Of a stretch of DNA of 64,000 nucleotides, positions 1-64,000 are shown piece by piece (position 1 is the first letter of the stretch; the number at the start of each line of letters is the position of its first letter). This DNA is from a virus, in IMG/VR virus record IMGVR_UViG_3300027899_000800, positions 1-64,000 of that record; one strand, given 5' to 3'. The translations under genes were made by a program, and so were the position numbers. Below the pieces are notes generated by a model. The model did no database searches. It saw only the letters and a list, made by a program, of their open reading frames with translations, and was not told where the DNA came from.

Positions 1-1
1 A

Positions 2-148
2 AAAGAATATAAAAAACAACACGCACATGAATGGTTCTCAGAATCTATAACTAATGTGGATGAATTAAAAATTACTGAGGATAATAGCGAATGGGAAGAG
101 AGTAGTAGTATTTCACCTACAATAGAAATAGACAATGACGAAGAATAA
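2..148 (+). CDS. C-terminal end of a truncated gene, acidic tail
   Basis: An open frame enters from the left edge and stops at 146-148. The 48 visible residues end in a serine-rich, strongly acidic tail (IEIDNDEE). The stop lies inside the start region of the RNase H gene (14-nt overlap), so the two are probably co-transcribed and translationally coupled. Acidic C-termini are common in phage ssDNA-binding and recombination proteins, but too little is visible to name a function. Confidence 0.7.
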   Translation, partial: KEYKKQHAHEWFSESITNVDELKITEDNSEWEESSSISPTIEIDNDEE

Positions 149-1169
149 AATGTTCAAGCAGATGCTTGATAGTATAACAAGTGCTAAAGATGAACCTTTA
201 CATTTAAATAGTAGGGTACTTCTTATAGACTCAATGAATACATTTCTTAGGAGTTTTGCCATGATTAACCATATGAATCCTAGTGGAGCCCACATCGGTG
301 GGCTCACTGGGTTTCTAAAATCAATTGGTTTTGCTATTAGGCATATTAAACCTACTAGAGTAATTTTAATATTTGATGGAACTGGCAGTACTACTAATAA
401 AAAGAATTTATTTTCTGATTATAAAGCTCATAGAAATATCCAACGTATAACTAACTGGGATGGATTTAATAATAAAGATGATGAATCGGAATCAATTGAA
501 AACCAACTAGTACGTTTAGTTCAATATTTAAGATGTTTACCTGTTGGATTATTATCTATTGATAAAGTAGAAGCAGATGATGTTATAGGTTATATAACTA
601 AAAGAGCTGAAAATGAAGTTCACATCATGTCAGCCGATCAAGATTTTTTACAATTAGTAACTCCTAAAATAACAGTATATTCTCCTATAAAGAAAAAGTT
701 TTATACACCTAAATTAGTTAAAGAAGAATATGGTTTAGAAGCATATAATTATCTTAACCAAAAAATATTAATGGGTGATAATTCAGATAATATACCTGGA
801 GTTAAAGGATTAGGTCCTAAGAAATTATTTAAATTATTTCCTGAATTAGAAGGTAGTGATCCAATTACTTTAAAAACTATCTTAGAAAAATCTAAAGAAT
901 CAGTTGATAAACATGGTTTATATGGTGATATTGTCAACTTTGAAAAACAATTACTTATAAATCAAGAATTAATGGATTTATCAAATCCAGATATGCCTGA
1001 GAATAGTATTGTTGAAATAAATGAAGTGATAAATAATGAACCTAATAAATTAGATAAATTGCATTTTCTAAAATTATATAACGAAGATAGGCTTGGCAAT
1101 TCAATACCTAATGTAGAGATTTGGCTTTCCGAAATTTTTGGTTATCTTCAATCATATAAAATAAAATAA
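135..1169 (+). CDS. rnh: 5'-3' exonuclease / flap endonuclease (T4 RNase H type)
   Basis: A 344-residue protein of the FEN/5'-3' exonuclease family, expected to remove RNA primers and 5' flaps from lagging-strand DNA. Acidic metal-binding residues are visible in the family order: D32 (LLIDSMN), D81 (IFDGTG), E146-A-D-D149, D168 and D170 (SADQDF), D215 and D218 (GDNSDN). The helix-three-turn motif IPGVKGLGPKK follows directly. Length fits T4 RNase H (about 305 residues) plus a short N-terminal extension. It lies 3 nt upstream of the replicative helicase, forming a replication operon. An alternative start at the Met of NKMF (150) is possible. Confidence 0.9.
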   Translation: MTKNKMFKQMLDSITSAKDEPLHLNSRVLLIDSMNTFLRSFAMINHMNPSGAHIGGLTGFLKSIGFAIRHIKPTRVILIFDGTGSTTNKKNLFSDYKAHRNIQRITNWDGFNNKDDESESIENQLVRLVQYLRCLPVGLLSIDKVEADDVIGYITKRAENEVHIMSADQDFLQLVTPKITVYSPIKKKFYTPKLVKEEYGLEAYNYLNQKILMGDNSDNIPGVKGLGPKKLFKLFPELEGSDPITLKTILEKSKESVDKHGLYGDIVNFEKQLLINQELMDLSNPDMPENSIVEINEVINNEPNKLDKLHFLKLYNEDRLGNSIPNVEIWLSEIFGYLQSYKIK

Positions 1170-1172
1170 GTT

Positions 1173-2543
1173 ATGACAACATTTAGTAAGTTAAATCAAT
1201 ATGGTTTGAATTTTCAAACCAAGGTAATTAGCTCGCTTTTAAAAAATAAAAAATTTCTACTTAATATTAGAGATGTAGTCACACCAGATTATTTTGATAA
1301 TCAAGCACATCAGTGGTTAGTAGAAACTATTACTAAATATTTTGATAAATGGCATGCTACTCCTACACTTGATACACTTCATATTGAGGTAAAGAAAATT
1401 GAAAATGAAGTATTAAAAACAACAGTAGTAGAACAACTTAAAGAAGCATATAAAGTTTCAAATGAAGATGCTGAGTATGTAGAGAGTGAATTTAGTAATT
1501 TCTGTAAAAACCAACAGTTAAAAAAAGCACTATTAACATCAGTTGATCTATTACAATCAGGAATGTATGATGATATTAGAGCACTAGTAGACAATGCTTT
1601 AAAAGCAGGAATGGATAAAAATTTAGGTCACGAGTATGAAAAAGATGTTGAAGATAGATATCGTGAAGAATATAGAAATCCAATTGCTACACCTTGGCCT
1701 GTTATAAATGGTTTATTACAAGGTGGTTTAGGTGGAGGAGATTTAGGATTAATATTTGGAGGTCCTGGTGGTGGTAAAAGTTGGTCATTGATTGCTCTAG
1801 GAGCAGCTGCTGTACAAGCTGGTTTTAATGTTAACCATTATACACTTGAATTAAGTGAAGCCTATGTTGGTAAAAGATATGATGCTTGTTTCACTAACAT
1901 ATCAGTTAATACGATTCAAGAACATAGAAAAGCCGTTGAATCGGTTATTACTAATTTACCTGGTAGGTTGGTAATTAAAGAATATCCGATGGGTAAAGCG
2001 ACTGTAAGTACTATTGAATCACATATTCAAAAGTGTAGAGATTTAGATCAATCACCTGATTTAATTCTTATAGATTATATTGATTTATTACGTGCTGATA
2101 GAGTAAGTAAAGAACGTAAAGAAGAAATTGACGATGTATATGTAGCTACTAAAGGTTTAGCACGTGAATTAAATTTACCAATTTGGTCTGTTAGCCAAGT
2201 TAATAGAGCTGGCGCTAACGATAATATTATTGAAGGTGATAAAGCAGCAGGTTCATATAATAAAATGATGATTACTGATTTTGCATTATCACTATCACGT
2301 CGACGTCAGGATAAAGCAGGCGGTACAGGTAGATTCCATGTTATGAAAAATAGATATGGAATGGATGGAGTAACATATTCAGCTGTCATAGACACATCTA
2401 CAGGTCATATACATATTGATAATAATGAACTAGATGAAGAAACACTTGAACGTGAAAAACCAACTAAACTAAATGAAAATTTTGACTCATTAGATCGTGA
2501 CATCTTGAAGAAAAAGTTTTTCGAACTTAACAATAATAGCTAA
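1173..2543 (+). CDS. Replicative DNA helicase, DnaB/T4 gp41 type
   Basis: A 456-residue RecA-fold helicase that would unwind the phage fork as a hexamer. Walker A GGPGGGKSW lies near residues 196-204 and Walker B LILIDYIDLL near 296-305. SVSQVNRAG follows, as expected for the DnaB/gp41 sensor region. The N-terminal 150 residues resemble the DnaB N-domain (a FxxKxxxxLL start and a helical bundle). It is separated from rnh by 3 nt. No primase (gp61) is visible in this window. The family is clear; whether it is nearer gp41 or bacterial DnaB needs a profile search. Confidence 0.92.
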   Translation: MTTFSKLNQYGLNFQTKVISSLLKNKKFLLNIRDVVTPDYFDNQAHQWLVETITKYFDKWHATPTLDTLHIEVKKIENEVLKTTVVEQLKEAYKVSNEDAEYVESEFSNFCKNQQLKKALLTSVDLLQSGMYDDIRALVDNALKAGMDKNLGHEYEKDVEDRYREEYRNPIATPWPVINGLLQGGLGGGDLGLIFGGPGGGKSWSLIALGAAAVQAGFNVNHYTLELSEAYVGKRYDACFTNISVNTIQEHRKAVESVITNLPGRLVIKEYPMGKATVSTIESHIQKCRDLDQSPDLILIDYIDLLRADRVSKERKEEIDDVYVATKGLARELNLPIWSVSQVNRAGANDNIIEGDKAAGSYNKMMITDFALSLSRRRQDKAGGTGRFHVMKNRYGMDGVTYSAVIDTSTGHIHIDNNELDEETLEREKPTKLNENFDSLDRDILKKKFFELNNNS

Positions 2544-2562
2544 TCCAATCATATTTATACCC

Positions 2563-3051
2563 ATGAGTACAGTTGTATTAGTTTCATGTTCTGCCGGTAA
2601 AGAAGAAAAATCAATGCCCGCTGAAAAACTATATAATTCTGATTTGTTTAAAAAACAATTAGAGTATGCTAAAAAATTAGCACCTTCAAATAACATATAT
2701 ATTATATCTGCTAAATATCATTTAGTACCACTAAATAAAACCATAGCACCTTATAATCTAACATTAAAAGACATGCCAGCACCTGATCGTGAAGCATGGT
2801 CAGAAATTGTTAAAAAACAATTAGAACAAAAAGGTTATAATCTCCAAAAAGACAAGTTTGTTTTTTTAGCAGGAAAAGCCTATCGTCAATATTTAGAACC
2901 CCAAATGAAAAATGTTAGTGTTCCATTTGAGGGATTACGTATAGGACAACAAAAGAAAGCTTTGTTACAAAAGCTTAAAGAAGCAGTTATAAAATTAACA
3001 AGATATATAATCAAGGAAGTAAAAAAACTTTATAAAAATGGAGTTCTCTAA
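2563..3051 (+). CDS. DUF6884-like protein
   Basis: A 162-residue protein beginning VVLVSCSAGK with YNSDLFKKQLEYAK, an ISAKYHLV segment and FLAGKAYRQYL. This is the layout of DUF6884 proteins (small alpha/beta domain with an SC-x-K start, a central SAK/RYGLL-like strand and a GxxY motif), which occur widely in phages and mobile elements. No biochemical role is established to my knowledge. A TATATTTATA-like motif lies about 5 nt before its start (2550-2559), so it may have its own promoter. The next gene overlaps its end by 14 nt. Confidence 0.7.
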   Translation: MSTVVLVSCSAGKEEKSMPAEKLYNSDLFKKQLEYAKKLAPSNNIYIISAKYHLVPLNKTIAPYNLTLKDMPAPDREAWSEIVKKQLEQKGYNLQKDKFVFLAGKAYRQYLEPQMKNVSVPFEGLRIGQQKKALLQKLKEAVIKLTRYIIKEVKKLYKNGVL

Positions 3052-3301
3052 AAAACGTATTGAAGAATTAATGGACCAATATATTCAAGACAATGAAGAT
3101 TTTGGTGACTATAATGAATCGCCTTTAATCAGTGAAGTGTTTAATAGTTTTAAACCAATACTTTTAGAGACAACAAGTAATAAAGTTTCAACTTTAATTC
3201 TTCAAGAACATATTAATGGACTACAAGGTATTTCAAAAGATATTTTTGAAGATTTTGTTTTGTATATCAACATGACTGAACTAGACAGTCGATTACTTTA
3301 A
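3038..3301 (+). CDS. Hypothetical protein, 87 residues
   Basis: A small acidic protein that starts inside the end of the DUF6884 gene. It has no signal peptide, membrane segment or recognisable motif. The coding call rests on the overlapping start, typical AT-rich phage codon use and the downstream 76-nt gap before nrdJ. Confidence 0.65.
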   Translation: MEFSKKRIEELMDQYIQDNEDFGDYNESPLISEVFNSFKPILLETTSNKVSTLILQEHINGLQGISKDIFEDFVLYINMTELDSRLL

Positions 3302-3338
3302 AGATTTATCATAAAAAAAGAATAGCCATTTAGGTGGC

Positions 3339-3365
3339 ATGACATCATACACTTAACTATTAAAC
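3339..3365 (+). promoter_or_regulatory. Possible weak promoter upstream of nrdJ
   Basis: The 76-nt gap before nrdJ contains ATGACA (3339-3344), then 13 nt, then TATTAAAC. The spacing is the same as in the strong TTGACC-N13-TATATTTA promoters elsewhere in the window, but both boxes diverge, so this is tentative. Confidence 0.3.
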
Positions 3366-3377
3366 ATATAACAAAAA

Positions 3378-5228
3378 ATGGACGTAACACAAAGTATCCT
3401 ATCAGAAATTACTACTTACATGAAATATGCTAAGTATGTTCCTGAGAAGAAAAGAAGAGAAACATGGGAAGAGTTAGTAACTCGAAATAAAGAAATGCAT
3501 CAATTGAAATTCCCACAATTGAAAGATGAAATTGAAAACGCTTATAAATTAGTATATGATAAAAAAGTTTTACCATCAATGCGTTCGTTACAGTTCGCAG
3601 GTAAACCCATTGAGCTTAATAATGCTCGTATATTTAACTGTTCTTTTCTTCCTTTGGATGATTGGAGAGCATTTAGTGAAATAATGTTCTTGTTACTAAG
3701 TGGTTGTGGAGTAGGATATAGTGTACAAATACATCATATAGAACAATTACCTGAGATTAAAATACCAACTAAACATAAAAGATATTTAGTAGGTGATAGT
3801 ATTGAAGGATGGGCTGATGCTGTTAGAATGCTTTGTAAAGCTTACTTTACAGGAGCTGCTTTACCTACATTTGATTTTAGAGACATCAGAGCTAAAGGAG
3901 CTCAGTTAATCACTGTAGGTGGAAAAGCACCTGGTCCAGAACCATTAAAAGAGTGTTTATTTAATCTACAAAAAGTATTTGAACGTAAGAAAAATGGTGA
4001 TAAACTAACATCAGTAGAAGCTCATGATATGGCTTGCCATATTGCCGATGCTGTATTATCAGGTGGTATTAGAAGAGCAGCATTAATTTCATTATTTAAT
4101 CTTGATGATGAAGATATGTTGACTTGTAAGTTTGGAACTTGGTGGGAAGAAAATCCACAACGTGGTCGTGCTAATAATTCTGCCGTTGTATTACGTCACA
4201 AGATCACAGAAGAAGAATTCCGTAAACTATGGAAGAAAATTGAATTAAGCGGCAGTGGTGAACCCGGTATTTATTTTAGCAATGACAAAGAATGGGGGAC
4301 AAATCCATGTTGTGAAATTGCTTTACGTCCTTTCCAATTCTGTAATTTATGTGAAGTAAATGTTTCAAACATTGAATCACAAGAAGACTTAAACGAAAGA
4401 GTACGTGTAGGTGCTTTTATAGGTACACTACAAGCAGCATATACTGATTTTCATTATTTAAGAGATGTATGGCAGAAAACAACTGAAAAAGAAGCTCTAT
4501 TAGGAGTAGGAATGACAGGTATTGGCTCTGGAGTTATTTTAAATTATGATTTAAAGAAAGCAGCTGACTTAGCCAAAGAAGAAAATACTCGTGTTGCTGA
4601 TATTATTAAAGTAAATAAAGCATCTCGTGTAACTACAGTTAAACCATCCGGTACTAGTTCATTAGTATTAGGAACGGCATCCGGAATTCATGCTTGGCAT
4701 AATGACTACTATATTCGTAGAATTAGAGTAGGTAAAAACGAAGCAATATATTCTTACCTTGCAATCAATCATCCTGAATTAGTAGAAGATGATTTCTTCA
4801 AACCAACAATTCAAGCTGTAATTTCAGTACCTCAAAGAGCACCAGAAGGATCTATTTTAAGAACTGAAAATGTAATTGATATGCTCGAACGTACTAAGAG
4901 ATTTAATGTACAGTGGGTTAAAAAAGGTCATCGTAAAGGAGCTAATACAAATAACGTATCAGCTACAGTATCAATTCAAGAAGGTGAGTGGGAAGCAGTA
5001 GGTAATTGGATGTGGGAAAATAAAGAAACATTTAATGGCCTATCAGTATTACCTTATTTTGGAGGTAGTTATACTCAAGCTCCATTTGAAGACATTACTA
5101 AAGAACAATTCGATGAAATGGCTACTCATTTGCATAATATTGATTTAAGTCAAATTATTGAATTTAGTGATGATACTGCATTAATGGATCAAGCAGCATG
5201 TGCCGGAGGTGCCTGTGAAATAGTATAA
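3378..5228 (+). CDS. nrdJ: Adenosylcobalamin-dependent (class II) ribonucleotide reductase
   Basis: A 616-residue single-chain reductase that makes deoxynucleotides. Visible features are IFNCSFLPLD (first active-site Cys), the SGCGVGYSV segment, NPCCEIALRPFQFCNLCEVN carrying the catalytic Cys/Glu finger loop, and the C-terminal redox pair C608-x4-C613 (CAGGAC). These match the monomeric Lactobacillus leichmannii-type class II enzyme. No class I small subunit or class III activase is adjacent, which supports B12 dependence. Substrate level (NTP or NDP) cannot be told here. The enzyme would need host-derived cobalamin and a thioredoxin-like reductant; a phage thioredoxin lies at 58044. Confidence 0.88.
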   Translation: MDVTQSILSEITTYMKYAKYVPEKKRRETWEELVTRNKEMHQLKFPQLKDEIENAYKLVYDKKVLPSMRSLQFAGKPIELNNARIFNCSFLPLDDWRAFSEIMFLLLSGCGVGYSVQIHHIEQLPEIKIPTKHKRYLVGDSIEGWADAVRMLCKAYFTGAALPTFDFRDIRAKGAQLITVGGKAPGPEPLKECLFNLQKVFERKKNGDKLTSVEAHDMACHIADAVLSGGIRRAALISLFNLDDEDMLTCKFGTWWEENPQRGRANNSAVVLRHKITEEEFRKLWKKIELSGSGEPGIYFSNDKEWGTNPCCEIALRPFQFCNLCEVNVSNIESQEDLNERVRVGAFIGTLQAAYTDFHYLRDVWQKTTEKEALLGVGMTGIGSGVILNYDLKKAADLAKEENTRVADIIKVNKASRVTTVKPSGTSSLVLGTASGIHAWHNDYYIRRIRVGKNEAIYSYLAINHPELVEDDFFKPTIQAVISVPQRAPEGSILRTENVIDMLERTKRFNVQWVKKGHRKGANTNNVSATVSIQEGEWEAVGNWMWENKETFNGLSVLPYFGGSYTQAPFEDITKEQFDEMATHLHNIDLSQIIEFSDDTALMDQAACAGGACEIV

Positions 5229-5229
5229 T

Positions 5230-5415
5230 ATGAAACATGAATTTATTAAGAATATCCATTATTATGTAGAGGGTACTAAAGTAATATTCACTGAAGCATA
5301 TCATATTCAAAGAGGAGAATGCTGTGGAAATAAATGTTTACACTGTCCATTTATTCCTAAACACCAAAAAGACAGTACACAAATAGATGAAAAATTTTTG
5401 ACCAAAACAGATTAA
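5230..5415 (+). CDS. DUF5522-like small cysteine-rich protein
   Basis: A 61-residue protein. The central block has the order YY-x-EGTKVIFTE-x-YH-x-RGECCGNKC-x-HCPF, matching DUF5522, a short family typical of Bacteroidota and some proteobacteria. The CCxxxCxxC cluster probably binds a metal or Fe-S cluster. It starts one base after the nrdJ stop and ends in the promoter of the next gene. Function unknown; its presence in a phage is a host-lineage clue. Confidence 0.75.
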   Translation: MKHEFIKNIHYYVEGTKVIFTEAYHIQRGECCGNKCLHCPFIPKHQKDSTQIDEKFLTKTD

Positions 5416-5437
5416 TTATATTTAATTATTAATAAAG
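5398..5437 (+). promoter_or_regulatory. Phage promoter, TTGACC-N13-TATATTTA class
   Basis: TTGACC at 5398-5403, 13 nt, then TATATTTA from 5417, followed by ATTATTAATAAAGGTTATG into the gene at 5441. Spacing and leader match the other members of this class (32494, 36864, 57230, 58303, 60329, 60564, 61941). Read as the Bacteroidota consensus it is TTG-N16-TAnnTTTA. Confidence 0.7.
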
Positions 5438-5440
5438 GTT

Positions 5441-5923
5441 ATGATAAAACATTCCAAAGAAACGGTTAATAGGGAAATAGCTAAACTACAACCCCTCAAA
5501 TATAACCAGTTTTTCTGGTGGAGAAAATTTAAAGAGAAGTCTCCATTATCATCCAAAGATGCTATGCACGCTAGGATTGATAATGGGGACTTCGATTTTT
5601 CTTCTTATTATTGGCAGGCACAATACGCAATCCATGAAATGGAAGAAAAAACAAATCATATTGATGATCCTGCTAATAGACATGAGGCTCAAACTATATA
5701 TAGAGAACGTTGGAGACGATTAATGAATGATTTTGAAAAAGATGAACCTCAACGTTTAGAAAATTATGTTAAGTCTATAACTAGTATATTTGAAATAGAA
5801 AAAGAAGAATTAGAAAGAAAAATGGAAGATTTCGAGGGTACCTTAAAAGAATTATATACCTTAATAAAATCAAATTATGGTTTTAGAACCAAACAAAAAC
5901 GTGGAAGACCTAAAAAAATATAA
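5441..5923 (+). CDS. Hypothetical protein with AT-hook-like C-terminus
   Basis: A 160-residue protein rich in aromatic and charged residues, with a predicted helical or coiled-coil stretch around residues 105-145. The C-terminus KQKRGRPKKI contains an RGRP core typical of AT-hook minor-groove binders, so DNA binding is plausible. It has its own TTGACC promoter and opens the preQ0 gene run. Not a member of any family I recognise. Confidence 0.7.
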   Translation: MIKHSKETVNREIAKLQPLKYNQFFWWRKFKEKSPLSSKDAMHARIDNGDFDFSSYYWQAQYAIHEMEEKTNHIDDPANRHEAQTIYRERWRRLMNDFEKDEPQRLENYVKSITSIFEIEKEELERKMEDFEGTLKELYTLIKSNYGFRTKQKRGRPKKI

Positions 5924-5926
5924 TAT

Positions 5927-6388
5927 ATGAGTAAGTTTCAATCAACAAAACTATTTGACGGATTTAGCTGTGTGTTTCGTCAATGGAAAGCAGAAGGTAC
6001 ACACTGTAAATTTTTACACGGTTATGGAGTATCGTTTAGAGTATGGTTTGAAGGTGAATTAGATGAAAAAAATTGGGTTTGGGATTTTGGAGGTATGAAA
6101 CGTGCTAAAGGTACTATTGATGGTAAGAATCCTAAAGAATGGATGGACTATATGTTTGATCACACTACAATCATTGCAGAAGATGATCCTGGATTAGCTG
6201 GATTCAAAACAATGAACCAACTAGAAATAATCCAACTTAGAGTAATCCCAGCTGTTGGAGCGGAGCAATTTGCTAAGTACATTTTCGAAAAATTAAATAC
6301 ATTTATTCAAGAAGAAACAAGCGGTAGAGTTAAAGTTGTGAGAGTAGAATTTATGGAACACAACAAAAATACTGCTATATATGAGTAA
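5927..6388 (+). CDS. queD: 6-carboxy-tetrahydropterin synthase-like protein
   Basis: A 153-residue member of the 6-pyruvoyl/6-carboxy-tetrahydropterin synthase family, second step of preQ0 synthesis from GTP. Seen: catalytic C27 (GTHCKFLHG), the V-x-DFGGMK strand, D78-H79 (FDHTTI), a KTMNQLE segment in place of the usual PTxE, and a final MEH-x-TAIYE strand. Canonical zinc ligands differ: HGHN reads H31-G-Y33-G and the usual FSAAH His is F17. It lies 3 nt after the AT-hook gene and overlaps the next gene by 8 nt. Context with queC, queE, folE and dpdA supports the role. Confidence 0.8.
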   Translation: MSKFQSTKLFDGFSCVFRQWKAEGTHCKFLHGYGVSFRVWFEGELDEKNWVWDFGGMKRAKGTIDGKNPKEWMDYMFDHTTIIAEDDPGLAGFKTMNQLEIIQLRVIPAVGAEQFAKYIFEKLNTFIQEETSGRVKVVRVEFMEHNKNTAIYE

Positions 6389-6575
6389 AAATAAAAAACT
6401 AAAAAAGAATATTGTTTCTAAAAAAGAAGAATTAATTGAACCACCTACATATACTGAAGGACACTGGGAAGACGAATTTGATTATTGGTATAATTATCCA
6501 CCATCAAGTAATACAGGTAAATGGTGGATTGCTATTCAGTTAGAAAAATTAAAGAAAAAATTAAAGATTAATTAA
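6381..6575 (+). CDS. Hypothetical small basic protein, 64 residues
   Basis: A short protein with a Lys-rich N-terminus, an aromatic middle (HWEDEFDYWYNYPP) and a Lys-rich end. It overlaps queD by 8 nt and its stop abuts the start of the DpdA-like gene, so it is embedded in the deazaguanine operon. A role there is only suggested by position. Confidence 0.65.
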   Translation: MSKNKKLKKNIVSKKEELIEPPTYTEGHWEDEFDYWYNYPPSSNTGKWWIAIQLEKLKKKLKIN

Positions 6576-7369
6576 TGAAAGTATCACATGAATTGCCTCT
6601 TAGTTTAATGCAATATGCTTATAAATGGAATGATTATGATTATTGTCTTCCTCACTTAATAGATGAATCAACACGTTATAAATTATTTTTTCAAAAAGCT
6701 AGAGTAGATAATAGATTCATTATTATGGATAATGGACTATTTGAAGGAGTAGATCATACAATAGCAGATTTATTAGAAAAAATTAATCTTATTCGTCCTA
6801 ACATATTCATTGTCCCTGATGCTTGGAATGACTCAACTACAACTGTCAGAAGTGCAAAGCATTGGATGATGAATTATAGTGATAAATTAAGTGAAATTGA
6901 TGTTAATTTAATGGCGGTATGTCAAGGAGAAACAATAGGTGAATTAATAGTTACATATCAAATGTTAGTTGATTTAGGTTATAAACATATAGCATTTAAT
7001 CATTCTAGTATTGCTTATCAAAAAGAATATGAAGATAATAATTTATCACCATTAAAATCATCAATGTATGGTAGAATGGAATTAATTAGAAAATTAGTAC
7101 AATCTAATACTATTAGAGAATCATATTATCATCACTTATTAGGATGTTCTTTACCTCAAGAATTTATGGCTTATGATGATTGGAAATTTATTAAATCAGT
7201 AGATACATCGAATCCAATTTTAGTTGGAGCTGAAGGGGTAAGATATAGTGATAGTGGTATAAATTGGAAACCTAAAGAAAAATTAGCTTATTACTTTGAA
7301 AAAGACTTAACTGACCGATTTGAAGATATTAAGTTTAACGTAGATAAATTTAAACAATATATAAAATGA
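6575..7369 (+). CDS. dpdA: DpdA-like DNA 7-deazaguanine transglycosylase
   Basis: A 264-residue TIM-barrel protein of the tRNA-guanine transglycosylase superfamily. In phages this family (DpdA) swaps guanine in DNA for a 7-deazaguanine base. Diagnostic segments: FIIMDNGLFEG near residue 50, FIVPDAWNDS near 88 (candidate catalytic Asp), a CQGE strand, YKHIAFNHSS, and HHLLGCSLPQEF near the C-terminus. It is shorter than bacterial Tgt (about 375) and lacks the C-terminal zinc-binding cysteines of tRNA enzymes. It sits between queD and queC and overlaps queC by 4 nt. Assignment is by motif pattern and strong context. Confidence 0.8.
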   Translation: MKVSHELPLSLMQYAYKWNDYDYCLPHLIDESTRYKLFFQKARVDNRFIIMDNGLFEGVDHTIADLLEKINLIRPNIFIVPDAWNDSTTTVRSAKHWMMNYSDKLSEIDVNLMAVCQGETIGELIVTYQMLVDLGYKHIAFNHSSIAYQKEYEDNNLSPLKSSMYGRMELIRKLVQSNTIRESYYHHLLGCSLPQEFMAYDDWKFIKSVDTSNPILVGAEGVRYSDSGINWKPKEKLAYYFEKDLTDRFEDIKFNVDKFKQYIK

Positions 7370-8208
7370 AAAAACAAGCAGTATTAAGTCTATCCGGTGG
7401 AATGGATAGCAGTTCATTATTGCTTCATCTACTTGCCAATGGCTATGAAGTAACAGCTCTAGGATTCGATTATGGTCAAAAACATAAAGTAGAATTAGAA
7501 CGAGCTAAATCATTAGTAGAATATTTAAATTCTAAAGGACAAAAAGTTACTCATCAAATTATTAAATTAGATGGTTTATCAAAACTACTTAATTCAGCGT
7601 TAGTTGAAGGAGGTTGGGACGTACCTGAAGGGCATTATGAACAAGACAACATGAAAGATACTGTTGTTCCTAATCGTAATAAGATTTTTGCTTCAATTAT
7701 TCAAGCAGTAGCACTTTCAATTGCAACTAAACCTATTACAGATGATTGTAGTATAGGTCAAGAAGTAGTTATTGCAATGGGAATTCATGCTGGTGATCAT
7801 GCAATTTATCCTGATTGTAGACAAGAATTTAGAGATGCTGATTTTGAAGCATTCAAACAAGGTAATTGGAATTCAGGATTAGTAACAATGTATACTCCAT
7901 ATCTTGAAGTAAATAAATTTGATATTCTGGAGGATGGATTGAAATGCTGTGAAGTATTAGGTTTAGATTTTGATGAAGTATATAAGCGTACAAATACATC
8001 TTATAAACCAATAGGAATAATAGGAGCACTTGATACCGAAATTACTTGGTATTCAGATTATAAATCAGCAGCATCAGTAGAACGTATTGAAGCATTTATT
8101 AAACTAGGTCGTCCTGATCCTGTAGCATATGCTGATGAAAATGGACCTGTAAGTTGGGAAGTAGCTAAATCAGCTGTAGAAAAAGTATTGAACGAATATA
8201 ATAAATAA
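7366..8208 (+). CDS. queC: 7-cyano-7-deazaguanine synthase
   Basis: A 280-residue PP-loop ATPase that converts 7-carboxy-7-deazaguanine to preQ0. The PP-loop is SLSGGMDSSS at residues 8-17, followed by the DYGQKHKVELE helix and the VPNRNKIF segment near residue 102, all QueC hallmarks. The C-terminal zinc site normally has four cysteines (SCY, then CGxCxxC). Here residues 208-240 carry Ser, Tyr or Lys instead, so the structural zinc appears lost. Length is a little above bacterial QueC (about 230). The gene overlaps dpdA by 4 nt. Confidence 0.88.
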   Translation: MKKQAVLSLSGGMDSSSLLLHLLANGYEVTALGFDYGQKHKVELERAKSLVEYLNSKGQKVTHQIIKLDGLSKLLNSALVEGGWDVPEGHYEQDNMKDTVVPNRNKIFASIIQAVALSIATKPITDDCSIGQEVVIAMGIHAGDHAIYPDCRQEFRDADFEAFKQGNWNSGLVTMYTPYLEVNKFDILEDGLKCCEVLGLDFDEVYKRTNTSYKPIGIIGALDTEITWYSDYKSAASVERIEAFIKLGRPDPVAYADENGPVSWEVAKSAVEKVLNEYNK

Positions 8209-8213
8209 AAACA

Positions 8214-8468
8214 ATGCAAACCAGTTATATATTAAGTTTTATAGGTGTTATGATAGCTATGATAATAGCTGATATTTGTTGGACTTATTACTTTATTAAA
8301 GTAGAAGAACGTAAACCTTTAGCGGCTGGTATGTGGTCATCTTTAATTATAGTAGCTAGTGCTTTTACAACTACTAGTTATGTTCAAGATAGATCATTAA
8401 TATTAGCAGCTATATTAGGTGCATTTATTGGTACAGCAAGTACTGTTTATTTTAAATACAAAAAATGA
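8214..8468 (+). CDS. Small membrane protein downstream of queC
   Basis: An 84-residue hydrophobic protein with about three predicted membrane segments (residues 5-27, 39-52 and 62-80) and a basic C-terminus. It follows queC by 5 nt. A transporter role, for example for a precursor, cannot be supported from sequence. Its stop overlaps a further ATG (ATGA) at 8465. Confidence 0.65.
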   Translation: MQTSYILSFIGVMIAMIIADICWTYYFIKVEERKPLAAGMWSSLIIVASAFTTTSYVQDRSLILAAILGAFIGTASTVYFKYKK

Positions 8469-8596
8469 TTCATGATTTTCAACATATATTAGGATTATGT
8501 GCTGATTCAAAAACACATTTAAACATATTGGGGTTTCTTTTGGAACCCCAACTTTTTCAAACTATATTTAATTACATAAAAACATGGAGGATTTAA
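8465..8596 (+). CDS. Possible small protein, 43 residues
   Basis: An ATG overlapping the previous stop (ATGA) opens a 43-codon frame beginning MIHDFQHILGLC and ending KTWRI at 8596, 3 nt before the next start. The start overlap favours translation. Against it, the frame contains the perfect terminator-like hairpin at 8528-8551. Either a real short gene or leader sequence. Confidence 0.35.
   Translation: MIHDFQHILGLCADSKTHLNILGFLLEPQLFQTIFNYIKTWRI
8528..8557 (+). terminator. Hairpin, likely intrinsic terminator
   Basis: Perfect 8-bp stem TTGGGGTT / AACCCCAA (8528-8535, 8544-8551) with an 8-nt loop, followed by CTTTTT. It would end the queD-queC transcript or attenuate it before the 8600 and queE genes. 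Confidence 0.65.
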
Positions 8597-8599
8597 CCA

Positions 8600-8800
8600 A
8601 TGAAGTGTCTTAAAAATCTAAAAACAGGAACCATTATTCGTATTGATGATTTTAAAGCGAATAATATGGTAGGTAAAGAATGGGCTTTCACATCGAAAGA
8701 AGAGTGGAAAAAAACAATTAATAAACCTGAGCCCATAGTAGAAACTAAAGTAGAAGAAACTACTATTTCTGAAAAACAATTAAAACGTAAGAAAAAATGA
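8600..8800 (+). CDS. Hypothetical protein, 66 residues
   Basis: A short Lys-rich protein starting MKCLKNLKTGTIIRID, possibly a small beta-barrel head, with a KxxEEWKK helix and a basic tail. It is preceded by GGAGG at 8586-8590, a Shine-Dalgarno-like site that is unusual in this genome. It overlaps queE by 4 nt, so it is coupled to the deazaguanine pathway. No function recognised. Confidence 0.65.
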   Translation: MKCLKNLKTGTIIRIDDFKANNMVGKEWAFTSKEEWKKTINKPEPIVETKVEETTISEKQLKRKKK

Positions 8801-9633
8801 GTAAAATAGATCCTAAAAAACTATTAATAAGCTCTGACTTCTACTCTGTCCAAGGTGAGGGTATTTCATCAGGAGTACCTTCATACTTTGTTCGTTTAGG
8901 TATTTGTAATCTAACTTGTGGTATGAGTAGAGCATTTGCAAATCAATTAGCTAAAGATAAAACATTAGAAGACGGTGATATATTCATTGGTGATCTTGTA
9001 TTAGAAGGTAAAGCAACTTGGACTTGTGATTCAACAACTCAATGGTTATGGAGAGGAGTAGATCAAGAATTTGATTATCTTATTAAACGTTGGAAAGATG
9101 AAGGTGTTTATGATGATATTTTAAAAGGTGATATTCACGTTATTTGGACAGGTGGTGAACCTACAATTAAAGGTCATCAACAAGCAATTGTTAACTTCAC
9201 TAATTATTGGTTAAGTAAACATCTTGATCATACTGTTAGTCCATTTTATGAAATAGAAACAAATGGTACTGTTGTAATTGATGAACCATTATTTAAAATG
9301 CTTGATCAAATTAACTGCTCACCTAAATTGTCTAATTCAGGTATGGACGCTAAGCAACGTATTATACCTGCGGCTATTAAGCGTATCATGGAACATAAAA
9401 ATTATCAATTTAAATTTGTTATATCCAATGAAGAAGATGTTCAAGAATTATTTCGTGACTTTGTTGTACCATTTAGCATACCACTTAAAAATGTAGTTTG
9501 TATGCCTGGTCTAGATGATGTTAAGGATTTTGAAGAACGTACTCAGTTTTGTTTAGAGATGGCTAAGAAATATAGGTTTAGAGGATTAACTAGACTACAT
9601 ATTGCAGCTTGGAATAAAACACTAAATGTATAA
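8797..9633 (+). CDS. queE: 7-carboxy-7-deazaguanine synthase, variant radical SAM
   Basis: A 278-residue QueE-like radical SAM enzyme, third step of preQ0 synthesis. The hallmark N-terminus is SSDFYSVQGEGISSGVPS followed by RLGICNLTC, then TGGEPTIKG near residue 126 and FYEIETNGT near 150. The [4Fe-4S] motif is not CX3CX2C: C37 and C41 are followed by about 35 residues before C77 (ATWTCDS), an insertion inside the cluster loop. Otherwise length is near the family's upper range. It overlaps the upstream small gene by 4 nt. Confidence 0.85.
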   Translation: MSKIDPKKLLISSDFYSVQGEGISSGVPSYFVRLGICNLTCGMSRAFANQLAKDKTLEDGDIFIGDLVLEGKATWTCDSTTQWLWRGVDQEFDYLIKRWKDEGVYDDILKGDIHVIWTGGEPTIKGHQQAIVNFTNYWLSKHLDHTVSPFYEIETNGTVVIDEPLFKMLDQINCSPKLSNSGMDAKQRIIPAAIKRIMEHKNYQFKFVISNEEDVQELFRDFVVPFSIPLKNVVCMPGLDDVKDFEERTQFCLEMAKKYRFRGLTRLHIAAWNKTLNV

Positions 9634-9634
9634 T

Positions 9635-9877
9635 ATGAAAAGAATACCGACATTAATCGTAAAATGGCTTGCTAATAAACTAGGGTATAAAGTTGTAATG
9701 CTCAAAGCAGCAAAGGGAATAACAACAATTGAAGGTGATAAAGAATTACTTCAATATGTAGACGTAACTGGTTATTTCTTTAAAAAAGAACCACTTAGAA
9801 GAACATTTCCTAAAGTTGTAGAACCTGAACCTATTAAGCCATTAACACCTGAGCAACTTAAAGAATTAGGACTATAA
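9635..9877 (+). CDS. Hypothetical protein, about 80 residues
   Basis: A small protein beginning MKRIPTLIVKWLANKLGYKV, with a Pro-rich acidic C-terminal stretch (EPEPIKPLTPEQ). I take the ATG at 9635, just after the queE stop, rather than 9626 inside queE. Unknown function; part of the queE-folE transcript. Confidence 0.6.
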   Translation: MKRIPTLIVKWLANKLGYKVVMLKAAKGITTIEGDKELLQYVDVTGYFFKKEPLRRTFPKVVEPEPIKPLTPEQLKELGL

Positions 9878-9889
9878 AACATTAAATGT

Positions 9890-9997
9890 ATGATGATAAT
9901 TAATTTAATATTAGGTTTAATAGTAGCGGCAGGAGTACCATTAGGTTTATTATGGTTAGCTATTAAGTTTGCTGATAGGCAAGATAAAAAACAATAA
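9890..9997 (+). CDS. Tiny single-pass membrane protein, 35 residues
   Basis: ATG at 9890 opens a 35-codon frame (MMIINLILGLIV, then PLGLLWLAIKF) with one hydrophobic segment and a charged tail DRQDKKQ. It fills the gap between two genes exactly and its stop is one base before the next ATG (9999). This layout is typical of small phage membrane proteins. Confidence 0.55.
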   Translation: MMIINLILGLIVAAGVPLGLLWLAIKFADRQDKKQ

Positions 9998-9998
9998 A

Positions 9999-10217
9999 AT
10001 GAATATAACAATAACTCCTGATCATGTATATACAGTTGTAGCTTTATTGCTTATGGGACTGCAAGTTTATCAATATAGACAATTAGAAAAATCAAAAAGA
10101 GAAATACAACAACTATGGGATCAAATATCTACATTTAATACTATGGTTGCTTTAAAACTTTTGGAAACTCAGCAAGAAATTATTAACTTAAAAGAAAATA
10201 ATAATGATGGAAAATAA
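9999..10217 (+). CDS. Membrane-anchored coiled-coil protein, 72 residues
   Basis: Start taken at 9999 (MNITITPDHVYT), just after the preceding stop. One membrane segment (residues 9-25) is followed by a charged helical coiled coil (QLEKSKREIQQLWDQ). It overlaps folE by 14 nt. Resembles small inner-membrane phage proteins; function unknown. Confidence 0.6.
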   Translation: MNITITPDHVYTVVALLLMGLQVYQYRQLEKSKREIQQLWDQISTFNTMVALKLLETQQEIINLKENNNDGK

Positions 10218-10935
10218 AAGAAGAACAATAGCTGATATTGAAGCACTAGAAACAGCTAAAGCTGGTTTTGCTAATGGTATATCATTACAATTAAAATCAC
10301 GTATTGAGGATGGTTATCATCGTTCGCTTACTGATGAAGAAAAATGGTTTATTGTAGGTGAAGCTGAGAAAGCATATGGTAGCTTTCTTGATGCCTTAGG
10401 TGTTGATTGGAGAAATGATCCAAACAGTATGGAAACACCTCGTCGTGTAGCTAAAGCATATGTATTTGATTTATGGAAGGGTAGATATGAATTACCAACT
10501 GATATTACATCATTTCCAAGTGATGGATATGAAGGAATTGTATTAGAAAGAGATATACCAATTGTTAGTATGTGTTCACACCATCATCAAGCTATTCTAG
10601 GTAAAGCACACGTTGCTTATATACCAGGTAAAGAAGGTAAAGTAGTTGGTTTAAGTAAATTAAATCGTATTGTAGAACATTTTGCTCGTAGAGGTGCTAT
10701 TCAGGAACAACTTACAGTTGCTATTCATAATGCTGTTGATACAGTTTGTGAAGATAATGTTGGTGTGATGGTATTAGTACATTCATTTCATAATTGTGTT
10801 AGTTGTAGAGGTGTTAAACACTTTGGCGCTAGTATGGTTACAAGTGAAGTAAGTGGAGTATTTGCTGACCATACAAGAACAGCTAAAGCTGAAGTATTAG
10901 AAATGCTTAAATTAGGAATGGAAGGATATAGATAA
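10204..10935 (+). CDS. folE: GTP cyclohydrolase I
   Basis: A 243-residue FolE, first step from GTP to 7,8-dihydroneopterin triphosphate. Motifs: MCSHHHQAILGKAHVAYIP (Cys and His zinc ligands and catalytic His), VVGLSKLNRIVEHFARR, and HNCVSCRGVKH (second zinc Cys and GTP contacts). Length is close to bacterial FolE (about 222) with an N-terminal helix. Start may be 10204 or 10207. It supplies the pterin precursor to QueD; together they make a complete GTP-to-preQ0 route within 5.9-10.9 kb. Confidence 0.93.
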   Translation: MMENKRRTIADIEALETAKAGFANGISLQLKSRIEDGYHRSLTDEEKWFIVGEAEKAYGSFLDALGVDWRNDPNSMETPRRVAKAYVFDLWKGRYELPTDITSFPSDGYEGIVLERDIPIVSMCSHHHQAILGKAHVAYIPGKEGKVVGLSKLNRIVEHFARRGAIQEQLTVAIHNAVDTVCEDNVGVMVLVHSFHNCVSCRGVKHFGASMVTSEVSGVFADHTRTAKAEVLEMLKLGMEGYR

Positions 10936-11360
10936 TGGAAAAAATATATTTAACTTGGAAAGATATTGAGGATGCTATTGAGAGTCTAGCTTATCAAATT
11001 AAAAATAGTGATGAATCTTTAGAGGCAATAACTGGATTACCTAGAGGAGGACTCATCCCAGCAGTATTACTTTCTCATAAACTCAATTTACCATATGTTA
11101 ACATAACAGATGACTGTGAAAAATATGATAGTATTTTAGTTATAGATGATATATGTGACTCAGGAGAAACTCTTAAACAATATCATCAATTATTTTCTAC
11201 AGCTACTATTCATTATAAACAATTAGCTTTAGTTAAACCTGATTTTTATTATAGTTTAGCTCCCGATGATAAATGGATAGTTTATCCATGGGAACAAAAA
11301 GACTCACAAACAATACCAGATTATGCAACAAAAAGAATCAAAAACAAATTGGCATTTTAA
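10935..11360 (+). CDS. Phosphoribosyltransferase domain protein
   Basis: A 141-residue type I PRTase-like protein. The PRPP-binding loop is ILVIDDICDSGET near residues 66-78, preceded by the TGLPRGGLIPA loop near 35-45. The short length suggests a Gpt-like xanthine/hypoxanthine PRTase core without a full hood. It overlaps folE by one base (TAATG). Purine base salvage fits the nucleotide-synthesis setting, but the base specificity is not visible. Confidence 0.75.
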   Translation: MEKIYLTWKDIEDAIESLAYQIKNSDESLEAITGLPRGGLIPAVLLSHKLNLPYVNITDDCEKYDSILVIDDICDSGETLKQYHQLFSTATIHYKQLALVKPDFYYSLAPDDKWIVYPWEQKDSQTIPDYATKRIKNKLAF

Positions 11361-11484
11361 TATTAGCTTACTAAAATCATGCCTTCGAATAGTAGCAGGT
11401 GTTGCTATGATTAAAGGTGAATTTACACCAGCCGGAGTAGTGCTTATATTAGCAGAAATACTTGGAGTTATAGAAGAATTTTAA
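11323..11484 (+). CDS. Small protein, 53 residues
   Basis: ATG at 11323 opens a 53-codon frame that overlaps the PRTase end by 38 nt in another frame. It runs to 11484 and continues as ...NISLLKSCLRIVAGVAMIKG with a hydrophobic C-terminal helix (AGVVLILAEILGVIEEF). It occupies the otherwise empty 136-nt gap and looks like a small membrane protein with an amphipathic start. Confidence 0.5.
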   Translation: MQQKESKTNWHFNISLLKSCLRIVAGVAMIKGEFTPAGVVLILAEILGVIEEF

Positions 11485-11496
11485 TAAATTTAATAT

Positions 11497-12033
11497 ATGT
11501 TAAACGCAAAACAAATAGTAGATGAAGGTTTACTTCTTCTAGAATATACAAAAGGCAAACCAGCACAAGTTGGTTATGATTTATCTCTTAAAGCAGTACA
11601 ACGGATAGGTATTAGTGTTGAGGGTATGGCTAATGCTACTTATTCTGATAATAAAATTGGTAAAGTTTTAAAAGATAAAACTGAATTAACTACTTATACT
11701 TCTATTGATCCTATTAATTTAGATGGAGCTAGAGGTTGGTTATTATATGAAGGTGTATATGATATTACCTTTAATGAAGGATGTAATATACCTGATAATA
11801 GAGTAGCGTTTATTAAACAACGTTCATCATTATATCGCAACGGTGCTATAATTAATAGTCCTGTATTTGATCCTGGATTTAAAACAGATAATATGGGTAC
11901 ATTGCTCTATGTACATGAAACAATATTCATTGAACAAGATGCTAGAGTAGCACAAATCTATTTTCATGAATGTGTATCTGCTGAAATGTATGATGGACAG
12001 TGGCAAGGTGATAAACAACGTAGTTCTCTTTAA
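11497..12033 (+). CDS. dUTPase / dCTP deaminase-family protein
   Basis: A 178-residue trimeric-fold protein. QVGYDLSL near residues 22-29 matches the first conserved motif, FIKQRSSLYRNG near 107-118 the RSSL phosphate-binding motif, and SPVFDPGFKTDNMGTL near 121-136 the third motif. It would lower dUTP or deaminate dCTP, feeding dTTP synthesis. The catalytic-base position is not certain enough to pick between the two activities. Confidence 0.75.
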   Translation: MLNAKQIVDEGLLLLEYTKGKPAQVGYDLSLKAVQRIGISVEGMANATYSDNKIGKVLKDKTELTTYTSIDPINLDGARGWLLYEGVYDITFNEGCNIPDNRVAFIKQRSSLYRNGAIINSPVFDPGFKTDNMGTLLYVHETIFIEQDARVAQIYFHECVSAEMYDGQWQGDKQRSSL

Positions 12034-12066
12034 TTTGTATATATTTATATAAAACATATATTTATT

Positions 12067-12390
12067 ATGGAAGGATTTGATCCAAAACAAGAATCTAAAG
12101 GTGTAGGCGACACAATAGCTAAAGTAACTAATTTTTTAGGTATTGATAAATTAGCGGATGCTGTGGCTAAATTAGCAGGAGCTGAAGGATGTGGATGTAA
12201 TGAACGTAGACAAATGCTAAATGAGTTATTTTCTTATGAAGGAAAAACTAGAAAAGTTAAAGTATTACAACAATTTAATTGGCATGGTACTGAATATTTT
12301 GAAGGACAAGTTGTAGAAGTAAATAAAACACATCCATTAGTTAGTGGTATAATAGTTTTAGCTAAAGATAAAATGTTAGAAGAGTTATGA
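12067..12390 (+). CDS. Hypothetical phage protein with CGC motif
   Basis: A 107-residue protein. The N-terminal half, GVGDTIAKVTNFLGIDKL...GCGCNERR, is a pattern I associate with small conserved proteins of Bacteroidota phages. The C-terminal half is a predicted small beta domain. A TTTGTATATATTTATATA motif lies 14-32 nt upstream (12035-12052). It overlaps the membrane protein gene by 4 nt. Function unknown. Confidence 0.65.
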   Translation: MEGFDPKQESKGVGDTIAKVTNFLGIDKLADAVAKLAGAEGCGCNERRQMLNELFSYEGKTRKVKVLQQFNWHGTEYFEGQVVEVNKTHPLVSGIIVLAKDKMLEEL

Positions 12391-13439
12391 AATTAGATAA
12401 ATTTTTTAAACTTAAAAATGATTTAGAAACGTTTAACTTTGAGAAAAATTTCAATCCTCTAAGTAAGACACTTTACTATTTTTCATTTTTAGGAAACATA
12501 TTTTTAATTCTATTTAGTTACTTTTTCATTAAAAATGTAACAGATAGCATTCCTCAACTATTCCCAGGACAAGGAGTATTTTTTTCTATATTTGTTATCT
12601 TGTTTATGACAGGATATGAATTGTTTAAACGGTTTGCTTTTGAACAACTTACATCTACTATTTTACGTGTTCGTAAACTAACAATTAATATAGTATTAGG
12701 TATATTAGTATCTTTAGCTCTAGTAACAGGTTCATTTTATTTATCACTTAATGGCGCTCATAGATTAATTGATACTAGTGAAGTAATTGAAAATAAATTA
12801 GATACAACAGTAAGTAATGTATCTGATTCTATATCGAATATCTACCAACAAAGAATCGCTTTAAAAGAACAACAAATACAAGCCATCAATACTAACGATG
12901 ATGATGGAGTGTTAAGTAAACGTCAGTTAAATACTATTAAAGCGTTAGAAGCTGATGTTAAAACATATGAAACCGAAAGAGATAATCGTATAACTCAATT
13001 TGAAGAAAAAACAGGTAAAAAATTAAATAAACAAGAAGACAGAATACAACAGAATAGTTTCGCATTCGCTATAATGGTTCTTTTTCTTGAGTTTATTATA
13101 TTAATAGGAGTAGCATTTGATGCTTATTATACTTGGACTTCATTTTCTGAAATGAAAAGTTTATTAGCAACACCTAAATTTAAACAATTAGAAACAAATT
13201 TAAGATTGTTAAAATTATATTTCCAAAACGGAAGAAAAAAAGAACAAGATTTAGTTATATCTCGTTCTAAATTAACTAGTTTAGCTTTTTCTTCTAATCT
13301 ATCATGTAATCAAAAAGATATTCAAGCTTTTATAGTATTATGTTCTGAACTTGAAGTTACAATTGGAGATAGAAGAAAAAAAGTTTATAATATGAGCTAT
13401 GAAAAAGCTAAAAATTTAATTGAAACCCAAGAAATTTAA
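12387..13439 (+). CDS. Large membrane protein with internal coiled coil
   Basis: A 350-residue protein with four predicted membrane segments (about 28-50, 57-78, 98-120 and 228-248). A long charged coiled-coil loop (about residues 135-220) separates segments three and four, and a 90-residue soluble tail follows. No enzymatic motif seen. The topology resembles a membrane scaffold or sensor. The 12067 gene overlaps it by 4 nt. Confidence 0.7.
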   Translation: MKLDKFFKLKNDLETFNFEKNFNPLSKTLYYFSFLGNIFLILFSYFFIKNVTDSIPQLFPGQGVFFSIFVILFMTGYELFKRFAFEQLTSTILRVRKLTINIVLGILVSLALVTGSFYLSLNGAHRLIDTSEVIENKLDTTVSNVSDSISNIYQQRIALKEQQIQAINTNDDDGVLSKRQLNTIKALEADVKTYETERDNRITQFEEKTGKKLNKQEDRIQQNSFAFAIMVLFLEFIILIGVAFDAYYTWTSFSEMKSLLATPKFKQLETNLRLLKLYFQNGRKKEQDLVISRSKLTSLAFSSNLSCNQKDIQAFIVLCSELEVTIGDRRKKVYNMSYEKAKNLIETQEI

Positions 13440-13456
13440 GTTATATTTAAAATAAG
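13420..13456 (+). promoter_or_regulatory. Possible promoter before glycan island 1
   Basis: TTG at 13420-13422, 19 nt, then TATATTTA from 13442, followed by AAATAAGTTATG. It fits the Bacteroidota TTG-N(17-23)-TAnnTTT pattern but lacks the ACC of the strong class. Confidence 0.4.
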
Positions 13457-13458
13457 TT

Positions 13459-14715
13459 ATGGAAACAATTTTTATATCGATAGCGAGTTATCGCGATCCT
13501 GAGTTATTACCTACATTAAGAGACTGTATAGCAAACGCTAAACAAGCGGAAAGAATCACATTTGGAATATGTAGACAATTCCATCCAGATGATAAATTTG
13601 ACGTCTTAGATGAATTTAAAGACGATCCTAGATTTAAAGTTATTAATGTACCATTTGAACATTCTAAAGGTACCTGTTGGGCTAGAAATATGATTCAAGA
13701 ATTATGGGATGGTGAAACATATTATATGCAATTAGATTCACATCATCGTTTTTCTAAACACTGGGATGTTACTCTAGTTAAAATGTTTAAACAATTAAAA
13801 AAATTAGGCCATAAAAAACCACTATTAACAGCTTATCTACCTAGTTTCTTCCCAGATAATGATCCAGGAGGCAGAATGGAAGATTGCTGGAATTTAGAGT
13901 TTGATAGATTTTTACCTGAAGGACCTATTTTTATTAAACCACATTCTATTGAGAATTGGAAAGAACTTAAATCACCACTTCCTGCTAGATTTTTATCTGG
14001 TCATTTTATTTTTACTTTAGGAAAATGGGCTAAAGAAGTAAAATATGATCCATATTATTATTTCCATGGTGAAGAACCATCATTAGCGGTTAGATCATTT
14101 ACATACGGATATGATTTATTTCAACCACATATACCAGTTATATGGCATGAGTACACTAGAAATGGTAAAGTAAAACAATGGGATGATGATAAAGATTGGA
14201 ATGCTAAAAATAAAACATCATATTCTAGATATAGAGCTTTACATGGAATGGGAAATGTAATTGAAGATACACTTATTGATTTAGAAAAATATGGATTTGG
14301 AAAAACACGTACTTTAGAAGAATATGAACGATATATAGGAGTAAAATTTTCAACAAGACAAGTACATAGACATACATCTGAATATAAATTACTTCCTGTA
14401 CCACAAGAAAATTTTGAAGAAAATTTAGTTAGTAGAATTAAAGTTTGTATTGATATTTGGAAAGGAGCTTTAACTGAAACTGATTATCAATTTGTAGTTT
14501 TAGCTACACTAGATGAAAATGGAAATGACTTATTTAGACAAGATGCTGATGGTAATGAAATCTATTCTCTCATAAACTCAGATCCACAAGATCAGTTTAT
14601 TCATATTTGGAGAGAATATGATGATAATAAATTACCAGCACAATGGAGAGCATGGCCGTATAGTGAATCAAAAGGATGGATGGAAAGAATAGATCAAATT
14701 ATACAATATGAATAA
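13459..14715 (+). CDS. GT60-like glycosyltransferase (GlcNAc family)
   Basis: A 418-residue GT-A protein. It opens IFISIASYRDPELLPTLRDC and has TFGICRQFHP, GTCWARNMIQ, MQLDSHHRF (DxH metal site near residue 93) and ARFLSGHFIFTLGKW. This is the pattern of the GlcNAc-transferase family (PF11397, CAZy GT60), whose eukaryotic members glycosylate hydroxyproline or Thr of cytoplasmic proteins. It opens glycan island 1 and is followed by a paralogue overlapping by 8 nt. Acceptor unknown; a virion protein is the simplest guess. Confidence 0.82.
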   Translation: METIFISIASYRDPELLPTLRDCIANAKQAERITFGICRQFHPDDKFDVLDEFKDDPRFKVINVPFEHSKGTCWARNMIQELWDGETYYMQLDSHHRFSKHWDVTLVKMFKQLKKLGHKKPLLTAYLPSFFPDNDPGGRMEDCWNLEFDRFLPEGPIFIKPHSIENWKELKSPLPARFLSGHFIFTLGKWAKEVKYDPYYYFHGEEPSLAVRSFTYGYDLFQPHIPVIWHEYTRNGKVKQWDDDKDWNAKNKTSYSRYRALHGMGNVIEDTLIDLEKYGFGKTRTLEEYERYIGVKFSTRQVHRHTSEYKLLPVPQENFEENLVSRIKVCIDIWKGALTETDYQFVVLATLDENGNDLFRQDADGNEIYSLINSDPQDQFIHIWREYDDNKLPAQWRAWPYSESKGWMERIDQIIQYE

Positions 14716-15961
14716 AAAAGAAACAATACTGGTACATCTACCAGCTTATAGAGATCCGGAATTAATCCCAACAATTAAAGATGCTTTAGATAAAGCTAAA
14801 TATCCTAAACGTATCCACTTTGGAATATGTAGACAATTCCATCCAGAAGATGGTTTTGATAATTTGGATGAATTTAGGAAAGATAAACGTTTTCATATTA
14901 TGGATGTTCCATATGATAAAGCAGAAGGTTTACCTTGGGCTAGAGCTCAAATAAATGAAAAATTATTAACAAATCAAGATTATATTTGTCAATTAGATTC
15001 ACATCATAGATTTGCTCAAGATTGGGATGTTACTTTAATTGATATGCATAATGGGTTAGAGAAAAAAGGTTATAAACCAATTTTAGCCGCTTATTTACCT
15101 CTATATGATCCATTTAACGACCCAGCAGGAAGAGCTGATGTACCTTGGCAACAACAGTTTGTTTGTTTTTATCCACATGGTACTATATTTATTCGTCCAG
15201 GATTACTTACAGGATGGCAAAATATGACTGAACCTCCATTTAGTAGATTCTTATCAGGACATTTTTGTTTCGCTCGTTCATCATGGGCTAAAGAAATTAG
15301 ACATGATCCAGATATTTACTTTAGTGGTGAAGAAATTAACTTAACAGTTAGATCTTATACACATGGATATGATTTATTCCATCCTCATAAAATGGTAGTT
15401 TGGCACTCAACAATGAGAGAAGAAAGAGCAGGTATGTTAAAGTGGGATGATGATGCTAAATTAGGAGTAGATTGGTGGAATAAACAAGATTACGCTCGTA
15501 AAAAAATTAGAACATTATTTAGAGTAGAAGACAATCCAGAAATTGATTTAACAGGATATGATTTAGGAACTGTTAGAACAATAGCTGATTATGAAGCATA
15601 TGCTGGCGTTGATTTTAAAACTAAATCTGTACAAAAATATACTATTGAAAATGGATATCCACCTACACCTGTTGATAGTCCATGGTCTAAATCATTTTAT
15701 CATTTAGTTACAGTTTATAGACGTGATTTACCTGAAAGTGATTATGATTCAATACTGATAGCATTTGATGATAAAGACGGAATTGGAATTCATTCTAAAT
15801 TTATTGAAGGTTCTGAATTAGAAAATTTCTTAAAAGATAATGGACCTATTCATTATGAAGAATATTTCCAGTATTTTGATAAAGAACCAACTAGAATGGT
15901 AGCTTGGGCCCATAGTAAAGAAAGAGGATGGGTTGAAAGAATTGAACACAGTATTGATTAA
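14708..15961 (+). CDS. GT60-like glycosyltransferase, second copy
   Basis: A 417-residue paralogue of the preceding gene, with VHLPAYRDPELIPTIKDA, HFGICRQFHPEDGFD, LPWARAQINE, CQLDSHHRF and RFLSGHFCFARSSWAKE in the same order. Divergence outside the motifs suggests different donors or acceptors, not a fresh duplication. It overlaps the first copy by 8 nt and lies 5 nt before gmd. Confidence 0.82.
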   Translation: MNKKETILVHLPAYRDPELIPTIKDALDKAKYPKRIHFGICRQFHPEDGFDNLDEFRKDKRFHIMDVPYDKAEGLPWARAQINEKLLTNQDYICQLDSHHRFAQDWDVTLIDMHNGLEKKGYKPILAAYLPLYDPFNDPAGRADVPWQQQFVCFYPHGTIFIRPGLLTGWQNMTEPPFSRFLSGHFCFARSSWAKEIRHDPDIYFSGEEINLTVRSYTHGYDLFHPHKMVVWHSTMREERAGMLKWDDDAKLGVDWWNKQDYARKKIRTLFRVEDNPEIDLTGYDLGTVRTIADYEAYAGVDFKTKSVQKYTIENGYPPTPVDSPWSKSFYHLVTVYRRDLPESDYDSILIAFDDKDGIGIHSKFIEGSELENFLKDNGPIHYEEYFQYFDKEPTRMVAWAHSKERGWVERIEHSID

Positions 15962-15966
15962 AAATT

Positions 15967-16935
15967 ATGAAAAAGAGAGCATTAATTACAGGTATAACAG
16001 GACAAGATGGTTCATATTTAACTGAATTTTTATTGTCAAAAGATTATGAAGTATTTGGAGCTATTAGAAGACATTCTTCTAATGATTTAGATAAATCAAG
16101 AATAGGTCATTTATTAAATGATATTAATTTAGAATACGCTGATTTAACTGATTTAAGTTCACTTCAAAAAATTATACTTGATAGTAAACCTCATGAAATA
16201 TATAATTTAGGAGCTCAATCTCATGTTAAAGTAAGTTATGAGAATCCTATTTATACAGCTAATGTTGTAGCTATTGGAGTTTTAAATCTACTTGAAGCAG
16301 CTAGAAACTATAGTCCATACTCAAAAATATATCAAGCCGGTACATCAGAAATGTTTGGTAATTCTATAGATAAAGACGGTTTCCAAAGAGAAACAACCAT
16401 ATTCAAACCAGCTAATCCTTACGCTGTAGCTAAAGTATTTGCTCATCAAATATGTTCTAATTATAGAAATGCTTATAAAATGCATATTAGTAATGGAATA
16501 TTATTTAATCATGAGTCACCTAGAAGAGGAGAGACATTTGTAACAGCTAAAGTAGTAAAAGGAGCAGTTAAGATTTATAAAGGATTAGAAAATGAATTAA
16601 AATTAGGTACATTAGATACTTATAGAGATTGGGGACATGCTAAAGATTATACTAGAGCTATGTGGATGATATTACAAGAAAATGAACCTGATGATTATAT
16701 TTGCTCCACTGGAGTTACTAAAAGTATTAAAGATTTATGTGAGTATGTATTTAATAAATTAGAATTAGACTACACTAAACATGTTATTATAGATCCTAAT
16801 TTTGTTAGACCAGAAGAAACATTACATCTTAAAGGAGACTCATCCAAATTAAAAAACAAAACAGGATGGACTCCAGAGTATAGTTTTGAAACATTAATGG
16901 ATGAAATGATTGAATACTATTTAAATAAAATATAA
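15967..16935 (+). CDS. gmd: GDP-mannose 4,6-dehydratase
   Basis: A 322-residue extended SDR. The NAD(P)-binding start ALITGITGQDGSYL is the Gmd signature, followed by EVFGAIRRHSS, GTSEMFG near residue 120, the active-site YAVAK near 153-157 and ESPRRGETFVTAK. It would convert GDP-mannose to GDP-4-keto-6-deoxymannose. It is slightly shorter than bacterial Gmd (about 345-370). No GDP-fucose synthase lies next to it, so the 4-keto sugar may go to rhamnose, perosamine or another product, possibly via the reductase or epimerase at 48.8 and 52.5 kb. Confidence 0.9.
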   Translation: MKKRALITGITGQDGSYLTEFLLSKDYEVFGAIRRHSSNDLDKSRIGHLLNDINLEYADLTDLSSLQKIILDSKPHEIYNLGAQSHVKVSYENPIYTANVVAIGVLNLLEAARNYSPYSKIYQAGTSEMFGNSIDKDGFQRETTIFKPANPYAVAKVFAHQICSNYRNAYKMHISNGILFNHESPRRGETFVTAKVVKGAVKIYKGLENELKLGTLDTYRDWGHAKDYTRAMWMILQENEPDDYICSTGVTKSIKDLCEYVFNKLELDYTKHVIIDPNFVRPEETLHLKGDSSKLKNKTGWTPEYSFETLMDEMIEYYLNKI

Positions 16936-16937
16936 TA

Positions 16938-17930
16938 ATGTCTGGGAAAATTTTTAATATACATTTAGGACCAATCACTCCAAAAACAAGATTTTTACCT
17001 TTTTTAGAAACACATGCTTCTACTTTAGATAGATATGTTCATGTAGTTGACAATTATGAATTTTTTGAACCTTATAAAGATAAAACTATAATAATTGATA
17101 TAAATAAGTATCGAGAAAACCATCCATGGAGTAAAGATAAAGAAATATTATATAGTGAAAAAGATCCACTTTTATTCGTTAAGAATTTTAGAGAATTTTG
17201 TTTTGATGAAAAAAATTATTATCCTTTAGATTTAATGAGAGCGGCGTTTTTGCATTTTTATGAAAATGATATTTTAAATTTTGCTTTTATAGCCACTAAT
17301 GCTGTTATGACAAATGATAATACACTTCTTGATGAATATTTTGATAAAAAACCTCCAGGGTCATTTTATTTACTTAACTTTAATGATTCACCAAGACCAT
17401 TTCAATTAGACCAATTTATACGTAAAGGAATAAAAGAAAAATATCCATTTTTAAAATTAACTGGTCAGTACAATTATTTTGATGGATGGAATATCTCTTT
17501 TCATTTTAAAAATAAAGAAGATTTACTTTTATTTTATAATATATGGGATGATGTTTTACGATTATATTATAATAGTCCTGATGCAAAACATCTGTTAGGA
17601 ACTACCGCTGGTTATACTCAATACGAAGCTGTAATAGGATATGTGATTAAAATATTTAATGACACTTTTAATTATGAAATAGGTAGTATTCTAGATCAGT
17701 GGTCAAATGGTACAACAGGAAAATATATTTGTAGAATTCATGATACTTTTTTATGGCATGGTGGTGGAACAGTTAGGTTTGCTGATCGATATGGATTTAT
17801 AAATAATAAAGATATAAACACAGTAGAAGATTTTATAAAAATTAATAAAGAAGCTCTTACAAAATTTTATTACGAATCTAATCTTGATTTTAAAATAACA
17901 GATGAAACAGTATTTTTAAAACTTAAATAA
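16938..17930 (+). CDS. Hypothetical glycan-island protein, 330 residues
   Basis: A soluble protein starting KIFNIHLGPITPKTRFLPFLE. It has no membrane segment and no clear DxD, though DDVLRLYY and IHDTFLWHGGG stand out. Its place between gmd and a FkbM methyltransferase suggests a glycosyltransferase or sugar-modifying enzyme, but I do not recognise a family. Confidence 0.65.
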   Translation: MSGKIFNIHLGPITPKTRFLPFLETHASTLDRYVHVVDNYEFFEPYKDKTIIIDINKYRENHPWSKDKEILYSEKDPLLFVKNFREFCFDEKNYYPLDLMRAAFLHFYENDILNFAFIATNAVMTNDNTLLDEYFDKKPPGSFYLLNFNDSPRPFQLDQFIRKGIKEKYPFLKLTGQYNYFDGWNISFHFKNKEDLLLFYNIWDDVLRLYYNSPDAKHLLGTTAGYTQYEAVIGYVIKIFNDTFNYEIGSILDQWSNGTTGKYICRIHDTFLWHGGGTVRFADRYGFINNKDINTVEDFIKINKEALTKFYYESNLDFKITDETVFLKLK

Positions 17931-17935
17931 ATAAT

Positions 17936-18676
17936 ATGATAAACGTTTTTAGACTTTATGATCCTATTTTACAAAAAGTAAGAATAGGAAACAATTGGGA
18001 TGGTGGATATGTTGTTGCTCTTCAATCTTTAGGTAGAAGTAGTGCTCTATTTAGTTATGGAGTTGGTACAGATATTTCTTTTGAAAAAGCATATGTTGAT
18101 GCTACTAATAGAGAAGCATTTTGTTTTGATCACACTATTGAAAATTTTGTAGTTGATGAACCATACCAAAATAAAATAACATACCTTAAAGAAGGCATTT
18201 CAGGAATAAAAACAGATGTTACAAACAACTTTATAGAACATTATAAAGAAAGAGGAATGACAGAAAGAGTTTTATTTAAAGCAGATGTGGAAGGTGCCGA
18301 AATAGAATTTATATTAAATACAGATATAAGTGAATTAGCTCGTATAACAACTGGTCTTGTATTTGAATTTCATTATTTACAAGATCCAACACGACGAGAA
18401 GAAACATTTGAGTGTTTAAAAAAACTTAATGAGCACTTCTTATTATGTCATGTACATGGAAATAATTATGCTAATAACTTTGTCTATGATGAGGTACAAC
18501 CAAATAACTATATTAAATCATACTCAGTTCCAGAAGTGATAGAATTAACTTTTGTGAATAAAGATTTAGTTCCATATGTTAAAGTAGATACTAAACCATA
18601 TCCTAGTGAATTTCTAGATAGAAAAAATGAATTATCAAAACCAGAATTAGATTTAAGTTTTTTAAAATTAATATAA
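17936..18676 (+). CDS. FkbM-type SAM methyltransferase
   Basis: A 246-residue protein with RIGNNWDGGYVV near residue 17, LFSYGVGTDISFE near 40 and FKADVEGAEIEF near 113-124. This is the FkbM/methyltransferase-21 layout, with the DxEGAE motif binding SAM and substrate. These enzymes O-methylate sugars. It sits 5 nt from the preceding gene and one base before a GT-A gene, consistent with methylation of a glycan made here. Confidence 0.8.
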   Translation: MINVFRLYDPILQKVRIGNNWDGGYVVALQSLGRSSALFSYGVGTDISFEKAYVDATNREAFCFDHTIENFVVDEPYQNKITYLKEGISGIKTDVTNNFIEHYKERGMTERVLFKADVEGAEIEFILNTDISELARITTGLVFEFHYLQDPTRREETFECLKKLNEHFLLCHVHGNNYANNFVYDEVQPNNYIKSYSVPEVIELTFVNKDLVPYVKVDTKPYPSEFLDRKNELSKPELDLSFLKLI

Positions 18677-18677
18677 A

Positions 18678-19535
18678 ATGATTTATATATCATTAACAAC
18701 TGTTCCTGATAGGATGAATTTTGAATATTCATCTAGAATAAATTTATTATCTTTATTAAATCAAAAAACAGATAAAGAATATAAAGTATTATATAATGTT
18801 CCTTCAATTTATAGAGTGAAAGGAGAAGAAATTATCATACCAGAATGGGTAATAGAATTACAAAGTCAAAATGATAAACTTATAATCAACAGAACAAAAG
18901 ATTATGGTCCTGTAACAAAAATAGTGGGTTGCTTATTATATACAGCAGATCCAGATGATGTGTTGATTGTAGTTGACGATGATCATGAGTACCATGAAGA
19001 AATGTTAGAATATCATTTATATAAATTAAATCAATATCCAAACAGTGCTATTGCTTTTAGAGGTGATAGACTTTGTGAAAAAAGAGAATGGACTGAAGAC
19101 GGAATTCAGAAATATAATTTTGTCCAAGCTGTTGATAATTTTCCTGTAAAACATGATTTAAATTTAGCTATAACAGGACATTGGCATTCTGTAGGTTATA
19201 AAAGATCATTTTTTAAAGATGATTTTTTAGATGAAAGTTTTCTATTAGATAATCACTGGTCAGATGATATTATAATAGCGTATTATGTAGCTAAAAATAA
19301 GTTAGAAATAAAATGTGCAGCGTGGGATAAAGAAACAGATTGGAGACTAGTAAATTATGATGGTAGACCTTGTAATTCATTTCCAGTAGTTAATACTTTA
19401 CCTTTTAATAATGCGGGATGTTTTGTTTTAAGAAATATAACCGGTACACATATTAACGATCAAGCAACTTACCCTCAAGATTGGGTTAATTGTATACTTG
19501 ATTATTACTCAGGAAAAATTCACACAAATGGCTAA
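18678..19535 (+). CDS. Glycosyltransferase, GT-A fold
   Basis: A 285-residue protein starting MIYISLTTVPDRM, with NRTKDYGPVTKIVG and the metal site VVDDDHEY near residue 100. Later segments TGHWHSVGYKR and HWSDDIIIAYY resemble acceptor-side motifs of GT-A transferases. Donor unknown. Its end overlaps the carbamoyltransferase start by 8 nt. Confidence 0.75.
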   Translation: MIYISLTTVPDRMNFEYSSRINLLSLLNQKTDKEYKVLYNVPSIYRVKGEEIIIPEWVIELQSQNDKLIINRTKDYGPVTKIVGCLLYTADPDDVLIVVDDDHEYHEEMLEYHLYKLNQYPNSAIAFRGDRLCEKREWTEDGIQKYNFVQAVDNFPVKHDLNLAITGHWHSVGYKRSFFKDDFLDESFLLDNHWSDDIIIAYYVAKNKLEIKCAAWDKETDWRLVNYDGRPCNSFPVVNTLPFNNAGCFVLRNITGTHINDQATYPQDWVNCILDYYSGKIHTNG

Positions 19536-21180
19536 TATATCGTTTTACGGATCACACAATGCGGCGTTAGTAATAGAAGACAATGGAGAAATACTTTGTG
19601 TTTTAGAAACTGAAAGATTTACCAATTCAAAAAATGGAGGAATAGCTCAGTATAAAACAGTAAAAGATATTCATTTAACTATGGAAAATATAGTTGACTG
19701 GATACAAAGAACATACAATATAAAAGAATTTGAAAACTGTATAGTCAATTCAGTTACAGTTAATATGTGGGGTGAAACATATGATTTACATAAAATGATA
19801 CCCCATAAAAATACTGTTTTAGTTAACCATCATGAAGCCCATGCCGCGGGAGCTTTTTATCAATCACCTTTTGAAGAAGCATTAATATTTTCTTTTGATG
19901 GAGGAGGAAATGATGGAAAATTTAATATATATAAAGCCACTAGAGAAGAAGGACCTATATTATTAGAAAGTGTATCAAATCCTCAACTCAAAAATGATCA
20001 TATTAAATATGATTTAGGTTTTCCTTATGCTACATTTGGTGATTTTTTTGAAGACATCGGAAAAGAACCAATAGTAGATGGTAATTTAGTATACCCAGGA
20101 AAAATAATGGGACTATGTTCTTATGGAACTGTCCATGAAGATTGGATTCCGTATTTTATAGACTATTATAAAGAAAACGCTGCCTCAGGAGAATATATGG
20201 AGGCTATACAACGATTAATAGGAGATAAAATAGGTGTTAAATTTGATATCAACAATAGATTAACAGGTCAAATAGCATATGATGTAGCAGCTACAACTCA
20301 GAGAGCATTTGAAGAATGTTTTTTTGAAATAGCTAATCCATATTTAGAAAAATATCCAAATTTACCTATATGTGTAGCTGGAGGATGTGGTTTAAATATT
20401 ATATTAAATACAAGGATAAAAAAAGAAACAAATAGAGAAGTATTTGTAGGACCAAATCCTAACGATTGCGGTCTAGCATCAGGATTACTTTTACAATTCT
20501 TAAAACCAAAAACACCTGTTGACTTGACCTATAAAGGGATACCTATTTTAGATTATAATAGTTTAGCTGAATATTTCTTTTTTGGATGTGGTAATTTAAT
20601 TAGAAAAATTTCTGATCATGTTCCTGATGATTATCATTTTAGTTCCTTTATAACTGTAAAAGAGGTTATAACAGAACTCAAAGAAGGAAAAATCATAGGT
20701 GTAGTTAGAGGAGGAGCAGAACATGGACCTAGAGCTTTAGGTAATAGAAGTATTATATGTAATCCATCTATTCCTAATATGAAAGATATATTAAACTCAA
20801 AAGTAAAAAACAGAGAATGGTATCGCCCGTTCGCACCAGTGGTTAGATTAGAAGATGTGTCTAAATACTTTGAATGGGAAGGTGAATCTAGATGGATGAG
20901 TTTTTGCCCTGTAGTTAGAGAAGAATGGAGAGAAAAATTAGCTGCTGTAACACATGTTGATAACACAGCTAGAGTACAAACGGTAACTAGAGAACAAAAT
21001 GAGTGGTTATATGATTTAATTACAGAATTTGAAAAAGAAACAGGAATAGGTGTTTTATTAAATACATCTTTTAACGTTAATGGTAAACCTATATTATCAA
21101 CATTAAAAGACGCATTTCATATATTTCATAATACTCAATTGGACAGATTGATAATAGAAAATTATTACTTTATTAAATAA
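19528..21180 (+). CDS. Carbamoyltransferase, NodU/CmcH family
   Basis: A 550-residue enzyme that would move carbamoyl phosphate onto a sugar hydroxyl. I choose the ATG at 19528 because the mature family N-terminus (ISFYGSHNAALVIEDNG) starts there. Seen: NHHEAHAAGAF (metal-binding His pair), FSFDGGGNDG, GGCGLNIILN, and the carbamoyl-transfer domain GGAEHGPRALGNRSI with REWYRPFAP and VLLNTSFN. Full length for the family. The N-terminal half of the next gene is a paralogue. Confidence 0.9.
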   Translation: MANISFYGSHNAALVIEDNGEILCVLETERFTNSKNGGIAQYKTVKDIHLTMENIVDWIQRTYNIKEFENCIVNSVTVNMWGETYDLHKMIPHKNTVLVNHHEAHAAGAFYQSPFEEALIFSFDGGGNDGKFNIYKATREEGPILLESVSNPQLKNDHIKYDLGFPYATFGDFFEDIGKEPIVDGNLVYPGKIMGLCSYGTVHEDWIPYFIDYYKENAASGEYMEAIQRLIGDKIGVKFDINNRLTGQIAYDVAATTQRAFEECFFEIANPYLEKYPNLPICVAGGCGLNIILNTRIKKETNREVFVGPNPNDCGLASGLLLQFLKPKTPVDLTYKGIPILDYNSLAEYFFFGCGNLIRKISDHVPDDYHFSSFITVKEVITELKEGKIIGVVRGGAEHGPRALGNRSIICNPSIPNMKDILNSKVKNREWYRPFAPVVRLEDVSKYFEWEGESRWMSFCPVVREEWREKLAAVTHVDNTARVQTVTREQNEWLYDLITEFEKETGIGVLLNTSFNVNGKPILSTLKDAFHIFHNTQLDRLIIENYYFIK

Positions 21181-21186
21181 ATAAAA

Positions 21187-24100
21187 ATGTATTCTAACAA
21201 AGAAACAGTTATAGCAATTTATGGTTCTCATAACGCCACAGTTAGTTTAGCTATAGACGGTGAAATCAAAGAAGTTATAGAAATAGAAAGATTAGTAGGT
21301 AAGAAAAATGCGTCATTATTTTTCTACCCACCAACATTAATAAAAAATCCAGAGTCTACTCTTAATTGGATACAAAATTATTTTAATAAAAAATATAATG
21401 TAACTAATTATGATTATTGTTACATTGATGTTGTTGATTTAGATATGATTAAAAGAGTATTTCCTTCTAAAGAATATATTCAAACTCAACATCATGTTAA
21501 TCATGCTAATAGTTCATTTTATCAATCTAACCATAAAGAAGCATTAATTTTATCTTTTGATGGTGGAGGAAATGATGGATGGTTTGTTCTATTCCATGCT
21601 AAAAGAGGTGAAACTCCTAAAGTTTTACATAATGAAAATGTTAACTTTGGAGTTTGTTACTCAATGGTAGGCCATTATATAAATGAATTAAAACATGAAA
21701 AAGATTATTTAATTGGTAATTTAGTTTACGCTGGTAAATTAATGGGTTTAGCAGGGTATGGAAAGATTAGACATGAGTGGTTAGATGAGTTTGAAAAGTG
21801 GTATGATTTGCCTACAGGTCTTGATCATATAAATTTAATAAAAGATATGTTTGATCGTTTAGGTATTAAACTAGAAGAAAATGGTTTAGCATCTAAAGAA
21901 GATAGTAGAGATTTAGCTGCTACTAATCAATATGCTTTTGAACAAAACACAATTAAACGAATTCAATCTTATCTTGATCAATATCCTCATTTACCTCTTC
22001 ATATTACTGGAGGAGGAGGTTTAAATATATTATTTAATACTCGTTTAGGAAATGAAAGAGAAGTTTTTGTATCTCCTAATCCAAGCGATTGTGGCTTATC
22101 AGTTGGTATGTTATGTGGTCATATTAAACCAGAAAATGCAATTGATATAACATACGCTGGACCTGAAGTATTTGATAAAGATTCTCTATTAGATTATATT
22201 GAGCCTTATGAAACAACAAGAGATATTGATGTTATAATTAATGATTTAAATAAAGGAAAAATTATAGGTGTAGTTAGAGGTGGAGCAGAACATGGACCTA
22301 GAGCTTTAGGTAATAGAAGCATCATTTGTAACCCATCATTTCCAGAAATAAAAGATATTCTTAACGCTAAAGTAAAACACAGAGAATGGTATCGTCCATT
22401 TGCTCCTGTAGTTAGATTAGAAGACGTTAATGAGTATTTTGAGCTCGATAAAGAAAGCAGATGGATGAATTACTGTCCTAAAGTAAAACCAGAATATAAA
22501 GAAAAACTATCCGCTATAACTCATATAGATGGAACAGCTAGAGTACAAACAGTAACTAGGGAACAAAATGAGTGGTTATATGATTTATTAACTAAATTTA
22601 AAGAAAAAACAGGTATTGGAGTACTTTTAAATACATCATTCAATATAGATGGTAAACCAATATTAAATACTTATAAAGACGCTTTTTTAGTTTTTAACAC
22701 AAGTGATATGGATGGATTAATATTAGATGGTAATTATATCAATAAAGCTAATTCTATTGAAAAACCCAAATTAGATTCTAAACTAACAGTTGTAACTGGA
22801 TTATGGGATTTGAACAGACCAGGTAGAGATTTTAATGCTTATTTAGAACAATTTGAAAAATTATTAGATATAGATTGTAATTTATATATCTACATTCAAA
22901 AAGAATATGAACATATAGTTTGGAAAAAAAGACAAAAACATAATACTGCTGTTAGAGTATATGAATTAAGTGATATAAAGGATATGTATGGTAGTTTTTG
23001 GGATAAAACTCAAGAAATAAGAACTAATCCTGAATGGTATAATAAAACTGGTGAAAATGGATGGTTGAAAAATAGTCCTCAAGCTACACTTGAGTATTAT
23101 AATCCTATAGTAATGTCTAAATTTTCTATGCTTCATAATGTAACTATATGGGACCCATTTGAATCAGATTATTTCGTATGGTTAGATGCAGGAATTACAT
23201 TTAGTGTTTATGAAAAGTATTTTACAGAACATAAAGTACTAGATAAAATGATTCCTCATTTAGATTCATTTTTATTTTTAAGCTACCCATATGATGCTAC
23301 AGATGAAATTCATGGATTTGATTATCAAGCTATGAATAGATTAGCTGGTGAAACTGTAAAATATGTTTGTAGAGGAGGATTATTTGGTGGACGTAAAGAT
23401 ATTATAAAACAAGGAAATAATACTTATTGGCACTTAGTTAATAATACCTTAAATCAAGGGTATATGGGTACTGAAGAAAGTATATTTACTCTTATGGCTT
23501 ATAATGAGCCTGAAATATATAGAAGATATGTTTTAGACGGTAATGGATTAATTGTAAAATTCACCCAAGCATTATGTGATAATCAAATAGAGTTAGAACC
23601 TATCCCTGAGCAACGTATATCTTTTATACCTAAAAACTTAGACACATCTAAATTAAAAACATCATTGTATATGCTTACCTTTAACTTCCCAGAACAGGTA
23701 AGACATACTTTAGAAACATATAAACAACATCCAGGCTGGTTAGATAAAACAAGAAAAATATTAATTGATAATTCTAATAAACCTGAAGCTATAGAAGGTA
23801 ATAAACTCATATGTGAAGAATATGGAATGGAACATATTATAACAGGTGAAAATTTAGGTATCAATAGAGGTAGATTATTAGCAGCTGAACATTTTCAAGA
23901 ATCAGATAGTGATTATTATATCTTTTTAGAAGATGATATGGGGATATATGAATCTAATAATGAGTTTTGCAGAAATGGATTTAGAAAATACATACCTGAT
24001 CTATTTACAAAAATTCATAAAGTAATGTTAAAAGAAGAATTTGATTTTCTTAAATTATCTTTTACAGAAGTATACATGGATAATCAAATTCAATGTTCTT

Positions 24101-24459
24101 GGTATAATGTGCCTCAAACTACTAGAAATGAAGTATGGCCTAATTATAATAAATTACCTAAAACTGGTTTAGATCCAAATTGCCCTAGAACTAAATTTAA
24201 TAAAATAGATACTCTTGAAGATATATCATATATTGATGGTGAAGTATATTATTGTAATTGGCCTATGATAGTTAGTAAAGCAGGTAACCAAAAAATGTTT
24301 TTAAATACAAAATGGGACAATCCTTATGAACAAACATGGATGAGTTATATGTTTATGGAAACAATAAAAAATAATCTAAAACCAGCTGTATTATTATTAT
24401 CTCCTGTAAATCATAATAGAATAAATCATTACAATGCTAATGAACGCAGAGAGAATTAA
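21187..24459 (+). CDS. Fusion: carbamoyltransferase + HtrL/YibB-like + GT-A domain
   Basis: A 1090-residue three-domain protein. Residues 1-525 form a full NodU/CmcH carbamoyltransferase (HHVNHANSSFY, FDGGGNDGW, GGAEHGPRALGNRSI, REWYRPFAP, VLLNTSFN). Residues about 530-810 match the HtrL/YibB layout (VVTGLWDLNRPGRDF, NPIVMSKFSML, DYFVWLDAGI near 660). Residues about 824-1090 are a GT-A-like domain (YMLTFNFPEQVRHTL, ITGENLGINRGR, FLEDDMGI near 914). One uninterrupted frame with no internal start context, so a genuine fusion. It probably couples transfer and carbamoylation of a sugar. Confidence 0.85.
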   Translation: MYSNKETVIAIYGSHNATVSLAIDGEIKEVIEIERLVGKKNASLFFYPPTLIKNPESTLNWIQNYFNKKYNVTNYDYCYIDVVDLDMIKRVFPSKEYIQTQHHVNHANSSFYQSNHKEALILSFDGGGNDGWFVLFHAKRGETPKVLHNENVNFGVCYSMVGHYINELKHEKDYLIGNLVYAGKLMGLAGYGKIRHEWLDEFEKWYDLPTGLDHINLIKDMFDRLGIKLEENGLASKEDSRDLAATNQYAFEQNTIKRIQSYLDQYPHLPLHITGGGGLNILFNTRLGNEREVFVSPNPSDCGLSVGMLCGHIKPENAIDITYAGPEVFDKDSLLDYIEPYETTRDIDVIINDLNKGKIIGVVRGGAEHGPRALGNRSIICNPSFPEIKDILNAKVKHREWYRPFAPVVRLEDVNEYFELDKESRWMNYCPKVKPEYKEKLSAITHIDGTARVQTVTREQNEWLYDLLTKFKEKTGIGVLLNTSFNIDGKPILNTYKDAFLVFNTSDMDGLILDGNYINKANSIEKPKLDSKLTVVTGLWDLNRPGRDFNAYLEQFEKLLDIDCNLYIYIQKEYEHIVWKKRQKHNTAVRVYELSDIKDMYGSFWDKTQEIRTNPEWYNKTGENGWLKNSPQATLEYYNPIVMSKFSMLHNVTIWDPFESDYFVWLDAGITFSVYEKYFTEHKVLDKMIPHLDSFLFLSYPYDATDEIHGFDYQAMNRLAGETVKYVCRGGLFGGRKDIIKQGNNTYWHLVNNTLNQGYMGTEESIFTLMAYNEPEIYRRYVLDGNGLIVKFTQALCDNQIELEPIPEQRISFIPKNLDTSKLKTSLYMLTFNFPEQVRHTLETYKQHPGWLDKTRKILIDNSNKPEAIEGNKLICEEYGMEHIITGENLGINRGRLLAAEHFQESDSDYYIFLEDDMGIYESNNEFCRNGFRKYIPDLFTKIHKVMLKEEFDFLKLSFTEVYMDNQIQCSWYNVPQTTRNEVWPNYNKLPKTGLDPNCPRTKFNKIDTLEDISYIDGEVYYCNWPMIVSKAGNQKMFLNTKWDNPYEQTWMSYMFMETIKNNLKPAVLLLSPVNHNRINHYNANERREN

Positions 24460-24490
24460 TATTTATTAACATAATAAATACAATAATTTT

Positions 24491-25690
24491 ATGCCTATTA
24501 CTAGACGTTTATATGAAAAAGCTAACTCAAGAATAAGTATTTCCAACCAACCTGAATTTCCAATCCAGCAAGCTTATACAGCTACTGTGAGAAACGCGTA
24601 TCCTAGCGCTTCTTTAACAGAAGCTTGGGGAACTTATACTGCTAATTATATTAAATCAAAAGGATATAATCCTAAAAATACACTTTATGCTTTAGGAATT
24701 TGCGCGGATGATGTAGATGCTTTCACAAATAATGGAAACATTGGACAATTTCCTTCATCTATGCAATCTTTTCTTGGACCATTTATGTCAGGTGGTTTAG
24801 CTGGTTATCCATTTGTTGGAAGTATTGGATTTGGTGCTTTTGCAAGTCATATTACAGACACAGGAACTTTATTTATTTCAAGCACACCACACATTGGTAT
24901 TACATCTGATGGTCAAATTGGTAGACAATATAGAAGAGGTCAATCAAGTACAACAGCCAGTACCAACTGTGGAGCAGTTCATGGCGCTGTAGGATTAGTA
25001 TCATCAAATCCAAATTCTCCATCACAATCAAATGCACCATATAATAATGGAAATTATGAATTATGGAAATTAGCTAATATAGTTTATAATTATTCATCTT
25101 CATTTAATGGTTCAGAAGGTAGAAATATATTAACAGCAACAACGTATATCCAAGATGAGGGATTAAATTATATTTTTAATAACTCTTCCTCATTTCATGA
25201 TGCTGCTACTGGTAGTGATGTATTCTTATTGGGTGGAGTTTTTATTAATACAGATGATAAATATCAATCATATATTGATGTAGATTATTTTGCCAAATAC
25301 ACAGCAATTGGATCAGGGAGTTGGGAAGATTTAACCACAGAATATCGTGATGGTTTACTTGCCCTACGTGATAATTCAGTAAAGGTTTCAAGAGCTTATA
25401 GTCAAGAATTATCATTTCCTATTAGTAATACAAGCTTACATATAAGATTTGAAGATACTGTTAATAATAATGGAATACAAACTTTAAATACACAATATAC
25501 AAGTACTACAGTACATAATATTGATCAATTAGTGAATTTATTTAATAACAATGCTAGTTTTAACCAATACGGTGTTTATTCAAAAAGTGATCGTAATAAT
25601 AAATTAGTATTAACTATGACAGATTCTTATAGGTATACATATTTAGAAGGTAATATCGGATTATTATCATTAAATGTTTTTAATGATTAA
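24491..25690 (+). CDS. LCIB-type carbonic anhydrase-like protein with C-terminal extension
   Basis: A 399-residue protein. Residues 40-260 match the limiting-CO2-inducible B/C (LCIB, theta-like beta-CA) domain: GICADDVD (zinc C71, D73/D74), GGLAGYPFVGSIGFGAFASH, ISSTPHIGI (zinc H134), RRGQ (R148/R149) and STNCGAVHGAVG (zinc C160). The C-H-C ligands and Asp/Arg dyad of this family all appear present. The last 140 residues are beta-rich and unrelated, possibly a virion-attachment or oligomerisation domain. It follows two carbamoyltransferases and is closed by a strong terminator. No signal peptide. Confidence 0.75.
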   Translation: MPITRRLYEKANSRISISNQPEFPIQQAYTATVRNAYPSASLTEAWGTYTANYIKSKGYNPKNTLYALGICADDVDAFTNNGNIGQFPSSMQSFLGPFMSGGLAGYPFVGSIGFGAFASHITDTGTLFISSTPHIGITSDGQIGRQYRRGQSSTTASTNCGAVHGAVGLVSSNPNSPSQSNAPYNNGNYELWKLANIVYNYSSSFNGSEGRNILTATTYIQDEGLNYIFNNSSSFHDAATGSDVFLLGGVFINTDDKYQSYIDVDYFAKYTAIGSGSWEDLTTEYRDGLLALRDNSVKVSRAYSQELSFPISNTSLHIRFEDTVNNNGIQTLNTQYTSTTVHNIDQLVNLFNNNASFNQYGVYSKSDRNNKLVLTMTDSYRYTYLEGNIGLLSLNVFND

Positions 25691-25719
25691 ATGTAAAAAT
25701 AATATATAAATTTAAGTTT

Positions 25720-25750
25720 GGCGTCCTCGGACGCCTTACTTATTTTTAAT
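25720..25750 (+). terminator. Intrinsic terminator after the carbonic anhydrase-like gene
   Basis: Stem GGCGTC / GACGCC (25720-25725, 25730-25735) with a CTCG loop, followed by TTACTTATTTTT. It separates glycan island 1 from the polymerase operon. Confidence 0.75.
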
Positions 25751-25752
25751 AT

Positions 25753-28341
25753 ATGTTTCAAGCTATACACTACGACTTTAAAAATAAAACATGTCATTTA
25801 AGAGATGATAAACAAGGATGGATGAGTTTTGAATACTATCCAACTTACTATAAACTTGATCCTAACGGAAAATATGAAACGTTAGATGGTAAACGAGTAT
25901 CTCCTACTCAAAAATGTGACAAAAATGAACCACTAACATATTATGAAATAGATATACCTATGGAAACTAGGGTATTAGTTGACGCTTATAAAGATTTAGA
26001 TGAAGCGCCTCAATACCATAACACAGTGTTTCTAGATATCGAGTGTGAAATTGGAGGAGCACTAACAACTGATTATATTAAATCAGCTCCAATGAAAATA
26101 ACATCTATAGCTTTATATGATGTTACACTTAAAAAATATTATTGTTTAGTTTTAGATGAGAAAAAACAATTAAATGATATTAAAGAAAATAACAAAGAAA
26201 TTATTTCCTGTTCTACAGAATTTGATCTATTATCTAAATTCATCAGTATATGGCTTGATTCTGATCCTACTATTGTCAGTGGCTGGAATAGTGAGTTTTT
26301 TGATATACCTTATCTTTATCATAGGATTTGCAGGGTATTGGGTGAAGAGAAAGCTAAGGAATTATCACCGTTAGGTATTGTTTATGTAAAAGATTTCTTT
26401 AATAAGAGTGCTCAATCAACAGAATCCACAGTTAATATAGCAGGTGTTAACCATCTTGACTATATGTTGTTGCATAAGAAGTATATTATGAAACAAGAGT
26501 CATCTTATAAATTAGGTGATATAGGAGAGAAATATGTTAAGTTAGGTAAAATAGAATATGAAGGATCACTTGATAAATTATTTAAAGATGATGTTCATAA
26601 ATTTATAGAATATAATTTACGTGATGTTGAGATATTAATTGAATTAGATAAAAAATTACAGTTTATAGATTTAACAGTTAATATATGTCATTTATGTCAT
26701 GTACCATATGAAAACATATATTACTCAACAGCATTAAATGAGGGAGCTATTTTAACCTATCTAAAAAGAAAAGATATAGTTTCACCTAACAAACCAACTA
26801 CATATAACCCAGCATTAAAAGAAGCTAATGAAGAATATGCTGGTGGTTATCTTAAAGACCCAGTACCTGGTTTATATGAATGGGTATCTGACTTAGACTT
26901 TACTTCACTATATCCATCTATTATTCGTAATTTAAATATGGGTTTAGAAACATTAGTTGGTAGAATACAAAATAGAAATAAGTATGATAACCAATGGGGA
27001 TTAGGTGATTTAAAAGCAATGGATGGAGAAGAAGAAATACCTATCGAAAAAGTAACACCAGAGAGAAGAGTTAAATTAACTTATATAAAAGTAAAAGATT
27101 TAATAGCATTAGTTGAAAATAATAAATTAATAATATCTGCTAATGGTACTCTATTTAGAAAAGATAAATCAAGTATTGTAGTGGAAATATTAAACGATTG
27201 GTTTAATAAAAGAAAACAATATAAAGACCTAATGAAAACCGCTTTTAAGGCAGGTGATATAGCTAAAGGAGAACATTATAATCGCTTACAACATACCTTT
27301 AAAATTAAATTAAACGATGTATACGGAGTATTTGCTCAGAATGGATGGAGATATAGTGACGGTAATTTATTTATTAGTAAAGCAATCACCCTCACAGGTC
27401 AACGTTTGGACCAGGAATCAATTAACTTTGTCAATAGAGAAGTTAGCACAGAGTTAGGAGTAGAAAAAGATTATGTGATAACAGCAGACACAGATAGTTT
27501 ATTCTTTGAATTAAAAGATTTAATATTAAAACGAAAACCAGATATTAATATTAATAATAGAGAAGAAGTAGTACCTATTGCTCTTGAAATAACTAAAGAT
27601 TATCAAGATAAAACAAAACCATTCTTACAAAATTTATGTAAAGATTTATTTAATATTGATAATGAATATTTTGAATTAAAACAAGAGGTTGTTCTTGAAC
27701 GAGGTTACTTTGCAGGTAAAAGAAGATACGCTCAATTTATTGTTAATAAAGAAGGTGTACCAACTGAAGAATTAGATATTAAAGGAATGGATGTAATGAA
27801 ATCAAATATGAATCCATTATATAGAAAGTTTGGTGAAGGTATTTTATTAGATATAATGTATGGTAAAACTAAAAATGAAATTGATAAGAAAATTATTGAC
27901 TTTAAAAAGTCATTAGATGCTGTACCTATTAAAAATATAGCCAAACCAACTGGAGTTAGAAACATTAAAAAATATATAGCCTCACCTCCACAATCAGGAC
28001 AAATATTTTCTAAATTAGAACTTAAATGTCCTATTAATACTAAAGCGGCTATATGGTATAATGATTTATTACGTTTTAAAAAACTAGATAAAAAGTATTC
28101 ATGTTTTACTGAAGGTGATAAAATGTATTATGTCCAATTAAAGGATAATCCATATAAAATAGAAGTATTAGGATTTACAGGTAACGACCCAGAGTTTATA
28201 ACTGAGTTTATTACTAAATTTATTGATAAAGAAGAAGGATTTAATTCAACACTATTAAATAAATTACAAGGCATATATGGAGATTTGAAATGGTCATTTC
28301 CAAGTTTAAATGCTTATGTAAATAAGTTTTTTAGTTTTTAA
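25753..28341 (+). CDS. DNA polymerase, family B
   Basis: An 862-residue replicative polymerase of the T4 gp43 type. Proofreading motifs: ExoI FLDIECE (D95, E97), ExoII VSGWNSEFFDIPYL, ExoIII YNLRDVEI. Polymerase motif A is DLDFTSLYPS (D382), motif B KLNDVYGVFAQ (near 520-528) and motif C TADTDSLF (D579, D581). It is slightly shorter than gp43 (898). One uninterrupted frame with no intein. It is followed by a membrane protein and the sliding clamp. Confidence 0.96.
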   Translation: MFQAIHYDFKNKTCHLRDDKQGWMSFEYYPTYYKLDPNGKYETLDGKRVSPTQKCDKNEPLTYYEIDIPMETRVLVDAYKDLDEAPQYHNTVFLDIECEIGGALTTDYIKSAPMKITSIALYDVTLKKYYCLVLDEKKQLNDIKENNKEIISCSTEFDLLSKFISIWLDSDPTIVSGWNSEFFDIPYLYHRICRVLGEEKAKELSPLGIVYVKDFFNKSAQSTESTVNIAGVNHLDYMLLHKKYIMKQESSYKLGDIGEKYVKLGKIEYEGSLDKLFKDDVHKFIEYNLRDVEILIELDKKLQFIDLTVNICHLCHVPYENIYYSTALNEGAILTYLKRKDIVSPNKPTTYNPALKEANEEYAGGYLKDPVPGLYEWVSDLDFTSLYPSIIRNLNMGLETLVGRIQNRNKYDNQWGLGDLKAMDGEEEIPIEKVTPERRVKLTYIKVKDLIALVENNKLIISANGTLFRKDKSSIVVEILNDWFNKRKQYKDLMKTAFKAGDIAKGEHYNRLQHTFKIKLNDVYGVFAQNGWRYSDGNLFISKAITLTGQRLDQESINFVNREVSTELGVEKDYVITADTDSLFFELKDLILKRKPDININNREEVVPIALEITKDYQDKTKPFLQNLCKDLFNIDNEYFELKQEVVLERGYFAGKRRYAQFIVNKEGVPTEELDIKGMDVMKSNMNPLYRKFGEGILLDIMYGKTKNEIDKKIIDFKKSLDAVPIKNIAKPTGVRNIKKYIASPPQSGQIFSKLELKCPINTKAAIWYNDLLRFKKLDKKYSCFTEGDKMYYVQLKDNPYKIEVLGFTGNDPEFITEFITKFIDKEEGFNSTLLNKLQGIYGDLKWSFPSLNAYVNKFFSF

Positions 28342-28371
28342 TAACCCAAATAAAGATATTATATTAATTAT

Positions 28372-28710
28372 ATGTATTTAATAAAAGGTTTTATATTTGG
28401 TTTATTAGCTCAAATTATTACATTTCTTCAATTACAAGGACAAATGAAATATGAATTTTTAAAAAATAACATACTGCTCACAGCAGCAATGGGTATTCCT
28501 ATCTCATTATTATTTATGTTTTCAGTCCGCAATCTAGTAACAGCTTATAATGGTGAGATATGGCCATCACGATTAATAGGATTTGGAATTGGAGTAATAA
28601 CATTTGCTCTTATGTCTCATTACTTATTTAAAGAACCATTAACAACTAAAACACTTATTTGTTTAAGCCTAGGAGTTATTATAATTTTAATTCAAATATT
28701 TTGGAAATAA
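28372..28710 (+). CDS. Four-helix membrane protein, SMR/EamA-like size
   Basis: A 112-residue hydrophobic protein with four predicted membrane helices (about 5-22, 35-50, 66-85 and 92-110). Topology and length resemble small multidrug-resistance or half-EamA transporters, but the conserved Glu of helix 1 is absent. It sits between polymerase and clamp genes. Role unknown. Confidence 0.6.
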   Translation: MYLIKGFIFGLLAQIITFLQLQGQMKYEFLKNNILLTAAMGIPISLLFMFSVRNLVTAYNGEIWPSRLIGFGIGVITFALMSHYLFKEPLTTKTLICLSLGVIIILIQIFWK

Positions 28711-28711
28711 T

Positions 28712-29446
28712 ATGAACAAACAAACTTTAGTATCAACTATCGACAAGTATTATCTAAATGGAACTGTAGAGTCAGTTAAATGGGTTATTAAAGATAAAAA
28801 CATGACTGTTGATTTTATCACTCCATTTAAAAATTTAGTAGGTAAAGTAATCAGCCCTAATATTGATTTAGAAGACAGTGAAATAGGAATATATAATACT
28901 AGTCAATTTTATAAGTTAGTCAAGATAATGGATAATTATATAGTTTTAAAACTAAATAAAAGCGAACGTGGTACACCACTTGAACTAACTATAGCAGATA
29001 ATCAATATGACTTAAATTATTACTTATCAGATCTTAATTTAATCGAAACTATACCTACCATTAATGAACCAGAAACATATGATGCTAGTTTAAATATTGA
29101 TTCTAGTTTTATAACTACATTTGCTAATGCTAAAAAAGCATTAGGTGATGTAAAACAATTTACTGTTAAATCTGAATATGATAAAGAAAATGGAACTGGT
29201 TTATTAATAACCATAGGTGAAGGAAATGGTTATGCTAATAAAATCAAATTTAAAACACCATGTGAGTCATTACTTGGTCTAAATGAAATGCCATTTCCGG
29301 CTGATGTTATGAATGAAGTATTAAAAGCTAATGAAGAAGCAAATAGCGGCACTATAGAAATTAGTCAAGAGGGATTAATGAAATTAACATTTAAAGAAGA
29401 TTCTATAGAATCTACTTATTATCTAGTTCGTCTTTCTACAAACTAA
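28712..29446 (+). CDS. Sliding clamp, T4 gp45-like
   Basis: A 244-residue protein with two repeats of a clamp-like beta/alpha domain, an acidic surface and a C-terminal YYLVRLS strand. T4 gp45 is 228 residues. No sharp motif exists for this family, so the call rests on length, predicted fold pattern and position after the polymerase. Clamp-loader genes for it lie at 38871 and 39989. It would tether the polymerase as a trimeric ring. Confidence 0.7.
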   Translation: MNKQTLVSTIDKYYLNGTVESVKWVIKDKNMTVDFITPFKNLVGKVISPNIDLEDSEIGIYNTSQFYKLVKIMDNYIVLKLNKSERGTPLELTIADNQYDLNYYLSDLNLIETIPTINEPETYDASLNIDSSFITTFANAKKALGDVKQFTVKSEYDKENGTGLLITIGEGNGYANKIKFKTPCESLLGLNEMPFPADVMNEVLKANEEANSGTIEISQEGLMKLTFKEDSIESTYYLVRLSTN

Positions 29447-29464
29447 TATATTTATAAACACAAG

Positions 29465-29483
29465 CAGAGGCACGGTAGGTCTC
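29465..29483 (+). repeat. Left inverted repeat flanking hsp20
   Basis: CAGAG-GCAC-GGTAGGTCTC pairs with 29996-30014, whose reverse complement is CAGAG-TTTT-GGTAGGTCTC: 15 of 19 bases identical, with 10 contiguous. The two arms enclose the complete hsp20 gene and its leader. Confidence 0.75.
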
Positions 29484-29544
29484 TTAGTTATGAATAATTA
29501 ATAACCGCTCACCTTCGGGGAGCATAAAACACAGGAGGTTTAAA
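29484..29544 (+). promoter_or_regulatory. Structured hsp20 leader with Shine-Dalgarno
   Basis: The leader holds a GTTAT/ATAAC stem-loop (29487-29505) and a bulged GC-rich hairpin with a TTCG loop (GCTCACC-TTCG-GGGAGC, about 29507-29523). A full AGGAGGT (29533-29539) then precedes the ATG by 5 nt. Strong SD sites are rare in this genome. ACCT within the hairpin could pair with AGGT of the SD, so heat- or fold-controlled translation is possible. Confidence 0.5.
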
Positions 29545-29988
29545 ATGACACATTTATCTCATTGGACAACAGATCCAATCGACATCTTTTGGAAGAATTT
29601 TTTCGACCAAAACAGCAAATTTCAAAATACAATTGATACTAAAATCAACTATCCAGTTGATATTTACGAAACAGAAAACGGGTTACGATTTGAGCTCGCA
29701 GTAGTTGGTCTAGACAAAGAAGATCTAGATATACAAACAGAATCAGATACATTAAGGATTAAACACGAAAAAAAGGAAAGTGATATTTCACCTGAGGCTT
29801 ACTATCAAAAAGGTATAGCTAGGCGTTCATTTGACTTAGCGTGGAAGATATCTTCAAAACTTGATTTAAGCAAATTAGATGCTTCATTAGATAAAGGATT
29901 ATTAGTTATTGATATTCCTTATTCAGCTGATAAAGCACCTAAAAAAGTTGAAATCAAAATCAATTCCAAAACCTTATTACAAGGATAA
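29545..29988 (+). CDS. Small heat-shock protein, Hsp20/alpha-crystallin
   Basis: A 147-residue holdase chaperone. The alpha-crystallin domain runs from NYPVDIYETENGLRFELAVVG to LVIDIPYS, with LRIKHEKKE and a RSFDLAWKI strand, near residues 35-130. The C-terminal anchor is a weak IxI-like KVEIKI. The gene has its own leader and strong SD and is bracketed by an inverted repeat. Its base use is slightly richer in C and G than its neighbours. It starts a chaperone block with groES and groEL. Confidence 0.85.
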   Translation: MTHLSHWTTDPIDIFWKNFFDQNSKFQNTIDTKINYPVDIYETENGLRFELAVVGLDKEDLDIQTESDTLRIKHEKKESDISPEAYYQKGIARRSFDLAWKISSKLDLSKLDASLDKGLLVIDIPYSADKAPKKVEIKINSKTLLQG

Positions 29989-29995
29989 ATAAAAC

Positions 29996-30014
29996 GAGAC
30001 CTACCAAAACTCTG
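29996..30014 (+). repeat. Right inverted repeat flanking hsp20
   Basis: GAGACCTACC-AAAA-CTCTG, the inverted partner of 29465-29483. It lies 7 nt after the hsp20 stop and 2 nt before the next start. Confidence 0.75.
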
Positions 30015-30016
30015 TT

Positions 30017-30226
30017 ATGCCAATACCAACTCAGTTTATTTCATTTCAAGATAAACTTTTTATTTTAAAACGTCGTGTTATAGACGATCCTAAATACACA
30101 GGCGAACCATTAGATATTATGATGAAATGGTTAGGATCAAATAAAGTTTTAAGAAAAGATGGTTATTTATTTTTTCTAGAAGAAATAGAAGAAGCTGAAG
30201 TGCTTGGCTACTATACAAAAAATTAG
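30017..30226 (+). CDS. Hypothetical protein, 69 residues
   Basis: A small acidic-ended protein, MPIPTQFISFQDKLFILKRR..., with a predicted alpha/beta pattern. It lies between hsp20 and groES. No recognised family. Confidence 0.6.
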   Translation: MPIPTQFISFQDKLFILKRRVIDDPKYTGEPLDIMMKWLGSNKVLRKDGYLFFLEEIEEAEVLGYYTKN

Positions 30227-30249
30227 TATATTAATTAAAATAAAGTATT

Positions 30250-30540
30250 ATGAGTAATTTAAAACCATTAAATGGAAACATTGTTATTAAGCCATTAGAA
30301 GAACAAGAAATGACTTATGGCAATATCGTAATTCCCGATATGGGAAAAGAAAAACCAGAAGTAGGACAGATAATTTCAGTGAGTGATACTTACAATTGGC
30401 ATACAGGTGAGTATGTTAAAAGTAAACTCAAACCTGGACAAACAGTATTGATACCTAAAATGGGAGCAGTATCATTTGGATTAGACGGAGAAGATTATTA
30501 TATAACTAAAGAATCAGAAATATTAGCAGTTTATGAGTAA
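30250..30540 (+). CDS. groES: Co-chaperonin GroES-like
   Basis: A 96-residue Cpn10. It starts LKPLNGNIVIKPLEEQEMTYGNIVIP and continues with EVGQIISV, LKPGQTVLIPKMGA and a final YYITKESEILAVYE, the usual GroES strand order. The mobile loop near residues 18-32 (TYGNIVIPDMGKEKP) is present. Its stop overlaps the groEL start by 8 nt, so the two are coupled. Confidence 0.88.
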   Translation: MSNLKPLNGNIVIKPLEEQEMTYGNIVIPDMGKEKPEVGQIISVSDTYNWHTGEYVKSKLKPGQTVLIPKMGAVSFGLDGEDYYITKESEILAVYE

Positions 30541-32203
30541 AATAATAGAATATAACCAAGACGCAAGACAAAAATTAGCTGATGGAGCTAAAAAATTATC
30601 CGACGCTGTTTCATCAACATTAGGTCCATTTGGTCGTAATGTTATTATTGAGAAAACAAATGAGTTACCTCAATCAACTAAGGATGGAGTTACTGTAGCT
30701 AAATCAATTACTTTAAAAGATCCAATTGAAAATATTGGCGCTGAAATTGTTAAACAAGCAGCTATTAAAGCAGCGAATACAGCTGGTGATGGTACAACAA
30801 CTACTACTTTATTAGCTTATAATTTAATAAATGAAGGTTTAAGTAGTGTTAGAGCAGGTTCAAACGCTGTTGAAATTAAAAAAGGTATTGATGCTGCTGT
30901 TAAACAAGTAGTTAGTGCTTTAAAAGAAAATAGTAAAGATATCTCATCTGAAGACCAATTAAAACAAGTAGCTACAATCTCAGCTAATAATGATGAATCA
31001 ACAGGTGAATTAATAGCTACTGCTATTGAGAAAGTAGGTAGAGAAGGAGTTGTTGCTATTGAGGAAAGTAAAACAGGTGAAACATCACTTGAAGTAGTTG
31101 AAGGTATACAATTTGATAAAGGTTATAAATCACCTTATTTTGTTACTAACAATAATACAATGCAATCTGTATTAGAAGATCCATTTATATTAATTTATGA
31201 TGGTCGTATAACAACAGCAGCTGAGTTATTAAATGTACTTCAAAAAGTAAATAGTGAAAATAAATCATTACTTATTGTAGCAGATGATATTGATGGTGAA
31301 GCATTAGCAACTCTTATTGTTAATAAAATGAGAGGTATTGTTAAAGTATGTGCTGTTAAAGCACCTGACTTTGGTGAACGTAAAACATTGTTATTAGAAG
31401 ATTTAGCCATCATAACAGGTGGTCAAGTTATATCTAAAGATAAAGGTTTAAAACTAGATAAAATGACTGTAGCTCAGTTATCATCTTATTTAGGTATAGC
31501 TAGAACAGCAACCATAAGTAAAGAAAAAACAACTATTGTTGATGGTAAAGGAACTGAAGAAGATATATTAACAAGAGCAGAGGAAATTAAAGTACAAATT
31601 GATAATGCTCAATCATTCTTTGAAAAAGAAAAATTACAAGAACGTTTAGGTAAATTAATTGGTGGAGTAGCTATTATCAATGTAGGTGGCAATAATGATA
31701 TTGAATTAAAAGAATATAAAGATAGAGTTGAAGATGCTTTATTCGCTACACGTGCCGCTGTTGAGGAAGGAATACTACCAGGTGGAGGTGCTGCTTTATT
31801 ATATGCTAGAGAAGGTATTAGTTACACTAAAACAGATAGTGATGATTTTAATACTGGTAAAAAAATAGTATATAAAGCATTATCTGCTCCGTTTATAAAA
31901 ATATTATTAAACGCAGGTTATGATAATCCAAGTTGGTATATATATGAATTAGGTAGGACATCATTAGATTTAAATACTGACATATATGATAATACGTGGT
32001 TAGGATATGATTTAAAGTCTGAAACAATTATTAATATGCTTGATGCTGGTATATTAGATCCAACTAAAGTAGTTCGTTTAGCGGTTGAAAACGCGGCTGC
32101 AGTAGCAGGTACTATATTAACAACTGAAACTGTGATATATGAAGAACCAACCAAAGAAAAGAAAGAAGAGGATGGGATGGGTAATATGATGGGAATGATG
32201 TAA
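30533..32203 (+). CDS. groEL: Chaperonin GroEL
   Basis: A 556-residue full-length Cpn60. ATP-site features are SSTLGPFGRNVIIEK, TKDGVTVAKSI, AGDGTTTTTLLAY (conserved Asp) and VEEGILPGGGAALLYA. The C-terminus ends GNMMGMM, like the flexible GGM tail. With groES it would form a phage-specific folding chamber. It is followed by a strong bidirectional terminator. Host capture is possible, though codon use matches the phage. Confidence 0.95.
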   Translation: MSKIIEYNQDARQKLADGAKKLSDAVSSTLGPFGRNVIIEKTNELPQSTKDGVTVAKSITLKDPIENIGAEIVKQAAIKAANTAGDGTTTTTLLAYNLINEGLSSVRAGSNAVEIKKGIDAAVKQVVSALKENSKDISSEDQLKQVATISANNDESTGELIATAIEKVGREGVVAIEESKTGETSLEVVEGIQFDKGYKSPYFVTNNNTMQSVLEDPFILIYDGRITTAAELLNVLQKVNSENKSLLIVADDIDGEALATLIVNKMRGIVKVCAVKAPDFGERKTLLLEDLAIITGGQVISKDKGLKLDKMTVAQLSSYLGIARTATISKEKTTIVDGKGTEEDILTRAEEIKVQIDNAQSFFEKEKLQERLGKLIGGVAIINVGGNNDIELKEYKDRVEDALFATRAAVEEGILPGGGAALLYAREGISYTKTDSDDFNTGKKIVYKALSAPFIKILLNAGYDNPSWYIYELGRTSLDLNTDIYDNTWLGYDLKSETIINMLDAGILDPTKVVRLAVENAAAVAGTILTTETVIYEEPTKEKKEEDGMGNMMGMM

Positions 32204-32209
32204 TAAAAA

Positions 32210-32240
32210 AAGGATCAGTGAAAACTGATCCTTAATCATT
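32210..32240. terminator. Bidirectional terminator between groEL and holin-like gene
   Basis: Perfect 10-bp stem AAGGATCAGT / ACTGATCCTT (32210-32219, 32224-32233) with a GAAA loop. A-rich sequence on the left gives a U-run for the minus strand and TAATCATTTTT serves the plus strand. A second small hairpin (AATCATTTT/AAATGATT) spans 32234-32254. It ends two convergent genes. Confidence 0.85.
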
Positions 32241-32257
32241 TTTATAAAATGATTTAC

Positions 32258-32422
32258 TTAAGCTTTCTTTTTAGAAGCTACAGACCATACAGCGCCAACT
32301 AGTGTCATAACTCCACCAAGAATTTCTTGGAATAATACGTCACTAACAAGTCCTTTCGCGATGATAATACCACCGATAAAGGTTAAGGCGTGTCTGATAA
32401 GACCTAAAGTTTGCTCTTTCAT
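32258..32422 (-). CDS. Putative holin (two membrane helices), only minus-strand gene
   Basis: A 54-residue protein read from 32422 to 32258. It starts MKEQTLGLIRHALTFIGGII and continues AKGLVSDVLFQEILGGVMTLVGAVWSVASKKKA. RHxLTxxGGxxxAKG followed by a second hydrophobic helix with a GAxWSxxSK end resembles the Pam3-gp28-type holins of phages. Two membrane helices and a basic tail fit a small holin. It is convergent with groEL and divergent from 32538. Too short for automatic gene calls. Confidence 0.75.
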   Translation of the reverse strand: MKEQTLGLIRHALTFIGGIIIAKGLVSDVLFQEILGGVMTLVGAVWSVASKKKA

Positions 32423-32493
32423 GTTTTTTAAATTTTAGTTAACAATAAGTGTGTTTGTTTACACTGATATAAATATTGTGAGAAAACAACTTA

Positions 32494-32533
32494 TTGACCT
32501 AGAAATAAAACTTATATTTAATTATAAATAAAA
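32494..32533 (+). promoter_or_regulatory. Phage promoter, TTGACC-N13-TATATTTA class
   Basis: TTGACC at 32494-32499, 13 nt, TATATTTA from 32513, then ATTATAAATAAAATATTATG into 32538. The divergent gap also contains an AATAAGT/ACTTATT inverted repeat (32443-32449 and 32489-32495), a candidate operator between the two divergent genes. Confidence 0.7.
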
Positions 32534-32537
32534 TATT

Positions 32538-32762
32538 ATGGTTTGGTATATTTACATTGTTAGTATTGTATATTGTATATGGAGAATGGCTAAAGGATAC
32601 AAAAAATCATTTGGCGAAGGAAATCCAATAGGTCCAACACCAGGACTAGAAACAATATTTATCTTTATTTTTGCTCCTGTATTAGCTCCGGTAGATATTG
32701 TTCTAACTTGGATTAGAAGAATTAAGGAAAGTAATGAGGATAGAAGAAATAAAATATTTTAA
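32538..32762 (+). CDS. Small membrane protein, 74 residues
   Basis: An N-terminal membrane helix (residues 2-17), a polar loop and a second hydrophobic stretch (about 40-58) with a charged tail. It has its own TTGACC promoter and runs up to the tRNA-like element. Function unknown. Confidence 0.6.
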   Translation: MVWYIYIVSIVYCIWRMAKGYKKSFGEGNPIGPTPGLETIFIFIFAPVLAPVDIVLTWIRRIKESNEDRRNKIF

Positions 32763-32766
32763 TAAT

Positions 32767-32923
32767 TGTCAGGTGGTGAAAGGATGTATACATCGGTAGA
32801 CACACCCACTCGTCTCGTGGGCGCAGAATTTGAAATAGGTAGATGGATATGGGTTGACCACAAAGCCGGCTATTTTGTTCACTACTGAATCACTGCGTGG
32901 AGGTTCGACTCCTTCCCTGACAG
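32767..32923 (+). ncRNA. tRNA-like RNA with giant variable arm
   Basis: A cloverleaf can be drawn from perfect stems. Acceptor TGTCAGG/CCTGACA (32767-32773, 32916-32922); D stem GTG/CAC (32776, 32801); anticodon stem CCCAC/GTGGG (32805-32809, 32817-32821); variable-arm stem CGCAG/CTGCG (32822-32826, 32893-32897); T stem GGAGG/CCTTC with TTCGACT loop (32899-32915). It departs from a tRNA in three ways. The D loop carries the palindrome GATGTATACATC, the anticodon-position loop is TCGTCTC with C where U33 is expected, and the variable arm encloses about 66 extra nt containing AAATAG/CTATTT. Length is 157 nt. Confidence 0.6.
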
Positions 32924-32983
32924 CAACCCGTCGGAAGCTCATCATGGCCTGAGTGAGATGAAAACGCGGATATCGGGCCTTAT

Positions 32984-33067
32984 GCCTGGATGTTGGAATG
33001 GTATACAAGTTTGACTTAAAATCAAATGAGCTGAAAGCTCGTGTGGGTTCGAGTCCCACTCCAGGTA
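32984..33067 (+). tRNA. tRNA-Leu (anticodon UAA)
   Basis: A canonical type II tRNA. Acceptor GCCTGGA/TCCAGGT (with G1-U72), anticodon stem TTTGA/TCAAA with loop CTTAAAA (anticodon TAA), long variable arm GAGC-TGAAA-GCTC, T stem GTGGG/CCCAC with loop TTCGAGT, discriminator A. CCA is not encoded. It reads UUA, a very frequent Leu codon in this AT-rich genome, so a translational benefit is likely. Confidence 0.95.
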
Positions 33068-33114
33068 CATATGAAAGATTAGTAGTCTTTAGTATCTATC
33101 AAATATTTATTGAT

Positions 33115-33531
33115 ATGAATAAAGATATAACTAAACAACAGTTCATTGAAATATGTAATAGAAATTTAACTATGGCTAAAGCAGCTGCTGAGTTAGGATT
33201 ACATTTCAATACATTCAAAAAATATGCTATTGAATATAAATGTTATAAACCTAATCAGTCAGGTAAAGGAATAAAGAAAAACATTCCTGAGAGAATTTCT
33301 AATCTTAATGATTACTCTTCACGATCTAGTGTTCGTAAAGTAGTAATAAATAAGAATCTTATTCCATATGAGTGTAATAATTGTGGAATCACAGAATGGG
33401 AAGGTCAGAAATTATCTTTACATTTAGATCATATTGATGGTAACAATTGGAATCATGATTTATCTAATTTAAGATTTCTTTGTCCTAATTGCCATTCACT
33501 GACTGAAACATATACTGGGAGAAATAAATAA
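33115..33531 (+). CDS. HNH endonuclease with N-terminal helix-turn-helix
   Basis: A 138-residue protein. I choose the ATG at 33115 because the upstream part of the frame lies in tRNA-Leu. An N-terminal helix-turn-helix (TMAKAAAELGLHFNTFKKYA) is joined by NQSGKGI to a C-terminal HNH zinc finger: CNNCGITEW, HLDHIDGNNWNHDLSNLRFLCPNCHS. The catalytic DH and Asn are present. Such free-standing HNH proteins are often homing endonucleases. Its position between tRNA-Leu and tmRNA suits that. A relative lies at 56592. Confidence 0.85.
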   Translation: MNKDITKQQFIEICNRNLTMAKAAAELGLHFNTFKKYAIEYKCYKPNQSGKGIKKNIPERISNLNDYSSRSSVRKVVINKNLIPYECNNCGITEWEGQKLSLHLDHIDGNNWNHDLSNLRFLCPNCHSLTETYTGRNK

Positions 33532-33550
33532 TATATTTATATATGTAGTT
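33532..33550 (+). promoter_or_regulatory. Possible tmRNA promoter element
   Basis: TATATTTATATATG lies about 15-28 nt before the tmRNA 5' end. The same TATATTTATAT motif recurs before genes at 12067, 42004 and 59183. No clear -33 box is seen. Confidence 0.35.
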
Positions 33551-33561
33551 CTTTAATTTAC

Positions 33562-33965
33562 GGGGGTAACTGGAATCGATTCATAATCGGAGGGTAGTAT
33601 CACATGCAGAGGGAAGGCGTTTAAACCTCTTTAATATCCATGCTAAACAATAACTGACGAAATGTCAACAATGACCTTCGATGACTTGATGTCATTCGTA
33701 GGCGCCGACTACGCTTTAGCAGCCTAGTCCGCATCGGGTGGTAGAGAACCTAGGAACAGAACACAACAGCGAGTCGTACGCTAAAGAGACGGCATCCGGA
33801 CGCATATTGCGAGCCGTAGTTTTCTCTGTAGTCATAAAACAGAGTGGTGGATTCGGACCATAATCGGTCAGCCCTTACTGATCAAAAGTAATTTAGATCT
33901 AAGCATGTGAGACGTTGGTATTATTGTTCATTATGAAGACGTGGGTTCGAATCCCACTACCTCCA
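33562..33965 (+). ncRNA. ssrA: tmRNA (transfer-messenger RNA)
   Basis: About 404 nt. The tRNA-like ends pair GGGGGTA with TACCTCC, including the G3-U70 wobble that marks alanine identity, with discriminator A. The T arm is GTGGG-TTCGAAT-CCCAC and the 5' domain has the typical TGGAATCGAT. The tag frame reads from about GAC 33656 to TAG 33725-33727. It begins DEMSTMTF and ends GADYALAA, about 23 residues, with the ALAA degron of tmRNA tags. Pseudoknot regions fill 33730-33880. CCA is not encoded. It would rescue stalled ribosomes and mark nascent proteins for proteolysis. Confidence 0.92.
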
Positions 33966-33980
33966 CTAAAACACTAAATT

Positions 33981-34277
33981 ATGAAAAATTTAATTTTAAT
34001 TCTGTTATTAACTTTAGCATCATGTGAAACAGCTTACAAAACTACAACTACCTATACTACAGATAGTTTAGGAAATAAGGTAAAGACTATAAAAAAGGAA
34101 TATAAGGAACATACTAATAATTCTTATATAGAAATAACTCCTTATGCTCCTTACAGGTACACAGATCCATTTTATAATCCATTTTATAGGCCATATTATA
34201 GACCGTTTTATTATAGACCATATTATAGACCCTATTACGGGCCACATTATGTTCCTAAAACTAATCCAAGACATTAA
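33981..34277 (+). CDS. Lipoprotein with Tyr/Pro-rich repeats
   Basis: A 98-residue protein with signal peptide and lipobox LASC (Cys near residue 15), then a polar linker and a repetitive tail of PFY/PYY-RP units (PYYRPFYYRPYYRPYYGP). It is probably anchored to the host envelope. Repeats like these are low complexity and can change copy number. Possible roles include superinfection exclusion or lysis, but none is shown. Confidence 0.75.
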   Translation: MKNLILILLLTLASCETAYKTTTTYTTDSLGNKVKTIKKEYKEHTNNSYIEITPYAPYRYTDPFYNPFYRPYYRPFYYRPYYRPYYGPHYVPKTNPRH

Positions 34278-34299
34278 TATTATCAATTAAATTATATTT

Positions 34300-34389
34300 A
34301 TGACTACAACTGATATAGCAGCTATAGCAACCGTGTTAGTATGGGCTATAGTTTTTTCTATAGGTTTTTACTTATCAAAAAGAAAGTAA
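34300..34389 (+). CDS. Tiny single-pass membrane protein, 29 residues
   Basis: ATG at 34300, stop at 34387-34389. It starts MTTTDIAAIATVLVWAIVFS and ends in a short cytoplasmic SKRK tail. It follows the lipoprotein gene by 22 nt and precedes structured RNA. The single helix with positive tail is typical of small phage membrane proteins. Confidence 0.5.
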   Translation: MTTTDIAAIATVLVWAIVFSIGFYLSKRK

Positions 34390-34390
34390 C

Positions 34391-34473
34391 AGTACTTAGC
34401 ACAGTTCTCAGAAGTTTTACTGTCCCAGGCTAAGTCTTTTATCTATGGCGACCAGTAATGGTTGCCTTTTTTT
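34391..34473 (+). ncRNA. Candidate small structured RNA
   Basis: Between two genes lies a two-tier hairpin: ACTTAGC/GCTAAGT (34394-34400, 34429-34435) enclosing ACAGT/ACTGT (34401-34405, 34419-34423). The stem-loop terminator at 34447 follows directly. No open frame. It could be a stable small RNA or only a double terminator region. Confidence 0.4.
34447..34473 (+). terminator. Intrinsic terminator
   Basis: 8-bp stem GGCGACCA / TGGTTGCC (34447-34454, 34459-34466) with a GTAA loop and seven T residues. Confidence 0.85.
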
Positions 34474-34504
34474 ATCGTTTTAATATTTATATGTGTGATA
34501 AATT

Positions 34505-34537
34505 AGGTTGTATATTAATATATACAGCCTTTTTTTA
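34505..34537 (+). terminator. Second intrinsic terminator
   Basis: 11-bp stem AGGTTGTATAT / ATATACAGCCT (one G-U pair), loop TAAT, then TTTTTTT. It lies 30 nt after the previous terminator, so the membrane-protein run starting at 34557 must have its own promoter. Confidence 0.75.
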
Positions 34538-34556
34538 TTAAATAAAAATTAAAAGT

Positions 34557-34796
34557 ATGAAAAAATTCTTCTCTCAGTTGTTTAATGACAACAACTCAAT
34601 CAATGAAAAAGCGGTTATTGGATTTTTAGCATTTATGATGATGTGTGTTTTTGCAATTGCTGATATTGTTACAGGTGCATTAGGTAAGGAATTAGTAATT
34701 CAAGAATTTATTTTTGACGCATTTAAAATATTAACAATAGCTTGCTTTGGTATAGCTTCTGTTGACAAATTTATAAATAAAAAAGACAATAACTAA
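34557..34796 (+). CDS. Small membrane protein, 79 residues
   Basis: Two membrane helices (about residues 20-42 and 55-72) between charged ends, starting MKKFFSQLFNDNNSINEKA. The topology is holin-like, but this could equally be any phage inner-membrane protein. First of three consecutive membrane-anchored proteins before a secreted nuclease. Confidence 0.65.
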   Translation: MKKFFSQLFNDNNSINEKAVIGFLAFMMMCVFAIADIVTGALGKELVIQEFIFDAFKILTIACFGIASVDKFINKKDNN

Positions 34797-34808
34797 AAAA
34801 TAAAAATT

Positions 34809-35078
34809 ATGGAAAAGATCCCAACTAAAAAAGCAGCATCTTTAATTAGCGCCTTGAAAGGTAAAAAACCAGTTGTTATTATTATTTGTGTAGTAATATT
34901 CATTGCAGGTATATTCGCCGCTAAAAAAGGATATATCTCTGAAGATTTACTAGACATTAACACAATTGTAGGATTTGTTGATAATGCATTTGCAAGTGAC
35001 TCAGCTCAAGTTGTAGTTGATACTGCTACTCATGTAGTGGATAGTGTCAGTAATGTAGTAGATAGCTTATCTAAATAA
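34809..35078 (+). CDS. Membrane-anchored protein with repetitive tail
   Basis: An 89-residue protein with one membrane helix (about 22-40). The C-terminal part is a Val/Asp/Ser-rich imperfect repeat (VVDTATHVVDSVSNVVDSL), probably an amphipathic helix outside the membrane. Function unknown. Confidence 0.65.
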   Translation: MEKIPTKKAASLISALKGKKPVVIIICVVIFIAGIFAAKKGYISEDLLDINTIVGFVDNAFASDSAQVVVDTATHVVDSVSNVVDSLSK

Positions 35079-35101
35079 TTAAAGTTAAATTATAACACCC
35101 T

Positions 35102-35419
35102 ATGACACCTAAACAGTTAAATGATTCAACTGGCGTTAGTCTTAATATTAAATGGTTAATTCAAATAGTTGTTGTTGTTGCTATGGCAGTATGGGGATAT
35201 TCTGAAATTAGCAGTAGATTATCTAATTTAGAACATAATTATGATATGTTAAAAGATAAATTAGATAGAACCAATGCAGCTATAGAAGAAAGTGCTAACG
35301 GACATAATGCATGGCCAATGGATGTTGAGCAATCAACCAAAATTCAAAAATTAGAAGATGGTTTAAAACGTATGGAAGATTTTTATCTTCAAAATCAAAT
35401 AATAAAAAATAAAAATTAA
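35102..35419 (+). CDS. Membrane-anchored coiled-coil protein
   Basis: A 105-residue protein with one N-terminal membrane helix (about 16-36), then a long heptad-like coiled coil (RLSNLEHNYDMLKDKLD and KIQKLEDGLKRMEDFY). An i-spanin would look similar, and the neighbouring lipoprotein genes could supply an o-spanin, but no sequence motif proves this. Confidence 0.65.
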   Translation: MTPKQLNDSTGVSLNIKWLIQIVVVVAMAVWGYSEISSRLSNLEHNYDMLKDKLDRTNAAIEESANGHNAWPMDVEQSTKIQKLEDGLKRMEDFYLQNQIIKNKN

Positions 35420-35427
35420 AATAGCAT

Positions 35428-36018
35428 ATGAAAAAATTCTTGTTATTAATAATTATATTTCTTTCAGTTTCAGCATTTTCTCAAAAAGACATAAAAATAA
35501 AAAATAATGTATTTGAAGTTATATACTCAGAAAGTCTTGAACAACCAACTTGGTTAAAATATCGTTCAACTAATAGGCCAACTAATGTTAATAGAGGGTC
35601 TATGGATTTTTATACTGAAAAAAATATCAAAACATCTGACGCTGCTGATTACACTCATAACATTTATGATAAAGGACATTTAGCCCCAGCAGCTTCGTTT
35701 TCAGATAATATGGAAAATTTAAAACAAACATTTTCATATTTAAATTGCATGTTGCAAGATCAATATTTAAATAGAGGAGAATGGAGATTTTTAGAAGAAC
35801 AAGAAAGAAAATGGGATGATATTGAACCATTAACTGTTATTATTAAAGTATTTTTTAATAAACCAGCTAAACGTGTCCTAACAAATGCTGCTATTCCATC
35901 ACATATAGAGAAACATATTTATTTTGAGAAATCTAAAAAATGGAAGTGTTATGATTTTATAAATGAAAAACCTAAACACGATTGGATTAAATCAGAAATT
36001 GTTTGCAACAAACATTAA
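35428..36018 (+). CDS. Secreted DNA/RNA non-specific endonuclease
   Basis: A 196-residue protein with an N-terminal signal peptide (cleavage near SAFS-Q). The NUC/EndoG-like core shows D81-K-G-H84-LAPA in place of the usual DRGH, and YLNCMLQDQYLNRGEW with the metal-binding Asn near 115. The downstream E-x-x-ER-x-W segment is also typical. It is predicted to act in the periplasm or outside the cell, degrading nucleic acid, for example incoming rival phage DNA or host debris. Confidence 0.85.
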   Translation: MKKFLLLIIIFLSVSAFSQKDIKIKNNVFEVIYSESLEQPTWLKYRSTNRPTNVNRGSMDFYTEKNIKTSDAADYTHNIYDKGHLAPAASFSDNMENLKQTFSYLNCMLQDQYLNRGEWRFLEEQERKWDDIEPLTVIIKVFFNKPAKRVLTNAAIPSHIEKHIYFEKSKKWKCYDFINEKPKHDWIKSEIVCNKH

Positions 36019-36024
36019 TTTGGT

Positions 36025-36066
36025 TTGACCCGGATAAGATGTTATATTTATTATAATAAAAAAATA
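36025..36066 (+). promoter_or_regulatory. Phage promoter, TTGACC class (N12)
   Basis: TTGACC at 36025-36030, 12 nt, TATATTTA from 36043, then an A-rich leader to 36077. The single-base-shorter spacer is the only variation in the class. Confidence 0.65.
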
Positions 36067-36076
36067 AATTATATTT

Positions 36077-36313
36077 ATGAAAAAAATCGCGATTATGTTT
36101 ACTGCAGCTATTATGTTTGCTGCTTGTAATGGTGGATCAAATGGATCTACAACCACTGACAGTGTAGCTGTTGATAGCGTTAATGTTGTTGACTCGTCAA
36201 TTATTGTAACTGACTCAACTACATCTCAAATCCCAGCTGACTCAACTGCTCCTAAGCCATCAGGTCATGGAGGTGGTGGTGGTAATGGATCACAAATTAT
36301 TCATGTTAAGTAA
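36077..36313 (+). CDS. Ser/Thr/Asp-rich lipoprotein
   Basis: A 78-residue protein with signal peptide and lipobox AACN (Cys near 16). A disordered tail rich in Ser, Thr, Asp and Val ends in HGGGGGNGSQIIHVK. It has its own TTGACC promoter and a strong terminator, so it is a single-gene transcript. Surface-exposed lipoprotein of unknown role. Confidence 0.75.
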   Translation: MKKIAIMFTAAIMFAACNGGSNGSTTTDSVAVDSVNVVDSSIIVTDSTTSQIPADSTAPKPSGHGGGGGNGSQIIHVK

Positions 36314-36318
36314 TTTAA

Positions 36319-36346
36319 GGGGGCTCATTTAGAGCCCCCACTTTTT
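36319..36346 (+). terminator. Strong intrinsic terminator
   Basis: 8-bp GC-rich stem GGGGGCTC / GAGCCCCC (36319-36326, 36332-36339), loop ATTTA, then ACTTTTT. Confidence 0.9.
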
Positions 36347-36352
36347 AAATTT

Positions 36353-36721
36353 ATGGTTATGTGGAGAATAAGACAATTTAAAAGAAGACTAACTAATTTA
36401 TTTCGCTGGCTTCCAATTATATGGAAAGATGAACAGTGGGATCATCATTATATCTTTGAGATACTCAAGTATAAACTTATATTCATGTCTAAGAGCATTC
36501 GTGAAAAAGGTAATCATACTCTAGCCGAATATGATGCTAATAGAATGATGTTGGCTGTTAGGTTAATAGATAAAGTTCAAAATGAAGATTATCTAATGGA
36601 ATTTATAAACGATGATAATATTACTAGAGAAAAAATTGAATTAGGAGAATTAAAGCATAATAAAGCAAAACGTATTTTATTTAAATTACTTGAAAATTAT
36701 ATAGAAAGATGGTGGGATTAA
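36353..36721 (+). CDS. Hypothetical phage protein, 122 residues
   Basis: A basic, aromatic N-terminus (WRIRQFKRRLTNLFRWLPIIWKDEQWDHHYIFEILKYKL) is followed by helical sequence. The segment RWLPIIWKD-x-x-WD-x-YI-x-EIL-x-KL is one I associate with conserved small proteins of many tailed phages, but the role is unknown. Start may be 36353 or 36359. Confidence 0.7.
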   Translation: MVMWRIRQFKRRLTNLFRWLPIIWKDEQWDHHYIFEILKYKLIFMSKSIREKGNHTLAEYDANRMMLAVRLIDKVQNEDYLMEFINDDNITREKIELGELKHNKAKRILFKLLENYIERWWD

Positions 36722-36867
36722 TTATATTAGCAATAGCTATATTAGGATCTCTATCCTGGCTTTGGGCTGGTGGTATTGAATATATGCATAAGAATCACAA
36801 GGATTATAAAGGTGAAGATTTTTTGAATTGGAAAGCAGATGAGGAGGATAAGAATCAAATATCTTGA
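36709..36867 (+). CDS. Small membrane protein, 52 residues
   Basis: ATG at 36709 inside the end of the previous gene, stop TGA at 36865-36867. One membrane helix (MVGLIILAIAILGSLSWLW) is followed by a charged tail. Its stop codon lies within the TTGACC box of the next promoter. Confidence 0.6.
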   Translation: MVGLIILAIAILGSLSWLWAGGIEYMHKNHKDYKGEDFLNWKADEEDKNQIS

Positions 36868-36892
36868 CCTTGATATATTTTTTAAATTAAGG
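36864..36892 (+). promoter_or_regulatory. Phage promoter, TTGACC-N13 class
   Basis: TTGACC at 36864-36869 overlapping a stop codon, 13 nt, TAAATTAA from 36883, then GGTTATG. It drives the 36895-38.9 kb run. Confidence 0.6.
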
Positions 36893-36894
36893 TT

Positions 36895-37095
36895 ATGAGA
36901 ACAGAAGCAGAACGTTTAGCAAGTTATAGAGCAGCATTTTTAGAAAAAGTTAAGAAATGGAATTGGACTGACTATGATGATAAACCTAGGAAGCCTAGAG
37001 GTAGAAAAGCTAAAGTACAAGAAAAACCATCCGCTAAACCTAGAACTAAAGGTGAACAAGAAGTAGCAAATAAGTTTTTCACTTATAATAAATAA
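36895..37095 (+). CDS. Small basic protein, 66 residues
   Basis: A highly basic protein with a KPRKPRGRKAK stretch resembling an AT-hook, plus two helical ends. Probably binds nucleic acid. It sits directly behind a TTGACC promoter. Confidence 0.6.
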   Translation: MRTEAERLASYRAAFLEKVKKWNWTDYDDKPRKPRGRKAKVQEKPSAKPRTKGEQEVANKFFTYNK

Positions 37096-37099
37096 AGGT

Positions 37100-37903
37100 A
37101 TGAATATAGTTTATGATATTGATTCAGAAACAGGTAAATTAAAACTTAAGTTTAAACAAAATGTTCTTGATGGGTTAGATAAGGATTCTAAAGAAGCATT
37201 TAATAAGTATATTTTACCTATGTTAACAATGAATAATAAATTTGTTTTAACAGGTAGTTTATCTCTTAGATTATTAGGTCTTGAACCTATGAGTCCTATA
37301 GGTGATTTTGATTTTGGTTTAAGAGAAGAATTTACTGAAGAAGATTATAATAATATAAAAAATTTCTTTGATTTAAATGATAGTAAAGATGGATATGGAT
37401 GGGATGGAGCTGGTGAAAAAATAAAAACACCATATAAATTTAATCCTAAAGAACATATGTGGCAGTTTTCAAAAACATGGAAAGAATCTCAAAACGATGT
37501 TTTAGGTGTTGATCTAGATTTACATAAATATTTCAAAATGGATATCTTTAATGATGAAATACTTAGAAAAAAAGATATCATAACTGTATATTATGATGAT
37601 TTTGAACTTCGTCTTATACATCCTAGTATTACTTATAGTTACAGAATGAGATATGCTTTAGACCCTAGATCATCAACTGCTTTTAAGTATTGGGAACGTA
37701 TGATGAGCTTTATAAAAGATGCTAAACCTTATTATAACACAATCAGAGCTTTATACAATATGATAGCTCGTGTTAATGAACACAATATTAATATTGAAGG
37801 TGATAAAAATAGAATTGATTATATTAGAGGATTAGTTATAAAAAGAGAATACAATATAGATGAGTTCTTTAAAAAAGTTTGGGAAGAACCTAAATTAGTA
37901 TAA
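37100..37903 (+). CDS. Nucleotidyltransferase-fold protein
   Basis: A 267-residue protein with FVLTGSLSLRLLGLEPMSPIGDFDFGL near residues 52-75, the G-S ... D-x-D pattern of pol-beta-like nucleotidyltransferases (AbiEii/MNT type). A possible third Asp is in VDLDLHKYF. It may transfer a nucleotide to protein or RNA, or be inactive. It precedes a metallophosphatase in the same transcript. Confidence 0.6.
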   Translation: MNIVYDIDSETGKLKLKFKQNVLDGLDKDSKEAFNKYILPMLTMNNKFVLTGSLSLRLLGLEPMSPIGDFDFGLREEFTEEDYNNIKNFFDLNDSKDGYGWDGAGEKIKTPYKFNPKEHMWQFSKTWKESQNDVLGVDLDLHKYFKMDIFNDEILRKKDIITVYYDDFELRLIHPSITYSYRMRYALDPRSSTAFKYWERMMSFIKDAKPYYNTIRALYNMIARVNEHNINIEGDKNRIDYIRGLVIKREYNIDEFFKKVWEEPKLV

Positions 37904-37915
37904 TATATTCATAAT

Positions 37916-38653
37916 ATGAAAACAATAGTACTAGGTGACACACACGGCCGCTCAAATTGGAAATTAGCAATACATCAAGACAAACCTGATAGAGTTATCT
38001 TTATAGGTGACTACTTTGACTCATTTGAAATATCAGGTGTAGATCAAATTCATAATTTTAAGGAAATAATTCATTACAAAGAATCAAACCCACAAGTTGA
38101 GGTTATATTGTTGATTGGTAATCATGATCATCATTACTTCCCTGAAATTGGTTATAATGGGACTAGTGGATTTCAATCAGGGATATATCCATCTATTACT
38201 CAGGCTATAGATGAAAATAGACATCATCTACAAATGGCTTATGGTTTTGAAGAATATCTATTTACTCATGCTGGAGTTAGTCCTGTGTTTATGGACGAAG
38301 TATTTGGTCCTAATGGTTGGAGTAAAGAAAATGTAGTAGTAGATTTAAATGAATTATTTAAATATAAACCTAAAGCGTTTGAATTTAATGGTTTTGATCC
38401 ATATGGAGACAATACAACACAAACACCAATATGGATTAGACCAGGATCATTAATGTCTATAAATAAGAAACATGAGAAAGGTTTAAAGAAAGACTATATT
38501 CAAATTGTAGGACATACTCAAATGAAAAAATTAGATCTTAAAGGTAGTGATAAATTTACAGGTGGTAGATATTATTTTATAGATACTATGGATACTACAG
38601 GACAGTATTTAATCATTGAAAACAATTATATAACAACAAATTCAGTTAAATAA
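37916..38653 (+). CDS. Calcineurin-like metallophosphatase
   Basis: A 245-residue phosphoesterase with all metal-site motifs: GDTHG (7-11), GDYFD (31-35), GNHDHH (near 68), FTHAG (near 117) and VGHTQ (near 198). It resembles the Ser/Thr phosphatases of lambda and T4-type phages. Substrate may be phosphoprotein or a nucleotide. Its stop overlaps the next start (TAATG). Confidence 0.88.
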   Translation: MKTIVLGDTHGRSNWKLAIHQDKPDRVIFIGDYFDSFEISGVDQIHNFKEIIHYKESNPQVEVILLIGNHDHHYFPEIGYNGTSGFQSGIYPSITQAIDENRHHLQMAYGFEEYLFTHAGVSPVFMDEVFGPNGWSKENVVVDLNELFKYKPKAFEFNGFDPYGDNTTQTPIWIRPGSLMSINKKHEKGLKKDYIQIVGHTQMKKLDLKGSDKFTGGRYYFIDTMDTTGQYLIIENNYITTNSVK

Positions 38654-38874
38654 TGGGTAGAAAAAAGAAACAACAGAATAAACCATTAGACTATATTCAG
38701 CCTGAATTTATTGTTTATAGCGATTTAGGTTATTATAGTGGCATGGCGTTTGGAGGAGAATTTCAATGGTCAAAACATGAAAAAGATGCTAAACCATTGA
38801 ATAACATTAGTAAGTTTAAAACTATAAAATATTTGGCGCCTCAAAATATTGAAGTTATATTTGAATATATATGA
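38653..38874 (+). CDS. Hypothetical protein, 73 residues
   Basis: A short protein with a Lys/Gln-rich start (GRKKKQQNK) and an aromatic middle. It overlaps the phosphatase by one base and the clamp loader by 4 nt. No recognised family. Confidence 0.6.
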   Translation: MGRKKKQQNKPLDYIQPEFIVYSDLGYYSGMAFGGEFQWSKHEKDAKPLNNISKFKTIKYLAPQNIEVIFEYI

Positions 38875-39755
38875 GTAAACATACATTATGGGTTGAAAAA
38901 TATAGACCCGATACATTAGAAGGTTATTTAGGTAATGAAGCATTTGTTGGTGGATTAAAAGAATGGATTGATAAAAATAACTTTCCTAACCTACTATTGT
39001 TTGGTTCACCAGGTACAGGTAAAACAACTGCTGCTAAATTAGTAGTTAAGAATATTAATTGTGATTTTATTTATCTAAACTGTAGTGATGAAAACGGTAT
39101 TGATGTAATTAGAGATAAAGTAAAACAATTTGCTTCTGGTGCTACATTTAAGCCACTTAAAGTAGTTATATTAGATGAAGCTGATTTTTTAACTATAAAT
39201 GCTCAAGCAGCGCTTAGGAATGTTATTGAGTCATTTAGTTTAAATACTAGATTTATTTTTACTTGTAATTATGTTGAACGCATTATTGATGCTTTACAAT
39301 CACGATTGACTTGCTTTCATTTAGCATCATCTGATATTAAAGATGTAGCTAAACATTTAGTTAATATACTTGATAATGAAAATATTGAATATAGTAAACA
39401 AGATATAGTTACTATTGTTAAAAAAACTTATCCTGATTTAAGACGAGCAATTAATATACTACAAAGTAATTCAGTTAAAGGTAAATTAACATTAACTGAA
39501 GTAATAGATAGTAATTATATTGAACAGGTTATTGATGAACTTAAATCAAAAAAGAAAACAACATTTAATAATATCAGACAAATTATAGCTGATAATAATA
39601 TTAATGACTTTACTGGGTTGTATAAATCATTTTATGATTGTTATTCATCTCCAGAGTCAACTATAATAATAGAAGAATACTTATTTCATTCAACTACTAT
39701 ACCTGATAAAGAAATATGTTTTATGGGGTGTGTAGCTAAACTTTTAAATATATAA
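38871..39755 (+). CDS. Clamp-loader AAA+ subunit, T4 gp44/RFC-small type
   Basis: A 294-residue AAA+ ATPase that loads the sliding clamp. It opens LWVEKYRPDTLEGYLGN, the RFC box, followed by Walker A GSPGTGKTT near 45-53, Walker B VVILDEADFL near 97-106, and the SRLTC arginine-finger motif near 143. Length is near T4 gp44 (319). It pairs with the gp62-like gene at 39989. Confidence 0.93.
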   Translation: MSKHTLWVEKYRPDTLEGYLGNEAFVGGLKEWIDKNNFPNLLLFGSPGTGKTTAAKLVVKNINCDFIYLNCSDENGIDVIRDKVKQFASGATFKPLKVVILDEADFLTINAQAALRNVIESFSLNTRFIFTCNYVERIIDALQSRLTCFHLASSDIKDVAKHLVNILDNENIEYSKQDIVTIVKKTYPDLRRAINILQSNSVKGKLTLTEVIDSNYIEQVIDELKSKKKTTFNNIRQIIADNNINDFTGLYKSFYDCYSSPESTIIIEEYLFHSTTIPDKEICFMGCVAKLLNI

Positions 39756-39756
39756 T

Positions 39757-40002
39757 ATGAGTCAACAAGAACAAATTAAATTAAACATCGATTTAAACAA
39801 AACAACTCCTGTTGTTTGTGATGAATGTAATCACAATGTGTTTCAAGAAGGTCTTATGCTTAGAAAAGCGAACAAGTTTTTAACAGGTACAGCTCAAGAT
39901 GCTCTTATTCCATTACCTATTTTTAGTTGTGCTAAATGTGGTCATGTAAATGAATCATTTCTGCCTGAACCATTAAAAAATTTAGGTAGTGAATCTATTT
40001 GA
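39757..40002 (+). CDS. Zinc-ribbon protein between clamp-loader genes
   Basis: An 81-residue protein with two CxxC pairs (CDECNHNVF and CAKCGHVNESFLP) around KANKFLTGTAQDALIPLP. I recall a similar conserved small protein in T4-like phages of marine bacteria. It lies between the two clamp-loader subunits and overlaps the second by 14 nt, suggesting a replication role. Function unknown. Confidence 0.75.
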   Translation: MSQQEQIKLNIDLNKTTPVVCDECNHNVFQEGLMLRKANKFLTGTAQDALIPLPIFSCAKCGHVNESFLPEPLKNLGSESI

Positions 40003-40396
40003 TTGGATAAATCAAATAACATATAATAAACAACCGTGGGACACATTTGCGGATGATGAAAAGTCTGAATTTAACACTTATATGATTCATCGTTTTATAA
40101 GCATGAATCCAGATTATGTTGATGTTGTTAATACAATTCAAAAATATCCTAATTGTCCCACTAGGTTAGTTTATAAATTTTATTGTGATTTATTACCTAA
40201 AAAGAAATCGTTTTTTAGATACATTAAAGCAAATGTTAAAAATGATTTAGAGACAGTAAAATCAATAGCTGAGTATTATCAATGTAGTACTCGTGAGGCT
40301 AAAGATTATATAAACTTAATTGATACTCAAGTAGTCAAAAATACTCTTAACTTGGGGACGCCAAGTACAAAACAAAAAAGGAGAAAAAAACAATGA
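39989..40396 (+). CDS. Clamp-loader small subunit, T4 gp62-like
   Basis: A 135-residue protein with a GTG start, LFDWINQITYNKQPW, then TYMIHRFISMNPDYVDVVNTIQKYP and KFYCDLLPKKKSFFRYIK. These match the order of gp62 segments (N-x-(F/Y)MI-x-R-x-(L/I)S, then a KKR-rich stretch). Shorter than T4 gp62 (187). The lysine-rich tail codes across a hairpin that is one arm of an inverted repeat. Confidence 0.7.
   Translation: MNLFDWINQITYNKQPWDTFADDEKSEFNTYMIHRFISMNPDYVDVVNTIQKYPNCPTRLVYKFYCDLLPKKKSFFRYIKANVKNDLETVKSIAEYYQCSTREAKDYINLIDTQVVKNTLNLGTPSTKQKRRKKQ
40346..40367 (+). repeat. Left arm of inverted repeat around the 40393 gene
   Basis: CTTAACTTGGGGACGCCAAGTA. Its partner at 40710-40730 is the reverse complement with one base missing and one changed. 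Each arm also folds on itself (ACTTGG/CCAAGT). This arm lies in the gp62-like coding region. Confidence 0.75.
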
Positions 40397-40701
40397 TTAC
40401 ATTTTTATTAGGTGTTTCAGCTACAGTTGTGGTTGGGATACTGGTTTGGCTTACTATTGGTGCTGTTAAGGTATCAAAAAAGGTCAAGTCATTAGATGAA
40501 GAAATGAGAAACGTCTGGATGGATATTGAATCTAGATATAATTCAATTGAACGTGATCGACACACATTGCAAGAAGCTACTGATCGCAGAATTGATAGTG
40601 TTATTAGTTATACCGATTCACGATTGGATAAACTTATTAATGACATTAACAATAAGTTTGTTAGCAAAAAAGATAAATTCGATAATACAGTAAATTATTA
40701 A
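40393..40701 (+). CDS. Membrane-anchored coiled-coil protein, 102 residues
   Basis: One N-terminal membrane helix (residues 2-24), then a helical, charged tail (KKVKSLDEEMRNVW and SRYNSIERDRHTLQE). It overlaps the previous stop by 4 nt and is bracketed by the inverted repeat at 40346 and 40710. Function unknown. Confidence 0.65.
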   Translation: MITFLLGVSATVVVGILVWLTIGAVKVSKKVKSLDEEMRNVWMDIESRYNSIERDRHTLQEATDRRIDSVISYTDSRLDKLINDINNKFVSKKDKFDNTVNY

Positions 40702-40709
40702 TAATTAAT

Positions 40710-40730
40710 CACTTGGCGTCCCAAGTTAAG
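40710..40730 (+). repeat. Right arm of inverted repeat; terminator-like hairpin
   Basis: CACTTGGCGTCCCAAGTTAAG. It folds as ACTTGG-CGTC-CCAAGT (40711-40726) and is followed by an AT-rich stretch without a strong T-run. It may serve as a weak terminator as well as the partner of 40346-40367. Confidence 0.7.
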
Positions 40731-40762
40731 TTAATTAAATTTAAATTATAAATATTCGCTAT

Positions 40763-41038
40763 ATGAATACAATAGAACGTCCACAAGATAATATTACATG
40801 GTCAGTGATGGAAGATTTAAGGTTAAGAGCAGATGTAGGTTTAAAAAAATATAACACAACATTAGATGAAAATAATCATCAAAATATGCTTCAACATGCC
40901 TATGAGGAAGCACTTGATTTAGCTCAGTATTTAAAAAAAGAAATAACTACATTAAACACAATTCAAGATTTAGTTAAACAATATCCTAATGATATGGAGC
41001 TGGGAGAACAAATAAGAATGAAATATGGCAAAAAATAA
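40763..41038 (+). CDS. MazG-like nucleotide pyrophosphohydrolase domain
   Basis: A 91-residue helical protein. LRLRADVGLKKYNTTLDEN followed by MLQHAYEEALDLAQYLKKEI resembles the helix pair of MazG-like/dUTPase-superfamily folds, with an EEALD metal-binding motif. It may hydrolyse unwanted dNTPs. The second ExxD helix is not clear, so activity is uncertain. It overlaps the nuclease gene by 14 nt. Confidence 0.6.
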   Translation: MNTIERPQDNITWSVMEDLRLRADVGLKKYNTTLDENNHQNMLQHAYEEALDLAQYLKKEITTLNTIQDLVKQYPNDMELGEQIRMKYGKK

Positions 41039-41966
41039 ATTAACTGAAGTTGAATTAAAAATAAAAAATACTGCTCCTAAAGAAATAGATTATAGATTTC
41101 AAACTACAGTATCTTATTCTCAATATTCTATATATCGTAGATGTCCTCATCAGTGGTATTTGAATTATGTTAAAGGTTTAGCTTCATACCAAGCATCAAT
41201 TCATACTATATTTGGTACTTCAATTCATGAAACAGTACAACATTATTTAAAAGTAATGTATGAGGAAAGTGGGGCGGCGGCTGATAGGGTAGATATAATA
41301 ACTATGTTTAATGAGCGTTTTAGAGCCATATATAAAGAAGAATTTGAAAGAAGTAAACAACATTTCTCTAACCCAGACGAAATGAAAGAATTTTTTGAAG
41401 ATGGAGTTAATGTATTAACATGGTTTAAAAAACATCGTAATCAATTTTTCTCAACTCGTAATGTAGTATTATTAGGTATTGAAATGCCTTTAATGGTTAA
41501 TTTGTCTAAAAATTTATTTTTAAAAGGTTATATTGATTTTGTATTGTATGATAAAGATTTAGATAAAGTTTATATATATGATATTAAAACATCAAGACAA
41601 GGATGGAATGACAAAGCTAAAAAAGATGAAATAAAAATATCTCAAATATTACTTTATAAAGAATATTTTTCAAAACAATATAATATTGATATTGAGAAAA
41701 TTGAAGTTGAGTTCTTTATAATGAAAAGAAAAATTTGGGAGAATGATGCTTTTGCTATACCTTATATCTCATCATTTAAACCAGCTAGTGGTAAGACAAA
41801 ACGTAAACAAGCAATGGAAAAATTTAATGTGTTCTTAGCTGAATGTTTTGATAGTGAAGGTAAAATGGTAGATAAAGAATATTCTAAAATAGTAAGTAAA
41901 GATAGTTGCACTTATTGTCCGTTTAATAATGATAAAACACTTTGCAATAAAAATGTCGCTTCTTAA
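41025..41966 (+). CDS. PD-(D/E)XK nuclease with probable Fe-S cluster
   Basis: A 313-residue RecB/Cas4/AddB-like exonuclease domain. Motifs: YSIYRRCPHQWYLNYV (first Cys, near 40), FGTSIHETVQ (His), LKGYIDFVLYD (Asp) and VYIYDIKTS (D-x-K), then C-terminal SCTYCPF-x-x-x-x-x-LC with three more Cys. Four cysteines in this layout usually hold a 4Fe-4S cluster. The role is DNA end processing or recombination. Confidence 0.85.
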   Translation: MAKNKLTEVELKIKNTAPKEIDYRFQTTVSYSQYSIYRRCPHQWYLNYVKGLASYQASIHTIFGTSIHETVQHYLKVMYEESGAAADRVDIITMFNERFRAIYKEEFERSKQHFSNPDEMKEFFEDGVNVLTWFKKHRNQFFSTRNVVLLGIEMPLMVNLSKNLFLKGYIDFVLYDKDLDKVYIYDIKTSRQGWNDKAKKDEIKISQILLYKEYFSKQYNIDIEKIEVEFFIMKRKIWENDAFAIPYISSFKPASGKTKRKQAMEKFNVFLAECFDSEGKMVDKEYSKIVSKDSCTYCPFNNDKTLCNKNVAS

Positions 41967-42003
41967 TTTTTGTATATATTTATATATGTAAAATATATAT
42001 TAT

Positions 42004-42198
42004 ATGGGAGACAATAAATTAACAAGTGTTAAAGTTAGTGAAGAGTTATTTGAAGAATTTAAAGTATTATGTGTACGTACAAAATTCTCACTTCAAAAAT
42101 TAGTAGATAGAAGTATTCATATGTACTTAACCAGTGATGACTTTAGAAAAGAAATGCATAGCCATACTAATTTATCATTATCAGGTAGTCAAGTTTAA
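42004..42198 (+). CDS. Ribbon-helix-helix (CopG-like) DNA-binding protein
   Basis: A 64-residue protein: TSVKVSEELFEEFKVLCVRTKFSLQKLVDRSIHMYL has the beta strand plus two-helix pattern of RHH repressors. A TTTGTATATATTTATATATG element (41969-41988) lies just upstream and may be its promoter or operator. It precedes glycan island 2 and could regulate it. Confidence 0.7.
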   Translation: MGDNKLTSVKVSEELFEEFKVLCVRTKFSLQKLVDRSIHMYLTSDDFRKEMHSHTNLSLSGSQV

Positions 42199-42216
42199 AA
42201 ATAATTAAAACACGTT

Positions 42217-43659
42217 ATGAAAGAAGGTTACATTCCAAAAGAACAAAGGAAAAAAATTTTATTATTGTGTGATGATATCAGATTTACATCTGGTATAGCA
42301 ACAATGGCTAGAGAAATTGTAGTAGGAACATCTCATGCTTTTAATTGGGTTAATCTAGGAGGTGCTATTGACCATCCAGAAAAAGGAAAACGATTTGATT
42401 TAAGTCAAGATACAAATACACATAATGGCATAGATGATGCTAGTGTTTTTGTATACCCAACTTCAGGTTATGGTGATCCAAATTTAGTTAGAACATTGAT
42501 AGATTTAGAAAAACCAGATGTTATTATGTTTTTCACAGATCCTAGATATTGGATTTGGTTATTCCAAATGGAAGGAGAAATAAGAAAGAAAATACCAATG
42601 GTATATCTAAACATATGGGATGATTACCCAGCACCATTATATAATGAAGCTTATTATGAGTCATGTGATGGATTAATGTCTATATCAAAACAAACACTTA
42701 ATATAAATAAATTAGTATTAGGTGAAAAAGCTAAAAATAAAATATTGAGTTATGTACCACACGGTATAAATGATAATATATTTTATCCAATTGATGATAA
42801 ACATAAAGATTATCCTAGATTATTAGAAGTTAAAAAGTCATTTTTTAAAGATAAAAATTATGACTTTACTTTAATGTTTAACTCTAGAAACATCAGACGT
42901 AAATCAGTACCTGATGCGTTAGCTGCTTTTAAATTATTTTTAGATAAATTACCAAAAGAAAAAGCTGATAAATGTGCTTTCATGTTACATACTCAGCCTG
43001 TTGATGATAATGGTACAGATTTATATGCTGTAAGGGATATGTTATTTAACGCTGACCAATGTTCTCAAATATATTTCTCAGATCAAAGATTACCATCATA
43101 TGATGTTAATTTGTTGTACAATTTATCTGATGCTGTTATATTATTAAGTTCAAATGAAGGATGGGGTTTATCATTAACTGAAGGAATGATGGTTGGAAAA
43201 ATGATTATAGCCAATGTAACAGGTGGAATGCAAGATCAAATGAGATTTGAAAATGAAAATGGAGAGTGGATTGATTTTGATAGTGAATTCTGTTCTAATC
43301 ATATGGGTAAATATAAAAAATGTGGAGATTGGGCTATACCAGTATTTCCAAGTAATATAAGTTTACAAGGTTCTGTACCTACACCTTATATATTTGATGA
43401 TAGAGCTGATTTTAGAGATGCTGCTGATGCTATAATGAAGATTTATGAGTTAGGAGATGAAGAAAGAAAACGTAGAGGTAAATTAGCTCATGAATGGGTC
43501 ACATCAAATGAATCTATGATGTCTGCTTCAAATATGTGTAAAAATGTTATTAACCATATTGATACAGTAATACTTAATTGGAAACCAAAACCAAAATTTG
43601 AGTTAATTAAAACTCAACCATTAAAAAGAAAACATATTCGTCACAAGTTAATTTATTAA
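42217..43659 (+). CDS. Glycosyltransferase, GT-B (GT4-like)
   Basis: A 480-residue protein. It starts KILLLCDDIRFTSGIATMAREIV (N-terminal Rossmann with the SG(I/V) loop) and has VPHGIND near 187, FNSRNIRRKSVPDALAAF near 222 and SSNEGWGLSLTEGMMVGK near 316. These correspond to the donor-binding E-x7-E-like motif of GT4 enzymes. First gene of glycan island 2. Confidence 0.82.
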   Translation: MKEGYIPKEQRKKILLLCDDIRFTSGIATMAREIVVGTSHAFNWVNLGGAIDHPEKGKRFDLSQDTNTHNGIDDASVFVYPTSGYGDPNLVRTLIDLEKPDVIMFFTDPRYWIWLFQMEGEIRKKIPMVYLNIWDDYPAPLYNEAYYESCDGLMSISKQTLNINKLVLGEKAKNKILSYVPHGINDNIFYPIDDKHKDYPRLLEVKKSFFKDKNYDFTLMFNSRNIRRKSVPDALAAFKLFLDKLPKEKADKCAFMLHTQPVDDNGTDLYAVRDMLFNADQCSQIYFSDQRLPSYDVNLLYNLSDAVILLSSNEGWGLSLTEGMMVGKMIIANVTGGMQDQMRFENENGEWIDFDSEFCSNHMGKYKKCGDWAIPVFPSNISLQGSVPTPYIFDDRADFRDAADAIMKIYELGDEERKRRGKLAHEWVTSNESMMSASNMCKNVINHIDTVILNWKPKPKFELIKTQPLKRKHIRHKLIY

Positions 43660-43664
43660 TAGTT

Positions 43665-44963
43665 ATGAAACCATTATTAGTTATAAGCTGCCCTGTAGAT
43701 ACAGTATCAGGGTATGGAGCTAGAAGTAGAGATATAGTTAAAGCAATTCTAAAATACGATAAATATGATGTCCGAATCATATCTCAACGTTGGGGAAATA
43801 CATCATATGGAGCTTTAAATCCAGATAATGAAGAGGAAAAAAATATTTTAGATTTGATATGGAAACAACCTCAATTACCTAAACAACCTGATGTTTGGAT
43901 TCAAATCACAGTACCAAATGAATTTCAACCAATAGGAAAATTTAATATTGGTATAACCGCTGGTATTGAAACTACATTATGTGATCCAAGCTGGATTGAA
44001 GGAGTTAATAGAATGAATTTAACCTTAGTATCTTCAAACCATGCTAAAAAAGTATTCGAATTATCTTCATTTGAGAAAAAAGATCCTAATACTGATCAAG
44101 TTGTATCAATAGTAAAATTAGAAAAACCAATAGAAGTTTTATTTGAAGGAGCTGATTTATCTAAATATTTTTATATACCAAATGATGATTTAGAAGAAAC
44201 AGAATTAGTTAGTTCATTAGATGATATAGAAGATAATTTTTGCTTTTTATTTGTAGGACATTGGTTGCAAGGACAGATAGGTGAGGATAGAAAAAATGTA
44301 GGTTACATGATTAAAGCATTTTTAGAAATATTTAAAAATAAAACTAATCAACCAGCTTTAATTTTAAAAACATCTCAAGTAACTTCTTCTGTAATAGATA
44401 GAGAAGATGTATTAAAAAAGATAGATGCTATTAAACAAACAGTTAAAGGAAATTTACCTAACATTTATTTACTACATGGTGAATTAGATGATAAAGATAT
44501 AAATGATTTATATAATCATGAGAAAGTAAAAGCTATGGTATCATTAACTAAAGGAGAAGGTTTTGGTAGACCATTACTTGAATTTAGTTTATCTAAAAAA
44601 CCTATCATAACTACTAATTATAGTGGACATACAGATTTTTTACATCCTGATTATAATTTATTAATAGATGGAACATTGACTAATGTACATCCATCAGCTG
44701 TCTCTCAAAATATGGTACTAGCTGAATCACAATGGTTTACTCCTAATGATAATAGTGTGGCTGATGCTTTTAAAAATGTATTTAGTAATTATGAAAAATA
44801 TAGTGAGTTAGCTAAAAGACAAACTCATTATTCTAAAACTAATTTCTCATTTGATAAAATGGCTGAAGTATTAGATAATATATTGGAAACTAAAGTTCCT
44901 AAACAAATAGAACTTAAACTTCCTCAATTAAAGAAAATTGGATTAAATAAAGTTGATAAATAA
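43665..44963 (+). CDS. Glycosyltransferase, GT-B (GT4-like)
   Basis: A 432-residue protein starting LLVISCPVDTVSGYGARSRDIVKAI. It has a LFVGHWLQGQIGEDRKNVGYM segment near 195 and the donor-site VSLTKGEGFGRPLLEFSLSKKPII near 287-310. Clearly GT4-like. It overlaps the next gene by one base (TAATG). Confidence 0.82.
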   Translation: MKPLLVISCPVDTVSGYGARSRDIVKAILKYDKYDVRIISQRWGNTSYGALNPDNEEEKNILDLIWKQPQLPKQPDVWIQITVPNEFQPIGKFNIGITAGIETTLCDPSWIEGVNRMNLTLVSSNHAKKVFELSSFEKKDPNTDQVVSIVKLEKPIEVLFEGADLSKYFYIPNDDLEETELVSSLDDIEDNFCFLFVGHWLQGQIGEDRKNVGYMIKAFLEIFKNKTNQPALILKTSQVTSSVIDREDVLKKIDAIKQTVKGNLPNIYLLHGELDDKDINDLYNHEKVKAMVSLTKGEGFGRPLLEFSLSKKPIITTNYSGHTDFLHPDYNLLIDGTLTNVHPSAVSQNMVLAESQWFTPNDNSVADAFKNVFSNYEKYSELAKRQTHYSKTNFSFDKMAEVLDNILETKVPKQIELKLPQLKKIGLNKVDK

Positions 44964-45568
44964 TGAAAATATTTACTTTTGGTGACAGTCATGGATCTTG
45001 TGGAGGGTGGGATACAGCTTATATAACCGCAGTGTATCATGGTCCGTTATTATGTTATACAATAGGTAAAAAAGTATTAGAAGTAATGAATATTTCATTA
45101 TATGATGTTCAAGAAGGAGATGCTATTATATTTTGTTTTGGAGAAATAGATTGTAGATGTCATATCAAAAAACATATAACTGAAGAAATATCATATCAGA
45201 ATATTATAGATGATATAATTTATAATTATTTTGAAGCTATAAAAACTAATATTAATATATTAGATAAGAAAGTAAAACCATATGTTTTTAATGTTGTTCC
45301 TCCAGTAGAAAGTGAAACCATAATTCAAAATCCAGATTTCCCAACTGTTGGATCAGATGAAGAGAGAAAATCATATGTTATTTATTTTAATAAAAAAATA
45401 AAAGAATATTGTGAAAAATATGATTATGGTTTTTTTGATGTGTATGATAAATACACTAATGAAAATGGTATGTTGAAGAAAGAATTATCCGATAATAATG
45501 TTCATATAGCAGAAAATAAATATATTACTGAATTTATAATTGAAAATATTTTAAATAATGACAAGTAA
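44963..45568 (+). CDS. SGNH-type esterase/acyltransferase-like protein
   Basis: A 201-residue protein: FTFGDSHGSCGG (block I, GDSH), then CFGEIDCR (block III-like G-E-D) and a C-terminal D-x-VHI (block V Asp/His). A GDSHG start is common in SGNH hydrolases of polysaccharide loci. It may add or remove acyl groups on the glycan. It overlaps both neighbours. Confidence 0.7.
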   Translation: MKIFTFGDSHGSCGGWDTAYITAVYHGPLLCYTIGKKVLEVMNISLYDVQEGDAIIFCFGEIDCRCHIKKHITEEISYQNIIDDIIYNYFEAIKTNINILDKKVKPYVFNVVPPVESETIIQNPDFPTVGSDEERKSYVIYFNKKIKEYCEKYDYGFFDVYDKYTNENGMLKKELSDNNVHIAENKYITEFIIENILNNDK

Positions 45569-45809
45569 AGAATTTGTTGTATGGATGAAAGGATTTATGG
45601 AAGCATGTAATGACTTTACAGCTACACCTAAACAATGGGATGAAATTAAAAATACTTTAGATAAAATAAATGATAATAAAACATCATCCAACCACACCAC
45701 CGCTGTATGGAATGACCAAATGGGATGTTGGCATTATATAAACTACCCAGAAGGATTTGGATATTATACAAACAATACATCAGAAAATAAAAAGAAAGAA
45801 AATGAATGA
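45558..45809 (+). CDS. Hypothetical protein, 83 residues
   Basis: It starts TSKEFVVWMKGFMEACNDFTATPKQWDEIKNTLDKI, a helical pattern found in many small phage proteins, then an aromatic segment. It overlaps the SGNH gene by 11 nt and the next gene by 8 nt. No function known. Confidence 0.65.
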   Translation: MTSKEFVVWMKGFMEACNDFTATPKQWDEIKNTLDKINDNKTSSNHTTAVWNDQMGCWHYINYPEGFGYYTNNTSENKKKENE

Positions 45810-46233
45810 TAAACTAGTAATATGTTCTCGTTGCAGCTCAGATGCCTGTTATGAACATGAAAGTGTAGATAAAATTACTATATGGAATTGTATGAGTTGT
45901 GGATTTACAACTAACGAAGTTATGATTGAAGGAAGTGAATTAGCAACTCAAACAGAAGAAATAATACCTGAGCTATATAAGGATATTAAATTTGTAGATG
46001 ATAAAAAACGAATATGGTATCCAACTGTACTTAATATAGAAGATAAAGGTACTGTATTTGCAAATGGTACTAATGAAAATAATTGGGGTTGGGCAGGTAT
46101 TAAAGTTATAGAGACTACAAATGAAGAAAAAGAAAAACTTAAAGGCGCTAAATATAAATCAAATCCATCAACATTAAGAACATTTAGAGAAGATCAGTTT
46201 GATGAAGCTTGCGCTTATATTGGATTAATTTAA
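45802..46233 (+). CDS. Zinc-ribbon phage protein, 143 residues
   Basis: Start taken at 45802 (MNDKLVICSRC), since the upstream part of the frame overlaps the previous gene. Two CxxC pairs (CSRCSSD and CMSCGF) form a zinc ribbon in the first 40 residues. A small C-terminal domain contains WGWAGIKV and FDEACAYIGLI. Resembles conserved phage zinc-ribbon proteins; role unknown. Confidence 0.7.
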   Translation: MNDKLVICSRCSSDACYEHESVDKITIWNCMSCGFTTNEVMIEGSELATQTEEIIPELYKDIKFVDDKKRIWYPTVLNIEDKGTVFANGTNENNWGWAGIKVIETTNEEKEKLKGAKYKSNPSTLRTFREDQFDEACAYIGLI

Positions 46234-46243
46234 AATTTAAGTT

Positions 46244-46873
46244 ATGGAAACTATTAGTTTTGCTGTTACTGCTTGTAACGAATATGAAGAATTAGATAGA
46301 CTTTTAAATCAACTTCATACCCATATTAATGATGGAGATGAAATTATACTCCAGTTAGATAAAAGTGCTACTAAAAATGTTAGGGACATAGCTAAAAGTT
46401 ATGAAACAAGAGGAACAAGATATGAATATGAAGTCATAGAATATCCTTTAAATAATGATTTTTCTTCTTTTAAAAATAATCTTAAAGATAAATGTTATAA
46501 AGATTGGATTTTCTTTATTGATGCTGATGAGTATTTAAGTGATGGATTATTAGATAATATTCATGATATACTTAATATTAATAAAGGATTAGTAGATGTT
46601 ATATCTGTTCCTAGAATTAATACAGTAGCAGGTTTAACTAGAGAACATATTGATAAATGGAGGTGGTTTGTTGATGAAAATAATTATATTAATTATCCTG
46701 ACTACCAAACTCGTATATGCATTAATAAACCTAATATAACATGGGTAAATAAAGTCCATGAAAGATTATCAGGTTGGAAAACAATAGCTAATTTACCTCA
46801 TGGATATGATTTAGTTCATCCTAAAACTATTGAAAGACAAGAACGTCAAAATAATTTTTATAATAATTTATAA
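46244..46873 (+). CDS. Glycosyltransferase family 2
   Basis: A 209-residue GT-A enzyme. FAVTACNEYEELDRLLNQL opens the fold, FFIDADEYL near residue 93 is the DxD metal site, and WVNKVHERLSGW near 172 matches the acceptor-side motif of WaaE/KdtX-like transferases. The family typically adds glucose or heptose-like sugars. Part of island 2. Confidence 0.83.
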   Translation: METISFAVTACNEYEELDRLLNQLHTHINDGDEIILQLDKSATKNVRDIAKSYETRGTRYEYEVIEYPLNNDFSSFKNNLKDKCYKDWIFFIDADEYLSDGLLDNIHDILNINKGLVDVISVPRINTVAGLTREHIDKWRWFVDENNYINYPDYQTRICINKPNITWVNKVHERLSGWKTIANLPHGYDLVHPKTIERQERQNNFYNNL

Positions 46874-46874
46874 C

Positions 46875-47504
46875 ATGGATCAATTAACACAATTAGGACT
46901 TAAATACGGTACTGATAAAGCTACTGAACATAATTTTACTCCATTTTATGATAGTTTTTTAAACCAATATAGAGAAACATTTTCTAATATTTTAGAAATA
47001 GGAGTTCAATATGGACCAAGTATTAGAATGTGGTCTAATTATTTTCCAAATGCTAATATATATGGAGCTGATATTAAATTATTAGTTAAAAATGAAGAAG
47101 ATAGAATATTTTTATTTGATAAAATAGATCAATCTAATAGAGAAGATTTAGCTAAAGTATTAGATCAATCAACTTATGAGTTTGATATGATTATTGATGA
47201 CGGTGGTCATACAATGAAACAACAGCAAGTTAGTCTAGGTTATTTATTTCCTTTTGTTAAGCCAGGAGGATTTTATATATTAGAAGATATACATACTTCA
47301 TTCCAAGAACGTTTTAATGATTATGAATGTCATGTTAACACATATCATATGCTAGCAAATATAATCCATTATGATAAATTATATTCTAATTATATGACTA
47401 AAGAAGAAATAAATTATATAAATAATAATATTAGTAGTTTTGAATTTTATACTAACTCACCTAATTTAAGCCACAGTGTGACTTGTATTATACAAAAAAA
47501 ATAA
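46875..47504 (+). CDS. SAM-dependent methyltransferase (CmcI/MycE-like)
   Basis: 209 residues from the ATG at 46875, just after the previous stop. ILEIGVQYGPSIRMWSNYFPNANIYGADI binds SAM, and MIIDDGGHTMKQQQVS with FVKPGGFYILEDIHTSF matches the cephalosporin-hydroxylase/rhamnosyl-O-methyltransferase group with a metal-binding DDGxH. Probably methylates a sugar hydroxyl. Confidence 0.82.
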   Translation: MDQLTQLGLKYGTDKATEHNFTPFYDSFLNQYRETFSNILEIGVQYGPSIRMWSNYFPNANIYGADIKLLVKNEEDRIFLFDKIDQSNREDLAKVLDQSTYEFDMIIDDGGHTMKQQQVSLGYLFPFVKPGGFYILEDIHTSFQERFNDYECHVNTYHMLANIIHYDKLYSNYMTKEEINYINNNISSFEFYTNSPNLSHSVTCIIQKK

Positions 47505-47510
47505 ACCTAA

Positions 47511-48797
47511 ATGATTAAAATAGAAAACATTCAGTCTCTAATTAATAATCATGTATCACCTTATATATATAATGCTAAAGCATTTAAACCAGGTGAAACA
47601 CCTATTTATTATTCAGGTCCATATTGGGATGAAAAAGAAACTGAAGCAGCTATTGATTCATTCTTGAATGGCAAATGGATTACAGCTGGAGAAAGAGTAT
47701 ATAAATTCGAGAATAAATTTAGTAAACGATTTAATACAAGACATTCTCATATGGTCAACTCAGGCAGTTCAGCTAATTTAATTTTAATAGCTGCCTTAAA
47801 GAAAAGATTTAAATGGGAAGATGGAGATGAAATTATAGTTTCACCTGTTGGTTTCGCTACTACAATATCAGTTCTATATCAGAATAGATTAAAACCAGTG
47901 TTTATAGATATTGAGTGGGATACTTTAAATTTTGATATTAATCAAATTGAATCTAAAATAACATCTAAAACTAAAGGTATATTTGTATCACCAGTATTAG
48001 GTAATCCTCCTGATATAGATAAACTAATTAGATTATGCATCAAATACAATATAAAATTAATAGGAGATAATTGTGATAGTTTAGGAAGTAAATGGGATGG
48101 AAAATACCTAAACGAATACTATGTAGCATATGCTAATTCTTTTTACCCAGCACACCATATTAGTACAGGTGAAGGAGGAATGTGTTGCACAGATGATGAT
48201 GAATTAAAAAAATTATTTGTAAGTTTAAGTTGGTGGGGTAGAGATTGTTATTGTATTGGTTCTGCTAATTTATTACCATGTGGTACTTGTGGAAATAGAT
48301 TTGATAAATGGTTAGAAAACTATGATGGAGTTATAGATCATAAGTATGTGTTTAGTGAAATGGGATATAATTTAAAGCCACTTGATTTACAAGGCGCTAT
48401 TGGTTTAGTTCAACTTGATAAATTAGATGAAATTGAAACTAATAGAAGAATTTCTAAAAATACACTTAGTAAAATTTTTACTGATAATATACCTGGATTA
48501 AGAATACCTAATGTATTACCTAAAGCTGATCCATGTTGGTTTGGTACTCCATTTATATGTGATGAACCAGGTCTAAAACATAGATTGGTAGAATACTTAG
48601 AAGCAAATAAAATACAAACTAGAAATTATTTTGCAGGTAATATCTTATTACATCCAGGATATTCTGAGCTTGATGATTATAAATTATATCCTGAAGCTAA
48701 TAAAGTACTTGATAAAGTATTTTTTATAGGAGCAGCTCCACATTATACAGAACCGGTATTTAATTATATCAATGATGTTATAACTAAATTTAAATGA
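47511..48797 (+). CDS. rfbH: CDP-4-keto-6-deoxyglucose 3-dehydrase (E1) type
   Basis: A 428-residue DegT/StrS-fold enzyme. The usual PLP lysine is replaced by His (SFYPAHHISTGEGG, H215/H216), the hallmark of the E1 3-dehydrase. A cysteine cluster RDCYC-x8-CGTCG-x-RF near residues 245-262 matches the 2Fe-2S site of RfbH. YNLKPLDLQGAIG is also conserved. It removes the 3-OH to make 3,6-dideoxyhexoses. Its partner E3 reductase is not visible here. Confidence 0.88.
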   Translation: MIKIENIQSLINNHVSPYIYNAKAFKPGETPIYYSGPYWDEKETEAAIDSFLNGKWITAGERVYKFENKFSKRFNTRHSHMVNSGSSANLILIAALKKRFKWEDGDEIIVSPVGFATTISVLYQNRLKPVFIDIEWDTLNFDINQIESKITSKTKGIFVSPVLGNPPDIDKLIRLCIKYNIKLIGDNCDSLGSKWDGKYLNEYYVAYANSFYPAHHISTGEGGMCCTDDDELKKLFVSLSWWGRDCYCIGSANLLPCGTCGNRFDKWLENYDGVIDHKYVFSEMGYNLKPLDLQGAIGLVQLDKLDEIETNRRISKNTLSKIFTDNIPGLRIPNVLPKADPCWFGTPFICDEPGLKHRLVEYLEANKIQTRNYFAGNILLHPGYSELDDYKLYPEANKVLDKVFFIGAAPHYTEPVFNYINDVITKFK

Positions 48798-49471
48798 AAT
48801 TATTAGTATTAGGAGATGGATTATTAGGAAGTGAAATTGTAAGACAAACTGGTTGGGATTACATCTCTAGAAAGAAAAATAATATTGATTTTATTAATGA
48901 TCCATTGTCTCATTATCTTGGAGACTATGATACTATACTAAATTGTATAGCGAATACAAATACTTATTCTACTGATAAAGAAAGTATATATTCTATCAAT
49001 TATCATTTTGTAATTAAATTATCTAATATTTGTAAAATGTTAGGTAAAAAATTAATTCATATATCATCAGATTATGTTTATGCTGACTCAATTCCATTTG
49101 CTACTGAAAATGATTTAGCAGTTCCATCTTCTAATTGGTATACATTTTCAAAATTATTAGCTGATGAATATATTATGTTTAATAATAAAAATTATCTAAT
49201 AACTAGATGCTCATTTAAACCAAAACCATTTCCTTATGATGCTGGTTGGCTTGATCAAACAGGAAATTTTGATTACGTTGATACTATATCTAATTTAATT
49301 ATACAATTAATAAATAAAGATGCTAATGGAGTATATAATGTAGGTACTGAAGCGAAAACAATATATAAATTAGCTAAACAAACAAAACAAAATGTTAGAA
49401 TAGATTTTAGGCCAAAATGTGCTCCGAGTGATATAACAATGAACTTAGATAAACTTAAATCAATATTATGA
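48794..49471 (+). CDS. RmlD-like sugar nucleotide reductase
   Basis: A 225-residue SDR: LLVLGDGLLGSEIVRQ (NAD-binding), NCIANTNTYSTD, HISSDYVYADS and active-site YTFSK near 116-120. This is the dTDP-4-dehydrorhamnose reductase pattern, but shorter (RmlD is about 300), so the substrate is uncertain. It overlaps rfbH by 4 nt and could reduce the 4-keto group of its product. Confidence 0.75.
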   Translation: MKLLVLGDGLLGSEIVRQTGWDYISRKKNNIDFINDPLSHYLGDYDTILNCIANTNTYSTDKESIYSINYHFVIKLSNICKMLGKKLIHISSDYVYADSIPFATENDLAVPSSNWYTFSKLLADEYIMFNNKNYLITRCSFKPKPFPYDAGWLDQTGNFDYVDTISNLIIQLINKDANGVYNVGTEAKTIYKLAKQTKQNVRIDFRPKCAPSDITMNLDKLKSIL

Positions 49472-50415
49472 ATGTAGTGTTTTTATCTCAAATGGGATTC
49501 ATAGGTAAAATACCTAGAAATCATCCTAATATGAGAGTTGAATTTGCTCAAATGTGTGCTTTACAAACAGATCATTATCCTTTATTTAATATGGAGGCTA
49601 TACAACAAAAATATGATATAGCAATACTATTAATACCCAAAACACCAGTGGACAGAGATAAATTATATAATATTGATGTTGTAGGTAACGCCCGTAAAAT
49701 AGCAGATAAAGTGTTGTTTATGCAAGAAGGTCCTAATTGGATACATCAAGATTTACCTGTACATCAACAAATATGGCATTATAATTTATTAACTAGTGTT
49801 GATGGAATATTAACTGAAAATGAAACTGATATACAGTATTTCAAAGGTATTAATCCTAAAGTACCTATTCAAGATATACCTTCATTAATGATTGAAGATT
49901 ATATTTTAGAATTTAAAGATATTAAACAACAGGATAAAGTTATTATCGGGGGTAATTTTACTAGATGGTATGGTGGATTTGATAGTTATGTTACAGCAAC
50001 TGAATTTGATTTACCTATATGGGCGCCAAGTATGGGACGTCGACAACCAAATGAAGAACAATTAGTTACTCATTTACCTTATCTACAATGGGTTGATTGG
50101 ATTAAAGTATTAGCTGAATTCAAATATGCTGTACATTTAATGCCTACAATAGGAGCTGGTACGTTTGCTATGAATTGTGGTTTTTTAGGTATACCTTGTA
50201 TTGGATATAAGGGAATTGATACTCAAAGACAAATTCATCCTTTATTAAGTGTTGATTTAGGAGATTTAGAATCTGCTAGAAATTTAGCTATTAAACTAAA
50301 AAATGATAACTCTTTCTATATTGAATGTTGTGGTGACGCTAAACAAAATTATAGAACACATTTTAGTGAGGAACAATTTTTATATAAAATGAATAACTAT
50401 TTCAAATCACTATGA
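49468..50415 (+). CDS. Putative GT-B glycosyltransferase
   Basis: A 315-residue protein. The start NVVFLSQMGFIGKIPRNHPNMR resembles a Rossmann half, and a C-terminal half includes IIGGNFTRWYGGF and MPTIGAGTFAMNCGFLGIPCIGYKG, like a GT-B donor domain. No sharp family match. It overlaps both neighbours by 4 nt. Confidence 0.65.
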   Translation: MNVVFLSQMGFIGKIPRNHPNMRVEFAQMCALQTDHYPLFNMEAIQQKYDIAILLIPKTPVDRDKLYNIDVVGNARKIADKVLFMQEGPNWIHQDLPVHQQIWHYNLLTSVDGILTENETDIQYFKGINPKVPIQDIPSLMIEDYILEFKDIKQQDKVIIGGNFTRWYGGFDSYVTATEFDLPIWAPSMGRRQPNEEQLVTHLPYLQWVDWIKVLAEFKYAVHLMPTIGAGTFAMNCGFLGIPCIGYKGIDTQRQIHPLLSVDLGDLESARNLAIKLKNDNSFYIECCGDAKQNYRTHFSEEQFLYKMNNYFKSL

Positions 50416-51080
50416 ATATAATAGTAGCAATAGATGATACCCACCCAGAACAAAATTGGGGATGTGAAGGTGATCAATCAGTAGAGTATTTAAAAGAACT
50501 AAATAAGGAATTTGGATGTAAATTTGTTTTATTTACTCCTTCTAATTATCATAATAAGTATCCTTTATCACAGTATAAAGACTGGATTTATTATTGGCAA
50601 CAATATAACTGGATTGAACTAGCAGGGCATGGACATTACCATAAACGAACAATTATAGATCCAGGTTGTCGTGAATGTGAGTTTATAGAATTAGACTATA
50701 ACCAAGCTAAAGATAGATTAATAGAATGTTTACATGAATGGGATTCAACGGGTTATTCACCTACAGGATGGAGAATGCCAGGTTGGTTAGCAACACAAGG
50801 TAGTTTTGATGCTGTGAGTGAAGTATTTGATTATACAGCAATTCATACTCACCTTAATGATAATATGAAAGTAAATAATAAAATATTTAAAGGTGAAAGT
50901 TCAATTCATAATACAGAGTCAATAACAATGGTAGATGATACTATATATTTTCAATCTCATATATGGGGTGAATATAATAAAAACAATTGGACTGAAGATA
51001 ATTATGAAAATTTTAGACATATACTTTTATATTTAAAAGATAATTTTGAGTTGAATTTTAAATTATTTAATGAGTTATGA
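50412..51080 (+). CDS. Polysaccharide deacetylase-like (NodB fold)
   Basis: A 222-residue protein with motif 1 AIDDTHPE (two Asp, residues 7-9), motif 2 HGHYHKR (metal His pair, near 75) and motif 3 WRMPGWLA near 117. A later IHTH supplies a possible extra His. It would remove N-acetyl groups from amino sugars. No signal peptide, so it acts in the cytoplasm on precursors. Four-base overlaps tie it to its neighbours. Confidence 0.75.
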   Translation: MNIIVAIDDTHPEQNWGCEGDQSVEYLKELNKEFGCKFVLFTPSNYHNKYPLSQYKDWIYYWQQYNWIELAGHGHYHKRTIIDPGCRECEFIELDYNQAKDRLIECLHEWDSTGYSPTGWRMPGWLATQGSFDAVSEVFDYTAIHTHLNDNMKVNNKIFKGESSIHNTESITMVDDTIYFQSHIWGEYNKNNWTEDNYENFRHILLYLKDNFELNFKLFNEL

Positions 51081-51781
51081 AAATACAATTTATAATTATA
51101 GGGTGGCATTATTTTCCTGATTATATAAATGATCTTATTGAGTTAAAAACCAACAATGATAATGTTAATGTGTTCTGGGTTTGTAGAAAAGAACCACCTC
51201 AAATAGTTAAAGATAACTTTGATTGGAAAATATTTGATAATGTAGGTTTAGAATGGGGTGGTTATAATCAAGGAGCAAGTTACCTAACTTTAGATGATGA
51301 TGATGTTATATTTTTTACTCATGATGATATAATAATTAAGGATTGGAATTTTTTAAATATATGCTTATCAAATCTATCACAATTTAATATTATAGGTAAT
51401 GGATTGAATTATGGATTTAATTTAGATCCAAACGCTATCATAACACCTAACAACACTGAGGAAATTATACCTTATGGTTCTATTAATACTTGGTTAGATG
51501 TAGCTACTACTAAAGAATTATTTGATATACCACTTCATTGTAGAACAATTAGGGGTAGTTTTATATGTACAACTTATTCTAGTTTCAAACGCATAAATGG
51601 ATTTGATTATATTATTGATCCATATGATGGAAAGATGGTAGACTTACAATGGGCTAATATAATGGTTAATTTAAATGGATACAAATATACTAGGGTATTT
51701 GGTCACAATAAAATAGGATACTTATCTAATACTTATGCTGATTCAGATTTTATTTATGAGTTAGAAAGGGGAAAAATATGA
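51077..51781 (+). CDS. Putative GT-A glycosyltransferase
   Basis: A 234-residue protein with IIIGWHYFPDYIND at the start, EWGGYNQGASYL near 59 and FFTHDDIII near 80 as the likely metal site, then IRGSFICTTYSSFKRINGFD. It resembles the DUF616/GT2-like proteins found in surface loci. Overlaps both neighbours. Confidence 0.68.
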   Translation: MKIQFIIIGWHYFPDYINDLIELKTNNDNVNVFWVCRKEPPQIVKDNFDWKIFDNVGLEWGGYNQGASYLTLDDDDVIFFTHDDIIIKDWNFLNICLSNLSQFNIIGNGLNYGFNLDPNAIITPNNTEEIIPYGSINTWLDVATTKELFDIPLHCRTIRGSFICTTYSSFKRINGFDYIIDPYDGKMVDLQWANIMVNLNGYKYTRVFGHNKIGYLSNTYADSDFIYELERGKI

Positions 51782-52452
51782 TTGATATAGTTTGTACTTG
51801 TTATGATGTTAATGAATTTAAAACTCAAGCTGAATTCTATAATAAATTTAAGTTTGATTACCCAGTACATTTTATAACTAACTTTGAAGATGAAAACCAA
51901 ATCAAATCTATATCCCAAGAAACAGGCTTAAATATAAATTGGTTACAATACAACCCAGGTAAACATATGGGCGCTTTTGCTTTAGCTAGTTCAGCTAATG
52001 AATTATTAACCCATGATTATGTTTTACATTACCATGCTGATATGATGTTTAGAGATATAAATGATATAGATTGGATGGTTAAAGAATTTATTCAATCAAA
52101 TAAAAAATTAGCTGGCATACCTAGACAATGGATGTTTGATAATAATTATAATTTAATTGATAATAAAAGTTTACCAATTCGATCTGAGTTTTTCTTTATA
52201 ACTAAAGATTTATATAATAAAATATTCAATTTAGATAACTATAATGATATAGCTGATAAATGTATTAATAATGGACATCCATCATTACATTTTGAGCCTT
52301 TAATATATGCTGGTTTAGAATTAAATAAGATTGGAGTAGCAAAAGAAATTCATTATCTTGAGGGTATAAAAGAATTAAAAGATAAATATAAAGATAATTT
52401 AGTGTATTACAATACTATGTTTGAGAGAACAGGTATGTTACGTTTAAAATAA
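51778..52452 (+). CDS. Putative GT-A glycosyltransferase
   Basis: A 224-residue protein: IVCTCYDVNEFKTQAEFYN, GKHMGAFALASSANELL and the metal-site-like LHYHADMMFRD near 83-93. Fold and order resemble the previous gene and the GT2 at 53940, where FHADM also appears. Donor unknown. Confidence 0.68.
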   Translation: MIDIVCTCYDVNEFKTQAEFYNKFKFDYPVHFITNFEDENQIKSISQETGLNINWLQYNPGKHMGAFALASSANELLTHDYVLHYHADMMFRDINDIDWMVKEFIQSNKKLAGIPRQWMFDNNYNLIDNKSLPIRSEFFFITKDLYNKIFNLDNYNDIADKCINNGHPSLHFEPLIYAGLELNKIGVAKEIHYLEGIKELKDKYKDNLVYYNTMFERTGMLRLK

Positions 52453-52457
52453 ATTTT

Positions 52458-53321
52458 ATGAATATATTAATTACAGGAGGTGCTGGGTTTGTAGGCACTA
52501 ATTTAATTAAAGCTTTACTTAAACAAGGACATGATATTACTTCTGTAGACAATTACAACACAGGATTAGAATCAAACCATCAAGAAGGAGCCAAATATAT
52601 CAATTATGATATTAGGTATATTGATGATTATAGTTCATGGGGTAAATTTGATGTTGTATATCATTTAGCTGCTATAGCTAGGATACAACCATCATTTAAT
52701 AAACCAGAAGAATATTTTACTACTAATGCTAATGGTACTTTAAAATTAGCTAATTATTGTGTTAAAAATAATATACCAATTATATATGCTGGTAGTAGTT
52801 CTCATCATGCAGGTAAATTAACTAATCCTTATACGTTTAGTAAAGATATAGGAGAAGAAATACTTCAATTATTTGAAAATGTATATAAATTAAAATCAAC
52901 AATAGCTCGTTTCTATAATGTTTATGGGCCATACCAACTAAAAGAAGGTGGTTATACAACATTAATTGGTGCTTGGGAAAAGCAAATTGAAGAAGGAAAA
53001 CCATTAGTAATTTATGGAGATGGAAAAAAACGTAGAGATTTTACTCATGTTGAAGATATAGTTGAAGCATTAATATTAATTCTAGAAAAACAAAAATGGG
53101 GTTATATATTTGAACTAGGTAGAAATAAAAACCACTCAGTTAAAGAGATAGCTACTATGTTTGGGAAAGAAATTATATATGAAGATGATAAACCAGGAGA
53201 GGCGTTTGTAACATTATGTGAGGATAGATTAGCTAAAGAAATATTAAACTGGAATCCAAAACATAATATTGAAGATTATATAAAAAAATATCTAGATGGA
53301 AAACAACCAGATATATTCTAA
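52458..53321 (+). CDS. NAD-dependent sugar epimerase/dehydratase
   Basis: A 287-residue extended SDR (GalE/WbpP-like). ITGGAGFVGTNLIKAL binds NAD, YHLAAIARIQPS and YAGSSSHHAG follow, active-site YTFSK lies near residue 124-128, and FYNVYGPYQ and DFTHVEDIVEA are family hallmarks. The substrate is a UDP- or other NDP-sugar. Its last 26 nt overlap the next gene. Confidence 0.85.
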   Translation: MNILITGGAGFVGTNLIKALLKQGHDITSVDNYNTGLESNHQEGAKYINYDIRYIDDYSSWGKFDVVYHLAAIARIQPSFNKPEEYFTTNANGTLKLANYCVKNNIPIIYAGSSSHHAGKLTNPYTFSKDIGEEILQLFENVYKLKSTIARFYNVYGPYQLKEGGYTTLIGAWEKQIEEGKPLVIYGDGKKRRDFTHVEDIVEALILILEKQKWGYIFELGRNKNHSVKEIATMFGKEIIYEDDKPGEAFVTLCEDRLAKEILNWNPKHNIEDYIKKYLDGKQPDIF

Positions 53322-53940
53322 CGAATATAAATTTACAGAAACATGGTTTGACCATATGATCCCAGCATGGGAAAAGATATTCAATGATTATAAAATTCCT
53401 ATCCAATCAGTTTTAGAAATAGGATGTTATGAAGGTAGAGCTACAGTTTGGTTATGTGAAAATGTTTTAAATAATAATAATATAAATCATCATTATGATG
53501 TTGTTGATACATTTGGTGGTTCATTAGATGAATCAGGAATGGAAAAGACTAAAAAATTATTAGAACAAGATAATTTTATTGAAAATAATTTTAAACATAA
53601 TATTAATGTTGTAGCTAAAAAATATAATATTAATTTTTATCTTTATAAAGGTAAATCTCAAACAATATTACCTTCTTTTGAACCTATAGAAAAATATGAT
53701 TTTATTTATATAGATGCTTCTCACCGTGCTGATGATACTTTTGTAGATGCTTATTACGCTCACAAAATGTTAAAAAAAGGAGGTATAATAATATTTGATG
53801 ATTATGGATGGGGAGATCCTAAAAATACTCATCAAGTAAATTCTCCAAAATTAGGAGTAGATGTTTTTAATTGGATGTATAATGACAAATATCAAATTTT
53901 ACTTGAAGGATATCAAGTTGGATTAATAAAAATAGAATAA
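53296..53940 (+). CDS. SAM-dependent methyltransferase (type 24-like)
   Basis: A 214-residue protein: VLEIGCYEGRATVWL (SAM loop near 39-53), YDFIYIDASHRADDTFVDAYYAHKMLKKGGIIIFDDYGW (near 133-171). These are the DASH and DDY motifs of methyltransferase-24. Likely a sugar methylase in island 2. It overlaps the epimerase by 26 nt. Confidence 0.82.
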   Translation: MENNQIYSNEYKFTETWFDHMIPAWEKIFNDYKIPIQSVLEIGCYEGRATVWLCENVLNNNNINHHYDVVDTFGGSLDESGMEKTKKLLEQDNFIENNFKHNINVVAKKYNINFYLYKGKSQTILPSFEPIEKYDFIYIDASHRADDTFVDAYYAHKMLKKGGIIIFDDYGWGDPKNTHQVNSPKLGVDVFNWMYNDKYQILLEGYQVGLIKIE

Positions 53941-55127
53941 TGGAAAAAATAACTTTTGTATTACCTAGTAGAAATAATTTAGAATTTCTTCAATTAGCAT
54001 ATAAATCAATTCGTAATTTATTAACTAAACATGAAATACTTATATTAGATGATGCTAGTGAAGATGGAACTCAAGAATGGATTAAATCAATAAACGATGA
54101 AGACTTACTCACTTTTCGCAACCCAGGACCAGATCGTATTGGTATTGTCGGCATGTTCGATCGAGGTATCGAAATGGCTAGGACAGAAATTATATTTGCT
54201 TTCCATGCAGATATGGTAGCTGGGCCTAATTTAGATGTTAATATACTAAAACATTTAAAACCAGGTACAGTAGTTAGTGCTACTAGAATTGAACCACCAT
54301 TACATCCACCCGGTCCAGAAAAAATAACTCAAGATTGGGGTGATGAAGTTGATCAATTTGATTTTAATGCCGCTATGAATGCTATAGGATTTTTTGAAAG
54401 ACAAAATAAAGATAAAGTAACTGAAGGTATATTTGCTCCATGGTGTATGTATAAGGCAGATTATTTAGCTGTTGGAGGACATGATGAATTATTTGCTCCT
54501 CAATCAAAAGAGGATAGTGATTTATTTAATCGTTTTGTTTTAAAAGGATATAAAGTAATTCAATCATGGGATGGTTTAGTTTATCATTTCACTAGTAGAG
54601 GAAGTAGGTTTAATAAATATGCTGGAGGTGCTGCTGGTAAGAATAGTGAGGAATGGCTTTATACTACAACTAAAAATGCTAGAAATTTTATTCGCAAGTG
54701 GGGGCATTTTATTAAACATGATGCTTATATGAAACCAATTATACCTCATAAGTATGATATTGGTTTTGTAGTTGATAATTGTAATTTACAATTAATGGCT
54801 GCTTTGGAACCATGGTGTAATATTTTATACACTGATGATGAATTAGGTATTAATGAAGTTGCTTATTATGAACAAGAACAACCACACACTAAAATTGATC
54901 TTAAAAGTAAAATTAAAGTAATAAAACATACTGTACCTAATAATGATATTGTAGTTGAATTTAATGGTAAATTATTAACTCAAGAATCATTTAATATATT
55001 AACTCAACTACCAGAAATAATAGCTGAGTCAGGTGAAATAGGTACATTTGAATTAGATATATTTAAAATAACAATTAATAATTTAGAAACATACGAACAT
55101 AATTTAATTCATATTTATAACAAATAG
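53940..55127 (+). CDS. Glycosyltransferase family 2 with C-terminal extension
   Basis: A 395-residue protein. The GT2 core shows FVLPSRNNLEFLQLAYKSI, LDDASEDGTQEW near 37-48, FAFHADMVAG near 88 and PQSKEDSDLFNRF near 182. About 120 extra residues follow (IGFVVDNCNLQLMAALEPW onwards), of unknown role. It closes the island and has the one-base stop/start overlap with the methyltransferase. Confidence 0.82.
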   Translation: MEKITFVLPSRNNLEFLQLAYKSIRNLLTKHEILILDDASEDGTQEWIKSINDEDLLTFRNPGPDRIGIVGMFDRGIEMARTEIIFAFHADMVAGPNLDVNILKHLKPGTVVSATRIEPPLHPPGPEKITQDWGDEVDQFDFNAAMNAIGFFERQNKDKVTEGIFAPWCMYKADYLAVGGHDELFAPQSKEDSDLFNRFVLKGYKVIQSWDGLVYHFTSRGSRFNKYAGGAAGKNSEEWLYTTTKNARNFIRKWGHFIKHDAYMKPIIPHKYDIGFVVDNCNLQLMAALEPWCNILYTDDELGINEVAYYEQEQPHTKIDLKSKIKVIKHTVPNNDIVVEFNGKLLTQESFNILTQLPEIIAESGEIGTFELDIFKITINNLETYEHNLIHIYNK

Positions 55128-55132
55128 ATCGT

Positions 55133-55453
55133 ATGGCTAAAAAATCAACTAGAACAGTACCTAAAATGGTATTGTCAATTATAGGTGAAGGAACACCAGA
55201 CGCTAAAGCATTATGTGATAATGAAATATTTTCTAGAGCTGTTTATGTTGAAGCAGTAGAAGGTATTAAAGATGCTATTAAGAATAGAGCTAAAACAGCC
55301 ATATTATTTGAATTAGGTAAAAGTGAATACTATGTTGAATTAGACAAATCAGAATGGAAACAAGCACTTCAATCATGTATGGATATGTATATTGAAAAAG
55401 AATTATATGAAAGATGTAGTGATATAAAAATACTAATTGATAAAATAAAGTAA
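55133..55453 (+). CDS. Hypothetical protein, paralogue of the 59183 gene
   Basis: A 106-residue helical protein. The C-terminal half aligns by eye with the protein at 59183: IKxAxxxR, then a strand, then a D-(K/R)-x-x-W-x-x-(A/S)-L-x-(S/T)-C helix and E-x-(E/D)-(L/M)-(Y/F)-E-(R/E)-C. Probably a small conserved phage family. It starts 5 nt after the glycan island. Confidence 0.65.
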   Translation: MAKKSTRTVPKMVLSIIGEGTPDAKALCDNEIFSRAVYVEAVEGIKDAIKNRAKTAILFELGKSEYYVELDKSEWKQALQSCMDMYIEKELYERCSDIKILIDKIK

Positions 55454-55454
55454 T

Positions 55455-55862
55455 ATGAATGATAGTTATGATGATATTAAGAAAGCAGTTGATAGTATTC
55501 TTAAAATAAATTCAACAGTTAAAAGAAAGAAGAAAGCATATATTGAGAAACAAAAAGATTTATTTACTAGTATTATAATGGCATTACATGCTACTCAAGC
55601 TAGAACTAATCTAGCTAATGCTGAAATGAAACTTGATTTTAGTACTTATGATGAGTTATTCCTACAAATAATAGACTCACTTATACTACTCCATTTTGGA
55701 AAAGAAGGATATGAAGTAATTAGTTTTTACATGTATGAAAAACTTAACCCAGATGGTTCAGTGAATGAATTATTTGATGATGAAGATAAAGTAGTTCCAT
55801 CTGATACACCTGAAGACATTTGGAACATATTAATGAAATTGAAATTAGACAATGAAAAATAA
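55455..55862 (+). CDS. Hypothetical phage protein, 135 residues
   Basis: A mostly helical protein with a conserved-looking FYMYEKLNPDGS and PEDIWNILMKLK end. Similar short proteins occur in many phages but without known role. Its stop runs into the AAAAC repeat tract. Confidence 0.65.
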   Translation: MNDSYDDIKKAVDSILKINSTVKRKKKAYIEKQKDLFTSIIMALHATQARTNLANAEMKLDFSTYDELFLQIIDSLILLHFGKEGYEVISFYMYEKLNPDGSVNELFDDEDKVVPSDTPEDIWNILMKLKLDNEK

Positions 55863-55899
55863 AACAAAACAAAACAAAACAAAACAAAACAAAACAAAA
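55859..55899 (+). repeat. AAAAC pentanucleotide tandem repeat
   Basis: Seven tandem AAAAC units run from 55861 to 55895, followed by AAAAT whose ATG is the start of the next gene. The tract therefore forms the entire leader, with no spacing left for a normal promoter or SD site. Pentamer tracts are prone to slipped-strand change. Confidence 0.85.
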
Positions 55900-56591
55900 T
55901 GAAAAAAATCACACTCATAGTAGTTAGTCTACTAACAATGTTATTTAGTTGTAACATAAAAACTGAAACAGTTGAAAGCATTAAATCTGACACAGCAGTA
56001 AAAATTCACCAAGGATCTTTTGCCTTCTGTGGCGCGTCAGCAGCAATTCCAACTGGAAAAAAGATTGTTGTTCAAGGAGTAGTATATGATGAAGGATGTG
56101 CTATATGTCCTGTATTAACAGGACCATCTATTTCTAATTTAGCAATGAAAGGAGATAGTGGAACTTATGGAAGGTTTAATGTGAATGAAAATTTTCAAAC
56201 ACCTGATGGAACTGATAATACAGTTTGGTCTTTATTTTGGTATTATGATTCAACAACTACAGTACCACAATTTAATCCAGCATCTAAGGAGTGGGAATTA
56301 TTACCACCTGTAAATCGTTCATTTATTATAAACTTTGACTCTCCAACCACAAGTGAAAGTAATATGTTTGCAATGCCTGGTATTATCTTTGATACAACAT
56401 CTACTGGTATTGTATTAGCAAAAGTATATGGGCCACTTAATGAAGCAGCAGTTCCATTACGTTTCGCTGCTCCAGTTAAGGAAGGAATGACATCTGTAAC
56501 TGCGGCTAAAGAAGGATTTCCGTACCCTGTAGGAACACCAATTCCAGTTAGTGAATTAAGTAAGGAACTTCAAAAAGAAGAAAAAAAATAA
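55899..56591 (+). CDS. Lipoprotein, 230 residues
   Basis: Signal peptide (MKKITLIVVSLLTMLFSC) with the lipobox Cys at 18. The mature part has a CGASAAIPTG motif, CAICPVLTG and a predominantly beta pattern with PPVNRSFIINFDSP. A Bacteroidota-type surface lipoprotein of unknown role. Translation begins directly at the end of the AAAAC repeat. Confidence 0.75.
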   Translation: MKKITLIVVSLLTMLFSCNIKTETVESIKSDTAVKIHQGSFAFCGASAAIPTGKKIVVQGVVYDEGCAICPVLTGPSISNLAMKGDSGTYGRFNVNENFQTPDGTDNTVWSLFWYYDSTTTVPQFNPASKEWELLPPVNRSFIINFDSPTTSESNMFAMPGIIFDTTSTGIVLAKVYGPLNEAAVPLRFAAPVKEGMTSVTAAKEGFPYPVGTPIPVSELSKELQKEEKK

Positions 56592-57233
56592 ATGCTACCA
56601 AAACCATTATCTAAAGCTGATATAGAAAGATCAATGGCTATGACTAAATCAAATCGAGCCGGTGCTAGATATCTGCATGTTAGTTATATTCATTATAAGA
56701 AATGGGCTAAGAATTATAAAACAGATGATAATGATCCTAACTCACTTACCTTATTTGACGCCCATAAAAATCAATCAGGTAAAGGTATAGCTAAATTTCT
56801 AACTAATAAAGGTAAAGAACCAGCATTAAAAGATATTATTGAAGGTAGAGTACCTATTGATTCATATACGCCTGAGAAATTAAAAAATAGATTAATACAA
56901 GAAAGTTATTTACAAGAATGTTGTGCCAAATGTCAATTCGCTGAGCGTAGGGTCGTTGATTATAAAGTACCTTTAGTACTTAATTTTAAGGACGGAAATA
57001 AGAAAAATTGGACATTGGATAATTTAGAGTTGTTATGTTACAATCATTATTTCTTATATGTTGGAAATATATTCACTGATAAACAAGTACAACATTTAGA
57101 AGATTATAACCCATCAACATTTGAATCTAAAGTTGATTGGGAAATGGATGCCTATTATAAAGAACATTTACAACAATTAGGAGTAATTGAACATGATGAT
57201 GATTTAGGTAGTGAATTTATCTCTAAAATATGA
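56592..57233 (+). CDS. HNH-like protein with degenerate catalytic site
   Basis: A 213-residue protein with the same layout as the 33115 HNH gene: N-terminal helix-turn-helix (NRAGARYLHVSYIHYKKWA), the linker NQSGKGI, then a zinc-finger core (CCAKCQFAERRVVDYKVPLVLNFKDGN-KKNWTLDNLELLCYNHYF). Where active HNH enzymes have HLDHIDG, this has VLNFKDG, so the general-base His pair is lost. The metal-site Cys and final His remain. Probably a DNA-binding relic or repurposed regulator. Confidence 0.75.
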   Translation: MLPKPLSKADIERSMAMTKSNRAGARYLHVSYIHYKKWAKNYKTDDNDPNSLTLFDAHKNQSGKGIAKFLTNKGKEPALKDIIEGRVPIDSYTPEKLKNRLIQESYLQECCAKCQFAERRVVDYKVPLVLNFKDGNKKNWTLDNLELLCYNHYFLYVGNIFTDKQVQHLEDYNPSTFESKVDWEMDAYYKEHLQQLGVIEHDDDLGSEFISKI

Positions 57234-57269
57234 CCTAAATTAAGTCAGTATATTTAGTTATAAATAAAA
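57230..57269 (+). promoter_or_regulatory. Phage promoter, TTGACC-like class
   Basis: ATGACC at 57230-57235 (overlapping the previous stop), 13 nt, TATATTTA from 57249, then GTTATAAATAAAAATTAAGGTTATG. A near-perfect class member. Confidence 0.7.
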
Positions 57270-57278
57270 ATTAAGGTT

Positions 57279-57710
57279 ATGTTATGGACAGTTAAAAAAA
57301 TGTTCACGAATGGAACAGTCATAAATGAAATAGTTAGTTCAACAGAACCACTTGTTGTTTATCCTAAACGAGACGGAATCATGTCTAGTTATGCTAGTAG
57401 ATTCAAATATGAAATTGAACATCATTTGCCTCCAACCATTTATAAATCAGATAAAGACAATAAAACATATCTAGTTCCAATGTGGATGGAAGTTCATCCC
57501 GATACAACATTTGATGATGTAGTTTGGATTAGACCAAAACAGAAAAAAATAATTGAACATATTGAAGGTTCAGTTGGTAAGTATAAAACAACATATGATC
57601 CAAATAAAAACACTTATAAATGTACATGTATGGGATTTTGGAGAAGTAAAGGTAATTGTAAACATGTTAAGGCATTAAGAGAGAAAAATTTGGTTACTAA
57701 AGTTAAGTAA
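57279..57710 (+). CDS. SWIM zinc-finger-like protein
   Basis: A 143-residue protein. The C-terminal KYKTTYDPNKNTYKCTCMGFWRSKGNCKHVKALRE has the CxC...CxH SWIM pattern, which binds zinc and often DNA or protein. The N-terminal half is a small beta domain with VYPKRDGIMSSYA. Driven by its own promoter. Confidence 0.72.
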   Translation: MLWTVKKMFTNGTVINEIVSSTEPLVVYPKRDGIMSSYASRFKYEIEHHLPPTIYKSDKDNKTYLVPMWMEVHPDTTFDDVVWIRPKQKKIIEHIEGSVGKYKTTYDPNKNTYKCTCMGFWRSKGNCKHVKALREKNLVTKVK

Positions 57711-57724
57711 ACTATATTTAATAT

Positions 57725-58042
57725 ATGGCTAGAGTAAACAATAAACAAGGTCAATATCATATAGGAGCAGGACAACACCTTACTATTAAATCATCTTATA
57801 TTGTTCAAATGAAAGATAATTTAATGTTGTTTACTGGGAATACAACTGATCCAGTGATAGAAGTATCTATTGATATTAAAGCTGATTTTGAAAAAATACC
57901 TGTTGAATGGCATCAAACATTAATACAAATGATGATGGTTAGGTATGGAGGTGTTATTAGATGTGATGACAATACAAAACCATTTACTGTGCCGTTTAAA
58001 ACAAAACGTAAATGGTATAACTTTTTAAAAATTTTTAGATAA
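57725..58042 (+). CDS. Hypothetical protein, 105 residues
   Basis: An alpha/beta protein with a basic C-terminus (FKTKRKWYNFLKIFR) and a central DIKADFEKIP-x-EWHQTLIQMMM helix. It starts 14 nt after the SWIM gene and ends one base before the thioredoxin gene. Unknown. Confidence 0.6.
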   Translation: MARVNNKQGQYHIGAGQHLTIKSSYIVQMKDNLMLFTGNTTDPVIEVSIDIKADFEKIPVEWHQTLIQMMMVRYGGVIRCDDNTKPFTVPFKTKRKWYNFLKIFR

Positions 58043-58043
58043 T

Positions 58044-58301
58044 ATGTTAACAATTAAGTATTTTACAGCAACATGGTGTGGTCCATGTAAGATGTTTGGC
58101 CCAACATTTGACTCAGTGATGAATGAGACTGGAGTTAATTTTAATAAAATAGATGTAGACACTAATAAAGAATTAACTGCTAAATATATGGTATCAAGTG
58201 TTCCAACTATTATATTTGAAGTAGGTGAAAATGTTGTATATCGTCAATCTGGAGTAATGAGTCGTGGTCAATTGATTAGTACTATTCAGAAATTTAGCTA
58301 G
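58044..58301 (+). CDS. Thioredoxin
   Basis: An 85-residue thioredoxin fold with active site WCGPCK (C12, C15), D37-like VDTNKELTAKY and the cis-Pro SSVPTIIF. It is shorter than E. coli TrxA (109) because the first strand is missing, as in many phage thioredoxins. It may reduce NrdJ or other phage enzymes. Confidence 0.9.
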   Translation: MLTIKYFTATWCGPCKMFGPTFDSVMNETGVNFNKIDVDTNKELTAKYMVSSVPTIIFEVGENVVYRQSGVMSRGQLISTIQKFS

Positions 58302-58302
58302 T

Positions 58303-58341
58303 TTGACCTCGGTTTATACGTTAAATTTATTGTATAATAAA
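58303..58341 (+). promoter_or_regulatory. Phage promoter, TTGACC-N13 class
   Basis: TTGACC at 58303-58308, 13 nt, TAAATTTA from 58322, then a TATAATAAAAATT leader to the DUF932 gene. Confidence 0.68.
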
Positions 58342-58352
58342 AATTAAAAATT

Positions 58353-59141
58353 ATGAGTAACGTATTCACAGAATTGACCATGGAGCAGGTCAAACAAGCA
58401 GCTCCGAGTATTTTTCAGACAAAACAGAAAGCTAACCTAAGTGAACATTACGTTCATATTCCGACCGACAGAGTAATAAATGATATGATGTCGTTGGGTT
58501 GGAAACCGTGCCAAGCGGTTGAGATTAAAGCTCGTAAAAAATCTACTAAAGGTTATCAACGACACATGATTAAGTTTTTTAATCCGGACATTGTAATTGA
58601 AGGTGTTAATGGAGATGATGTATTTCCACAAATATTATTAACAAATAGTCATGATGGATTAAGCTCATTTAAGTTTCAAATTGGGTTATTTAGATTAGTA
58701 TGTTCAAATGGATTGGTAGTTATGGACACTAGTTATGGTGATTTTAAATTACGCCATATGGGATATACATTTGCTGAATTAACTGAAAAGATTAATGAAG
58801 CAGTTGGATCGTTTCCAGGACTAGTTGAAAAAATTAACAAATTTCAAAATATTGAATTAAGTGATAAACAAGTAACTAAATTTGCTGAAAAAGCATCTAA
58901 AGTTAGGTTTGGTGAAGGTGTTAAAGTTGATTTGAATGAATTACTAGTAGCTGAACGTAAAGCTGATGAGGGTAATAATTTATGGGTTGTGTTTAATAGA
59001 GTGCAAGAAAAATTAATCAGCGGCGGCTGTAGTTATATGAATGGAGCTAAGACGCGTAAAGCTAGAGCGGTTAAGAATTTTAGCCAGGATTTGAAGATTA
59101 ATGAGGCGTTATGGGAATTGGCTGAGGAGTTTGTTAAATAA
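58353..59141 (+). CDS. DUF932 protein
   Basis: A 262-residue protein of the DUF932 family common on phages and plasmids. Seen are HIPTDRVINDMMSLGW, ILLTNSHDGLSSFKFQIGLFRLVCSNGLVV and the helical C-terminal half. Function is not established. Base composition is more GC-rich here than in its neighbours, especially near the start and end, which may reflect recent arrival. Own TTGACC promoter. Confidence 0.8.
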   Translation: MSNVFTELTMEQVKQAAPSIFQTKQKANLSEHYVHIPTDRVINDMMSLGWKPCQAVEIKARKKSTKGYQRHMIKFFNPDIVIEGVNGDDVFPQILLTNSHDGLSSFKFQIGLFRLVCSNGLVVMDTSYGDFKLRHMGYTFAELTEKINEAVGSFPGLVEKINKFQNIELSDKQVTKFAEKASKVRFGEGVKVDLNELLVAERKADEGNNLWVVFNRVQEKLISGGCSYMNGAKTRKARAVKNFSQDLKINEALWELAEEFVK

Positions 59142-59182
59142 ACACTCCGCTTCATCTGGTATATTTATATCAAATACTAACT

Positions 59183-59506
59183 ATGGTGTTTAAATTTGAT
59201 TCAATTGAGGAGTTTAAGAAACAAATAGAAAGTAAAGATATAAGTATATCAGTTGAGGTATATAATCAAATCAAAAAAGCGTTTAATGATAAACGCAAGC
59301 GTAGACAGGTAAAAGCATTTACGCTTCATATAAAAAAAGAAATGGTTGAGTTTATACTTAATCGTGATCAGTGGGTTGTGTCTCTTAATACTTGTTTAAA
59401 TGTGTTTTCAGAAAATGATATGTTCGAAGAATGTATTGAAATTCAAAAAATGTTAAAAGAATTAAACAATGAACACGGTAGACATAAACAGGAAGAACGC
59501 AGTTAA
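59183..59506 (+). CDS. Hypothetical protein, paralogue of the 55133 gene
   Basis: A 107-residue helical protein with NRDQWVVSLNTCLNVFSENDMFEECIEIQKMLKEL, which lines up with the C-terminal half of the 55133 protein. A GGTATATTTATATC motif precedes it by about 15 nt. It overlaps the metallopeptidase start by 38 nt. Confidence 0.62.
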   Translation: MVFKFDSIEEFKKQIESKDISISVEVYNQIKKAFNDKRKRRQVKAFTLHIKKEMVEFILNRDQWVVSLNTCLNVFSENDMFEECIEIQKMLKELNNEHGRHKQEERS

Positions 59507-59858
59507 GATTTTTGAATGGTGTAAAAAAACATTTGGTGCTAGCACTATAAATGGTACTTACCCTAAATTGATATTTCATAAGAAAGGTGAATGGGCAGGG
59601 TATTATGATGTTTATAAAAATGAAATTCATGTCTATAAGGGTAAACATAGAACATTTATGGGATTTATAGGTACTGTTATTCATGAATATACTCATTACC
59701 ATCAGAGTATAAAACGAAAATATAATAAGTTACAAGAAATGTATAGTTATAAAAACCATCCGATGGAACGTGAGGCTAATAGGATGGAGAGAAAATATAA
59801 ATGGATGTGTTATTATGAGGTATTTAGTCCTCATGATGTATTTAAAGACGATATTTAA
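59469..59858 (+). CDS. Zinc metallopeptidase-like protein (HExxH)
   Basis: A 129-residue protein with TVIHEYTHYHQS (HExxH near residues 71-76) and a downstream acidic MEREANRME helix that could give the third zinc ligand. Similar to small ImmA/SprT-like peptidases found in phages. Substrate unknown. Confidence 0.75.
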   Translation: MNTVDINRKNAVKIFEWCKKTFGASTINGTYPKLIFHKKGEWAGYYDVYKNEIHVYKGKHRTFMGFIGTVIHEYTHYHQSIKRKYNKLQEMYSYKNHPMEREANRMERKYKWMCYYEVFSPHDVFKDDI

Positions 59859-59888
59859 CTTTGTGTTCATACTTTTAATTTTTATTTC

Positions 59889-59922
59889 GCCCCGGCTATT
59901 CTTAGTCAGGGGCTCTTTTTTT
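59889..59922 (+). terminator. Strong intrinsic terminator
   Basis: Stem GCCCC...GGGGC (59889-59893, 59909-59913) extended by GGCT/AGTC, then CTCTTTTTTT. It ends the 59.2-59.9 kb transcript. Confidence 0.85.
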
Positions 59923-59974
59923 ATATTTATTGTAGACATTTATTCTTAATTAAATAACCCTTTATGTGTGACCG

Positions 59975-60328
59975 ATGCAAAAAAATCCATTTGAAAAACT
60001 CGCAGACAAACTTCTCAATCGAGATAAAAAGGGACAAGATCTCAAAAAATATAATATCAATCTAAATGGTATATTAGGTGATGATATTGATTATGATGAA
60101 CTTCAATATAATGAGCATCGTAAATTAATAGGCATAGCTAAAACTTGTTTAAGTAGTCAATTACATTTCTGGATAGCTAAAAGTGGTGATTTTAAATCTC
60201 GAATAGACGATTTACAACGTGATATTAAACAAGCTGCTAACATATGTGAACGTATTACAAAAAAGTTACATACGTCTGATGATATTACAAAACTCCGTAA
60301 TATATTAACTAAACACGGCTGTATTTGA
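59975..60328 (+). CDS. Hypothetical protein, 117 residues
   Basis: A helical, charged protein: KNPFEKLADKLLNRDKKG then ICERITKKLHTSDD, with coiled-coil tendency. Resembles small accessory helical proteins that flank replication genes, but no family recognised. Confidence 0.62.
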   Translation: MQKNPFEKLADKLLNRDKKGQDLKKYNINLNGILGDDIDYDELQYNEHRKLIGIAKTCLSSQLHFWIAKSGDFKSRIDDLQRDIKQAANICERITKKLHTSDDITKLRNILTKHGCI

Positions 60329-60368
60329 TTGACCGTGACTCATATGCTATATTTAATTATAAATAAAA
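60329..60368 (+). promoter_or_regulatory. Phage promoter, TTGACC-N13-TATATTTA class
   Basis: TTGACC at 60329-60334 overlapping the previous stop, 13 nt, TATATTTA from 60348, then ATTATAAATAAAAATTAAG. A textbook member. Confidence 0.75.
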
Positions 60369-60377
60369 ATTAAGTAT

Positions 60378-60563
60378 ATGACGTTAAAAGAGTTAATGGA
60401 TCTAGAATTTAAACTAACCAAGGTTTATATGGAGAATAAAACCGTTGACAATTGGAATAAATTAGTTGAAATTAGAGAATTAGGTCAAGTAATGGAGATG
60501 GAGCGTGAATATGAAATGGAGATGATAGGTAGAGAAGCAATTAATACCCAATGGGATTTTTAA
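60378..60563 (+). CDS. Small acidic helical protein, 61 residues
   Basis: Glu/Met-rich helical protein (LKELMDLEFKLTKVYMENK, MEMEREYEMEMIG). Single-gene transcript between two TTGACC promoters. Unknown role. Confidence 0.6.
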   Translation: MTLKELMDLEFKLTKVYMENKTVDNWNKLVEIRELGQVMEMEREYEMEMIGREAINTQWDF

Positions 60564-60603
60564 TTGACCGGGATTAATTCACTATATTTAATTATAAATA
60601 AAA
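60564..60603 (+). promoter_or_regulatory. Phage promoter, TTGACC-N13-TATATTTA class
   Basis: TTGACC at 60564-60569, 13 nt, TATATTTA from 60583, leader ATTATAAATAAAAATTAAGG. The leader is identical to that at 60329 over more than 20 nt. Confidence 0.75.
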
Positions 60604-60612
60604 ATTAAGGTT

Positions 60613-60846
60613 ATGAGATTACATTTAGACACAATTAAGAAAATTGAAACTGAGTTTGGAGGATTTGATATATCACAAGTTATAGGTGGTGATAATGATG
60701 TGTATTTAAGATTTGGTTATTGGCAATCAGTTAGTAAAGGTAAATTACAAGAAATTGTAGGACATGGTATTAAAGTAGTAGAAGATAGCATCTATGATGA
60801 TGATTGTGGTGAATTATATAGTTACAAACTTAAAAATCCATTTTAA
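60613..60846 (+). CDS. Hypothetical protein, 77 residues
   Basis: Small alpha/beta protein, MRLHLDTIKKIETEFGGFDISQVIGGDNDVY, with an acidic C-terminal part. Unknown. Confidence 0.62.
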   Translation: MRLHLDTIKKIETEFGGFDISQVIGGDNDVYLRFGYWQSVSKGKLQEIVGHGIKVVEDSIYDDDCGELYSYKLKNPF

Positions 60847-60847
60847 T

Positions 60848-61075
60848 ATGTTTACTAAAAACAATTTTCCACAATACGATGGTTTGTATTATGTAGGTAA
60901 TATAGTTGATGTAGATGGGGATGGATGGGTTAATGAAGAGCAATTAGAATTGATTATTGAGGAGTTAAATAATGGTGTTGATGATGGACCTATAATCATA
61001 TTCAGACCTGAGTTAGCTTATGTATCATTTACAAGTAATCAAGACGATAAAATAAATTTTATACATTTAAATTAA
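60848..61075 (+). CDS. Hypothetical protein, 75 residues
   Basis: Start taken at 60848 (MFTKNNFPQYDG), just after the previous stop. DVDGDGWVNEEQLELIIEEL resembles an EF-hand loop (DVDGDGWVNEEQ), so Ca2+ binding is possible. No other family mark. Confidence 0.58.
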   Translation: MFTKNNFPQYDGLYYVGNIVDVDGDGWVNEEQLELIIEELNNGVDDGPIIIFRPELAYVSFTSNQDDKINFIHLN

Positions 61076-61079
61076 AGTT

Positions 61080-61940
61080 ATGAACACCAAACAGTTTTTG
61101 TACGACACACTTAAATCTCAACTTGATATTAAAAAAAGTGAATGTGATAAATATGATAATGAAATTTACCAACCAGCACTAAATGAATTAACTACTAAAG
61201 TTAATAGGTGGTTTGTTGATAATATAAAAGGAACATATGTGTCATTTGATTTTAAAGGTAGTGATATTGAAATTAGAACAAGTGACATTGATAGATATGA
61301 TTACACAATTACATTACAATATCAATCTAATTTTAGAAGATCCAATAATACTCCTGAATTAGCTGTTATTTATCGATCTAATAACATGTATGGAAGTAAT
61401 AGTAATGAGGTTTTAAATCATTTAAATGTGTTAAATGGTATTGCTAATAAGTACTCAATCATTGGTGATTTAATAGCAAATGATTGGTCAAAAAATTATA
61501 ATGAGTTACAAACCAATAGAATTAAATCTCAAGAAGATTATAATACATTAGATAAAGCCTTAAATACTTTAAAGTATGAAATACAAGGTGATAAAATAGC
61601 ATCAATGTTAGAGATTGGTTTTGGAATAACTTCACTTAAAAAATCATTACATTGTAATTATGAAAATGAATTGGTTGAAAGAAATAAAAGTATAGAATTA
61701 CAATATGGTCGTTCAAAATACGATACTACTTATGCTCATGGTTTTAAAGTGTTAAGTAAAAAAGGTAATAAATATAAAATAGTTGTATATTTTGAAGATG
61801 GAAGACAAAGAGAATATGATGTGTTAGAGAAAAAATTTAAAGACTTTGTTGATAAAGTTTATTCTTGGGAATATGAACAAGCTGATAGACATAATGAAAA
61901 TGAAACAAAACGTTATAAATCAAGATTAAAAACAGCTTAA
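61080..61940 (+). CDS. Hypothetical coiled-coil protein, 286 residues
   Basis: A long helical N-terminus (SQLDIKKSECDKYDNE...ELTTKVNRWF) is followed by a beta-containing middle and a charged C-terminal helix. Similar pattern to helical proteins scattered in large phages. No enzyme motif. Confidence 0.62.
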   Translation: MNTKQFLYDTLKSQLDIKKSECDKYDNEIYQPALNELTTKVNRWFVDNIKGTYVSFDFKGSDIEIRTSDIDRYDYTITLQYQSNFRRSNNTPELAVIYRSNNMYGSNSNEVLNHLNVLNGIANKYSIIGDLIANDWSKNYNELQTNRIKSQEDYNTLDKALNTLKYEIQGDKIASMLEIGFGITSLKKSLHCNYENELVERNKSIELQYGRSKYDTTYAHGFKVLSKKGNKYKIVVYFEDGRQREYDVLEKKFKDFVDKVYSWEYEQADRHNENETKRYKSRLKTA

Positions 61941-61975
61941 GTGACCTAAATAAAGATTATAAATTAAAATAAAAT
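61941..61975 (+). promoter_or_regulatory. Phage promoter, GTGACC-N13 class
   Basis: GTGACC at 61941-61946, 13 nt, TAAATTAA from 61960, A-rich leader to 61984. Confidence 0.58.
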
Positions 61976-61983
61976 AAAAAGTT

Positions 61984-62205
61984 ATGTCAAACAAAAAATT
62001 TATTATTGAGAAAGAAACTGAATGGAAAGATGGTGAGATTAAAAATTGGTACTATATTAAACTAATTGAGGGTACTCGCCAAACACTTATTCATTTAACA
62101 AGTGATGAAGATGAAGCTAATAAGTTATTTGAATCAGCTGTCACTAGTTACACTAAATCATCTAAAACAATAATTAGAGAACATGAGATCGAAGAGAGTA
62201 AATGA
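61984..62205 (+). CDS. Hypothetical protein, 73 residues
   Basis: Small beta-alpha protein with a DEDEANKLFESA helix. Overlaps the next gene by 23 nt. Unknown. Confidence 0.6.
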   Translation: MSNKKFIIEKETEWKDGEIKNWYYIKLIEGTRQTLIHLTSDEDEANKLFESAVTSYTKSSKTIIREHEIEESK

Positions 62206-62458
62206 TGAACAATTGTTCAAAATGCTCATTGATGAAATGTTTATAATTGCTGGTCACACTGATATTCAATATGAGGACATTGTTGATAGAAAAGATAATT
62301 GGTTTCAAGAATATACAATGACTGTTGAACAAAATGAACAGTGGAAAGAATCAGCAATTAAAATAATAATGAGAGAAAAACGTTGGCCTAAATATAGAGC
62401 CAAACGTGAAATGGATTGGGTTAGTCTTTGTTATGGACTTAAATTAATAAACTATTAA
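62183..62458 (+). CDS. Hypothetical protein, 91 residues
   Basis: Helical protein with HTDIQYEDI, WFQEYTMTVEQNEQW and KRWPKYRAKREMDW, a pattern seen in other phage small proteins. Starts inside the previous gene. Unknown. Confidence 0.6.
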   Translation: MRSKRVNDEQLFKMLIDEMFIIAGHTDIQYEDIVDRKDNWFQEYTMTVEQNEQWKESAIKIIMREKRWPKYRAKREMDWVSLCYGLKLINY

Positions 62459-62461
62459 ATT

Positions 62462-62872
62462 ATGGCACGTTTTACATATCATACAGTAGGTTATGGTGTA
62501 TTTAGTTTACTAGGTGAACGATACAGGATGGGCAGAATAGAAATATTTGATAATCAAAATGAAAGTGGTTATGCTGTTTCAGAAGGAGAGTATTGTATGC
62601 CGTTTGAAGCAGCTCATAAGTTTGAAGAGTTTATAGAAGCACTAACAACAGATCTACCAATACAAATCGGTATTGGTTCAGTTAAGTGGTGTATTAAGGA
62701 ATGTGCTAATGAGTTAGGTATCGATCCTGAACTAATGCATGATGATGAGACTAAAAAAGCATATTGGAGAGAGAAAAATAATCAATGGGCTGTAGAACAA
62801 GGTTACAAAGATTGGGATGATTTAGTAGCCCATTCCGTATTTGCACCTAAAAATAAAGACAATAATAATTAA
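62462..62872 (+). CDS. Hypothetical protein, 136 residues
   Basis: Alpha/beta protein: RFTYHTVGYGVFSLLGERYRMGRIEIFD then GEYCMPFEAAHKFEEFIEAL and a charged end with WAVEQGYKDWDDL. No known family. It precedes the second tRNA-like element by 10 nt. Confidence 0.62.
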   Translation: MARFTYHTVGYGVFSLLGERYRMGRIEIFDNQNESGYAVSEGEYCMPFEAAHKFEEFIEALTTDLPIQIGIGSVKWCIKECANELGIDPELMHDDETKKAYWREKNNQWAVEQGYKDWDDLVAHSVFAPKNKDNNN

Positions 62873-62882
62873 ATTAAATAAT

Positions 62883-62958
62883 AGTCAGGTGGGCGTAATG
62901 AGGAACGGTTCCGAGTCCAGTAATGGTTGCTTATCCGGTTCGAGTCCGGCCCTGACTA
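62883..62958 (+). ncRNA. Second tRNA-like element
   Basis: 76 nt with a perfect 7-bp acceptor AGTCAGG/CCTGACT, discriminator A and a T arm CCGG-TTCGAGT-CCGG. Between them no canonical D or anticodon arm forms: I find only GGAAC/GTTCC and CCA-GTAA-TGG hairpins. Its acceptor (GTCAGG/CCTGAC) is the same as in the 32767 element. It is either a degenerate tRNA or a functional tRNA mimic. Confidence 0.5.
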
Positions 62959-62971
62959 CAAAAAATAAACT

Positions 62972-63169
62972 ATGGAACTAAAAGATGTATTGTATAAAGA
63001 TTTAAGTGAATTTATGCCAAAGAATATTAAAATGGTTGATAATAGTAATAATGATATACTACAACATATACTCACAATAAAAACAAGAGGTAATTTTTTA
63101 TGGAGATTATGGTTTTTATTTTCTGCACCTATTATTTGGTTATATAAAGGGACAATAAAAATTAAATAG
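62972..63169 (+). CDS. Small membrane protein, 65 residues
   Basis: A polar N-terminus is followed by a C-terminal membrane helix (FLWRLWFLFSAPIIWLY) with a basic tail. Tail-anchored layout. Unknown role. Confidence 0.58.
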   Translation: MELKDVLYKDLSEFMPKNIKMVDNSNNDILQHILTIKTRGNFLWRLWFLFSAPIIWLYKGTIKIK

Positions 63170-63171
63170 CT

Positions 63172-63456
63172 ATGGAACAACAAACAGCAGTAGAATACTT
63201 ATTTGAGCAACTACCTATAAGAATGCAAAACTATCTACAAAAGGAGATAGAAGTAGCTAAAGAAATGGAAAAGGCTCAACGTATTAAGGATTATAATGCG
63301 GGTTATGACGATGCGCAATGTAATCATATTAACGATGCAGAAAATTATATCAATGAATCCGATTATATAAACTCGGTGATTGAAAGTGAACCATTAACTG
63401 ATATTGATCGTAAAGCTATTAGTGATTATATTAATAATGAAATAAAAAATAAGTAA
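63172..63456 (+). CDS. Hypothetical helical protein, 94 residues
   Basis: Helical sequence with LFEQLPIRMQNYLQKEIEVAKEMEKAQ, a motif familiar from many short phage proteins, plus an acidic tail. Ends one base into the next start. Confidence 0.6.
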   Translation: MEQQTAVEYLFEQLPIRMQNYLQKEIEVAKEMEKAQRIKDYNAGYDDAQCNHINDAENYINESDYINSVIESEPLTDIDRKAISDYINNEIKNK

Positions 63457-63671
63457 TGACAGTTAAAGAATTAATAGAAAAACTACAACAACTCGATCCT
63501 GAACTGCATGTGTTTGTAGATGGATATGAGGGTGGATATGATGATGTAGCTATAAGTGAAGTTAAATTTATAGCATTAAATGTTCATAGTGATTGGTATT
63601 ATGGTAAACATGACAATGCAGATGATGATAGATTTATTGACGCAACAGTTGTAAAAGGAGTTATATTATGA
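63456..63671 (+). CDS. Hypothetical protein, 71 residues
   Basis: TVKELIEKLQQLDPELHVFVDGYEGGYDDVAISEV resembles a widespread small phage family (helix, then a DxEV(v)-like strand and a G-x-GYD loop). Function unknown. Confidence 0.62.
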   Translation: MTVKELIEKLQQLDPELHVFVDGYEGGYDDVAISEVKFIALNVHSDWYYGKHDNADDDRFIDATVVKGVIL

Positions 63672-63982
63672 TTACACACACCGGTAAGGGCAGGCCTAAA
63701 GAAATGCAGCTCGAAGACATGCCACGCAAATTCCTACGTATATACGAAGATGATGATACAACTGAGACATGGAAGTATGATTTAAATAAGTTTGAACGTG
63801 GTCCAATTGAAGTAGACATTAAGTGGAAAAATGGCTTAGACAAGCCTAAGAATTGGAATAAAATGCAAAAGGAAGCTAAAAACGAACGCAGAAGCGATCG
63901 ACAAATGAAAAAAATAAATGAAAAAGCAAACAACAAAAAAGGAAAGACCAAAACCAACACCACGATTAAAGATAGAAATTAA
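63668..63982 (+). CDS. Hypothetical basic protein, 104 residues
   Basis: It begins MITHTGKGRPKEMQLEDMPRKFL, so it has a KGRPK AT-hook-like motif near the N-terminus, and ends in a highly basic low-complexity tail (NNKKGKTKTN). Probably binds nucleic acid. It overlaps the previous gene by 4 nt and the window ends 18 nt later. Confidence 0.58.
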   Translation: MITHTGKGRPKEMQLEDMPRKFLRIYEDDDTTETWKYDLNKFERGPIEVDIKWKNGLDKPKNWNKMQKEAKNERRSDRQMKKINEKANNKKGKTKTNTTIKDRN

Positions 63983-64000
63983 TCAGGGACATTATATTGA

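Follow-up and report, generated by a model that had tools for sequence, protein, structure and literature searches.

A tRNA-like RNA of Bacteroidota chromosomes and presumed phages that keeps aspartate identity letters but not the letters required by the ribosome

What kind of gene forms every stem of a tRNA cloverleaf, lacks the uridine that a decoding tRNA requires at position 33, and carries a variable arm of 76 nt? The question is raised by a plus-strand element at positions 32767-32923 of the window, i.e., the whole 64,000-nt stretch analysed here, which makes up almost the whole of a 65,795-base virus record (IMG/VR record IMGVR_UViG_3300027899_000800) and whose genes include a family-B DNA polymerase, a clamp-loader ATPase, a GroEL-type chaperonin and Hsp20. 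The initial annotation had seen in this element a tRNA-like RNA under selection, and had offered a mimic of tRNA, a decoy for host nucleases, or a tRNA invaded by an insertion as its possible nature.

The anatomy given there, including the coordinates and the five tRNA stems, is correct. The RNA spans tRNA positions 1-73 (172.5 bits with covariance model R1) and begins with the 5' acceptor strand UGUCAGG at 32767-32773, in which U1-A72, G2-C71 and U3-A70 are near-invariant family-wide; it pairs 7/7 with the 3' strand (TGTCAGG/CCTGACA), and CCUGACA, the discriminator G73 and C74 occupy 32916-32924 (C74 itself is at 32924), CCA not being encoded. The D stem GTG/CAC is paired 3/3, and the D loop does hold the 12-nt palindrome noticed earlier, a hairpin GATGTATACATC at 32783-32794 that is an insert of phage copies only, D-loop palindromic hairpins being missing from most chromosomal and a few phage copies. 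The anticodon arm (32805-32821; CCCAC-TCGTCTC-GTGGG, 5/5 paired) presents the loop UCGUCUC at 32810-32816, with C at position 33 as had been pointed out; G34, U35, C36 and C38 of this loop are family-conserved, and C33 and U37 are abnormal. The variable arm at 32822-32897, as oversized as described, has a base stem of 5 bp and internal hairpins, with a conserved asymmetric internal loop, an upper stem and an apical module (covarying helices 4-7); within it lie the conserved apical motif GGGUUGACCAC (32851-32861; present in phage and many chromosomal copies, not in short-armed ones) and the apical palindrome AGCCGGCU (32864-32871). The T arm GGAGG-UUCGACU-CCUUC (32899-32915) is paired 5/5 with one G.U, so that the acceptor/T-stem geometry is 7/5, and the D arm is most similar to that of tRNA-Leu.

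Standard tools do not see this gene: Aragorn did not report the element at 32767-32923, and an Rfam covariance search with it gave zero matches up to E = 5. The fold of the single sequence, which had been taken as proof of selection, turned out to be insufficient by itself (z = -1.55, with 17/200 shuffles folding equally well), and the question was therefore settled by comparison across homologues, which proves the structure. An exact 3'-end pattern led to L001, another phage, whose copy of the RNA shows compensating changes in several of its stems; many contigs with both motifs approximately 47 nt apart then came from two motif scans of IMG/VR; and a structure grammar yielded 66, later 77, distinct phage sequences, so that at least 77 distinct phage homologues exist. 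As the pattern GGTTGACCACAAAGCC on its own also matches unrelated IMG/VR sequences, either the structure grammar or a covariance model was always demanded.

Pairing is retained in 97.8% of the cells of 66 aligned phage homologues, as opposed to 39-50% when the partner strand is slid; double-changed cells number 324 (101±9 in shuffles), and 23/37 base pairs show changes on both sides. Although these homologues had been pre-filtered on acceptor, anticodon and T-stem pairing, the variable-arm helices, which played no part in the selection, also covary. Covariation was found independently among 46 matches of a whole-genome search (three of them truncated), whose alignment is 91.8% paired and has 217 double-changed cells versus 57±10, albeit having been fitted to the covariance model and thus being biased towards the structure. 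Moreover, the bases of the tertiary contacts (U8/A14, A15/U48, G18 G19, T54 T55 C56 A58) do not vary among the 112 sequences aligned, and hence the molecule is an L-shaped tRNA. Related phages were also inspected for loss of the stems, which are conserved and covarying, leaving the proposal of a selected RNA strongly supported. This comparative evidence establishes a true RNA gene with a conserved tRNA fold. A decayed tRNA gene with insertions, or a chance fold, might have been suspected from the lack of U33 and the failure of Aragorn and Rfam to recognise the element; with compensatory changes in the hundreds and such broad conservation, the probability of this reading is negligible, covariation in both the 66-sequence and the 46-sequence alignments having ruled it out.

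Where do these RNAs come from? No carrier was found among 50,697 records of cultured phages, searched both by DNA and by the neighbouring ORF, and the hosts are therefore inferred from the chromosomal relatives together with one Bacteroidota metagenome bin (L256) that has a phage-type copy. Among the matches listed in a GTDB pattern scan, nearly all are Chitinophagaceae chromosomes, scoring 68-127 bits with the covariance model; Aragorn found no tRNA whatever in 22 of the chromosomal loci matched by the model, and an Rfam search of the chromosomal loci gave no match up to E = 1. Whole-genome search scores are bimodal, with matches of at least 85 bits representing the family and those of 61 bits or less being approximately 85 nt long and resembling ordinary class II tRNAs; at the former threshold, 40/395 Bacteroidota genomes carry the family, in one to four copies that are often arranged in tandem. 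With the first covariance model, 71/99 Chitinophagaceae and 54/120 Chitinophagales genomes were positive, about a quarter of the Chitinophagaceae genomes being without a match (some genomes are incomplete and the filters were strict). The chromosomal copies have variable arms from short to very long (some so shrunken that the whole RNA measures 109-125 nt), and most are without a D-loop insert. The idea of a tRNA invaded by an insertion is not supported: rather than being a recent insert, the long arm is conserved and covaries in chromosomal relatives throughout Bacteroidota. An Lrp/AsnC-type regulator gene adjoins the RNA gene divergently, 142-224 nt apart, in 24/26 sampled Chitinophagaceae loci, and such a gene (identified by Pfam) adjoins it in 20/30 loci drawn from the phylum, being absent from the 1.5-kb flank in the other 10/30; no consistent partner enzyme was seen near the RNA gene in the loci examined. 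No earlier description of the RNA was found in the open-licence literature, and, on these sequence comparisons, the tRNA-like RNA belongs to a previously unrecognised family of Bacteroidota chromosomes and presumed phages.

Which letters of the anticodon loop and acceptor does this family keep, and which does it lose? To avoid circularity, the loop was scored only in sequence sets that had not been selected by it. In the chromosomal set (n = 46, three truncated, mainly from the whole-genome search), GUC occupies positions 34-36 in 45/46 sequences, the exception being a single copy with C34, and C38 is present in 46/46, while position 33 may be U, C, A or G and position 37 U, C or G; in the phage set reached via the neighbouring ORF (n = 41 distinct), GUC is found in 41/41 and C38 in 39/41, and positions 33 and 37 again drift. 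Position 37 is mostly U and sometimes C (G in 2/46 chromosomal and A in 2/41 phage sequences), and A38 or U38 occurs in some phage copies (7/45 in alignment A3). G73, G2-C71 and U1-A72 are invariant in the 43/43 full-length chromosomal sequences. The published aspartate identity set consists of G73, G34, U35, C36 and C38, with G1-C72 and G2-C71 as helpers, and U1-A72 lets an amidotransferase turn Asp-tRNA into Asn-tRNA, which G1-C72 prevents (PMC9976931). All five identity letters and G2-C71 are thus present in the family, and the helper pair G1-C72 is replaced by U1-A72, the published GatCAB determinant. In these alignments, the letters read by aspartyl-tRNA synthetase are kept, whereas those required by the ribosome (U33 and a purine at 37) are not.

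As Chitinophaga and 14/14 large phage tRNA arrays have a canonical tRNA-Asp as well, the tRNA-like RNA is not the decoding tRNA-Asp, and replacement of the canonical copies by it is ruled out. GatB is encoded by 23/23 carriers, yet also by 18/23 non-carriers, and its presence is therefore permissive rather than diagnostic; in phage tRNA-Gln, an ordinary GatCAB-type substrate, U1 is nearly always found. The possibility that the RNA provides the only route to Asn in hosts without AsnA/AsnB is not supported, for 20/23 carriers have AsnB (asparagine synthetase B).

The explanation favoured here, to which we would give an even chance of being right, is that of a tRNA paralogue that takes no part in decoding, is probably charged with aspartate, which may further be amidated to Asn, and acts away from the ribosome. 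Its 5' end would be produced by RNase P (in the phage by a cut directly behind the upstream ORF's stop codon), with CCA being added afterwards; by established rules, aspartyl-tRNA synthetase would then charge it via G34 U35 C36 C38 and G73, and the same rules predict that it would be excluded from decoding because it is without U33 and a purine at 37. U1-A72 may allow GatCAB to convert Asp to Asn on the RNA, and the charged molecule might, at a guess, serve or be sensed away from the ribosome, controlled by the amino-acid-responsive Lrp/AsnC-type regulator next to it; phages could conceivably carry it for the same reason as they carry tRNAs and a tmRNA, i.e., for a function to be sustained during infection, their versions having gained self-complementary D and variable-arm hairpins through which two molecules would probably pair. 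Several points speak against this explanation: U1-A72 stands where G1-C72 helps the E. coli AspRS, a long variable arm with G73 would suit SerRS too, and the phage copies with A38 or U38, the chromosomal copy with C34, the AsnB of most carriers, the lack of a consistent partner enzyme nearby, the phylum loci without the Lrp/AsnC-type neighbour and the Chitinophagaceae genomes without a match also count on this side. The full scenario, in which the non-decoding tRNA serves Asp-to-Asn conversion (or some other use) off translation under its own Lrp/AsnC-type regulator, and has been captured by phages in which it homodimerises via two hairpins, is offered tentatively and is rather unlikely to hold in all its parts.

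Other readings account for some of the same data. SerRS recognises the long variable arm and G73, not the anticodon, which is how allo-tRNAs are charged (PMC7609411), and the RNA might accordingly be imagined as a serine-accepting class II tRNA relative whose anticodon loop is kept for some other reason; an anticodon-blind synthetase, however, leaves unexplained why 34-36 and 38 are kept while 32, 33 and 37 drift, the acceptor domains of allo-tRNAs are 8/4 or 9/3 rather than 7/5, and the reading appears quite improbable. Use in translation as a working tRNA-Asp variant would fit the anticodon GUC, G73, C38 and the full L-shape, but neither U33 nor a purine at 37 is kept, the first pair is U1-A72, and a canonical tRNA-Asp is found alongside, so that this is very unlikely indeed.

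The initial annotation's mimic or decoy may be pictured as a tRNA-shaped bait whose anticodon loop or acceptor end would absorb a tRNA-cutting toxin or defence nuclease directed against GUC-type tRNAs, so that the real tRNAs are spared; it is possible for the phage copies, which lie in tRNA islands, whose fast-changing D and variable-arm hairpins wear the face of an arms race (the D inserts being wholly different between close relatives), and for which a precedent exists, the evasion of tRNA-targeting defences by phage tRNAs being known (PMC10264068). Nevertheless, most of the family is chromosomal and syntenic, and a decoy would explain neither the vertically kept copies next to an Lrp/AsnC-type regulator gene nor why the kept anticodon-loop positions are those read by aspartyl-tRNA synthetase; nor does a bait need U1-A72, G2-C71, G73 and the L-shape contacts, all of which are invariant or nearly so. 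We consider it improbable as an explanation of the family, and have a similarly low expectation of an RNA with a structural or regulatory role to which charging does not matter, its tRNA fold serving for stability and 3' processing while its variable arm (with self-pairing loops in phages) does the work. The conserved internal-loop and GGGUUGACCAC modules of that arm and the palindromic phage tips (27/29 and 27/51, where shuffling gives 1.0 and 2.3 on average, and 0/55 in chromosomes) speak for such an RNA; on the other hand, the arm is the most changeable part of the molecule and shrinks in some chromosomal copies, the acceptor and anticodon-loop letters are what is kept, and the predicted dimer gain of phage copies barely exceeds that of chromosomal ones.

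The palindromic tips themselves distinguish phage from chromosomal copies. A perfect palindrome of at least 8 nt is found in 27/29 distinct segments at the variable-arm site (shuffled maximum 6) and in 27/51 at the D-loop site (shuffled maximum 8), whereas the chromosomal hairpins, scored by their best 4-nt loops, show no palindromic 4-nt tip and mostly end in GCAA, UUCG, GAAA or other loops. The phage palindromes vary in sequence (AGCCGGCU, GCUUGCAAGC, GCUCGAGC, GCUAGCUAGC, GCCGGCCGGC, GCGUACGC, CCUAGG-centred ones and more), and the D inserts change entirely between close relatives; since different palindromes occupy the same site, self-complementarity itself seems to be under selection. The likeliest reason would be the pairing of two RNA copies, though a DNA-level cause may also be responsible, and the computed dimer energies, with a predicted gain just slightly larger in phage than in chromosomal copies, differ too little to be used. 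One phage group (L082, L098, L110, L112 and relatives) carries a D insert of another kind, in which a 7-nt loop (CUCAGUU/CUCUGUU/CUAUGUU) is conserved and takes the place of the palindrome.

A further peculiarity of the phage copies is a 74-aa ORF at 32538-32762 (+), the stop codon of which ends 4 nt before the RNA and whose product, by its amino acid sequence alone, is probably a two-helix membrane protein. Homologues of 65-93 residues lie directly upstream of the RNA in 53/77 distinct phage copies, with the spacing from stop codon to RNA usually being 0-5 nt and the stop codon falling inside the acceptor stem in six cases; in the reverse search with the protein alone, the RNA follows in the same orientation in 50/80 loci. 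The ORF has no Pfam and no PHROG match, and in some relatives without the tRNA-like RNA it precedes an ordinary tRNA (L466). Release of the RNA by RNase P would leave the mRNA of the upstream protein ending at its stop codon. tmRNA acts on mRNA ends of this kind, and a link between this junction and the tmRNA of many such phages is put forward as an idea.

The phage copies are located in tRNA islands, and a tmRNA gene is found near the RNA in 43/103 phage loci. In the window, the normal tRNA-Leu reported right after the element is indeed there, a canonical tRNA-Leu(UAA) at 32984-33068 (+), 60 nt downstream, with the tmRNA gene at 33562-33966 (+), approximately 640 nt downstream of the tRNA-like RNA; an HNH endonuclease ORF (33115-33531), likely a homing endonuclease, separates tRNA-Leu from the tmRNA gene. 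The tmRNAs of the window and of L001 (2103-2487) have long tags that resemble each other, DEMSTMTFDDLMSFVGADYALAA and AEELSSFTFEDAMSFVGADYAVAA. The segment from the element to tRNA-Leu (32927-32985; CCGTCGGAAGCTCATCATG...GATATCGGG) has a close match in phage contig L019, and upstream, at 29545-32203, the phage encodes Hsp20, a GroES-like ORF and the GroEL-type chaperonin consecutively. Several phage loci hold further non-coding segments 3' of the RNA: one close to GCAGGCCACGGGATCGAAAACTCAGGAATGCC at L001 1173-1204, with the same text in L006, L011, L017, L053 and L075, is possibly another unlisted phage RNA (it gave a sub-threshold abiF RNA match in L001, 30.5 bits versus 37, not seen in the other five), and another, GACACGCACGACAACTTGGAATGGTGCACGCTGAAC..., recurs in L040, L063 and L070. 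Two weak, over-long tRNA matches (104-124 nt) at L011 1224-1347 and 1409-1512 are possibly further tRNA-like RNAs.

The rejection of this gene by tRNA finders has left it unannotated, although most of the Chitinophagaceae sampled and roughly one in ten of the Bacteroidota genomes sampled carry it, and it provides a test case for a more general question: do bacteria maintain aminoacylated tRNAs that never decode? The phage versions, in which one and the same loop holds differing palindromes, give an exceptionally clear evolutionary signal for RNA self-pairing. If Asp/Asn charging is true, the family would stand for an off-ribosome amino-acid pathway or sensor that is worthwhile cargo for phages.

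How does the family compare with known systems? The phage T4 species 1 RNA (rnaC) is a stable RNA of 139 nt whose gene lies next to a cluster of phage tRNAs and whose 3' part resembles a T arm. Its location and this 3' part are shared features; no kinship was detected, as covariance model R2 matches the T4 tRNA-Leu (34.5 bits) and not rnaC. ROOL and GOLLD are phage RNAs near tRNA islands that form homo-oligomers through loop contacts (PMC12286853), an analogy to the putative self-pairing of the phage copies; they are, however, far larger and have no tRNA fold, and neither the window element nor the chromosomal loci belong to a known Rfam family at the thresholds given above. The Bacillus cereus pseudo-tRNA tRNAOther is a chromosomal tRNA-like RNA inactive in translation (PMC3399842), as is proposed here for the family, but its host belongs to another phylum. 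Allo-tRNAs (Mukai et al. 2017, reviewed in PMC7609411) resemble the family in being class II, non-canonical and genome-mined, some with a GUC anticodon, but have Ser identity and an 8/4 or 9/3 acceptor/T stem; with its 7/5 geometry, the tRNA-like RNA is not one of them. To tRNA-Asp(GUC) it is similar in the anticodon, C38, G73 and G2-C71, and differs in the class II long arm, U1-A72 instead of G1-C72, a tRNA-Leu-like D arm and the lack of a fixed U33 and of A37. The tRNAs and tmRNA encoded by phages share its islands, but are canonical and found by standard models, as are canonical decoding tRNAs in general, with which the family has the cloverleaf and the L-shape contacts in common (invariant in the 112 sequences), and from which it departs at U33 (C in the window; U, C, A and G family-wide) and at the purine of position 37 (mostly U).
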